Positions 1-33,063 of a stretch of 33,063 bases of DNA are shown here, piece by piece. Both the position numbers and the translations under genes were made by a program. The notes under the pieces were generated by a model. That model had not been told where the DNA came from. It made no database searches and saw only the letters and a program-made list of their open reading frames with translations. The stretch comes from a virus. Location: the IMG/VR virus record IMGVR_UViG_3300042546_000441, positions 1 through 33,063 of that record; one strand, written 5' to 3'. Numbering within the stretch: position 1 is the first letter of the stretch; each line of letters begins with the position of its first letter.

Positions 1-127
1 GCCGCTGAGAGCCGCGACCTGTCCACCGAGGAGCGCGAGTTCGTCGACCGCACGTTCGCGGAGCTTGACGAGAAGCGCACCATGATTGACACCCTCATCA
101 CCGCTGAGAAGCGTGAGGCTGAGATCG
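1..127. repeat. Terminal duplicate of the circular assembly (left copy)
   Basis: This stretch is identical to 32937-33063. Both copies lie in one reading frame of the major capsid gene, so the duplication is best read as the overlap left when a circular or circularly permuted genome is written linearly. It is not a functional terminal repeat. A 127-base overlap equals a common maximum assembly k-mer, which supports this. The unique genome length is then 32,936 bases. Confidence 0.93.
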
Positions 128-1140
128 CCGAGGCCATGCGTGGCGTCGCAGATGTCGCTCGCCCGGTTGAGGCCCGCACAGCTGCGGCCGAGTCCGACGC
201 CGACATCCTTCGTCAGCTGCTCGCTGGTGAGCGTCGTGCGCACTCGTTCCAGTTTGAGAAGCGCGACATCGCCAAGACCAGCAGCAACGCCCCCGTGCCG
301 ACGTCGTTCTCCGACGTCGTCATCGACCAGGCCCGCCTCGTCGGCCCGATGCTCGACCCGACCGTCGTCACCGTCCTCAACACGGGCTCCGGCGAGGACC
401 TTGTCCTTCCGTCGCTCGCGTCCTGGTCAACGGCCGGCTTCGAGGCTGAGGCCGCCACGATCGACGAGTCGGACCCGACCTTCGGCAAGACCACGCTCAA
501 GGCCTACAAGTACGCCTTTATCGTGCAGGTCTCGCAGGAGTTCCTGGCCGACAGCAACATCGACGTCATTGGGTTCCTCGGCCAGCAGGCCGGCAACGCC
601 ATTGGCTACGCCGTGAACGACAAGCTCACGCTGGGCACCGCCACGGTGGAGCCCAACGGCATTGTCACCGCGGCTGCGGCCGGCGTGACCGGCGGCACCG
701 CTACCGCGACACGCGGCACGGGCGGCTTCACTGCTGACGATCTGATCGACCTCGTCTACTCGCTCGATGGTGCGGCTCGCCGCCTCCCCGGTTTCGGGGT
801 CATGGCGAACGGCTCCAGCATCGGCGCCATGCGCAAGCTCAAGACGTCGTCGGGTGACTACGTCTTCGTGCCCAGCATCCAGCCCGGAACCCCGGACTCG
901 ATCCTCGGCTACTCGCTGATTGAGAACCCGGCAATGGCCTCGGTCGCTTCGGGCGCCAAGTCTGTTCTTGCCGGGCACTTCCCGTCGTACTACGTCCGCA
1001 CCGTGGGCGGCATCGACGTGGCACGGTCGGATGACTTCGCCTTCAACACCGGCCAGGTCACGCTGCGCTTCCAGATCCGCGTCGACGGCAACCTGCCGCA
1101 GACGTCGCACGTCAAGCGTTTCACCGGCGGCACCGCCTAG
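1..1140 (+). CDS. Major capsid protein, HK97 fold (C-terminal 379 residues; begins at 32859)
   Basis: This is the main shell protein of the virion. The gene is split by the window ends; joined across them it gives about 405 residues. The N-terminal ~110 residues are charged and helical (rich in E, K, R and A), as expected for the scaffold-like delta domain removed by the prohead protease. From about residue 120 the fold-type sequence begins (VVIDQARLVGPMLD, then YKYAFIVQVSQEFLADS), typical of the phage capsid family near Pfam PF05065. The neighbours agree: protease and portal lie just upstream, and connector and tail genes downstream beyond the glycosyltransferase insert. A 15-bp hairpin follows the stop. 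Family assignment rests on motif style and gene order; the family is confident, the exact cleavage site is unknown. Confidence 0.93.
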   Translation, partial: AAESRDLSTEEREFVDRTFAELDEKRTMIDTLITAEKREAEIAEAMRGVADVARPVEARTAAAESDADILRQLLAGERRAHSFQFEKRDIAKTSSNAPVPTSFSDVVIDQARLVGPMLDPTVVTVLNTGSGEDLVLPSLASWSTAGFEAEAATIDESDPTFGKTTLKAYKYAFIVQVSQEFLADSNIDVIGFLGQQAGNAIGYAVNDKLTLGTATVEPNGIVTAAAAGVTGGTATATRGTGGFTADDLIDLVYSLDGAARRLPGFGVMANGSSIGAMRKLKTSSGDYVFVPSIQPGTPDSILGYSLIENPAMASVASGAKSVLAGHFPSYYVRTVGGIDVARSDDFAFNTGQVTLRFQIRVDGNLPQTSHVKRFTGGTA

Positions 1141-1157
1141 TCACTAGGCACCTAGAC

Positions 1158-1199
1158 GTGGATGGCCCCGCCTTTGCGCAGGGGGGCGGGGCCATCCAC
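1158..1199 (+). terminator. Strong hairpin after the major capsid gene
   Basis: A perfect 15-bp stem is formed by 1158-1172 and 1185-1199 (GTGGATGGCCCCGCC with its complement) around a 12-nt loop, 18 bases after the capsid stop. There is no T-run after it, so it may be an intrinsic terminator of the GC-rich actinobacterial kind, a partial terminator that lowers expression of the following genes relative to capsid, or a 3' mRNA stabiliser. The loop carries the octamer CCTGCGCA on the minus strand, and a second copy follows at 1205-1212. Confidence 0.75.
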
Positions 1200-1227
1200 A
1201 CCCCCCTGCGCACACAAGGAGAAACAG

Positions 1228-2499
1228 GTGGCCCATGCCACGAAAGCCTCAAACACTCGCAACAATTCACGCAGCGGGAATCCCGCTCGACGTGCCGCCG
1301 CCCGAGAGGGAGCAGCTCCTCCGGCTGGGACTGCTGCACGAAGAATCCTCTGGGCCAGCAACGCGCCCTGGACGGCCACGGGCTACGGCGAGCAAACCCA
1401 GCAAGCCACCCGGCGAATCAAAGCCGCCGGCCACGAAGTAGCCATCGCCTCCAACTACGGGCTCGAGGGCTCAACGATGGAGTGGGAAGGCCTGCCGGTC
1501 TACCCCCGCGGCCTAGACATCTACAGCAACGACGTGATCCCTGCCTATGCGATGGACTGGGGCCGACCAACTGGGCAGCAGGCCGTCGTCATCACCCTGT
1601 TTGACTGCTGGGTTTTCAAGGGCGCTGGCTGGGATGTCCTCGACCGGGTCGCCTCCTGGGTGCCGATTGACCACTTCCCCGCACCGGCCCCAGTCATCGA
1701 GTGGCTGAAGCGCCCCAACGTGACACCGATTGCCATGTCTCAGTTCGGGCTTGACGCGATTGAGCGCCACGACATCGAGGCGCTGTACGTCCCGCACGCC
1801 ATCGACACCAAGGTCTTCAAGCCGACGGATCTGATCCAGGGCAGTGACGGCCAAGTGCCCGCCCGCACATGGATGGGCATCCCCGACCACGCCTACGTCA
1901 TAGGGATGGTTTCTGCCAACAAGGGGCAGGTGGATCGCAAGTCGTTCGCCGAGTCATTCCTCGCGACCGCGATGGTGATGCAGAAGCACAACGACGTCTG
2001 GCTCTACCTGCACACCGAGCCGAGCCCAGCGATGTCTGGCCTTGATTTGCGGGCGCTGCTGGCCGCGACGGGCGTGCCGATGGACCGGGTCGCCTTCGCT
2101 GACTCCTACTCCTACCGCATGGGCATCCCCAAGGAAGCCCTTGCCAGCATCTACACGGGCATTGACGTGCTGCTTCAGCCCAGCCGAGGCGAAGGCTTCG
2201 GAATCCCCGCCGTCGAGGCCCAGGCTTGCGGCACCCCGGTCATCGTGTCCAACGCAACCGCGCAGCCTGAGCTTGTCGGCGACGGCTGGCTCTGCGACGT
2301 GCAGCCGGCATGGGACGCACCTCAAGGCTGCTGGTTCTTCACGCCCCTGGTGCCGAGCATCGTTGACAACCTTGAGGCTGCCTACGCGCGAGGCCGAGGC
2401 CGATCCCAGCAGGCCATTGACTTTGCCGCCAACTATGACGCCGATGTTGTGTTTGACAGGTATTGGCGGTTAGCGCTCGACGTCCTCCTCGCGCCATGA
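1228..2499 (+). CDS. Glycosyltransferase, GT-B fold, family 4-like
   Basis: It should transfer a sugar from a nucleotide donor; a virion protein is the plausible acceptor given its place beside the capsid gene. The GT-B N-terminal strand appears as RILWASNAPW followed by GYGEQT. The donor-binding region carries GEGFGIPAVEAQACGTPVIVS in the family pattern EGFG(I/L)xxxEAxAxGxPV. The start is uncertain. GTG 1228 sits 6 bases after AAGGAG, but it adds ~40 low-complexity residues before the conserved core, where the other frame shows the coding signal. No ATG, GTG or TTG lies in frame between 1228 and the core at about 1339. The stop overlaps the next gene by ATGA, so the cassette is translationally coupled. 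The enzyme class is fairly sure; donor and target are unknown. Confidence 0.85.
   Translation: MAHATKASNTRNNSRSGNPARRAAAREGAAPPAGTAARRILWASNAPWTATGYGEQTQQATRRIKAAGHEVAIASNYGLEGSTMEWEGLPVYPRGLDIYSNDVIPAYAMDWGRPTGQQAVVITLFDCWVFKGAGWDVLDRVASWVPIDHFPAPAPVIEWLKRPNVTPIAMSQFGLDAIERHDIEALYVPHAIDTKVFKPTDLIQGSDGQVPARTWMGIPDHAYVIGMVSANKGQVDRKSFAESFLATAMVMQKHNDVWLYLHTEPSPAMSGLDLRALLAATGVPMDRVAFADSYSYRMGIPKEALASIYTGIDVLLQPSRGEGFGIPAVEAQACGTPVIVSNATAQPELVGDGWLCDVQPAWDAPQGCWFFTPLVPSIVDNLEAAYARGRGRSQQAIDFAANYDADVVFDRYWRLALDVLLAP
1235..1441 (+). CDS. Small head-region protein overlapping the glycosyltransferase start
   Basis: This 68-residue frame opens with ATG, 13 bases after the AAGGAG at 1216-1221. Its first ~37 residues (IHAAGIPLDVPPPE, then REQLLRLGLLHEE) resemble small proteins encoded next to phage capsid genes that carry a D-V-P-x-x-E-x-x-x-L-x-x-x-G-L pattern. 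From 1268 to 1342, 21 of 25 codons in this frame end in G or C, against about 11 of 27 in the competing frame, so this is the likely coding frame there. After about 1343 the signal moves to the glycosyltransferase frame, and the remaining tail (rich in P, K and S) looks less like conserved protein. It may be a separate overlapping gene or the true N-terminus of the glycosyltransferase reached by a -1 shift or an indel. Confidence 0.5.
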   Translation: MPRKPQTLATIHAAGIPLDVPPPEREQLLRLGLLHEESSGPATRPGRPRATASKPSKPPGESKPPATK

Positions 2500-3260
2500 G
2501 GGTCGCTTGGGTGACGCACCACATCCCTAGGGTTGAGGAGCGGCACGCGGCGCTACTGCCGGGCAAGTATGCGGGTGGGGCGGAACGGAACACCGACTAC
2601 ATGGTCACGGCGGCGCCGGCCGGTGTTGAGGTCACCTACATCGAGCCGGAAGCCGCTGAGAGCGCCGCAGACGCGACATACGATCGGGTAGTAGTCGGAG
2701 GCACTGACAAACTCTCCGAAGCCTCTATGAATTTCCTAGCGGCTCTCAGGCCCATTGTCTGGGTGCAGCACGCCCAGCACCGCACACCGGCCAAGGCTGA
2801 CCTGTTCCGCCAGGCGTCGCGGTTCTTGACGATGAGCCGCGCGCACATGGGCTGGGAAGCCGAGTGGACTGGGCGCGCTGACGCCTTTATTCACTCTCCG
2901 GTTCCGCCGGACTGCGTCGCCCCCGCCGATAAGGAACCTTTTGCCTTGTTCGCGGGTAGACGCCACCCGGCCAAGGGGAAACTCAACGCCCGCATTTGGG
3001 CGCAGCGCCACGGCGTTGAGCTCGTTGAGCTGGAGAACGCCCCGCACGAGGTCGTGCTGGACCACATGGCCCGCGCCAAATACTTCGTCCACCTCCCCAA
3101 GGAGCGGGACGCCTGCCCCCTCGTCGTCATCGAGGCCACCCTCGCTGGCTGCGACATCGTCACCAACTCCCTCGTCGGGCGGCTAGAGCCCGGCGACCCT
3201 GCGGCAGTCCTCGCCCAGCAACCCGAGCGGTTCTGGCGAATTGTGGAGGAAACAGCATGA
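2496..3260 (+). CDS. Second glycosyltransferase-like protein
   Basis: This 254-residue protein starts at an ATG overlapping the previous stop (ATGA). The N-terminus (MRVAWVTHHIPRVEE) and the GGAERNTDYM segment look like the acceptor side of GT-B enzymes. Mid-protein VWVQHAQH, FLTMSRAHMGWEAEWTG and the later KYFVHLPKERDACPLVVIE with EATLAGCDIVTNSLVG resemble the second Rossmann domain and its conserved glutamate. It is shorter than a usual GT4 enzyme (about 350-400 residues), so it may be compact or act with the preceding enzyme. It overlaps the downstream epimerase gene by four bases, placing all three in one translation unit. Substrate unknown. Confidence 0.75.
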   Translation: MRVAWVTHHIPRVEERHAALLPGKYAGGAERNTDYMVTAAPAGVEVTYIEPEAAESAADATYDRVVVGGTDKLSEASMNFLAALRPIVWVQHAQHRTPAKADLFRQASRFLTMSRAHMGWEAEWTGRADAFIHSPVPPDCVAPADKEPFALFAGRRHPAKGKLNARIWAQRHGVELVELENAPHEVVLDHMARAKYFVHLPKERDACPLVVIEATLAGCDIVTNSLVGRLEPGDPAAVLAQQPERFWRIVEETA

Positions 3261-4183
3261 AGATCGTTGTCACCGGCTCCGCCGGCACGTTGGGCGCCCC
3301 CCTGGTCGCCGAGCTGCGCGAGCGCGGCCACGACGTCTGGGGAATCGAACTCCAGCACACCGGCCAGCCCCAGACCGTGCGCGCCGATGTCGCCGACTAC
3401 CGTCAGCTGCGCGCCGCCTTCGACCGCGTCGGCGACTTCGACCTCGTCTACCACCTGGCCGCCGAGTTCGGCAGACTAAACGGGGAAGAGTTCTACGAGA
3501 AAGTTTGGGAAACCAACGCCATCGGGACCCGCAACGTGCTCGAGCTTCAGCGTGAGCGCGGCTTCCGCCACGTCTTTGCCTCCTCCTCCGAGGTTTACGG
3601 TGAGGCCGACGCCGAAGCCATCGACGAGCGCTACCTCCTCGACAACCCGCAGCCGCGCCTCACCAACGACTACGCCATCAGCAAGCGCGTGAACGAGGAG
3701 CAGATCCGCAACTTCGCAGACCGCTACGGCACCAAGACCATGACGCTGCGGTTCTTCAACGCCTACGGCCCCGGCGAGCGGTATCACGACTACCGCTCCG
3801 TCGTCTGCCTCTTCGCTTACCGGCTGCTGACTGGGAAGCCGATCACGGTTTTTGAGAACTACCACCGAGTGTTCCTCTACCAGGCTGACTTCATCGTGAC
3901 GCTCGCCAACGCCGCCACGAGCTTCGCCCCAGGCGAGACCGTGAACGTCGGCGGGGACGAGTACGTCAGCGTTGAGGACATGGCAAACATGCTGCTCGAG
4001 GTCACGGGCGCCCACCCGTCCCTCGTCAACCGGCTTCCGCTGGACAAGCACAACGTGACGAGCAAGAAGCCTGACATCTCCAAGGCCAAGGCACTGCTGC
4101 ACCACAACCCGCGCACAAGGCTCGCTCAGGGACTTCCCCTGACCGTCGACTGGATGCGGAAGCATTACGAAATCGGAGGCTGA
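3257..4183 (+). CDS. NAD-dependent nucleotide-sugar epimerase/dehydratase (extended SDR)
   Basis: This 308-residue enzyme probably makes the activated sugar used by the two glycosyltransferases. The cofactor motif TGSAGTLG (residues 6-13) matches TGxxGxxG. The catalytic triad is visible as S110-S111 in FASSSEVYG and Y139-x3-K143 in NDYAISKRVNEE. LRFFNAYGPGE at about residue 175 is the substrate-binding signature of GalE/RmlB-like enzymes, and NVGGDEYVSVEDMA near residue 230 is also typical. Length is normal. Which reaction it performs (4-epimerase, 4,6-dehydratase or decarboxylase) cannot be read from the sequence. It ends two bases before the connector gene, so the sugar genes are embedded in the head operon. 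Confidence 0.9.
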   Translation: MKIVVTGSAGTLGAPLVAELRERGHDVWGIELQHTGQPQTVRADVADYRQLRAAFDRVGDFDLVYHLAAEFGRLNGEEFYEKVWETNAIGTRNVLELQRERGFRHVFASSSEVYGEADAEAIDERYLLDNPQPRLTNDYAISKRVNEEQIRNFADRYGTKTMTLRFFNAYGPGERYHDYRSVVCLFAYRLLTGKPITVFENYHRVFLYQADFIVTLANAATSFAPGETVNVGGDEYVSVEDMANMLLEVTGAHPSLVNRLPLDKHNVTSKKPDISKAKALLHHNPRTRLAQGLPLTVDWMRKHYEIGG

Positions 4184-4185
4184 CC

Positions 4186-4812
4186 GTGGCGATTAGCAAC
4201 GGCTACGCAACCCTGGCGCAGATCAAGTCTGCGCTGCGCATCGCCTCCGGCGACGCCACCGACGACGCCCTCCTCGAGATGGCCGTTGAGTCCGCCTCGC
4301 GCCTCATCGACGCCTACTGCGGCAGGAACTTCATCAACGCCGGCACCGTCACCCGCTACTACAACACCGAGAACCCCTACGTCGTGCAGATTGACGACGC
4401 CCGGTCGATCTCCCAGGTGCAGACCTCCACGGGCCTGGACGGCGTGTACGACACGACCTGGACGATTGGCACGGCAGGCGGGCAGGGCGACGCCCAGCCA
4501 GAGCCGATCAACGACTACCTCGGTGGCGTGGTCTGGCCCTACACCCGCATCCGGGCCATCGGCGACTACTCCTTCCCGACCGGCCCGGAGAACTCCATCA
4601 AGGTGACTGCGGTCTTCGGCTGGCCCAACATCCCGGTCACGGTGACTCAGGCGTGCGTGCTTCAGTCGTCCAGAATTTTTGCACGCTTGCAGAGTCCGCT
4701 GGGCGTTGCCGGCTTCGGGCCCGACATGGGAATCGTCAGAGTCAGCCGCGGCCTTGACCCCGACGTCGTCCAGCTGGTCGAGGGCTACCGCCGCGTCAAC
4801 GGTGTCGCATGA
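4186..4812 (+). CDS. Head-tail connector (gp6-like adaptor)
   Basis: The 208-residue product starts at GTG with CGGAGG just upstream. Its N-terminus (YATLAQIKSALRI, then DDALLEMAVESASRLIDAYCGR) is the helical signature of HK97 gp6/SPP1 gp15-type adaptors, which form a ring under the portal. A beta-rich middle follows (V-Q-I-D-D-A-R-S-I, then GVYDTTWTI), then a helical end. In most related phages this gene follows the capsid gene directly; here the sugar cassette separates them. It overlaps the next gene by four bases. Confidence 0.82.
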   Translation: MAISNGYATLAQIKSALRIASGDATDDALLEMAVESASRLIDAYCGRNFINAGTVTRYYNTENPYVVQIDDARSISQVQTSTGLDGVYDTTWTIGTAGGQGDAQPEPINDYLGGVVWPYTRIRAIGDYSFPTGPENSIKVTAVFGWPNIPVTVTQACVLQSSRIFARLQSPLGVAGFGPDMGIVRVSRGLDPDVVQLVEGYRRVNGVA

Positions 4813-5219
4813 CAGCGCTCACCGACCTACGCACCGGGCTGGCCAACAGGCTCGCCACCATCAGCGGCCTGCGGTCCTCGGCCTACATTCCCGACAACCC
4901 GCAGCCTCCCGTCGCGGTCGTGATGCCGGGCCGCATCCAGTACGACACCGCCTTCGGGCGCGGGTCGGACGAATACTCATTCACCATCATGCTCATCGTC
5001 GGCCGCGTAGCCGACCGGGCATCACAGACCAACCTCGACGCCTACTGCGCCTCTAGTGGTAGCGCGTCGGTGAAGGCGGCAATTGAAGGTGACCGCTCCC
5101 TCGGGGGCAAAGCCTTGGACTGCCGAGTCACAGAAATGACTAACCAGGGCTCGTTGAGCATCGGGGACGTCACCTACCACACGGCCGAATTCTCGGTCAC
5201 CGTCATTGCCGCCGGCTAA
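4809..5219 (+). CDS. Tail terminator-like protein
   Basis: A 136-residue protein beginning TALTDLRTGLANRLATI, with VAVVMPGRIQYDTAFGRGSDEYSFTI cut into beta strands and a C-terminal strand TAEFSVTVIAAG. This order (N-terminal helix, beta sheet with a central GR/GSD loop) is typical of the small proteins between connector and major tail protein in actinophages, which cap the tail tube and join it to the head. No separate head-closure gene is recognisable between it and the connector, so one protein may do both jobs. Role inferred mainly from position. Confidence 0.65.
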   Translation: MTALTDLRTGLANRLATISGLRSSAYIPDNPQPPVAVVMPGRIQYDTAFGRGSDEYSFTIMLIVGRVADRASQTNLDAYCASSGSASVKAAIEGDRSLGGKALDCRVTEMTNQGSLSIGDVTYHTAEFSVTVIAAG

Positions 5220-5231
5220 GGAGTAAGCAGA

Positions 5232-5660
5232 ATGGCAAAGTTCATCGGCAAGAATCTTCGGGTGAAGGTCGGCAGCACCGAGCTCACCACCAACATCGCA
5301 AGCGTCGAGGTCACCGAGACTGTCGACGAGATCGAGACCACGGCGTTCGGCCAGGCTGCGCGCAGCCGCATCGCCGGGCTCAAGGACGCCTCGGTCACGA
5401 TCAGCTTCCATCAGGACTACGACGCCTCGAGCGTCAACGCCACGCTCGCCAGCGTGTTTGGCGGCACGGCCAATGTGGTCATCCTCGCGGGCACCTCGCC
5501 CACACAGGGCACCGCAACCGCCACGTCGCCCCTTTACACCATCCCCACGCTGTGCAGCGCCCAGACGCCTGTGAACGGGCAGGTTGGCGACCTGACCACA
5601 TTTGATGTGACGTGGCCCGCCGTCGGCGAGATCAGCAAGTCCACTGCTGGCACGTTCTAG
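5232..5660 (+). CDS. Major tail tube protein
   Basis: This 142-residue protein starts at ATG with AAGGAG twelve bases upstream. It is nearly all beta, opening KFIGKNLRVKVGSTELT, then VEVTETVDEIETTAFG and ASVTISFHQDYDASS. It ends with FDVTWPAVGEISKSTAG. The VDEIETTAFG-like segment and the strand-rich composition match small siphovirus tail tube proteins. It lies directly before the tail assembly chaperones, as in lambda-like and actinophage gene order. It should polymerise into the hollow tail tube around the tape measure protein. Confidence 0.8.
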   Translation: MAKFIGKNLRVKVGSTELTTNIASVEVTETVDEIETTAFGQAARSRIAGLKDASVTISFHQDYDASSVNATLASVFGGTANVVILAGTSPTQGTATATSPLYTIPTLCSAQTPVNGQVGDLTTFDVTWPAVGEISKSTAGTF

Positions 5661-5675
5661 GCCTAGGAGAATCCC

Positions 5676-5957
5676 TTGCGCATCAACTTCACGATCACCT
5701 ACGCCGACGGCACGGCGGCGGAGGCTATGGCCTCCGTCGCCGACCAGGTGGCCTTTGAGCAGGCACACGACCGCTCCATTGCCCGCCTTGCCGACGACTT
5801 CCGCCTCACTGACGCCTGCTGGCTGGCGTGGCACTCGCTGCACCGCACTGCCCGCACGGCTGACGATTTCGACACCTGGCTCGACAAGGTTGAGAACGTG
5901 GAGTTTGGTCAGGGGAAGATCGTCCCTTTGGAGGGGACGACAACGCCCACTGGCTGA
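5676..5957 (+). CDS. Tail assembly chaperone, short form (gpG-like)
   Basis: This 93-residue protein starts at TTG, with TAGGAG upstream, and opens with RINFTITYADGT. It lies between major tail protein and tape measure genes, the conserved place of the G/GT chaperones that keep the tape measure protein soluble and guide tail tube growth. The frame stays closed after the TGA at 5955-5957, but the -1 frame is open to 6082 and encodes convincing protein. A slippery heptamer C-CCT-TTG lies at 5924-5930, in phase with this frame. Confidence 0.82.
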   Translation: MRINFTITYADGTAAEAMASVADQVAFEQAHDRSIARLADDFRLTDACWLAWHSLHRTARTADDFDTWLDKVENVEFGQGKIVPLEGTTTPTG

Positions 5958-6082
5958 TCGTCCATCTGGCCTACGAGTACGGCATCACGCCGTCACAAGT
6001 GCTGGCCGAGTCCGACCGCATGATCTTCACCATGTCGAAATACCTCACATGGCGAGCACAGGAGTCAACGAAACGAGGCTAG
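5676..6082 (+). CDS. Tail assembly chaperone, -1 frameshift product (gpGT-like)
   Basis: Reading the short-form frame to 5930 and then slipping back one base gives about 135 residues. The extension is G-G-D-D-N-A-H-W, then LIVHLAYEYGITPSQVLAES, ending with a basic stretch at TAG 6080-6082. This has no start codon of its own with a ribosome-binding site, it continues in the -1 frame, and it stops one base before the next ATG. That is the layout of lambda gpG/gpGT. In lambda-like phages the T domain binds the tape measure and tail tube proteins. Frameshifting is inferred from sequence, not shown. Confidence 0.8.
5924..5930 (+). promoter_or_regulatory. Candidate -1 ribosomal slippery site
   Basis: CCCTTTG fits the X-XXY-YYZ pattern with zero-frame codons CCT and TTG and -1 codons CCC and TTT. 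It lies 24 bases before the zero-frame stop codon. The downstream -1 frame encodes the conserved-looking chaperone extension. Confidence 0.7.
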
Positions 6083-6583
6083 ATGGATCTCAACGTTCGA
6101 CTCACTGGTGCTGACGCAACCTTGAAGGCCTTGTCTATCCTCGAGCCCAGCGTCGCCAGGCGAGTCAAGCGCGAGATCAGCGACATAGGCTCCGGCCTAG
6201 CCGCCTATATCAGTTCCCTGGCACAGTCCGAGCCGCCCGTTTCGGGCTGGGTCGGGACGCCAGGGTGGCCGGCGTGGGAAGCCGTCACGGGCTCTTCGAG
6301 CCGCCGCGGTGCCGGCGTTGTTGTCACCCCTAGATCTGGCGATGCCCGTATCGCTGGCATGTACGAATACATCGGCAACGCGACAAAGATCCGCACCCCG
6401 CAGGGCGCCGTGCTGTCGCGCATGATGAATGAGCGTTTAGGCGTCCCCGTGTCAAACAGCAGACGCAAGCGGCCCGGTCGCCTGGTGCGCAAGACACTGA
6501 ACGACAAATATGCCGAGGCTCGCCAGAAGATTGAGCAGGCTTGCCATTCGGCCGTTGATGAAGTGAATAGGAGGATGCCCTGA
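6083..6583 (+). CDS. Tail-region protein, HK97 gp10-like
   Basis: The 166-residue product begins MDLNVRLTGADATLKALSIL, similar in style to the HK97 gp10 family opening (V-x-G-x-x-x-L-x-x-L). It then has a long helix PSVARRVKREISDIGSGLAAYI. The middle is rich in G, W and P (GWVGTPGWPAWEAV) and the end is basic (RRKRPGRLVRKTLNDKY). HK97 gp10 proteins join head and tail, but here the gene lies between the chaperones and the tape measure, where many actinophages have a minor tail or completion protein. The start follows the chaperone stop directly, and the stop overlaps the tape measure ATG. Confidence 0.5.
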   Translation: MDLNVRLTGADATLKALSILEPSVARRVKREISDIGSGLAAYISSLAQSEPPVSGWVGTPGWPAWEAVTGSSSRRGAGVVVTPRSGDARIAGMYEYIGNATKIRTPQGAVLSRMMNERLGVPVSNSRRKRPGRLVRKTLNDKYAEARQKIEQACHSAVDEVNRRMP

Positions 6584-8421
6584 TGGCTGCTGGTAAGGGT
6601 ATCCAGATCGTTGTCGGTACCGATTACAACGACCGCGACCTCAAGCGCGCCCAGGCAGACCTGAACCGCCTGAAGATGCAGGCGGCGAAGACTCAGGGCC
6701 CCATGAAGCAGCTGGGCGGCACGCTTCGCGGCTTCCTCGGCCCGGCGTTCGCCCTTGCTGGCGCAGCTGCCGCAGGCTTCGCCCTCAAGCTCGGCGTCGA
6801 GGCAGTCCAGGCCGCCATCGAGGAAGAGAAGTCGGTTGCCCGCCTAAAGATGGCGCTGGACAACCTCGCCCTCGGCTTCGCAATGCCCGTCGTCGACGAC
6901 TTCATTGACAAGACGCAGCGCGCCTCCGGCGTCGCCGACGACCAGTTGCGGCCCGCCCTGGGGCAACTTGCCGCCGCGACCGGCAACTTGTACGACGCTC
7001 AAAACCTGCTCAACCTGGCGCTCGATGTGTCAGCCGGCACGGGCCGCGACCTCACCAGCGTCACCGCCGCGCTCTCTAAGGCCGCCAACGGCCAGACCAC
7101 GTCGCTTCGCCGCCTCGCCCCCAGCATCGACGGGGCCGTGCTCAAGACTGGCGACCTCACCGCAATCACTGGTGAGTTGACGCGCCTCTTCGGGGGCCAG
7201 GCCGAAGCCCGCGCCAACACGTTCGCGGGCACCATCGACCGGCTCACCATCGCCGCAGACGAACTCATGGAAGCCTTCGGCAAGGGGTTCCTTGACGCCT
7301 TCCAAGAAGGACTCGGCGGCAGCACCGAAGACCTCATGAAGACCCTGCAAGACCTCGAGCCGCAGATGGAGCAGATCGGCGGCACCATCGGCAAACTTGC
7401 CGGGACCATCGGCAAGATGTCAGGCGCCATTGAGCTGTTCGGCAATCTTGTCAACGTCGCCGTCGTCAACAACATTGGCCCCTGGCAGATGCTTGCTGAC
7501 GCGATTGGCCTGGGCGCGGACGAGTCCGACGTCTTTTCCGCCCGCGGCAAGGACATGGCCGACGTTCTCTCAGGCACGGTGTCATCGGGTATTCAGCAGG
7601 CCACCGACGACATGGGCAAACTTGCCCGCGAGGCAGAAGAGACCGAGCAGTATTTCGAGAACCTCAACTCGGAACTCAAGATCTTTGGGGATCTGACCTC
7701 AAAAAATGACGCCGTCCGCGGATACCAGGCCGCCCTCGACGACCTTCGCAAGTCGGTGAAGGAGAACGGTCGCGCGTTCAATGACACGACGGAGAAGGGG
7801 CGCGCTAACGCCGACGCCCTTGACGACATCTTCAACTCTGCGCAGAAGGTGGCGGAGGGCCAGCAGACAGCGGCCGAGAAGATCCGCACGATGGAGCAGG
7901 CGTCAGCGGACGCTAACGACGTACTGAAGAAGATGGGTGTTCCGCCCGATGTGCGCGCCTCCCTGATTCAGCCTTTCGACACCCTTATCGCGAAGTTCCG
8001 CGAGAACAACACTCTGGCGGACAATCTGAAGCAGCGCATGGAGGGCTTGCCCACCGGCACCCGCACGTTCACCTACGACATCGTCGTCAACAACGCCAAC
8101 AGCCTGCCGCCGCACATGCGCGCCGCCGGTGGCCCTATCGGCCTAGGAGGCCGTGGCTCCGACACCGTCCCCGCCATGCTGACCCCAGGTGAGTTCGTCA
8201 TCAGGAAGTCTGCGGTGCAGCAGTTCGGGCGCGGCTTCTTCTCGCAGCTCAACCGCGGCATCAACCCGCTCGCGGGCATGACCCCGACCGCAGGCGGCTC
8301 AGGTGGCGGCCTAACGATCAACGGCGGCATCACTGTCCAGTCGGCTCCGGGTGAGCGTGCTGAGACGTCCCTTCCCCGTGCGCTGCGGCGTGCGGCTTTC
8401 CTGGCAGGCGTGAATGGCTGA
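6583..8421 (+). CDS. Tape measure protein
   Basis: A 612-residue protein that sets tail length and is ejected with the DNA. It is largely helical and rich in A, L, K, D and E. A hydrophobic glycine-alanine stretch lies near residues 46-70 (FLGPAFALAGAAAAGFALKL), and another around residues 280-310. The C-terminal part carries GLGGRGSDTVPAMLTPGEFV and I-R-K-S-A-V, a motif found at this place in many actinophage tape measures. At about 1.5 angstrom per residue the tail would be roughly 90 nm, a short siphovirus tail. The ATG overlaps the previous stop and the gene overlaps the distal tail gene by eight bases. Confidence 0.93.
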   Translation: MAAGKGIQIVVGTDYNDRDLKRAQADLNRLKMQAAKTQGPMKQLGGTLRGFLGPAFALAGAAAAGFALKLGVEAVQAAIEEEKSVARLKMALDNLALGFAMPVVDDFIDKTQRASGVADDQLRPALGQLAAATGNLYDAQNLLNLALDVSAGTGRDLTSVTAALSKAANGQTTSLRRLAPSIDGAVLKTGDLTAITGELTRLFGGQAEARANTFAGTIDRLTIAADELMEAFGKGFLDAFQEGLGGSTEDLMKTLQDLEPQMEQIGGTIGKLAGTIGKMSGAIELFGNLVNVAVVNNIGPWQMLADAIGLGADESDVFSARGKDMADVLSGTVSSGIQQATDDMGKLAREAEETEQYFENLNSELKIFGDLTSKNDAVRGYQAALDDLRKSVKENGRAFNDTTEKGRANADALDDIFNSAQKVAEGQQTAAEKIRTMEQASADANDVLKKMGVPPDVRASLIQPFDTLIAKFRENNTLADNLKQRMEGLPTGTRTFTYDIVVNNANSLPPHMRAAGGPIGLGGRGSDTVPAMLTPGEFVIRKSAVQQFGRGFFSQLNRGINPLAGMTPTAGGSGGGLTINGGITVQSAPGERAETSLPRALRRAAFLAGVNG

Positions 8422-9058
8422 GTCCTACAAGATCGGCGCGACCGATGTCACTGCGTTCCTGACCCACCTCCAGGTCATTGACGGCAACATTGGCATCCCG
8501 CCGCTGCGCCAGGACGACTACTCGGTGCCGGGGCGCACCGGCGCTATCGCCGCAACCCCGTGGTGGGGTCCCCGCGTCGTGACCTTCGGAGGGATCATCG
8601 CCGGGGCCACGCGCCCCGCGATGCAGACCAACCTCAAGAGCCTCGGCTCCCTCGTGCTCAATGGCGGCGACACGTTCACGATCTCGCGCACGATCGACAC
8701 GGCGGGCACCCCGACGCATACGGCGACGGCCCGCTACCTCGGCGGCCTCGAGCAGGCTGACGCCCTTTCCAACCGGGTCGCCCGCGTCGCCTTCGACGTG
8801 CAGCTCATGGACGGCTTCTGGTACGAGTCGGCCTACACCCCCGGCACCGCCCTGGCCGGCACCACCGTGGTCAACGTCAACGGCGACGCCCCCACCCAAG
8901 ACATCACCCTCACCTACTCCATCGGCGCTGGCTCCCAGCGGGTCACCAACTCGGCCTACCCCGGCCTCGCCCGGCTCACGTTGAAGCCTGGCAATAACAC
9001 TCTCGTGGTGACTGGCGGCGGCACCGTGACGATGGCGTACAAGGCGGCCTGGCTGTGA
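8414..9058 (+). CDS. Distal tail protein (Dit-like)
   Basis: This 214-residue, beta-rich protein should form the ring joining the tail tube to the tip complex. It opens YKIGATDVTAFLTHLQVIDG and contains V-P-G-R-T-G-A-I, a Dit-like strand-turn, followed by PRVVTFGGIIAGATRPAMQT. The second half (NVNGDAPTQDITLTYSIGAG, then LARLTLKPGNNTLVVTGGGT) looks like the galectin-like domain of Dit proteins. It lies between the tape measure and the large tip protein, the standard Dit location. It ends in a GTG/TGA overlap with the next gene. Confidence 0.8.
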   Translation: MAESYKIGATDVTAFLTHLQVIDGNIGIPPLRQDDYSVPGRTGAIAATPWWGPRVVTFGGIIAGATRPAMQTNLKSLGSLVLNGGDTFTISRTIDTAGTPTHTATARYLGGLEQADALSNRVARVAFDVQLMDGFWYESAYTPGTALAGTTVVNVNGDAPTQDITLTYSIGAGSQRVTNSAYPGLARLTLKPGNNTLVVTGGGTVTMAYKAAWL

Positions 9059-10869
9059 CCCATCTGCGCCTCGACGTCTACGACGCCTTGAACCAGACCT
9101 ACCAGGGCACTTTGTCGCAGTCACTAACCAGCGAGTTTGTGGATGAGTTCAACCAGCCCGGCTACGGCACCTGCACCGTTCCCCTGTTCTCGGCTGATGC
9201 TGCGCTGCTGGTGAAGGACGCCGTCGTCCGCGTCATCTACCGCGACGCGGTCAGGTTCGCTTGGTTTGTGGAGACCCGCGACCGGGATCTCGCCAACGCC
9301 AGCGGGCAGCAGACGCTCACGGCTTCGGGGCGCGGGCTGCTGGCCTGGCTTGAGGACGCGGTCCTCTACCCGCAGGGCGGGCTTGCTGACTTCCTCGCGC
9401 CCGACCGGCCCTTCAACTGGGCCTCCGGGCCAGGGTCCTGGCGGTCTTCCGGCAACTACCAGGCCGCCCTCGGCGTCCAGTGGAAGAACGACACCACCTC
9501 CCGCAAGAACCTCCCCGTGCGCTGGAAAGACCCATCGGCCCAGTGGATCTGGCGCACCAACCCCGAGACCGTCGTGCAGCGCGGCACCGTCAACTGGTTC
9601 TACAGAGACTTCACCCTCACCGACCCTGTCCGCGTCAAGTTCTTCGCCAGCTGCGACAACAGCATGGACGTCTTCCTCGACGGCCAGCAGATCATGTCCT
9701 CCAGCGACTTCGACCAAGAGGCCGCCTCGTTCACACAGATGGCCCGGTTCACCATCCGGCTCGGCATCGGCACCCACACCCTCGCCGCCAGAGTCAAGAA
9801 CGACAAGCCCTGGCAGCGGTACGACCTCGACGTCACCGCAAGCGACGACAAGGTCTCCTGCTCCGGCCACGGCCTCGCCAACGGCACCCAGGTCACCGTG
9901 ACGGACAAGTCAGGCGCCACCGGGCTCACCAAGGGCGACACCTACTTCGTGCGCGCCAAGACCGACGACGACTTCAAACTTGCCACCACAAACTCCGACG
10001 GCACCATCGTCAACGTCACCACCAACGGCAAGATCGACCTGCAGCTCAAGGTCGACAACACGGCTGGCTTCATTCTCACCGGCATCGAGGTCAACTCCGA
10101 CGGCAAAGAGACTGACACGGTCGTCGTGCGCACCAACACCTCGTGGCAGGTGTCGTCCACTGAGCCCTACTGGCGGCCGGCCATGATCCTGCGGACCCTC
10201 GCCGAGGAAGCCGCGACCCGCGGCGTGTACCGCATGAACCTCCTTACCTACGGCTTCACCAACTCCACTCCGACCAGCGGCTCGTGGACTACCGAGGCCG
10301 ACCTCACCCTCAAGGTCGGCGCCACCCTGCTCACGGTCCTTGACGACATGGTCGACCTAGGCCACGACTTCTGGCTGGACCCGTCCACCCTTGAGCTTGA
10401 GGCCGCAGAGTCCCGCGGCACCGACCGCTCCGCCACCGTTCTACTAGACACCGGGCAGAACCTCGCCCGGTTCTCCACCAGCGTCGAGCGACCCCTCAAG
10501 ACCGTCGCCCTCGTGCGCACCAAAAACGGCTGGCTTCGCACCGCCGACAACACTCTCCGCGACGCCAACGGCTGGCGCGAGACCTTCCTCGAATACGGCA
10601 ACACGGCCTCCGAGGATGCGGCCAAGCGCCAGGCCAACCGCGTCCTCGCCCGCACCGGCAAGACCCAGGTTCTCGCCCAAGGCGTCGAGGTCGTTGTCAC
10701 CACCGGCGCAGTCCCGTATGTCGACTTCTCGGTCGGCGACGTCGTGTCAATCCCTAACCCGTCGGGCACGGGCCTGCCCAACAAGGCGCGGATCTTGTCC
10801 ATCGGTCTCAAGGAGGAGGGCGGCGGCGTGTCCTTCCAACCGGAGCTCGAGGTGATCACAAGTGCCTGA
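9055..10869 (+). CDS. Tail tip protein, Gp37-like, with inserted lectin-like domains
   Basis: The 604-residue protein starts at GTG overlapping the previous stop. Residues 1-115 and about 360-604 look like the baseplate hub-type protein called Siphovirus ReqiPepy6 Gp37-like: LRLDVYDALNQTYQG near the start, then LTASGRGLLAWLED, and later FSVGDVVSIPNPSGTGLPNK. Between them, residues about 155-345 resemble a PA14/lectin-like sandwich (VRVKFFASCDNSMDVFLDGQ). That domain is itself split at about 256-333 by a glycine-rich module (GHGLANGTQVTVTDKSGATG, then TYFVRAKTDDDFKLATTN) of a kind seen in phage tail proteins. It probably binds the host surface and opens the tail. Family assignment moderate. 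Confidence 0.75.
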   Translation: MTHLRLDVYDALNQTYQGTLSQSLTSEFVDEFNQPGYGTCTVPLFSADAALLVKDAVVRVIYRDAVRFAWFVETRDRDLANASGQQTLTASGRGLLAWLEDAVLYPQGGLADFLAPDRPFNWASGPGSWRSSGNYQAALGVQWKNDTTSRKNLPVRWKDPSAQWIWRTNPETVVQRGTVNWFYRDFTLTDPVRVKFFASCDNSMDVFLDGQQIMSSSDFDQEAASFTQMARFTIRLGIGTHTLAARVKNDKPWQRYDLDVTASDDKVSCSGHGLANGTQVTVTDKSGATGLTKGDTYFVRAKTDDDFKLATTNSDGTIVNVTTNGKIDLQLKVDNTAGFILTGIEVNSDGKETDTVVVRTNTSWQVSSTEPYWRPAMILRTLAEEAATRGVYRMNLLTYGFTNSTPTSGSWTTEADLTLKVGATLLTVLDDMVDLGHDFWLDPSTLELEAAESRGTDRSATVLLDTGQNLARFSTSVERPLKTVALVRTKNGWLRTADNTLRDANGWRETFLEYGNTASEDAAKRQANRVLARTGKTQVLAQGVEVVVTTGAVPYVDFSVGDVVSIPNPSGTGLPNKARILSIGLKEEGGGVSFQPELEVITSA

Positions 10870-12247
10870 CGGTCAGATGCGGCGCGCCCCGCAGCTGTGG
10901 GAGCAGCGCCTCGCCCGCACCACCTCCATCCTCGGCGCCGGCATCTCCTCCTCCGGGGACGCCACCGCCATCGTGCCCCCGTCCCCGCCGCCTGGCACTG
11001 GCGGCGGCACCGAGCCCGCGCCCGTCGCACCCGCGCCTGGCCTCTTCATCGCCCCATCAGCGCCCACCCTCATCGGTTCGGTGCAGGGCATCAACGTCGT
11101 CTGGAACGGCCTCAACTCCGCCGGCGACCTGTGGCCCTCGGACACGTCCTACGTCGAAGTCCACATGTCGACGGCGGGCACCGGGTTCACCCCAGACGCC
11201 AGCACCCTCAAGGGCCGCCTCGTGCGACCTGGTGGGCTGGCAGTCACCGGACTTACTAGCGGCGTCACCTATCACTTCCGGCTGCGGGGAGCCGATCCCG
11301 CAGGCAATTTCACCAGCGCGGGTTCAGCAGCCAGCGGCACGCCCGGCCTCATCACGGCTCCCGACATCGCCGCCAACGCCATCACTGCTAACAGCATTGT
11401 CGCTGGGACGATCACCGGCTGGAGCATCAACGCGGCCTACCTGTCAGGCGGCACGATCAGCGGCGGTTACATTACTGGCGGCACAATCTCCGGTGGCTAC
11501 ATCTCTGGTGGCACCATGAGTGCCGGCTACATCAGCGGCGGCACGATTAGTGCACCCTACCTGACAACAGGGCCAAGCACGGAACGCCGAGTCATCCTTG
11601 GCGACACCGGGGAAACGACGGTCATCAAATTCAACGCCGCCAGTAGCTCCACGAAGTTCCTGCTGGGCATGAATTCAGACAACACCAACTTGGGCCTTTC
11701 AACTACAGGTGGTGGCGATTTCCTCGTCGTGCCTCCGCTGGACGCCCAGACGTCAGCCTCAATTGCTTCTTCAACAAACGGCCGCGGCCTGCGAGTAGCC
11801 AGTGATGGCAAGGTCTATTCCTACGGCATTGACGACAATACGACCGCCAGCGCCGCCAACGTCCGAGTCGGCGCCAGCGCGCAGCTACTCAGGTCTACCT
11901 CAACTGCACGCCTCAAGGATGACCTTGCCCCCCTTGACGGCGACCTGGCTGGCGTTGCCGCAGAGAAGATCAGCAGCGACCCGGCCAGCGTCGACCCCCA
12001 TGACGTCCTCACCATCACTCCCACCGAGTTTCGCAGCCTGTCCCCCGCCGACGGTGACGCCCGATCCCTCGGCTTTATCGCCGAAGACGTCGCCATCAAA
12101 TTCCCGTGGGCAGCCAACTGGGACGACGACGGCCTCCCTTCGGCCATCGAGGACCGACCGATCCTGGCGGCACTGCTCGCGGTCGTGAAGGACCAGGCCG
12201 CCACCATCACAGACTTGCGTACCCGTATCGAAGCCTTGGAGGCCTAA
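10862..12247 (+). CDS. Tail fibre with fibronectin-like domain, GG-repeat and S74-type chaperone end
   Basis: The 461-residue protein starts at GTG inside the previous gene. After a proline-rich linker (residues 38-60), residues about 65-160 resemble a fibronectin type III domain (G-L-x-S-G-V-T-Y-H-F-R-L-R-G). Residues 165-235 hold near-perfect repeats of Y-I-S-G-G-T-I-S-G-G, suggesting a trimeric beta-helical shaft. The C-terminal ~120 residues, from TSTARLKDDLAPLDGD to GFIAEDVAIKFPWA and ILAALLAVVKDQAATITDLR, match the intramolecular chaperone/peptidase S74 type that trimerises fibres and then cuts itself off. The serine at about 345-347 is the likely cleavage site. The final coiled coil supports trimerisation. 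Confidence 0.82.
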   Translation: MPDGQMRRAPQLWEQRLARTTSILGAGISSSGDATAIVPPSPPPGTGGGTEPAPVAPAPGLFIAPSAPTLIGSVQGINVVWNGLNSAGDLWPSDTSYVEVHMSTAGTGFTPDASTLKGRLVRPGGLAVTGLTSGVTYHFRLRGADPAGNFTSAGSAASGTPGLITAPDIAANAITANSIVAGTITGWSINAAYLSGGTISGGYITGGTISGGYISGGTMSAGYISGGTISAPYLTTGPSTERRVILGDTGETTVIKFNAASSSTKFLLGMNSDNTNLGLSTTGGGDFLVVPPLDAQTSASIASSTNGRGLRVASDGKVYSYGIDDNTTASAANVRVGASAQLLRSTSTARLKDDLAPLDGDLAGVAAEKISSDPASVDPHDVLTITPTEFRSLSPADGDARSLGFIAEDVAIKFPWAANWDDDGLPSAIEDRPILAALLAVVKDQAATITDLRTRIEALEA

Positions 12248-14529
12248 TGCCTTTGCCCGGTAACGTGTCGACGCTCGTCGTCCTCGGCACCTTCCTCACC
12301 CCAGAGGGCAACCCCTCGACGGGCACGATCACGTTCACCCCGTCAAGGTGGTTGACAAACTCGGGCGCCAACGTGGCCCTCCCCAACTCGGGCGTCACCA
12401 AGACGCTAGGCACGGCGGGCAACTTCACCGTCACCCTGCCGGTCACCGACGACGGCGACCTTCAGCCCGCCAACTGGTACTACACGGTCAGCGAAGTTGT
12501 CGACGGAGTCAGCCAGTCCTATGCGCTGCTCCTGCCCGGCACGGCCGGGTCAGGCGGCACCGTCTACCTCGCCGACCTGGCGCCGGCCGCCGAGCTCGGC
12601 CCGGAGTACGCCAGCCTGCGTGGCCCCGCCGGTGAGGCCGCCACTCTCGCCATCGGCACCACGACCTCGGTCGCCAACGCCGGCACCGCCTCCGTCACCA
12701 ACGTCGGCACCAACACCAACGGCACCCTCAACTTTGTTCTCCGCGACGGCCCCACCGGCCCGCAAGGCATCCAAGGCATCCAAGGCGTGCAGGGCAACAC
12801 CGGCACCTTCGCCATCGGCACGACCACTAGCGTCACCAACAGCGGCACCGCCTCGGTATCCAATGTGGGCTCCTCGACGGCCGGCACCTTCGACTTCGTG
12901 CTGCGGGACGGGCCGACAGGCCCAACCGGGCCACAAGGCCCGACCGCCAGCCTCGCCGTCGGCACGGTCACCTCGGTCACCAACTCAGGCACCGCGTCGG
13001 TAACGAACGTCGGCTCCAGCTCTGCCGGCACCTTCGACTTCGTCCTCAGAGATGGACCCACCGGCCCGCAGGGCGCCACCGGCACCGCGGCCACCATCAC
13101 CATCGGCACCATCGGCACTGTCGCCTTCCCGGGGCCCGGCACCGTCACCAACTCCGGCACCACCGGCGCCGCTGTCCTCGACTTCATCCTGGTGACCGGC
13201 CCTCAGGGCGACCTTGCTGGCCTGTCCGCCAACGCCCCCATCGCCTACGCCTCCAACACGTTCAGCCTCAATGTGGGCAGCGGCTTGGAGACCGCGGGCA
13301 CCACCTTGGCGGTGACCTACGGCACGGTCGCGGCGGCGCTCGGCACCACGACCGCCGGCACGGTCAACAGGGCGGCGCGGCAGGACCACGTCCACGCCTT
13401 GCCTACGGCCGCCGATATCGGGGCGGTCGGGAATGCCCTAGTTCAGAACAAAGCCGATTTGGTCACGGCTACGGGGAACGCCACCCCCGCGAGGCTTGCG
13501 GTGGGCAGCAACGGGGACGCCCTCGTCGCTGACTCCACGACCACAACGGGCCTGCGCTGGCAGCCTAACTACAACGCTGGACGCAACCGAATCATCAACG
13601 GCGGGTTTGACATCTGGCAGCGCGGAACCAGTTTCGCGTCTGGCAGCCTTTTCCAGTACACCGCTGACCGTTGGTTTGGGAATTCATTTGCTGGGGTTAC
13701 ATGCACCGTCAGCCGTGAATCGTTCACTCCCGGCGCGGCCCCGGTCGCAGGCTATGAGGGTACTTATCATCTGCGGCTTGTGCGTGGAGCAGGAACGGTT
13801 ACGGCAGCCTCGTACCTAACTCAGCGCATAGAAGATGTACGCACGTTCGCGGGTCAAACTGTGACGGTTTCGTTTTACGCCAAACTGGCTTCGGCTGGCA
13901 CGGTTACTGTGAGTTTCGATCAAAAGTTTGGCTCTGGTGGCTCGTCTGATGTGATCGGTTCCGGCACCAACTTGTCGGTCACTACTTCATGGGCTCAATA
14001 CTCGGCGACAATCTCTGTGGCATCCGTGTCTGGGAAAACGATTGGCGCGTCATCGTTCTTGGATTTGGTGGTCACGCTTCCGCAGGCGCTTGGCAACTGC
14101 ACATTTGACATCTGGGGTGTGCAGGTTGAGGCGGGCAGCGTGGCTACCCGTTTCGAGGAGGAGCCGTTTGAGGCGACGCTACGGAAATGCCAGCGGTACT
14201 ACCAACGATTCGTTGCAGGTACAGGCTACGGACGCTTCGGTATTGGATCAGTTGATACCATCACGACCGCACTATGCTACGTCAACACAAGCGTTGCGAT
14301 GCGTGTGACTCCGACGGCGATAGACACAACCGGAACCGCATCAAACTACGCCATCTACGATGCTGGCACGATTCGAGCGTGTTCCGCAGTCCCAACAATT
14401 CTGGCTAACTCTACTGACCAGACAAGCGTTGTAACTGCTACCGCTTCCAGCCTGACTACGGGTAGAGCCGTCGAGTTGATGGCAAACAATGTTTCAACCG
14501 CCTACATTGGCCTAAGTGCGGAGTTGTGA
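12247..14529 (+). CDS. Receptor-binding tail fibre with collagen-like repeats
   Basis: The ATG overlaps the previous TAA by one base. The 760-residue product has an N-terminal attachment part (LPGNVSTLVVLGTFLTPEGN), then four ~40-residue repeats at 12640-13210. In each, a beta unit (IGTTTSVTNSGTASVSNVGS) alternates with Gly-x-y runs (GPTGPQGIQGIQGVQG). The C-terminal ~320 residues begin NRIINGGFDIWQRGTSF, with TADRWFGN following, the typical start of a carbohydrate-binding module of tail fibres. Base composition changes near 13,560: the tip region is poorer in G/C third codons than the shaft. This suggests the receptor-binding tip was exchanged by recombination. Confidence 0.85.
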   Translation: MPLPGNVSTLVVLGTFLTPEGNPSTGTITFTPSRWLTNSGANVALPNSGVTKTLGTAGNFTVTLPVTDDGDLQPANWYYTVSEVVDGVSQSYALLLPGTAGSGGTVYLADLAPAAELGPEYASLRGPAGEAATLAIGTTTSVANAGTASVTNVGTNTNGTLNFVLRDGPTGPQGIQGIQGVQGNTGTFAIGTTTSVTNSGTASVSNVGSSTAGTFDFVLRDGPTGPTGPQGPTASLAVGTVTSVTNSGTASVTNVGSSSAGTFDFVLRDGPTGPQGATGTAATITIGTIGTVAFPGPGTVTNSGTTGAAVLDFILVTGPQGDLAGLSANAPIAYASNTFSLNVGSGLETAGTTLAVTYGTVAAALGTTTAGTVNRAARQDHVHALPTAADIGAVGNALVQNKADLVTATGNATPARLAVGSNGDALVADSTTTTGLRWQPNYNAGRNRIINGGFDIWQRGTSFASGSLFQYTADRWFGNSFAGVTCTVSRESFTPGAAPVAGYEGTYHLRLVRGAGTVTAASYLTQRIEDVRTFAGQTVTVSFYAKLASAGTVTVSFDQKFGSGGSSDVIGSGTNLSVTTSWAQYSATISVASVSGKTIGASSFLDLVVTLPQALGNCTFDIWGVQVEAGSVATRFEEEPFEATLRKCQRYYQRFVAGTGYGRFGIGSVDTITTALCYVNTSVAMRVTPTAIDTTGTASNYAIYDAGTIRACSAVPTILANSTDQTSVVTATASSLTTGRAVELMANNVSTAYIGLSAEL
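12640..13210 (+). repeat. Four imperfect in-frame repeats in the fibre gene
   Basis: Units of about 130-160 bases encode I-G-T-x-T-S-V-x-N-x-G-T-A-S-V-x-N-V-G then F-V-L-R-D-G-P-T-G-P-Q-G. Copies two and three are the closest; the fourth (GTIGTVAFPGPGTVTNSG) is the most diverged. Unit number could vary by recombination and change fibre length. Confidence 0.85.
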
Positions 14530-14711
14530 TGTACCGAGCAAGGATAATCACCACAATGGGAAGCCCCGTTGAACACATCTTCCGCAACCTGTCAGGCGGT
14601 GGAGTCCAGTCTTTCCCCAACGTGGAGGAAAATCACGGGTCAGAGCGAGCGGCCTATTTGGAGTGGCTGGCAGAGGGCAATACGCCTGAGCCGTGGCCCC
14701 CTGCGGAGTGA
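14529..14711 (+). CDS. Small fibre-associated protein
   Basis: The ATG overlaps the fibre stop (TGATG); GTG 14526 is an alternative. The 60-residue product contains HIFRNLSGGGVQSFPNVEEN and ends YLEWLAEGNTPEPWPPAE. The W-L-A-E-G-N-T-P-E-P string is a recurrent ending of small proteins encoded after phage tail fibres, some called tail fibre assembly or accessory proteins. Codon use resembles the adjacent fibre tip, so the two were probably acquired together. Exact role unknown. Confidence 0.7.
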   Translation: MYRARIITTMGSPVEHIFRNLSGGGVQSFPNVEENHGSERAAYLEWLAEGNTPEPWPPAE

Positions 14712-14763
14712 TGTCCTGAACCTAGGGATTGCGAACGTTGTCCGGAAAGTAAGAATTCACGGC

Positions 14764-14805
14764 CGCTTCTCATAGGCGGGGTTTATCCCCCGGTGATGAG
14801 AAGCG
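14764..14805 (+). other. Two-tier RNA hairpin in the gap after the tail genes
   Basis: An outer 10-bp stem pairs 14764-14773 with 14796-14805 (CGCTTCTCAT with ATGAGAAGCG). An inner 5-bp stem pairs 14777-14781 with 14788-14792 (CGGGG with CCCCG), leaving a symmetric 3-by-3 internal loop and a 6-nt apical loop. The gap 14712-14871 holds no convincing gene. The element could end the tail transcript, act as a processing site, or form part of a regulatory RNA before the lysis block. Confidence 0.6.
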
Positions 14806-14827
14806 CGAACTTGCCAATTGACGCCAG

Positions 14828-14851
14828 GCCCCCGATGACCTCGGGGGCTTT
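14828..14851 (+). terminator. Hairpin terminator-like element before the lysis block
   Basis: GCCCCCGA (14828-14835) pairs with TCGGGGGC (14841-14848) around a 5-nt loop and is followed by TTT. It lies 20 bases upstream of the next start codon. It may end transcription of the structural genes or attenuate it before the lysis genes. Confidence 0.65.
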
Positions 14852-14871
14852 GCCATGTCCGGGGAGGCGTC

Positions 14872-15114
14872 TTGACCTGCGACTACTGCGATCACGAGTT
14901 CGAGCCCACACAGACCCGCTGGCTCTGCCCAGCGTGCAAAGCCAAACACCCCTGCTGCGACGGGGCACCCCTTCCAGTTACCCAGGAGCTAGAGAGTGGA
15001 CACGCCGCAGATCGACGACTTCCTGCTGTGGGCCGCGACGATCGTGGTCGCCGTTACCGCAATAGCCGGCGGCCTCGTCGCCCTCTACCGCCTCCTGACC
15101 GGGGCACTCAATAA
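14872..15114 (+). CDS. Small zinc-ribbon protein
   Basis: The start is TTG with a strong GGGGAGG ribosome-binding site at about 14859-14865. The first ~43 residues (MTCDYCDHEFEPTQTRWLCP, then A-C-K-A-K-H-P-C-C) hold two CxxC pairs and a CC, a zinc-binding pattern common in short actinophage proteins near the lysis genes. The frame stays open for 80 residues, but the last ~40 overlap the next gene and are rich in arginine and proline, as expected of an out-of-frame reading. The true C-terminus may therefore differ. Function unknown. Confidence 0.55.
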   Translation: MTCDYCDHEFEPTQTRWLCPACKAKHPCCDGAPLPVTQELESGHAADRRLPAVGRDDRGRRYRNSRRPRRPLPPPDRGTQ

Positions 15115-15283
15115 GCGCCTCGACGACATCTCGTCCCAGCTGCGCCGCAACGGCGGCACCAGCCTCCGCGACGCCGTCGACCGCATCGAGGAACGCACCC
15201 AAGTCCTGCACACCGACGTCCGCGAGTTGCGCGAGCGGCTCGACGACCACATCACCTGGCACCTAGAGAAGGACACGAAATGA
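14996..15283 (+). CDS. Membrane protein with coiled coil, lysis block
   Basis: A 95-residue protein with a GTG start. Residues 9-34 form one membrane segment (FLLWAATIVVAVTAIAGGLV) followed by a basic boundary (YRLLTGALNKR). The remainder is a heptad-rich helix (LRDAVDRIEERTQVLHTDVR), likely a cytoplasmic coiled coil. Together with the next gene and the amidase it forms a lysis block, so it may be a holin partner, antiholin or second holin. Overlap with the next ATG suggests coupled translation. Confidence 0.65.
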   Translation: MDTPQIDDFLLWAATIVVAVTAIAGGLVALYRLLTGALNKRLDDISSQLRRNGGTSLRDAVDRIEERTQVLHTDVRELRERLDDHITWHLEKDTK

Positions 15284-15543
15284 CATTCAAGGAGTGGTTC
15301 GCCACCAGCCCCCTAGCCTCCTGGCTGCGCGTCTTCGGCGCCGTCATCCTGTCCGCAGCCGTCGCCGACTGGTCCACCAAGGGCAGCATCGACCTCGGCG
15401 CCTGGCAGACCTGGGTCATCGCCGGCCTAGTGTCCGCCCTCCCCACCGCGATGCGCTACCTCAACCCCGCCGACGTCGAGTTCGGGCGCGGCTCCTGGCG
15501 TGACGACCGCTTCGACGTGTGGGCCGACGAGGACGAGGCGTGA
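15280..15543 (+). CDS. Putative holin
   Basis: This 87-residue protein has two hydrophobic segments, about residues 14-31 (LASWLRVFGAVILSAAVADW) and 40-60 (LGAWQTWVIAGLVSALPTAM). Its C-terminus is acidic (DDRFDVWADEDEA). Size, topology and position directly before the amidase fit a holin that opens the inner membrane for the lysin. The two flanking junctions overlap by four bases each, so the three lysis genes are translated as a unit. Confidence 0.72.
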   Translation: MTFKEWFATSPLASWLRVFGAVILSAAVADWSTKGSIDLGAWQTWVIAGLVSALPTAMRYLNPADVEFGRGSWRDDRFDVWADEDEA

Positions 15544-16175
15544 GCACCTACACCGCCACGCAGCTGCGACGCGCCCTCCGCAAGTCCGGCCTCACCGTCG
15601 GCTACGCCGAAGGCTGGGACTCCCACGACATCGACCCCTTCGGGATGTCCCCCACGGCCGGTGTCGTCATGCACCACACCGCCAACGGCGGCGCCAAAGG
15701 CAACAACCCCAGCCTCTACTGGCAGATCAGAAACGAGTATTACCCCGTCCGCGCAGCCCACTGCAACATCGGCCGCGACGGCCTCGTCACGATCATCGCC
15801 GCCAGGGGCGCCTACCACGCCGGCGCCTGCACCCGGCCCGAAGGTGGCATGAACCTCGGCGGCACCTGGGTCCCGTCCTCAAGCGGCAACAAGATGCTCT
15901 TCGGCATCGAGATCGAATCGGCCGGCACCAGCCCCGCCACCAACGCCCCCGTCAACTCCACCGACGGGTACACCCGTGAGCAGGTCAAGGCAGCCACCAT
16001 CCTCGCCGCCACCATCTGCGAACTCATGGGCGTTGACGCCAAGTGCGTCATCAACCACAAGGACTGGGCACCAGGGCGCAAGAACGACACCCTCCTGCCC
16101 ATCGAATTCTGGCGCAAGAAAGTCAAGCGCCAGCTGCTCGCCAATAAAGCGAAGCGCCTCATCACTGGCGGGTAA
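15540..16175 (+). CDS. Endolysin: N-acetylmuramoyl-L-alanine amidase (Amidase_2)
   Basis: The start is GTG overlapping the holin stop. The 211-residue enzyme cuts the bond between muramic acid and the stem peptide. Zinc ligands fit H45 in VVMHHTANGG, H173 in INHKDWAPGRKND and D183 at the end of that motif; E124/E126 in GIEIES complete the amidase_2 pattern. A short basic tail (KKVKRQLLANKAKR) follows and no separate wall-binding domain is visible. It lacks a signal peptide, consistent with release through the holin. A lysin B esterase for mycolic-acid hosts is not seen, so a host without a mycolate layer is somewhat favoured. Confidence 0.92.
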   Translation: MSTYTATQLRRALRKSGLTVGYAEGWDSHDIDPFGMSPTAGVVMHHTANGGAKGNNPSLYWQIRNEYYPVRAAHCNIGRDGLVTIIAARGAYHAGACTRPEGGMNLGGTWVPSSSGNKMLFGIEIESAGTSPATNAPVNSTDGYTREQVKAATILAATICELMGVDAKCVINHKDWAPGRKNDTLLPIEFWRKKVKRQLLANKAKRLITGG

Positions 16176-16198
16176 CACCGCCAAACGGAAAGGCAGTC

Positions 16199-16441
16199 AT
16201 GTCCCTGCTCGACACCCTGTCCGATCCCCAGTACGTCCCCAAGCGTGGCCCCGCCTGCACCGTCCACCTCACCATGCAAGAAATGGACAAAGCCACGCTA
16301 GAAAAGTTCACCGCCGCAATGGCTAACCCCAGCGCCGCCGGCACCCTCATCGCCGAAGCCCTCCAAGAGCTCGGCTTCAAGGTCCGCGCCGACGCGATCC
16401 AGCGCCACCGACGGAGGGCTTGCCGCTGTGGCATCTCTTGA
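16199..16441 (+). CDS. Small conserved phage protein, possible DNA-binding
   Basis: An 80-residue product with ribosome-binding site GGAAAGG. Residues 30-70 (DKATLEKFTAAMANPSAAGT, then LIAEALQELGFKVRADAIQR) read as a helix-turn-helix-like unit, ending in a basic Cys-containing tail (HRRRACRCGIS). Similar proteins, with P-A-C-T-V near the start and R-H-R-R-x-x-C-x-C at the end, occur in actinophages without a proven role. It overlaps the exonuclease start by 14 bases. Confidence 0.65.
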   Translation: MSLLDTLSDPQYVPKRGPACTVHLTMQEMDKATLEKFTAAMANPSAAGTLIAEALQELGFKVRADAIQRHRRRACRCGIS

Positions 16442-17192
16442 CGAACTCATGGCCCTCGAGCCCAACGACCCCAAAGTCCTCACCCTAGACATCGAAACCA
16501 GCCCCAACGTCGTCTACGCCTGGGGCCTGTACGACCAGAACATCGGCATCACCCAAGTCATTGAGCCCAGCCGCGTCCTCTGCGTCGCAGCCAAATGGCT
16601 CGACGAACCCGACGTCATGTTCTTCTCCGAGTTCCACAACGGCCGCCAGCAGATGCTCGCCGAAATGTGGCAACTAGTTGACGAGGCCGACATTGTCGTC
16701 GGCTACAACCACGCCAGCTTCGACATGCCCCACCTCAACCGGGAATGGGTCAGCGCCGACTACGGCCCACCCTCCCCCTACCAAAACATTGACCTCTACC
16801 GGGTCACCCGACGCAACTTCAAATTCGCCAGCAACAAACTCGGCTACGTCACCGACCGCCTCGGCCTCGACACCAAACTAGAAACCGGCGGCCAAGCCCT
16901 CTGGAACCGAGTCCTTGCCAACGACCCCGAAGCCTGGGCACTGTTCGCCGACTACAACCGCACCGACGTGCGCATCACCGAAGCCCTCTTCATGCGGCTA
17001 CGCGCCTGGATCAAACTCCCCCACCTCGGCCTCTGGTCCGGCGAGTTGAGCAACTGCTACTCGTGCGACAGCCCCGACCTCATCCCCGCCGGCACCGTCT
17101 ACGCCAAGGCCAGCGCCTGGCCAAAACTCGTCTGCGACGACTGCGGGGCCTGGAACAAGATGCTCAAAAACGGTCAGACCCGAGCGGCCTAG
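16428..17192 (+). CDS. DEDD-type 3'-5' exonuclease with zinc ribbon
   Basis: The start is GTG; 254 residues. The RNase H-like exonuclease motifs are complete: D21-I-E23 in LTLDIETSP, D99 in VVGYNHASFDMP, and Y176-x3-D180 in DYNRTDVRITE (the DEDDy form). The C-terminus adds a zinc ribbon with C210-x2-C213 and C236-x2-C239, which could bind nucleic acid or a partner. No DNA polymerase gene is present, so this stand-alone exonuclease may proofread for the host polymerase, degrade DNA, or process recombination ends. It lies far from the replication genes, downstream of lysis. Confidence 0.88.
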   Translation: MASLDELMALEPNDPKVLTLDIETSPNVVYAWGLYDQNIGITQVIEPSRVLCVAAKWLDEPDVMFFSEFHNGRQQMLAEMWQLVDEADIVVGYNHASFDMPHLNREWVSADYGPPSPYQNIDLYRVTRRNFKFASNKLGYVTDRLGLDTKLETGGQALWNRVLANDPEAWALFADYNRTDVRITEALFMRLRAWIKLPHLGLWSGELSNCYSCDSPDLIPAGTVYAKASAWPKLVCDDCGAWNKMLKNGQTRAA

Positions 17193-17201
17193 GAGACCTG
17201 C

Positions 17202-17468
17202 GTGAAGCCCATTGACCCCACCATCGCCACCGACGCCATCCACGTCGTCAACGGCCCCCGCCAGCGCGACTACGCCCACCCACGCATCAACTTCCAGCGC
17301 ATCGCCGACCTGTGGAGCCCGATCTTTGGTATCACCGTGACACCAGAGCAAGTGGCCTTGGCGATGATCCAGGTGAAAGTGGCCCGCGAGATCAACCGCC
17401 ACACCCGCGACAACCTCGTCGACCTCGTCGGCTACACCCTGACCCTCGACGCCTGCCGGGAGGACTAA
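17202..17468 (+). CDS. Small conserved phage protein (DUF6378-like)
   Basis: An 88-residue protein with a GTG start and AGGAGA upstream. It contains VNGPRQRDYAHPRINFQRIA, then V-T-P-E-Q-V-A-L-A-M-I-Q-V-K and N-L-V-D-L-V-G-Y. This pattern (N-G-x-R-x-x-D-Y-x-H-P, then K, then D-x-x-G-Y) is the family I know as DUF6378, widespread in phages. The conserved acidic and histidine residues suggest metal or nucleotide binding, but the role is not established. It overlaps the next start by TAATG. Confidence 0.8.
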   Translation: MKPIDPTIATDAIHVVNGPRQRDYAHPRINFQRIADLWSPIFGITVTPEQVALAMIQVKVAREINRHTRDNLVDLVGYTLTLDACRED

Positions 17469-17695
17469 TGAGCCAGCCAGTAAGCCTCTGGATGAGCCTG
17501 CGCTTCGGCCAGCTCGAGGTCAACTTCTCCGCCGACGAAGTCTCCGGCTACGCCCCCGACGTCGCCAACGACATGGCCCTCCACGTCGTCAAAGCCTTCA
17601 GCGAAGGGATCGCTGAGCTGCGGTCCCACGGCGTCATCGGCACCATCGACGACGACGACACCACGGACGACACCGAGGACGACGACGACGAGTAG
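17468..17695 (+). CDS. Small acidic-tailed protein
   Basis: This 75-residue protein starts at ATG overlapping the previous stop. Its core (SLWMSLRFGQLEVNFSADEV, then NDMALHVVKAFSEGIAEL) appears alpha/beta, and the end is a run of D and E. Acidic tails of this kind occur in DNA-mimic or single-strand-binding partner proteins, but nothing else supports such a role. It is the last gene before the convergent terminator facing the integrase gene. Confidence 0.7.
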   Translation: MSQPVSLWMSLRFGQLEVNFSADEVSGYAPDVANDMALHVVKAFSEGIAELRSHGVIGTIDDDDTTDDTEDDDDE

Positions 17696-17703
17696 CCCCC
17701 ACA

Positions 17704-17755
17704 CGCCAGCGGCCCCCCAACCCTCACAAGGGGAAGGGGGGCCGCTTTCTGGCGT
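17704..17755. terminator. Bidirectional terminator between convergent genes
   Basis: AGCGGCCCCCC (17708-17718) pairs with GGGGGGCCGCT (17736-17746), an 11-bp stem with a 17-nt loop. Outer bases CGCC/GGCG extend the dyad with a small bulge, and TTT follows on the plus strand. It lies between the rightward late genes and the leftward integrase, so it likely stops both transcripts. Confidence 0.85.
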
Positions 17756-17756
17756 T

Positions 17757-18587
17757 TCAGACCGCCCAAGCACCTACCGCAGCGTGCAGGTCATCGTCGT
17801 TGACGTGCGTGTAAATCTCCGTCGTGGCGATCGAGGCGTGCCCAAGGAGCTGCTGCACCGAGCGGATGTCGTGCGATGCCCGGTAGACGTTGCCCGCGAA
17901 ATAGTGGCGCAGACTGTGGGCCGACCATTTACCCGGCAACGCCCGAGCAATCCGGCGCCCCATCGCATCCGGCGTGATCGGACCGCCATCCACGCTAGGG
18001 AACGCATAACCGCCCCGCTCCTGCACCTTGCGCAGGGGCTCCACCAGCATCGGATGGATCGGCACCCGCCGCGTTTTCGAGCCCTTCCCCGTCACCGTCA
18101 ACATGCGGTCACCGATCTGGTCGGCGTGCAGGTTGGCGATCTCCGCCCGCCTCAGACCGGCATAGGCGGCCAGCATGATCGCCAGCCGGTCACGCTCATG
18201 CGCGCCCTCAAGGGCCGTTAGAAGGGCGTCCTGTGGGGCTTCCTTGATGGCCCTGGGCGGCATCTTGATCGTCCTGGTCTTGGCCGTCGGGTCAGCGTCC
18301 AGGCGCCCTGACTCCATGGCCCAGCGGTAATACGACTTGAGGCTTGCCCTGGCCGACAGTTTCGTGGCTGGCTTCCAGCCGGGGTTTTCTAGCCACTTGA
18401 TGACGGTCTCCGACGTCGCCGTGTCGAGGTCGTGATCCCGACAGAACCGCTTGAGGTGGTGGATGCGTAGGGCGATGGTGCCCTCACTGAGATTCCCGGC
18501 GCGTAGCCAAGAAGCGAACTCAACAAAAGAGCTCATCTGAGGCGACACCCCCCCCCGCGGGAGAGGTCTCCTTTCGTGCTTTCCCAT
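17757..18587 (-). CDS. int: Tyrosine-family site-specific integrase
   Basis: A 276-residue recombinase that inserts phage DNA at the bacterial attachment site. It has an N-terminal SAM-like core-binding domain (residues ~18-105) and a catalytic domain with R146 (AYAGLRRAEI), K168/K171 (VTGKGSKTRR), H224-x2-R227 (SAHSLRHYF), H250 (QLLGHASI) and nucleophile Y259 (TTEIYTHV). It lacks a long arm-binding domain but may begin too early: the first 17 residues are encoded across a nine-base C run (18548-18556 on the plus strand), and an in-frame ATG at 18535 (MSSFVEFASWL) follows it. It is the only leftward gene; the candidate attP lies about 200 bases upstream. Confidence 0.95.
   Translation of the reverse strand: MGKHERRPLPRGGVSPQMSSFVEFASWLRAGNLSEGTIALRIHHLKRFCRDHDLDTATSETVIKWLENPGWKPATKLSARASLKSYYRWAMESGRLDADPTAKTRTIKMPPRAIKEAPQDALLTALEGAHERDRLAIMLAAYAGLRRAEIANLHADQIGDRMLTVTGKGSKTRRVPIHPMLVEPLRKVQERGGYAFPSVDGGPITPDAMGRRIARALPGKWSAHSLRHYFAGNVYRASHDIRSVQQLLGHASIATTEIYTHVNDDDLHAAVGAWAV
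18548..18556. repeat. Homopolymer run of nine C in the integrase 5' end
   Basis: Nine consecutive C on the plus strand lie between the two candidate integrase starts. Length change here would break the long N-terminus but not a product starting at the inner ATG (minus-strand start at 18535). Confidence 0.7.
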
Positions 18588-18719
18588 GTGCTCCCCCCGG
18601 AACGTGAGTGCTGATAGTCATCCACATCTACCGCCTTCGATCTGCGCAGGCGCGTGATTGTGCGGAAACAGATTGTTCGCGAAAAGGAATTACTGGACAT
18701 TGACATGGCCTCAACACAC

Positions 18720-18747
18720 GTTCGCCCGAAAAATTTTTGTGGCGAAC
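18720..18747. promoter_or_regulatory. Long palindrome left of the attachment core
   Basis: GTTCGCC, two bases, AAAAA faces TTTTT, two bases, GGCGAAC: 12 of 14 positions per half are symmetric around an A/T core. It lies in the noncoding stretch between integrase and the early operon, about 35 bases left of the tRNA-like core. It could bind a dimeric regulator, an excisionase, or the integrase arm domain. On RNA it would fold as a hairpin with a T-run, so a terminator is another reading. Confidence 0.55.
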
Positions 18748-18782
18748 CTCACATGCGCCATTTTTCCAGTCTGTTCCTTTTT

Positions 18783-18821
18783 GCTCCCGCACCTGGACTC
18801 GAACCAGGAACCACTCGGTTA
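18783..18821 (-). other. attP: Candidate attP core matching a tRNA 3' half
   Basis: Read on the minus strand, this is the 3' half of a tRNA: anticodon-stem end (AACCGAG), variable loop, T-arm CCTGG-TTCGAGT-CCAGG, acceptor 3' strand TGCGGGA and G. The 5' half is absent, so it is not a gene in itself. Phages with tyrosine integrases commonly use such a segment to restore the host tRNA gene on integration. The features (A72, G73, TAA after the anticodon) fit tRNA-Asn(GUU) best, but this is tentative. Position beside the integrase supports attP. Confidence 0.8.
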
Positions 18822-19013
18822 CTGGCGTAAGCCCCTGTCCGCAATCATGCGAGGTGGTCGGTCGACCGCCTAGCCCTATGTTTACACGGGTTTTCGCAAT
18901 TTAGGGACCCCGGCGGCCTTGGGATTGCCTGAAGAAATGCACTACCGCCAGTCAATTTCCAGGTCAAGAACCCAAACAGCGGTCATGCCGCGGTCAGACC
19001 TTGTGACGATCCC

Positions 19014-19042
19014 TTGACATTTCGATTTTGGGCTACACCTTT
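19014..19042 (+). promoter_or_regulatory. Possible early promoter
   Basis: A perfect TTGACA -35 box is at 19014-19019. The best -10 candidates are TACACC at 19034 (14-base spacer) or ACCTTT at 19037 (17-base spacer); both are weak matches. The position, upstream of the leader hairpins and the first early gene, favours a rightward promoter. Confidence 0.4.
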
Positions 19043-19047
19043 CCCAC

Positions 19048-19074
19048 GTCCTGCGCATCCCCCTGACGCAGGAC
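19048..19074 (+). other. Leader hairpin 1
   Basis: GTCCTGCG (19048-19055) pairs with CGCAGGAC (19067-19074), eight perfect base pairs with an 11-nt loop. One arm contains the recurrent octamer CCTGCGCA. It lies in the untranslated leader of the early operon, three bases before the larger hairpin. Confidence 0.65.
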
Positions 19075-19077
19075 TAC

Positions 19078-19134
19078 GGCGGAGGTGGCCGAGATCCACT
19101 CTCCAGTTGGTCGGTCCAATCGGCCACCTCCGCC
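19078..19134 (+). other. Leader hairpin 2, 15-bp perfect stem
   Basis: GGCGGAGGTGGCCGA (19078-19092) is perfectly complementary to 19120-19134, with 27 bases between. It follows hairpin 1 and ends 26 bases before the first early ATG. A transcribed pair of hairpins at this place could act as an antitermination RNA like the put sites of HK022, as an attenuator, or as an operator on DNA. No reading frame covers it plausibly. Confidence 0.75.
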
Positions 19135-19160
19135 CCTAACCAGGGAGGGAGGGGGAACCA

Positions 19161-19328
19161 ATGACCGAAGCCATCGTCATCGCCGCCGGCATCCTGCTCG
19201 GCGGCCTAGCCATCGCCTACGGGCTCCAGGTCCGCGCCGAGTTCCACGAGCGCGAACGCTGGCGGCGCTTCCAAGAGTCCATGCGCGGCGGCGGCCGAAA
19301 TCAACCCCTCCCCAAAAAGGAGGACTGA
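19161..19328 (+). CDS. Tiny membrane protein, first early gene
   Basis: This 55-residue frame has an extended purine-rich ribosome-binding site (GGGAGGGAGGGGG) directly before its ATG. Residues 4-22 form one membrane helix (AIVIAAGILLGGLAIAYGL), followed by a charged helix (RAEFHERERWRRFQE) and a short basic tail. It probably sits in the inner membrane with its C-terminus in the cytoplasm. Being first in the early operon suggests a host-takeover, exclusion or signalling role, but no family is recognised. Confidence 0.7.
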   Translation: MTEAIVIAAGILLGGLAIAYGLQVRAEFHERERWRRFQESMRGGGRNQPLPKKED

Positions 19329-19329
19329 G

Positions 19330-19554
19330 ATGGACCCTGCACTCACCACCGCTCTCATCGCCTCGGGCACCGCTGCCGTGGCCGCCTTCGTCGCCTACTG
19401 GGCCGGGGTCGGCCAGGCCGAGAAGAAGCACAAGGCCCGTGAGGCCGCTCTGCTCAACGACCTCGACGACGCCATCCACGTCCTCACGGACATGGCCGTC
19501 GCCAACCACCCCGCCGGGCGCCACCTGCGCCTCATCACCCCCGAAGGAGCCTGA
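19330..19554 (+). CDS. Small membrane protein, second early gene
   Basis: A 74-residue product with AAAAAGGAGG just upstream. Residues 4-27 form a membrane helix (LTTALIASGTAAVAAFVAYW). A basic boundary (EKKHKAREA) and an amphipathic helix (LLNDLDDAIHVLTDMAVANH) follow. The plan (one membrane span plus helical cytoplasmic part) resembles the preceding gene and the lysis-block protein at 14996. Function unknown. Confidence 0.75.
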   Translation: MDPALTTALIASGTAAVAAFVAYWAGVGQAEKKHKAREAALLNDLDDAIHVLTDMAVANHPAGRHLRLITPEGA

Positions 19555-19555
19555 C

Positions 19556-19750
19556 ATGACCAGCCTCACTGACCCCACCCCCGACGACGAGGACACCTAC
19601 CCGCCCGCGTACCGCGAGCTCGTGGAGCCGTCCCAGCCCACCCCGAAGGCAATCCGCGCGTGGGCGCTGGAGAAGGGCTTGCCCGTCGGCAAGCGCGGCA
19701 AGCTGCCCGTCGACGTCCTGCTCGCCTATCAGGAGGCGTCGCAGTCGTGA
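19556..19750 (+). CDS. Minimal Lsr2-type DNA-binding domain protein
   Basis: This 64-residue protein consists of an acidic N-terminus (about 20 residues with DPTPDDEDTYPP) and a region KAIRAWALEKGLPVGKRGKL, then P-V-D-V-L-L-A-Y-Q-E-A. The latter matches the C-terminal DNA-binding domain of actinobacterial Lsr2 (I-R-x-W-A-x-x-x-G-x-x-V-x-x-R-G-x-x-P-x-x-V-x-x-A-Y). Lsr2 silences AT-rich foreign DNA; its N-terminal oligomerisation domain is absent here. The protein may thus act as a plain DNA-binding regulator, an excisionase-like factor, or a competitor that relieves host silencing. It overlaps the resolvase-like gene. Confidence 0.8.
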   Translation: MTSLTDPTPDDEDTYPPAYRELVEPSQPTPKAIRAWALEKGLPVGKRGKLPVDVLLAYQEASQS

Positions 19751-20100
19751 GCCAGGCGCGCAAGCACCGCGGCTACCGATCTCAGCGCGTGGTGGCCGAG
19801 CGGTTCGCCGACAACGGTTTCCCGCACGCCGAGCCGGTAGGCGCGGGCCGCGCCGGTAGCGACATCGTCGGCCTCGTCGGCATCGACGTGGAGGTCAAGG
19901 CACGCCGCGACCTCAACCTCGTCGGCCTCATGAAGCAGCTCGACGCCCGCGCCAAGGACGGAGTCCTCGGCATCGGCGTGGTACGCCCCGACGGCATGGG
20001 CGAGACAACCGTCGGCATGTGGCCTGCGGTCATGTGCCTTGACGACCTCATCGCCCTCCTGCGCGCCGCCGGGTACGGCACACCCTTGGAGGAAACGTGA
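19747..20100 (+). CDS. Holliday-junction-resolvase-like PD-(D/E)xK nuclease
   Basis: The start is GTG, overlapping the previous stop; 117 residues. The active-site pattern is visible as D39 (GRAGSDIVGL), then E49-V-K51 (IDVEVKARRD), with R6-x-R11 and E18 upstream in the helix (YRSQRVVAERFADNGF). This layout resembles archaeal Hjc-type resolvases and the small nucleases of mycobacteriophages. It could resolve branched DNA before packaging or during recombination; the Cas4/RecB-like nuclease and the possible SSB lie in the same operon. Confidence 0.75.
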   Translation: MSQARKHRGYRSQRVVAERFADNGFPHAEPVGAGRAGSDIVGLVGIDVEVKARRDLNLVGLMKQLDARAKDGVLGIGVVRPDGMGETTVGMWPAVMCLDDLIALLRAAGYGTPLEET

Positions 20101-20564
20101 TCACTCTGTGCACTGTCGTGCTCGCCAGCGCCCTGGCTGTATCGCCGACCGCGGCACCGGCGAAGGCGCCGAAGCCGTGCAAGGACCGCGTCGTGGCGTG
20201 GATCGACAAGGCAGGCTTCACGGGCATCGAGCGCCGCGTCGCCTGGTCAATTGCCCAAAGAGAGTCCAATGGCAACCCGAACGAGTCGTCCTACCCCGAC
20301 CTCGGCATCGTCCAACTCAACGCGCCCTCCTGGCAGCACACCAAGTATTGGCCCGCCAACGTCTACGACCCCGTCCAGTCCTTCACCGCCATGCGCCGCA
20401 TGGTGCGCGACATGAACTGGCAGCCCTGGGGTCTGCACGTCAAGCGCGGCCAGGTCACCTACGACTTCTCCGCCTACGGCGGCTGGTCCTCGTGGCATCA
20501 CCAGAACTGGATCGTTGAGCCCTTCGAGCGCTACTGGGCCCAATTCCCTAAGGCGTGCCGATGA
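20097..20564 (+). CDS. Exported lysozyme/transglycosylase-like wall hydrolase
   Basis: The start is GTG overlapping the previous stop. The 155-residue protein opens with a signal peptide (ITLCTVVLASALAVSPTAAP, cleavage near A-K-A at about residue 24). The mature part has the lysozyme-like motif SIAQRESNGNP with candidate catalytic E56, then DLGIVQLNAPSWQ and several tryptophans. The family is the soluble lytic transglycosylase/Rpf-type fold that cuts glycan strands. The location is odd: it is in the early operon, 4 kb from the lysis genes, and is exported without a holin. Blocking superinfection, remodelling the wall or association with virions are possible roles. Confidence 0.75.
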   Translation: MITLCTVVLASALAVSPTAAPAKAPKPCKDRVVAWIDKAGFTGIERRVAWSIAQRESNGNPNESSYPDLGIVQLNAPSWQHTKYWPANVYDPVQSFTAMRRMVRDMNWQPWGLHVKRGQVTYDFSAYGGWSSWHHQNWIVEPFERYWAQFPKACR

Positions 20565-20806
20565 GCTGCGGCGTGTGCCAGGGAAAGGGCTGGAACTACG
20601 TCCCCGACGGCGGCGGCTGCGTCGCCCGTGAACCCTGCGACTTCTGTGAGGCATGGAATGACTGCGTTCAACGTGCGCAACATGCTCGACCCCGTCAAGA
20701 CCTCCCGCGAGGAGGGCAGGCTCCAAGGCCGCAAAGAGATGCGCGACCAGATCCGCGACCAGTTCGCCACCTTCGCCTCGCGCCACCCCGAGCCAGTGGT
20801 GAGTGA
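20561..20806 (+). CDS. Small Cys-rich protein (zinc-binding N-terminus)
   Basis: The ATG overlaps the previous stop. Residues 1-34 hold C-G-V-C-x-G-K-G-W, a later C, and C-D-F-C, a zinc finger related in style to DnaJ CxxCxG units. From about residue 35 the frame overlaps the next gene and becomes arginine- and proline-rich, which looks like an out-of-frame translation. The real product may be the full 81 residues or may end earlier through an indel. Function unknown. Confidence 0.5.
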   Translation: MSCGVCQGKGWNYVPDGGGCVAREPCDFCEAWNDCVQRAQHARPRQDLPRGGQAPRPQRDARPDPRPVRHLRLAPPRASGE

Positions 20807-20855
20807 CGAGCTGTGGACGTTTGTGAACTGGATTGAGCGGGAGCCACTGTCATGA
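20658..20855 (+). CDS. Small helical protein of unknown function
   Basis: A 65-residue frame starting at ATG 20658 (TAFNVRNMLDPVKTSREEGR). GTG 20628 is an alternative start. It is helical and charged (LQGRKEMRDQIRDQFATFAS) and ends with W-T-F-V-N-W-I-E-R-E-P. Third codon positions favour this frame over the Cys-rich frame after about 20660. It ends in an ATGA overlap with the WhiB gene, suggesting co-translation. No family recognised. Confidence 0.6.
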   Translation: MTAFNVRNMLDPVKTSREEGRLQGRKEMRDQIRDQFATFASRHPEPVVSDELWTFVNWIEREPLS

Positions 20856-21208
20856 GCAAAACCCAGCCCATGCGCGCCTGCGACCGATGCGGCAAAGAAC
20901 GCATCGTCCGCGCCGACCGGCGCAACTACTGCCACGAATGCCGCGAGCAAGGCCTACGCCCCATCGCCAACTGGATGGAACACGGGGCCTGCCGCAACGA
21001 CCACCACTCCCCCGACTGGTGGTGGCCGGAGAACTCCGACCTGGCTAACTCAGCAACGCAACTCGCCCTCAACATTTGCCGCTACTGCCCGGTGCGCGAC
21101 CTCTGCCTGGACTACGCAATTCAGCACAAAGAGAACCACGGTATTTGGGGTGGGCTGCTGCCCGCGGCACGCCAGGCCTACGCCAACCAGCGACGCAGGG
21201 CCGTCTAA
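20852..21208 (+). CDS. WhiB-like Fe-S transcription factor with N-terminal zinc ribbon
   Basis: A 118-residue protein of the actinobacteria-specific WhiB family. The four cluster cysteines are C47 (W-M-E-H-G-A-C), C76, C79 (ICRYCPVRDLC) and C85. The turn motif is G97-I-W-G-G, followed by a basic C-terminus (QRRRAV). WhiB proteins bind a [4Fe-4S] cluster and contact the principal sigma factor. Unusual here is a second Cys set at C10-x2-C13 and C27-x2-C30, a zinc ribbon fused in front. Phage WhiB proteins are known to affect host septation and superinfection. It may control early/late genes or host genes. Confidence 0.92.
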   Translation: MSKTQPMRACDRCGKERIVRADRRNYCHECREQGLRPIANWMEHGACRNDHHSPDWWWPENSDLANSATQLALNICRYCPVRDLCLDYAIQHKENHGIWGGLLPAARQAYANQRRRAV

Positions 21209-21480
21209 TGCCCGCCCTCATCCCGACCCCCGACGACCTCGCCCGCATGACCCCTGCTCAACGCGCCAAGATCCGCCGCTTCATCGCCCAGGTCGCCCTC
21301 GAGCTCGACGACGCCGCCCGCGACACCGTCGACCTCAAGCACGCCGAACGGCAACGCCGCCAACAGAAATGGGGCGAAGCGATCCGCCAACACGCCCGCA
21401 ACCTCCAAGCACAACTGCCCCCCGAACCCGCCCACATCACCGCCGCCCGCCGCCAAGCCCTCCTCGACAACACCCGCTAA
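21208..21480 (+). CDS. Small helical protein of unknown function
   Basis: The 90-residue product starts at ATG overlapping the WhiB stop (TAATG). It opens PALIPTPDDLARMTPAQRAK, a short linker motif, then forms one long charged helix (DAARDTVDLKHAERQRRQQK, then WGEAIRQHARNLQAQLPPEP). This suggests a coiled coil or a DNA-binding helix. Being translated directly after WhiB, it might act with it. No family recognised. Confidence 0.65.
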   Translation: MPALIPTPDDLARMTPAQRAKIRRFIAQVALELDDAARDTVDLKHAERQRRQQKWGEAIRQHARNLQAQLPPEPAHITAARRQALLDNTR

Positions 21481-21488
21481 GGAGCCCG

Positions 21489-22322
21489 ATGTTCACCCGA
21501 CCTGCGACCGAAATCCCCCGCGACCGCTGGGGCCGCCCACTGATCGAACCCCCCGACGGCGGCAAGCCCATCGGCTACACCCGCGTCAGCACCCTCGCCA
21601 AAGCCCTCGACGACAAAACCAGCCTCATGGACTGGAAATGCCGCCAGACCGCCATCGGCCTCGCCCGACGCCCCGACCTCGTCACCAAGAGCGCCGCCGT
21701 CGGCGAAGACCGCCGCGCCCTCAACGAAGTCGTCAAAGAAGCCCTCGCCGCCGCTGCATCCGACCGCGCCGCCAACGTTGGCACCGCCCTACACGCCTTC
21801 ACCGAACGCATCGACGCCGGCGAAACACCCGAAGACCTCGTCCCCCACACCGACCCCCTCTACCTCGACCTCTGCGCCTACAAGGAAGCCACCCGGCACC
21901 TCGGCATGGAAGCCGCCGAACTGTTCATCGTCTGCGACGAGCTCCAGGCCGCCGGGTCCTTCGACCGCCTCGTCACCGTCCCCGACGTCGGCATGATCGT
22001 CGCCGACCTCAAGACCGGGCAGCACGAACCCGACTACCCCCACGGCGTCGCCCAGCAAATCGCCATCTACGCCCACGGCACCCTCTACGACCCCGACCAG
22101 GGCCGCATCGCCGCCCTCGCCGACATCGGTGTCCGCACCGACGTCGGCCTCCTCATCCACCTGCCCGCCGAGCGTGGCATCTGCGACCTGTACCTCATCG
22201 ACCTCGAGCACGGCTGGCAGCTTGCCCAAGCCGCCGTCGCTGTGCGCGCCGCATACAAGACCAAGCCCCTCACCAAGTTGGAACCCACCCCTGCGCCTGC
22301 ACCCGCACGCGCATCCGCCTAG
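21489..22322 (+). CDS. Cas4/RecB-like PD-(D/E)xK exonuclease
   Basis: The start at ATG 21489 has AAGGAG nine bases upstream; 277 residues. RecB-type nuclease motifs appear in order: G98-T-A-L-H102 in ANVGTALHAF, D159 in AAGSFDRLV, D173-L-K175 in VADLKTG, and Q190 with Y194 in QQIAIYAHG. Such stand-alone exonucleases in actinophages act with an adjacent ssDNA-binding or annealing protein in recombination. The next gene is a good partner candidate. No iron-sulphur cysteine set typical of true Cas4 is visible. Confidence 0.85.
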   Translation: MFTRPATEIPRDRWGRPLIEPPDGGKPIGYTRVSTLAKALDDKTSLMDWKCRQTAIGLARRPDLVTKSAAVGEDRRALNEVVKEALAAAASDRAANVGTALHAFTERIDAGETPEDLVPHTDPLYLDLCAYKEATRHLGMEAAELFIVCDELQAAGSFDRLVTVPDVGMIVADLKTGQHEPDYPHGVAQQIAIYAHGTLYDPDQGRIAALADIGVRTDVGLLIHLPAERGICDLYLIDLEHGWQLAQAAVAVRAAYKTKPLTKLEPTPAPAPARASA

Positions 22323-22334
22323 AAGGAGAACGAA

Positions 22335-22796
22335 ATGACTGTGTTCGCTGCACCTGCCGCCGGAGGCGGCTCCGACGTCCGCCCCGCCGACCTCGAGGGA
22401 CATCTACTTGTCGTCGAGCCCCTGGAGTACGTCGCATCCATCCCCACCTCGATGGGCGACAAGGACGCCGTCCGCGTCACCATCCACGACATCACCGACA
22501 CCGCCACCTATGAGGACGTGCTCTGGTTCCCCAAGGTCCTCGTGGGCTCGTTGAAGGGCCGCGTCGGGCAGAAGGTCCTCGCCGTCCTCGGCAAGGGCAC
22601 CGCCAAGCCCGGCCAGTCCGCGCCGTGGATCTTGGTCGACGCCACCACAGACAACGACTGCGTCCAGGCCGCCACCACCTACCTCGACGCCATCGCCGGC
22701 AACCAGTTCGCCGACCCCGAGGTTGAGCAGCTCGCCGCCGACTCCGGCAACCCCGCCCTCGCCGCCGCCCTCGGCAAGCTGGGCGCCCGCAAGTGA
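22335..22796 (+). CDS. Probable single-stranded DNA-binding protein
   Basis: A 153-residue protein with AGAAGGAG before its ATG. The N-terminal two-thirds look like an OB fold (LEGHLLVVEPLEYVASIPTS, then DAVRVTIHDITDTATYEDVL, then KVLAVLGKGTAKPGQSAPWI). The end is an acidic/alanine-rich helix. This type regularly follows the Cas4-like exonuclease in actinophage genomes and is often labelled ssDNA-binding. Direct evidence for DNA binding is lacking; the fold call is inference. Confidence 0.65.
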   Translation: MTVFAAPAAGGGSDVRPADLEGHLLVVEPLEYVASIPTSMGDKDAVRVTIHDITDTATYEDVLWFPKVLVGSLKGRVGQKVLAVLGKGTAKPGQSAPWILVDATTDNDCVQAATTYLDAIAGNQFADPEVEQLAADSGNPALAAALGKLGARK

Positions 22797-22930
22797 CCGA
22801 CGACGTCGCTGGCGAGGTTGTGGACGAGCTGCGCGTGCTGAACGAGCACATGCGCCGTCTCGTTGAAGCCTTGGACTGGTTCAACCTTCTGCAAGACGAC
22901 CGCAAGCAGTTGGCGCAAGAGGCCAACTAA
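22793..22930 (+). CDS. Very small helical protein
   Basis: This 45-residue frame begins at GTG overlapping the previous TGA and stops at TAA 22928-22930. The sequence (DELRVLNEHMRRLVEALDWF) is a single amphipathic helix with heptad-like leucines, then a polar tail. It may be a small partner of the preceding DNA-binding protein. Coupled start and G/C-ending codons support expression; no family recognised. Confidence 0.6.
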   Translation: MTDDVAGEVVDELRVLNEHMRRLVEALDWFNLLQDDRKQLAQEAN

Positions 22931-22990
22931 CTAGGCCCCCCACCCTCAACCTGCGCAGGTGAGCAGCCCGTTCGAGCCGGGCGTGGGGAC

Positions 22991-23368
22991 GTGAACTCAC
23001 ACCTCTACGACCGTGCCCTGGGCGTACTACGCCGAGGAACACGGCCCCACTACGTCTACTTCATCCTGTCCCGAGAAGACGTTGTCAAAATCGGCACCAC
23101 CACAGACCCCGACGCTCGACTCATGGCCCTGCGCAACGACAACACCAAGCGCCCCCGCTTCGTTGACGGCGCTGACCTGCGCCTGCTCGGCTGGGTCGAA
23201 GGCGACCACGAACTAGAAACGCTTTTGCACCGGGCATTCGCCGACTACCGCATCGTCGGCGAATGGTTCTCCTACCCCGACATTGAGCAGGCCATCCGGC
23301 AGCTACTCAACCTGTCTTGCCTGTGCCGCGGCTGCCAAATGGAAAGGACTGACCTTGCGCATATTTGA
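22991..23368 (+). CDS. T5orf172/MUG113-type GIY-YIG-like protein
   Basis: The start is GTG with GTGGGGA upstream; 125 residues. The core P-H-Y-V-Y-F-I-L-S, then DVVKIGTTTDPDARLMALRN, followed by ELETLLHRAFADYRIVGEWF, matches the T5orf172 family, a member of the GIY-YIG nuclease superfamily. Catalytic roles are suggested for Y, the R/K after the second strand, and E in G-E-W-F. It could be a free-standing homing-type endonuclease or a DNA-processing enzyme. A C-x-C-x2-C tail (CLCRGC) may bind zinc. It overlaps the next gene by 14 bases. Confidence 0.78.
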   Translation: MNSHLYDRALGVLRRGTRPHYVYFILSREDVVKIGTTTDPDARLMALRNDNTKRPRFVDGADLRLLGWVEGDHELETLLHRAFADYRIVGEWFSYPDIEQAIRQLLNLSCLCRGCQMERTDLAHI

Positions 23369-24236
23369 TCGAGTGGCGAGTGGTGAAAGCGTTCACCTAA
23401 TGGCTGGTGCTTTGGAACCACCAACCGATTTGCAGATCGTATGGCGCCGTGCGACAAATACAGCCGTTCGCATTGTTGCGGACGAAGCCGCCCAATTCAT
23501 CTTTCAGTCAAACCGTGACGATTGGTCAATAAACAAAGCCAGTTTTGGCATCATGCGTCCCCCCTTTGATAACTGCTGGATCGAATGGCTCACGCCTTCA
23601 CACAGACTTGTTGACGGCGCGTGGCACTTCAGGGGCAAGAGCCGCGTGGCTGCTCACATGATTTTGCACGATGATGGCGGGCTTTGGTTTGAGGTTCTAT
23701 TTGCAGATCGTGCGAACAGGCCGCTAGTGGTGGCGCCGTTCACCACACACATCACCGGGGAAAGTGACCCCGACAATGCCCACGAGCGGGTCAGCCTCTA
23801 TGCAGGTAAGGAAATCCTTCGAGACAAGGCCGGGCTTTCAGCCGACATTGATCTGGCAACGTCATTGGCAACGGAATTATGGCCGGCCTACCTAACCCTT
23901 GGCTGGCTCAATTGCCGCAACGTCAGCACAACAGACGTCACGGTCAACGCCCGCATAGCGGCTAAACGCCAGCGCCGGGGGCAGCCTCGAGGCCTGGACT
24001 ACAAGCGCATTGTTCTTGACGAAGGCACCCAGCGCGCCCTAACCGTCAACCGCGACGCGGAACAACACGGCAAGCGACTACACATCGTCCGAGGTCACAT
24101 CAAGCACTACACCCCAGAGCGACCCCTATTTGGCAAATACACGGGCAACTACTGGTGGCACCAGCAAATGCGCGGCAATGCCGACCTAGGCCGCATCAAC
24201 CACGAGTACCACGTCGCCAGCAGAGGACCTCGATGA
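23355..24236 (+). CDS. Conserved phage protein of unknown function
   Basis: TTG 23355 with AAAGGA seven bases upstream is preferred, giving 293 residues. The C-terminal half carries RGHIKHYTPERPLFGKYTGN, then Y-W-W-H-Q-Q-M-R-G, a pattern I have seen in many environmental phage proteins near replication genes. Its role is not known to me. The mid part has A-Y-L-T-L-G-W-L-N-C-R-N. The gene uses more A/T third positions than either neighbour, so it may have been acquired separately. It overlaps the primase-helicase start by ATGA. Confidence 0.6.
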   Translation: MRIFDRVASGESVHLMAGALEPPTDLQIVWRRATNTAVRIVADEAAQFIFQSNRDDWSINKASFGIMRPPFDNCWIEWLTPSHRLVDGAWHFRGKSRVAAHMILHDDGGLWFEVLFADRANRPLVVAPFTTHITGESDPDNAHERVSLYAGKEILRDKAGLSADIDLATSLATELWPAYLTLGWLNCRNVSTTDVTVNARIAAKRQRRGQPRGLDYKRIVLDEGTQRALTVNRDAEQHGKRLHIVRGHIKHYTPERPLFGKYTGNYWWHQQMRGNADLGRINHEYHVASRGPR

Positions 24237-26344
24237 CCATGCCCGATCCTGCCAGCCCACTCCTTGACGCGGCACGCGCCTGGTACGACGCCGGCTTCTG
24301 CGTCATCCCCAGCCACGAGGACGGCGGCAAACGACCCTTCGGCCAATGGAAAAAATACCAAACCCAGCGCCCCGACTGGTCGACGCTCGAGGGCTGGCTG
24401 CAGTCCGGCCGCTACTCCGGCATCGGCCTCATCATGGGCCGCGCCAGCGGCAACACCGAAATGGTCGAAATTGAAGGGCCCGGCAACCTCATCGTCCCCC
24501 GCGTTCAACAGCTCTTTGACATGGCGCACAGCATGGACCTCGACGGCAGCCTGGGCTTGGTCGCCCTTATGGAACGCATCTACCACGGCTGCGCCGAAAC
24601 CAGCGCCGGCGGCGGCCTCCACATCTTCATCCGCGTCACCGACGGCGAAGTACCCGGCAACCAAAAACTCGCGGGCAGCCCGGACAAAGTCGTCGCCGAA
24701 ACCCGCGGCGAAGGTGGCTTCGTCATTGTCTGGCCCACCCCCGCCCGCACCGGCCACGAACCCGGAGCCGCCTACCTCCTCCTCCCCAACGCACACCCCG
24801 ACAACGCCGCCACCGTCACCGCCAGCGAACTCGACTGGATCCACGCCGTCTTCACCGACGCCTTCGGCGGCTGGCGCGAACCAGCCAAAGCCGCGGCCCC
24901 CAAGAGCGCCACGCAACTTTCCACCAGTCCCTCAACCACCGACCTCTCCCCATTCGACGACTACCGCCAGCGCACCACCTGGCGCGACATCCTCGAACCC
25001 GCCGGCTGGAGCCACCACTCCAAAGACGCCACCCACGACTACTGGACAAGGCCCGGCAAAGACAAGCGCGACGGCCACTCCGCCTCAACCATCGAAGACG
25101 GCCCCTTCTACCTCTTCTCCAGCTCCGTCGCCGGCATGCCCATCGAGCAAGGCCTCTCTAAAGGCCAGGTTTACGCCCACCTCCACCACGACGGCGACCT
25201 CTCAGCAGCCACCCGGCAACTACGCGCCGACGGCTACGGCGACACCAATACCAGCCACGACCTGCCCCTCGCCGAATTCATCACCAGCCCCACAGTCGAC
25301 GACTCCACCGAACGCGAACGCACCAGCTGGTGGCCCCGCGACCTCACCGGCGTCATCCAAGGCCACGAAACCGAACCCGACCCCACACACCTCACCCGCG
25401 GCGACGGCCCCGCCATGTTCTACTCCGGCCGCGTCAACGGCCTCATCGGCGAATCCGAAAGCGGAAAAACCTGGGTCGCCCTACACGCCACCACCCAAGA
25501 ACTCGCCCAAGGCAAACCAGTCATCTACCTCGACTTCGAAGACAGCGCCCCCGGCATCGTCACCCGCCTCCGCAAAATGGGCTGCGACGACAACCAACTC
25601 GCCCACCTCACCTACATCTCCCCCGACGAAAGCCTCAGCCTCCCCGCCAAACAAGACCTCGGCGAAGCCCTCGCCCAAGCGCACGCCTCCCTCGTCATCG
25701 TCGACGGCTTCAACGCCGCCATGACCCTCATGGGCCTAGACATCAACTCCAACAACGACGCCACCCAATTCGCCCAAGTCCTCCTCAAGCCCATCGCCGC
25801 CACCGGCGCCTGCGTCATCTACGTCGACCACGTCCCCAAATCCCGAGAAGCACGCGGCAAAGGCGGCATCGGCGCCCAAGCCAAGCGCGCCATGACCACC
25901 GGCTGCGCCCTCACCGTCACCGTCACCGAACCCTTCGGGGAAGGCCAGGCCGGACGCCTCCACCTCACCGTCGACAAAGACCGGCCCGGCAAAGTCCGCG
26001 CCAGGTCTTACGCCGCCAAGCACGCCGGCGACGTCGTCATCACCCCGCAAGGGCAGCAAATTCACATCAACATTCAGCCCAGCGACAAAGGCCAAGCCGT
26101 CGATCCGTCAGAAACCCAAGCCCGCCGCGAACTCATCGCCGTCGTCAAAGAAAACCCAGGAGCAAGCCAGTCTCAGCTCGAGAAACTCGTCAAGGGCGGA
26201 AGCAAACTTCTGCGGGGCCGCCTGGACTACCTCGTCCACCTCGGCAAACTGCAAGTAGTCAACGGCCCACGCAGCAGCAAGCTCTACTACTTCATCGAAG
26301 AACTCGAATCTTTACCCGCCTTCGAGGCGGTCGAAGATGCATGA
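24233..26344 (+). CDS. Primase-polymerase/RecA-like helicase (replication protein)
   Basis: A 703-residue protein. Residues ~8-200 match a bifunctional primase-polymerase domain: a start like W-Y-D-A-G-F-C-V-I-P, acidic metal site MVEIEGPGN (E79, E81), and GGGLHIFIRV with H130. Residues ~240-335 look like a primase C-terminal/linker domain. Residues ~395-610 are a RecA-like helicase: Walker A GESESGKTW (406-414), Walker B LVIVDG (D491), and VIYVDHVPK. A winged-helix-like end follows (VVKENPGASQSQLEKLVKGG). It should open and prime DNA at the origin. Iterons start at its stop codon. Start ATG overlaps the previous stop. Confidence 0.9.
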   Translation: MTMPDPASPLLDAARAWYDAGFCVIPSHEDGGKRPFGQWKKYQTQRPDWSTLEGWLQSGRYSGIGLIMGRASGNTEMVEIEGPGNLIVPRVQQLFDMAHSMDLDGSLGLVALMERIYHGCAETSAGGGLHIFIRVTDGEVPGNQKLAGSPDKVVAETRGEGGFVIVWPTPARTGHEPGAAYLLLPNAHPDNAATVTASELDWIHAVFTDAFGGWREPAKAAAPKSATQLSTSPSTTDLSPFDDYRQRTTWRDILEPAGWSHHSKDATHDYWTRPGKDKRDGHSASTIEDGPFYLFSSSVAGMPIEQGLSKGQVYAHLHHDGDLSAATRQLRADGYGDTNTSHDLPLAEFITSPTVDDSTERERTSWWPRDLTGVIQGHETEPDPTHLTRGDGPAMFYSGRVNGLIGESESGKTWVALHATTQELAQGKPVIYLDFEDSAPGIVTRLRKMGCDDNQLAHLTYISPDESLSLPAKQDLGEALAQAHASLVIVDGFNAAMTLMGLDINSNNDATQFAQVLLKPIAATGACVIYVDHVPKSREARGKGGIGAQAKRAMTTGCALTVTVTEPFGEGQAGRLHLTVDKDRPGKVRARSYAAKHAGDVVITPQGQQIHINIQPSDKGQAVDPSETQARRELIAVVKENPGASQSQLEKLVKGGSKLLRGRLDYLVHLGKLQVVNGPRSSKLYYFIEELESLPAFEAVEDA

Positions 26345-26828
26345 ACGACCCCGGCACGACCCCGGCACGACCCCGGCACTTGTCCTATTTGACCAAATAG
26401 GCCGTCAAACCGTCAGCCCTCACGAAACGACCCCGGCACCCCGTCCCCGGTCTACACCGGGACGGGGACGGGGTCGTAGAGCCGACCCCGGCACAACCCC
26501 GGCACAGCCCACCAACAAATTCACCGCCCACACCTGCCGCAAATGCTCGGCCATCACCATCGCCGGCACCACCTTCGGCCTCCGCGTCGACCTCGAGCCC
26601 CAGGTCCTCACCGACGAAACCGAATACGCCGCCCTTCTCGCCGGCGTCCCCACCTACGACCTCTGGCCGGACCGCACCGCCCGACGCCGCCACCTCGAAG
26701 AAATTGCCCACCCCGAGCGCGTGCCCCGCCACGCCCACCACACCTGCGGCACCACCTACGGCACCCTCCCCCGCCCCACCCCACTAGCCACCAGCCAAGC
26801 CGACCCAACCGGCCCGGCCCCGTTCTAG
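26337..26828 (+). CDS. Zinc-binding protein whose 5' end carries the iteron array
   Basis: The 163-residue product starts at ATG within the previous gene. Residues 1-60 are low complexity (rich in P, G, R, T), because the DNA there consists of 11-bp repeats and palindromes. Residues 62-140 look like a real domain with C-R-K-C near residue 68 and H-H-T-C-G near 137, likely a zinc fold. No other start codon lies between. The N-terminal part is probably dictated by the DNA element, not by protein function. Confidence 0.6.
   Translation: MHERPRHDPGTTPALVLFDQIGRQTVSPHETTPAPRPRSTPGRGRGRRADPGTTPAQPTNKFTAHTCRKCSAITIAGTTFGLRVDLEPQVLTDETEYAALLAGVPTYDLWPDRTARRRHLEEIAHPERVPRHAHHTCGTTYGTLPRPTPLATSQADPTGPAPF
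26384..26401. promoter_or_regulatory. AT-rich perfect palindrome within the iteron array
   Basis: CCTATTTG-AC-CAAATAGG is an 8-bp perfect inverted repeat. It is the only AT-rich stretch in a very GC-rich neighbourhood, placed between iterons three and four. It might be a DNA-unwinding element or the operator of a dimeric regulator. Confidence 0.65.
26439..26467. other. GC-rich hairpin within the iteron array
   Basis: A 12-bp stem with one bulged C and a four-base loop (CTAC) is formed by 26439-26451 and 26456-26467. It follows iteron four by one base and is followed by the inverted iteron copy. It could be a priming or nicking structure at an origin, or a terminator after the helicase gene. 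Confidence 0.6.
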
Positions 26829-26835
26829 GAGAACC

Positions 26836-27483
26836 GTGGACACCAACTGCCTCCTCCCCCACCGCGACCCCAAAAGCGCGGTCAACGGCACCCTCGTCTG
26901 CCCCGGCCACACCCGCTGGCTCAGGGAATCCATTGACGATGTCGTCATCACCTACGCCCTCCTCCCCGACTTCTATGAACCCGGCACCGCCATCGACGAC
27001 GGCCACCAAGTCAAGGGCAAGAGGGTCGATCCACCCGCCCCCGTCCGCCTCGACGTCGTCGCCCTCCTCGACCGGCGAACCGTCCAGCGATACCCGGGCG
27101 ACATCGTCCCCGTCCTCGCCATGCTCGAGGCCTGGGCAGAACTGGTCCGCGACGAGCGCCAGATCAAGCCATGCCGCCACACCACCGTCACCAGCGAGGC
27201 CGGCCTACTACTTGCCCACCTCGAATGGATCATCACCCAGCCCTTCGTCAGCGACCTGGCGCAAGAGATCCGCGAAGTCAAGTCCGCACTGCACTCGGCG
27301 ATTGGTGACCATGCGCCTCGACCAGTCGGCACCTGCCCAGTTATTCACCCTGAGGTTGGTGAGTGCGGCGGCAAGCTTTACCAGGACCGTTACGGCGGAA
27401 TGTCAGTCACCTGCCGCAAATGCGGAGAGACCTGGGGCGAGACCGAGCTGCGTCGCCTCGGACTAATGACACAGGCCATTTGA
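26836..27483 (+). CDS. Zinc-ribbon protein of actinophage type
   Basis: The start is GTG with TAGGAG upstream; 215 residues. The N-terminus has C-L-L-P-H and V-C-P-G-H-T-R-W-L (residues 5-28), a histidine/cysteine set. The middle is helical (VLAMLEAWAELVRDERQIKP). The C-terminus carries a ribbon with G-T-C-P-V, G-E-C-G-G-K and V-T-C-R-K-C-G-E-T-W. Proteins of this plan are frequent in actinophage early regions and may bind DNA; no function is established. Last gene of the early operon: a gap with promoter-like sequence follows. Confidence 0.7.
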   Translation: MDTNCLLPHRDPKSAVNGTLVCPGHTRWLRESIDDVVITYALLPDFYEPGTAIDDGHQVKGKRVDPPAPVRLDVVALLDRRTVQRYPGDIVPVLAMLEAWAELVRDERQIKPCRHTTVTSEAGLLLAHLEWIITQPFVSDLAQEIREVKSALHSAIGDHAPRPVGTCPVIHPEVGECGGKLYQDRYGGMSVTCRKCGETWGETELRRLGLMTQAI

Positions 27484-27508
27484 CAATGGCGTTCGCATCG
27501 TTCATTCT
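27480..27508 (+). promoter_or_regulatory. Possible late-operon promoter
   Basis: TTGACA at 27480-27485 is followed after 17 bases by CATTCT (27503-27508), a weak -10. The stretch is less GC-rich than its surroundings and lies in the 98-base gap between early and late genes. Activity is inferred only. Confidence 0.4.
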
Positions 27509-27531
27509 GGTGGTGGCGAAGTATGCCTGTA

Positions 27532-27558
27532 CCCGGTTAGCCGACATCGGCTGCCGGG
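27532..27558. promoter_or_regulatory. Inverted repeat upstream of the late genes
   Basis: CCCGG and AGCCGA face TCGGCT and CCGGG around a two-base centre, with small unpaired gaps. It lies about 25 bases downstream of the -10-like box and ends 23 bases before the next ATG, fitting an operator or a leader hairpin. Confidence 0.5.
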
Positions 27559-27581
27559 TTCTGTCATTCAAGGGAGAGGAC

Positions 27582-27809
27582 ATGGCGCCGCAGACAACTA
27601 CCCGCGCCAAGCCCGACCCTGCCCAGCCCATCGTCACCGTCGAAGACATCGACGAAGCCCTGGTGTACACCAGCCTTCGTGCGCAGCGCGACGACGACTG
27701 GCACCGATGGGCCGACGCCCTCCTTGACCAGCGCAACCGCATCGCCCGCTCCGGCCCACGCCGCGAGACCAGAGTCATCCAGCCCAACGAATATCCCGAG
27801 CGAGGATGA
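27582..27809 (+). CDS. Small protein of unknown function, first late gene
   Basis: ATG 27582 follows a good AGGGAGAGGA site. ATG 27486 would extend the frame but lacks a ribosome-binding site and covers the promoter-like region. The 75-residue product (VTVEDIDEALVYTSLRAQRD, then DDWHRWADALLDQRNRIA) is helical and charged. Short proteins of this kind often precede HNH and terminase genes. It overlaps the HNH gene by ATGA. Confidence 0.65.
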   Translation: MAPQTTTRAKPDPAQPIVTVEDIDEALVYTSLRAQRDDDWHRWADALLDQRNRIARSGPRRETRVIQPNEYPERG

Positions 27810-28117
27810 TCCGCCGACCCTGCCTGGACTGTGGATCGTTGACCAGCAACGCCACCCGCTGCGAGCCCTGCCGCCTCACCAGGCAACGGGCCAGGGAACG
27901 CGGGCCGCGCCCCCACTACGCAGGCGACTACCGCAAGCGAGCCAAGCAAGTCAGGCAAGCGCCAGGCACCTGCTGGATCTGCGGGATAGACACCCTCAAT
28001 CCTGGCGACATCTGGACGGCTGACCATCTGCTTCCAGGTGACCCGGCCAGCCCGCTCGCCAAGGCTCACCGCTCGTGCAACTCGGCTCGAGGTGCCCGCC
28101 CCCTCCCCCAGGGATAA
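27806..28117 (+). CDS. HNH endonuclease
   Basis: A 103-residue protein with two zinc-binding Cys pairs (C-L-D-C and C-E-P-C) at the N-terminus and C-W-I-C mid-protein. The HNH core is DHLLPGDPASPLAKAHRSCN: the DH pair, then the H-x-x-C-N end. HNH proteins encoded next to the terminase are often needed for DNA packaging in HK97-like phages, where they nick or cut with the terminase. The gene overlaps its upstream neighbour and is followed by about 100 noncoding bases. Confidence 0.88.
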   Translation: MIRRPCLDCGSLTSNATRCEPCRLTRQRARERGPRPHYAGDYRKRAKQVRQAPGTCWICGIDTLNPGDIWTADHLLPGDPASPLAKAHRSCNSARGARPLPQG

Positions 28118-28219
28118 CCGGGACCGGGTCCAAAACTGCACACATTCGCAAATCGGACACCCGCCGTGTAGCCAAGAAAACGGCGCTCCGAAATTCAGAC
28201 TTTGCCTGGAGGTTTTCCG
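28118..28219. other. Noncoding gap before the terminase, possible packaging site
   Basis: About 100 bases without a gene. It contains a tandem ACCGGG pair near 28124 and a 6-bp hairpin (CGCCGT at 28162-28167 with ACGGCG at 28180-28185). Many phages have cos or pac sites just before the small terminase gene, so it is a candidate, but nothing in the sequence proves it. The TerS ribosome-binding site TGGAGG ends the gap. Confidence 0.35.
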
Positions 28220-28639
28220 ATGGCCCCTCGAGGTCGACCTCCAAAGCCCGTCGAGCAGCACCGCCGCACCGGCACGTTCAACGCGGCCAAGCACAATCGC
28301 GGCGCCCTGGTCGCGGTTGAGCCGGTCACTTTGGCGCCGTACCAGAAGCCAGCCTCGGACCTGTTTGCCGAAATCATGGACGCCGGCTCGGCCTGGTTCG
28401 CCCGCACCGACTCGGTGCAGCTCGCCATGTTGCGGGAATCGCTTGAGGAGCGTGAGCGTCTACTGCCGGTGGCCGAGTCGTCGACCGAGGCACGCAAGCA
28501 GCTGCGCGAACTCAATCGTGAGATCGCCGACTGGCTGACTCAGCTTGGATTCAACCCGACCGCTCGGGCCCGCCTCGGGCTGGCCGAGGTGAAGGCCGCT
28601 TCGACGCTGGAGAAGTTGCAGGCGAAGCGCACCAAGTAG
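28220..28639 (+). CDS. terS: Terminase small subunit (P27-like)
   Basis: ATG 28220 with TGGAGG seven bases upstream; an ATG further upstream lacks such a site. The 139-residue protein opens APRGRPPKPVEQHRRTGTFN, the basic start seen in P27-type small terminases. A helical middle (FAEIMDAGSAWFARTDSVQL) and an end GFNPTARARLGLAEVKAAST are also typical. It should recognise the packaging site and load the large subunit. Position directly before the large subunit supports the call. Confidence 0.85.
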   Translation: MAPRGRPPKPVEQHRRTGTFNAAKHNRGALVAVEPVTLAPYQKPASDLFAEIMDAGSAWFARTDSVQLAMLRESLEERERLLPVAESSTEARKQLRELNREIADWLTQLGFNPTARARLGLAEVKAASTLEKLQAKRTK

Positions 28640-28655
28640 ACGGAGCCTCCTGCGC

Positions 28656-30182
28656 ATGGCACCTCGAAAGATCAAGGGCTGGCCGCCGGCCATCCTGACT
28701 CCTGTCCCGGCTGCGGATATCAAGCGCGGCGACGGCCCCCTAGTCACCGAGTTCATTGAGGCGTTGTGCCCTCAGGTGAAGGATTCGGTTGGCGGTCGGG
28801 CTGGTGAGCCGCTGCTGCTGCGTCCTTGGCAGCGCAAGCTGATGGACCATCTTTGGGCGCGTCGAGCGGATAAGCGGCTGCGGGCCAAGGTCGCTTTGGT
28901 TGGCTTGCCTCGTAAGAACGGCAAGTCGGCGCTGGGCTCGGGGATCGCGCTGTACGGACTGTTTATGGGTCCTCGAGGCGGCGAGGTTTACTCGTGCGCG
29001 GCTGACCGGGACCAGGCGCGCATCGTGTTTGGTGCGGCGAAGCAAATGGTGGAGATGTCGCCTGAGCTTGCCGAGCAGGCGAAGTTGTATCGGGACGCTA
29101 TCGAGATCCCGGCGACGGGCTCGGTTTATCGGGTGCTCTCCTCCGAGGCGTTTACGAAGGAAGGCTTGTCGCCGACTCTGGTCGTCTATGACGAGCTGCA
29201 CGCCGCTCCGAATCGTGAACTCTGGGACGTGATGACGCTGGCGCAGGCCGCGCGTTACGACGCCTTGACTTTAGCGATTACGACTGCTGGGGTGCGCACG
29301 GACTCCACGGGCCAGGACTCGGTGTGCTACGGGCTGTATCAGTACGCGCAGCGGGTCGCGGCTGGCGAGGTTGAGGACCCGTCGTTTTTCGGGGCTTGGT
29401 GGCAGGCGGACCCTGACTGTGACCACCGCGACCCGAAGAACTGGCAGATCGCCAACCCTGGCTATGGCGACATTCAAGACCCTGAGGATTTTGAGTCTTC
29501 GGTGAAGCGGACCCCGGAGGCGGAGTTCCGCACGAAGCGCACCAACGTGTTTGTGTCCTCGCAGCAGGCTTGGTTGCCGCACGGCGCCTGGGACGAGCTG
29601 CCGGAGATGTCGCCGGTAGATGACGGCACCCCGGTCGTGCTCGGCTTTGACGGTTCGTTCTCAGGCGACACGACGGCCATTGTCGGCGTGACGATTGAGG
29701 AGACCCCGCGCGTCTGGCTGGTCGATATGTGGGAGAAGCAGCCCACCGACCGCGATGACTGGCGGGTGGACATTGGCGGCGTTGAGGCTCGGATCTTGCA
29801 GACGTGCGGCCGGCTCAATGTGGTTGAGGTTGCGTGCGACCCGTACCGCTGGCAGCGGTCGATGGAGGCGCTGGCCGAGGCCGGGGTTCCGATTACTGAG
29901 TACCCAAGCTCAAGCCCAGCTCGCATGGTCCCATCGACGGCCAAGTTCTTTGACGCGGTGGTATCAGGCCAGGTCGCGCACGATCATGCTCCCGCTCTTG
30001 CCCGCCACCTGGACAACTGCGTCATCAAGACCGACCAAAAAGGGCCCCGCGTAGTGAAGGAACACCGGGGCTCTCCTCGCAAGATTGACGCCGCGGTTGC
30101 GGCCATCATCGCTTTTGACCGGGCTACCCATCGCCGCGAGGCGGAGCCCGAAGCACCTGTCGCCAGTTTCTTCTCAGTCTAG
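28656..30182 (+). CDS. terL: Terminase large subunit
   Basis: The 508-residue motor cuts and pumps DNA into the prohead. The ATPase domain has Walker A GLPRKNGKS (83-91) and Walker B VVYDE (D179, E180), with the coupling segment ITTAGVRTDSTGQ near residue 210. The RNase H-like nuclease domain has D332 (GFDGSFSGDTTAIVG), D395 (VACDPYRW) and D478 (RKIDAAVAA). This matches the HK97/Terminase_1 lineage. The ATG directly follows a CCTGCGCA octamer that shares its last A with the start codon. Confidence 0.95.
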   Translation: MAPRKIKGWPPAILTPVPAADIKRGDGPLVTEFIEALCPQVKDSVGGRAGEPLLLRPWQRKLMDHLWARRADKRLRAKVALVGLPRKNGKSALGSGIALYGLFMGPRGGEVYSCAADRDQARIVFGAAKQMVEMSPELAEQAKLYRDAIEIPATGSVYRVLSSEAFTKEGLSPTLVVYDELHAAPNRELWDVMTLAQAARYDALTLAITTAGVRTDSTGQDSVCYGLYQYAQRVAAGEVEDPSFFGAWWQADPDCDHRDPKNWQIANPGYGDIQDPEDFESSVKRTPEAEFRTKRTNVFVSSQQAWLPHGAWDELPEMSPVDDGTPVVLGFDGSFSGDTTAIVGVTIEETPRVWLVDMWEKQPTDRDDWRVDIGGVEARILQTCGRLNVVEVACDPYRWQRSMEALAEAGVPITEYPSSSPARMVPSTAKFFDAVVSGQVAHDHAPALARHLDNCVIKTDQKGPRVVKEHRGSPRKIDAAVAAIIAFDRATHRREAEPEAPVASFFSV

Positions 30183-30189
30183 GAGCCGT

Positions 30190-30330
30190 ATGCGCATCGC
30201 ACTTGCTTTGCAAATCGCTGGCTGCGCTGCGCTCATTGTCGGGTGCGCGCTGGTTGCGCCCTGGCTCGGGTTCGTTGTCGCTGGGGTCTGCGGCCTGGCT
30301 TTCGGTGTCGCGCTTGAGAGAGGCCTCTGA
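30190..30330 (+). CDS. Tiny membrane protein between terminase and portal
   Basis: ATG 30190 has AGGAG directly upstream. The 46-residue product has two hydrophobic stretches (IALALQIAGCAALIVGCALV and LGFVVAGVCGLAFGVAL) joined by a short turn, so it may be a membrane hairpin. Small membrane proteins at this position occur in some HK97-like actinophages. It overlaps the portal start by TGATG. Function unknown. Confidence 0.65.
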   Translation: MRIALALQIAGCAALIVGCALVAPWLGFVVAGVCGLAFGVALERGL

Positions 30331-31664
30331 TGCTCGGAAACTTGTTCGGCGGTCAGCCGATGGAGGAGCGGAACCTCTCCTACCAGCAGGTCTGGGGCTC
30401 TGGCATCGACGTTTCGGGCTTCGCCACCTGGGCCGGCACGGTCGTCAACCAGAAGAACGCCCTCGAGATTGGTGCGGCCTACGCTTGCGTCCGCCTGCTG
30501 TCGGACACGATCTCAACTTTGCCGGTGGACACGTTCATTCGGCGTGACGGCAACCGGCTCCCCTACCGGCCGCGGCCCGCTTGGGTGTACGAGCCTGAGG
30601 GCCCCGGCTCCAGCCGCATTGAGTATTACAAGCAGATCGTCGTCTCCATGCTGCTCTCTCATGGCGCGGTGGTGCAGATCCTCCGCAACGGCAACGGCGA
30701 CATCGTCGCTTTGCAGCCGCTTGACCCGACCCGCGTGGACATCCGCCGCAACCCGGCGACCCGGCTGCGCGAGTTCGTCATCGACGGCGGCCAGGCCGTC
30801 CTGCCTGGCGAGGACGTGCTCTACATCCCCGAGATGCGCCGCCCCGGTTCGCTCAAGGGTGTGAGCCGGGTTGACGAGCTGAAGCAGACGCTCGGCTTGG
30901 CGAAGGCTCTGGATGAGTTCGCGTCGCGGTACTTCTCCAACGGTGCCAACACCTCGGGAATGATTGAGTTTCCTGGCAACTTGACGCAGGAGCAGGCGAA
31001 GGATCTGGTTGACGCTTTTGAGGCTGGGCACAAGGGCTTAAAGAAGGCTCACCGTCCTGGCGTGCTGTCGGGTGGCGCGAAGTTTGTGAAGACGGGCTCG
31101 GATGGTGAGCAGGCTCAAATGCTTCAGAGCCGCCAGTTCGCGGTAGAAGAGGTTGCTAGGGTCTTTCGTTGCCCTCCCAGCATGATCGGATTGAACACTC
31201 CCGGCGCCATGTCTTACGCCTCGGTTGAGCACAACGCCATCCAGTTCACCCGCTACTCGCTCACCCCGCTCATCGCCGCCATCGAGGAAGCCCACAACCG
31301 CCTCCTCCCGGCCGACGTCTTCCTGCGCGTCAACATGGACGGTCTTCTCCGGGGCGACTCGGCTACGCAGGCACAGGTCTTCTCCACGGCATTGCAGGCC
31401 GGATACATGAGCGTCAACGAGGCCCGCGGTCTCATGGATCTTCGCCCGGTCGATGGGGGCGACAGCCCGCGGGTCCCGCTCGCCAACATCGCCGTCGCTT
31501 CGGCGGGGATCGTTGAGGAGCGCGAGCGCGTTGAGATGGCCGCGAAACTTGTCCAGTCTGGCTACGAGCCCGCAGCTGTGCTGTCGGCGCTTGGGCTGCC
31601 AGCGATGCCGCACACGGGCCTGGCGTCTAACCAGTTGCAGCCGGCCGAGAACGCCCAGGTCTGA
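30330..31664 (+). CDS. Portal protein, HK97 family
   Basis: The 444-residue protein forms the dodecameric ring through which DNA enters. It has the family features: A-A-Y-A-C-V-R-L-L-S-D-T near residue 50, LLSHGAVVQILRNGNGDIVA, LQPLDPTRVDIRRN, then G-V-S-R-V-D. The conserved RVFRCPPSMIGLNTPGAMSY, with a following NAIQFTRYSLTPLI, is the clip/stem region of HK97-type portals. Length is normal. Its stop is followed one base later by the protease GTG. Confidence 0.95.
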   Translation: MLGNLFGGQPMEERNLSYQQVWGSGIDVSGFATWAGTVVNQKNALEIGAAYACVRLLSDTISTLPVDTFIRRDGNRLPYRPRPAWVYEPEGPGSSRIEYYKQIVVSMLLSHGAVVQILRNGNGDIVALQPLDPTRVDIRRNPATRLREFVIDGGQAVLPGEDVLYIPEMRRPGSLKGVSRVDELKQTLGLAKALDEFASRYFSNGANTSGMIEFPGNLTQEQAKDLVDAFEAGHKGLKKAHRPGVLSGGAKFVKTGSDGEQAQMLQSRQFAVEEVARVFRCPPSMIGLNTPGAMSYASVEHNAIQFTRYSLTPLIAAIEEAHNRLLPADVFLRVNMDGLLRGDSATQAQVFSTALQAGYMSVNEARGLMDLRPVDGGDSPRVPLANIAVASAGIVEERERVEMAAKLVQSGYEPAAVLSALGLPAMPHTGLASNQLQPAENAQV

Positions 31665-31665
31665 C

Positions 31666-32742
31666 GTGCCCGAGGTCCCCGGCTACATGGCGTCCGCAGC
31701 CCGCAAGGGGCTGGCCTTCCGAGCCGACGGCTATGGCGGGGACGGCTTGGCGGATCGCACCATCCGAGAGGCCCGTCAGATCGCTGACGGGCAAATGTCC
31801 GACGACAAGGTCATTCGGGCGAATGCTTGGGCGGCTCGGCACGCGGTCGACCTTGAGGCGCCGCAGAACAGCGACGGCAACCACCCCGACTATCCCGGCG
31901 CGGGCGCCGTGGCTCATTACCTATGGGGCATTGACCCGACGGACCCTGGACCGGCGAGGCGCTGGCTTGAGCGCGAGGCCGAGCGTATCCGCGAGGAAGA
32001 AGGACGAAGCATGACAGGCATGGAGACCCGCACTTTCACGGTGGACGACCTTGAGGTCCGCGAAGCCCCCGAAGGTATGAGCTTCGAGGGATACGCGGCC
32101 GTGTTCAACTCCCCGAGCGAGCCCCTGCCCTTCACCGAGACAATTGCTCCTGGCGCCTTTGCTCGGTCGCTGAAGTCCCGAAACAACGTCTTCCTTCTGG
32201 TGAATCACGACCCGGCCCGCCCCTTGGCGTCAACCCGGTCGAAGACGATGACGCTGGAGGAGGACGGCCGCGGGCTGCTTGTCAAGGCGACCCTGCCGGA
32301 CACGAGCGACGGCCGCGACCTGGCGGTTCTACTCGGCGGCGGTGGCAATCCGCGCGTGATCGACTCCATGAGTTTCGGCTTCTCGGTCCCTCGCGGCGGC
32401 GACAAGTGGAACGAGGACGGCAGCCAGCGCACCCTCCAGCAGGTGCGGTTGCATGAGACATCCATCGTTACGTTCCCTGCCTACCAGGCCACGACCGCTG
32501 CGGTGCGCAGCCTGGACATGCTGGCCGAGGCCACGGGCGAAGACGCCGACGCACTCAATGGCGCGCTAGAGGCGCTGGAGCGTGGCGCGACCCTGACGAT
32601 GGACCAGGCTGGCCTGTTGTCTGCGGTGGTGGCGAAGTTGTCGCCGGAGCCGCAGCCCGAGCCTGTGGTTGAGCCGGTGGCGCACGACCCGGCACAGATC
32701 AACCTGCTCAAGACCAAGCTCGACCTGGCCTTCAAGGCCTGA
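31666..32742 (+). CDS. Prohead protease (HK97 type) with extra N-terminal domain
   Basis: GTG 31666 gives 358 residues. Residues ~117-290 are the HK97 (S78) protease: EGYAAVFNSPSEPLPF, then H181 in LLVNHDPARPLAS, and S236 in IDSMSFGFSV; it trims capsid N-termini. Residues 1-112 are an added domain (YMASAARKGLAFRADGYGGD, then YPGAGAVAHYLWGIDP) of a kind that also occurs alone in other phages. A second start, ATG 32011 (residue 116) with GAAGGA upstream, would make the bare protease. The C-terminal ~70 residues are acidic and proline-rich and may act as scaffold. Confidence 0.88.
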   Translation: MPEVPGYMASAARKGLAFRADGYGGDGLADRTIREARQIADGQMSDDKVIRANAWAARHAVDLEAPQNSDGNHPDYPGAGAVAHYLWGIDPTDPGPARRWLEREAERIREEEGRSMTGMETRTFTVDDLEVREAPEGMSFEGYAAVFNSPSEPLPFTETIAPGAFARSLKSRNNVFLLVNHDPARPLASTRSKTMTLEEDGRGLLVKATLPDTSDGRDLAVLLGGGGNPRVIDSMSFGFSVPRGGDKWNEDGSQRTLQQVRLHETSIVTFPAYQATTAAVRSLDMLAEATGEDADALNGALEALERGATLTMDQAGLLSAVVAKLSPEPQPEPVVEPVAHDPAQINLLKTKLDLAFKA

Positions 32743-32750
32743 GACTTCCT

Positions 32751-32769
32751 GGCCGCGCGAGCCGCGGCT
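32751..32769 (+). terminator. Hairpin between protease and capsid genes
   Basis: GCCGCG (32752-32757) pairs with CGCGGC (32763-32768), extendable by one G-T pair, with a five-base loop. It lies nine bases after the protease stop. It may lower read-through or protect the capsid mRNA 5' end after processing. No T-run follows. Confidence 0.45.
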
Positions 32770-32835
32770 AGGTCCCCGCTCTGAGGAGCCTCGGCGGGAT
32801 TCGCAAGAAACACCTGCGCAATCCAACAAACCGAG

Positions 32836-32850
32836 ACCCCAGAAAGGGGT
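32836..32850 (+). promoter_or_regulatory. Hairpin holding the capsid ribosome-binding site
   Basis: ACCCC pairs with GGGGT around AGAAA. The right arm overlaps the AAAGGGG site for the TTG start at 32859. Five G/C-rich pairs could mask the site in part. Confidence 0.5.
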
Positions 32851-32858
32851 GAACTAAG

Positions 32859-33063
32859 TTGTCCGAGTACTTGAAGAAGCTCGTGGAGGATCGCCAGTCG
32901 GCGTACCACGCAGCGAAGGCGAAGATGGACGAGGCCGCCGCTGAGAGCCGCGACCTGTCCACCGAGGAGCGCGAGTTCGTCGACCGCACGTTCGCGGAGC
33001 TTGACGAGAAGCGCACCATGATTGACACCCTCATCACCGCTGAGAAGCGTGAGGCTGAGATCG
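32859..33063 (+). CDS. Major capsid protein, N-terminal part (continues at base 1)
   Basis: The start is TTG at 32859, with an AAAGGGG ribosome-binding site at 32843-32849. An in-frame TGA at 32850 excludes any earlier start, and the first in-frame ATG would remove about 20 residues. The visible sequence (MSEYLKKLVEDRQSAYHAAK...) is an amphipathic helix or coiled coil, as in HK97-type delta domains. A TTG start for the most heavily made virion protein is notable. The ribosome-binding site also lies in the right arm of a small hairpin (32836-32850), which might tune its translation. Confidence 0.9.
   Translation, partial: MSEYLKKLVEDRQSAYHAAKAKMDEAAAESRDLSTEEREFVDRTFAELDEKRTMIDTLITAEKREAEI
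32937..33063. repeat. Terminal duplicate of the circular assembly (right copy)
   Basis: This is an exact copy of bases 1-127. Joining the two ends here gives an uninterrupted major capsid reading frame from 32859 through to 1140, which would be unlikely if the repeat were a real duplication. Confidence 0.93.

Follow-up and report, generated by a model that had tools for sequence, protein, structure and literature searches.

A dense array of short direct repeats lies directly 3' of the stop codon (26342-26344) of a primase-helicase gene in a viral genome, and we asked what function this array serves and which protein reads it. The window, by which we mean the whole stretch of DNA that was analysed, is a 33,063-base IMG/VR virus record that encodes a terminase, portal, protease, major head protein, tail proteins, endolysin, integrase and an Lsr2-like protein, with most genes on one strand. 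Judging from this set of head, tail, endolysin, integrase and Lsr2-like genes, we infer that its most likely source is a temperate actinobacterial phage, whose genome is almost whole here and was opened at the head genes. Elsewhere in the window we observed several imperfect tandem repeats of 30, 24 and 144 bp, which lie before and within the tail fibre gene (11447-13255), and a glycosyltransferase-like gene (1162-2499) immediately 3' of the major head protein gene. For the array itself, we propose that it is the replication origin of the phage and that the preceding gene encodes a self-loading initiator. We assign this reading a probability of about 0.82; both binding and origin activity are inferred. 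The features on which the argument rests are as follows.

24155-26344, + strand: primase-helicase ORF, 729 aa, with a Prim-Pol domain, a RecA/KaiC-type ATPase and a C-terminal winged helix
26081-26311, + strand: C-terminal winged-helix domain (wHTH), the proposed iteron reader, supported by AlphaFold2, a match to AdcR and the covariation peak
26168-26188, + strand: wHTH helix 2, with E-5 at codon 26180
26201-26239, + strand: wHTH recognition helix (helix 3), with S+2 at 26201 and R+6 at 26213
26337-26828, + strand: downstream ORF, 163 aa, phrog_10480, zinc-finger-like
26348-26379, + strand: three tandem iterons ACCCCGGCAC, copies at 26348, 26359 and 26370, with an 11-bp period
26384-26401, no strand assigned: AT-rich spacer, an 8-bp inverted repeat around 2 bases, its sequence not conserved in relatives
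26430-26439, + strand: fourth direct iteron, whose flank CTCACGAA...CGACC is kept in relatives
26438-26474, no strand assigned: hairpin with 12-bp arms 13 nt apart, between copies four and five
26485-26505, + strand: fifth and sixth direct iterons, copies at 26485 and 26496

In the register set by related phages, the repeat unit is ACCCCGGCAC with one free base after it, and none of the six direct copies (26348, 26359, 26370, 26430, 26485 and 26496) has a mismatch. The original prediction, made from the letters of the window alone, had described an 11-bp unit, ACGACCCCGGC, with three tandem copies, one dispersed copy, two near copies and one inverted part copy. The repeats are real and these counts are right in that register, with perfect copies at 26345, 26356, 26367 and 26427, single mismatches at 26482 and 26493, and an inverted copy with one mismatch at 26467-26477; the register, however, is off by 3 bases, and the near copies are an artefact of it. 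Allowing at most one mismatch, ACGACCCCGGC matches 13 times in the window against 2.5 expected, a number that 0 of 100 shuffles reached, while ACGACCCCGGCAC at the same tolerance is found in the array only. The array is also the top repeat cluster of the window, with a score of 7.1 compared to 5.2 for the next best and a median of 3.1. The hairpin, with 12-bp arms, extends over 26438-26474 rather than 26439-26467. What had been called a perfect palindrome at 26384-26401 is in fact interrupted by the two central bases of the spacer and is absent from relatives, and we rejected it as a conserved element.

The array had further been placed inside the N-terminus of a coding frame. The downstream ORF does read through it, starting within the helicase gene and overlapping its end, but no in-frame ATG, GTG or TTG start occurs from 26337 to the end of the array; its N-terminus is the array read as codons, and its conserved part starts past the array. 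The frame is open across the whole array in the window and in two relatives (L007 and L010), although translation of the first codons is not shown. The 11-bp period puts the tandem copies in different reading frames, as predicted.

We characterized the primase-helicase by profile searches and structure prediction. Its conserved start is probably the ATG at 24233. Pfam matches Prim-Pol (1.6e-10) and AAA_25 (1e-15), PHROGs assigns it to DNA polymerase/primase, and the AlphaFold2 model (pLDDT 90) resembles KaiC CI (Z 20.9) and the T7 gp4 helicase (Z 19.4). The wHTH, modelled alone with a pLDDT of 86, is predicted to fold like MarR, Zur and SlyA types (Z about 10-11), several of which are bound to operator DNA, and its sequence matches AdcR with an E value of 0.006. 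Residues are numbered here from a conserved glycine, G0, at window codon 26195. In the model, residue -5 falls in helix 2, and +2 and +6 fall in helix 3, the equivalent of the MarR/Zur recognition helix.

Comparison with close relatives revealed that the letters of the iterons change together. Five phages (L007, L008, L009, L010 and L011) encode helicases that are 66-75% identical to that of the window and carry the same array arrangement in the same place, in agreement with the expectation that related phages would keep repeats after this gene; none of them keeps the protein N-terminus without the repeats. Their unit is ACCTCGTCCC, not ACCCCGGCAC. The two differ in three letters (T4C, T7G and C9A), and they do so in all direct copies of the window. 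The arms of the window hairpin carry a variant, ACCCCGTCCC, instead of the iteron, and of the three changes show only T4C, which suggests, by inference, a stepwise iteron change via ACCCCGTCCC. Other phages (L070 and L242) use ACCCCGTCCC throughout their arrays.

These changes are confined to a short island of DNA. Identity between the window and L007 or L008 is 48-73% over 26104-26488 and returns to 81-98% afterwards. A sharper case is provided by L052 and L062, whose aligned ATPase segments are identical and whose iterons are ACCCTTTCC and ACYAGTTCC, with reading segments SAVIKEVKGKTEWVL and NAVIKEVQGRREWVL, respectively. Their DNA is 93-100% identical over most of the gene, drops to 0-80% from ~240 bases before the stop to ~300 after it, and then recovers to 95-100%. 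Part of this drop is due to differing array length, and the array is also divergent between L052 and L061, which share an iteron; in the first part of the wHTH, however, L052 and L061 are 87-97% identical compared to 72-80% for L052 and L062. From these islands of divergence we infer, on the basis of sequence comparison, that wHTH and array change as one specificity cassette. Both parts of the claim, selection at the level of the DNA and a site that belongs with the primase-helicase, are thus strongly supported: the layout persists, the direct copies all switch letters jointly, and the helicase wHTH shows matching changes.

To place these observations in a wider context, we surveyed 190 distinct loci with related helicases from phages, prophages and two plasmids, assembled from protein scans, six against viral contigs and one against bacterial genomes, and from two plasmid records; all counts refer to the deduplicated set, with near-duplicates removed. 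A clustered 9-mer search was applied to 730 bases around the helicase stop, to an equal stretch inside the gene and to shuffles. Of the 190 loci, 88% had an iteron cluster (score at least 4.5) at the ATPase gene's 3' end; the stretch inside the gene had one in 3% and shuffles in 0%. A tandem run with a 9-12 bp period is present in 139 of 143 loci. The layout is largely kept, with two to three tandem copies, a spacer, one copy, a hairpin and one or two more copies. The iteron sequence is not: at least 33 cores occur. Among 118 representatives we counted 33 different six-base cores, which changed no fewer than 54 times along their ATPase tree. Registers could be aligned only with uncertainty for the most divergent iterons. 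We found no second family member with the iteron of the window.

The hairpin is part of what is conserved. The longest perfect stem in the arrays has a mean of 9.4 bp versus 5.0 in shuffles, and 68% of arrays have a perfect stem of at least 9 bp compared to 0% of shuffles. CTA or TTA lies between the hairpin arms in 31 of 43 clusters (10.8 expected), mostly near the middle, as in CCCTATAAGGG, CTCTATAGAG and CCCTTAAGGG; the corresponding segment of the window is GGTCTACACC, and its loop contains CTAC. The YTA loop class is conserved across lineages. Across these 43 clusters, a central CTA or TTA between C-rich and G-rich arms is kept even where the iteron has wholly changed. That the hairpin is a priming or strand-opening site is a guess.

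A blind DNA search for three tandem copies of ACCTCGTCCC in 2.9 million viral contigs returned seven loci, six of them on contigs already in the set; the contig of the seventh begins within the same helicase gene, just before the array, and encodes E-5, A+2 and R+6 as expected. The helicase gene and an array also occur together on two small actinobacterial plasmids, p-XQ-29-C (7.9 kb) and pKRAD02 (12.9 kb). Neither has an alternative initiator annotated, though a large part of what they encode has only a hypothetical annotation. Among 21 loci surveyed in host genomes, 14 had an array scoring at least 4.5 (three of the 21 came from genomes already seen), and the seven without were mostly distant ATPase homologues (34-44% identity).

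Some neighbouring cases lie outside this pattern. A pair of ACCCCGGCAC units occurs in one other viral contig, that of an unrelated phage (L346, 3431-3451), in tandem and in opposite orientation right after a different helicase-like gene; its 551-aa product is DUF927-like by eye only and does not match the window ATPase, and origin-type repeats after a helicase gene seem to recur in other helicase classes. L012 has GTGGAAC repeats (7340-7510), not window iterons, before the same downstream gene. Its Prim-Pol part is 68% identical and its helicase part is different, so that motor and array seem to have been exchanged together. In Arthrobacter phage RootBeer (L014), GTGACA-type direct and inverted repeats (8830-9060), a candidate for another origin, lie a few hundred bases after a primase/helicase gene. 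Microcystis phage MinS1 (L015) is recorded as a cyanobacterium phage, yet it has an Lsr2 gene and GC-rich DNA, and its helicase is close to those of Nocardioides prophages (same alignment group); its recorded host may need revision.

The original prediction had left open whether the site is an origin or an operator for the primase-helicase. As an operator, the array would allow the helicase or another regulator to control the downstream genes or the helicase itself. This would be consistent with the overlap between the array and the start of the next ORF, and iteron initiators often autoregulate. However, the array sits at the 3' end of the helicase gene, in some lineages within its 3' coding end (-270 to -100), and not at a promoter; a tandem triplet with a hairpin and an inverted copy is more elaborate than an operator requires; and the array is kept on small plasmids. 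We therefore consider an operator unlikely. An origin fits better because of the position at the gene's 3' end and the presence of the site with the gene on two small plasmids, although origin activity is inferred. Cumulative GC skew, which had been put forward as a check, reaches its minimum near 28.3 kb, about 2 kb from the array, and, with most genes on one strand, is not decisive. Mean AT content showed no AT-rich peak around the 139 tandem runs, and we do not claim a usual DUE (unwinding element).

Next, we determined which helicase residues covary with which iteron bases. Clusters at 75% ATPase identity were counted as independent, which is only roughly true, and loci from the host-genome survey were left out as automatic wHTH placement was unreliable for several of them. 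Iteron position 5 covaries with wHTH residues -5 (0.69 bit), +6 (0.63) and +2 (0.38), compared to 0.33 for the best ATPase column. Position 7 covaries most with +2, then with +4 and +3, and position 4 with -5 and -8. The combination of E-5 and R+6 was observed in 25 clusters with CG at positions 5-6 versus 0 of 20 without (Fisher 2e-7), and R or K at +2 accompanies C instead of T at position 7 in 6/7 versus 1/22 (p 1e-4). It is possible that N versus S at -8 reads A versus C at position 4. The tree of ATPases shows 21 changes of the CG state and no case of E/R without CG. The reverse does occur: 16 of the 118 representatives have a CG iteron without E-5/R+6, and the residue-base code is therefore incomplete. 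Among pairs with 85-99% ATPase identity, residues +6, +2, -8 and -5 differ in 55-75% when the iterons differ and in 1-5% when they are the same. The covariation was found independently of structure; mapped onto the predicted wHTH, the residues involved lie in helices 2 and 3. The C-terminal wHTH of the helicase thus appears to be the iteron reader, with binding inferred in the absence of binding data.

Linked recombination could in principle produce such a signal if the array were a packaging (pac/cos) or partition site for another protein, such as a terminase small subunit or a ParB-like protein. The wHTH and the array are adjacent in one divergent island, and in the window the terminase large subunit gene lies 2.1 kb downstream of the array. 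Linkage would nevertheless give equal covariation in all wHTH columns, whereas the signal peaks at -5, +2 and +6; the same residue-base pairs recur in many separate lineages; and in other lineages quite different genes follow the array. These points make a packaging or partition site very improbable. We give hardly any credence to the idea that the repeats merely encode a low-complexity N-terminus of the downstream protein, for which the frame left open in three genomes speaks, since the 11-bp period shifts the frame from copy to copy, the same positions of the DNA unit switch letters in every copy although codon contexts differ, the array of other lineages falls in another ORF or lies out of the ATPase frame, and concerted iteron changes between relatives already contradict it.

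The proposed origin and initiator resemble several characterized replicons without matching any of them. SaPI Rep and SCCmec Cch2 each use their C-terminal domain to bind iterons that lie immediately 3' of their own gene (PMC7581432). Both are self-loading initiator helicases with a primase fused or next door. The likeness to SaPI Rep-ori extends to iterons right after the initiator gene, with six perfect copies in the window, and to a C-terminal dsDNA-binding domain on the helicase, which here rests on a predicted wHTH and covariation without binding data. The alpha protein of satellite phage P4 unites a primase, a helicase and a C-terminal domain that binds iterons in a single chain (PMC4234260), the same three functions that are proposed for the window helicase protein, but its primase is of the TOPRIM type whereas the window N-terminal domain is a Prim-Pol (AEP). 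ORF904 of the Sulfolobus plasmid pRN1 shares with the window protein the combination of Prim-Pol, helicase and C-terminal winged helix, and has its origin just downstream of the gene, hypervariable with conserved DNA flanks (PMC4234260); pRN1, however, has an SF3 helicase and a large stem-loop without iterons. The motors of SaPI Rep and Cch2 are D5/Primase_Cterm or DUF927 (AAA+/SF3-like), and the RecA/KaiC fold of the window motor therefore places it outside the SaPI Rep, Cch2, P4 alpha and pRN1 families. In RSF1010, iterons bound by RepC, a RecA-like hexameric helicase (RepA) and a primase (RepB') start replication, and ssi hairpins serve as priming sites (PMC4234260). There these are three separate proteins, whereas the window has a single helicase-primase fusion, with the helicase's own wHTH as the proposed iteron reader. 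The 10-11 bp repeat spacing of iteron replicons in general is present, with initiator binding inferred from covariation only.

By analogy with SaPI Rep, Cch2, P4 alpha and pRN1, the helicase likely loads itself at its own origin, where the fused Prim-Pol would prime. In such a mechanism, the wHTH of the Prim-Pol/RecA-type helicase would bind the 10-bp iterons, one site per 10-11-bp DNA turn, and thereby gather helicase subunits on the array. Array and hairpin may then let the helicase ring open and load, after which the Prim-Pol domain would prime; a change in the reading helix would carry all direct iterons along with it. What we observed is the array, its layout, its association with the gene, the concerted changes and the residue-base covariation, while physical binding, helicase loading and priming at the hairpin are, like origin activity, inferred. 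Several observations tell against this reading: no AT-rich element stands out on average, the GC-skew minimum lies some 2 kb off, the hairpin arms of the window do not hold its iteron, the code has exceptions, and arrays are often missing beside distant ATPase homologues. In the open-licence literature we found no binding, helicase or replication experiments on any family member, no description of the layout (triplet, spacer, single copy, YTA hairpin, distal copies) with residue-base covariation, and no papers on iterons beside this helicase family, although an earlier mention is not excluded.

Taken together, these data probably define a widespread, undescribed family of mainly actinobacterial phage (and plasmid) replicons, in which a RecA-type helicase reads its own origin through a hypervariable cassette of wHTH and iterons with at least 33 specificities and a partly readable code. 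To our knowledge, the origins of most tailed phages of Actinobacteria are unmapped, and a rule that needs only sequence, namely to look immediately 3' of the helicase stop codon, would point to a candidate origin in roughly nine out of ten family members. How a DNA-binding helix and a multi-copy origin change jointly has long been puzzling, since the protein has to shift in step with every copy; with dozens of natural initiator-iteron pairs built on one layout, this becomes directly testable. Actinobacterial vectors could also profit, with matched orthogonal pairs as compatible replicons. If true, the hypervariable cassette suggests that these replicons frequently switch origin specificity; incompatibility between phages that share a host, or satellites, may be what drives the switching.
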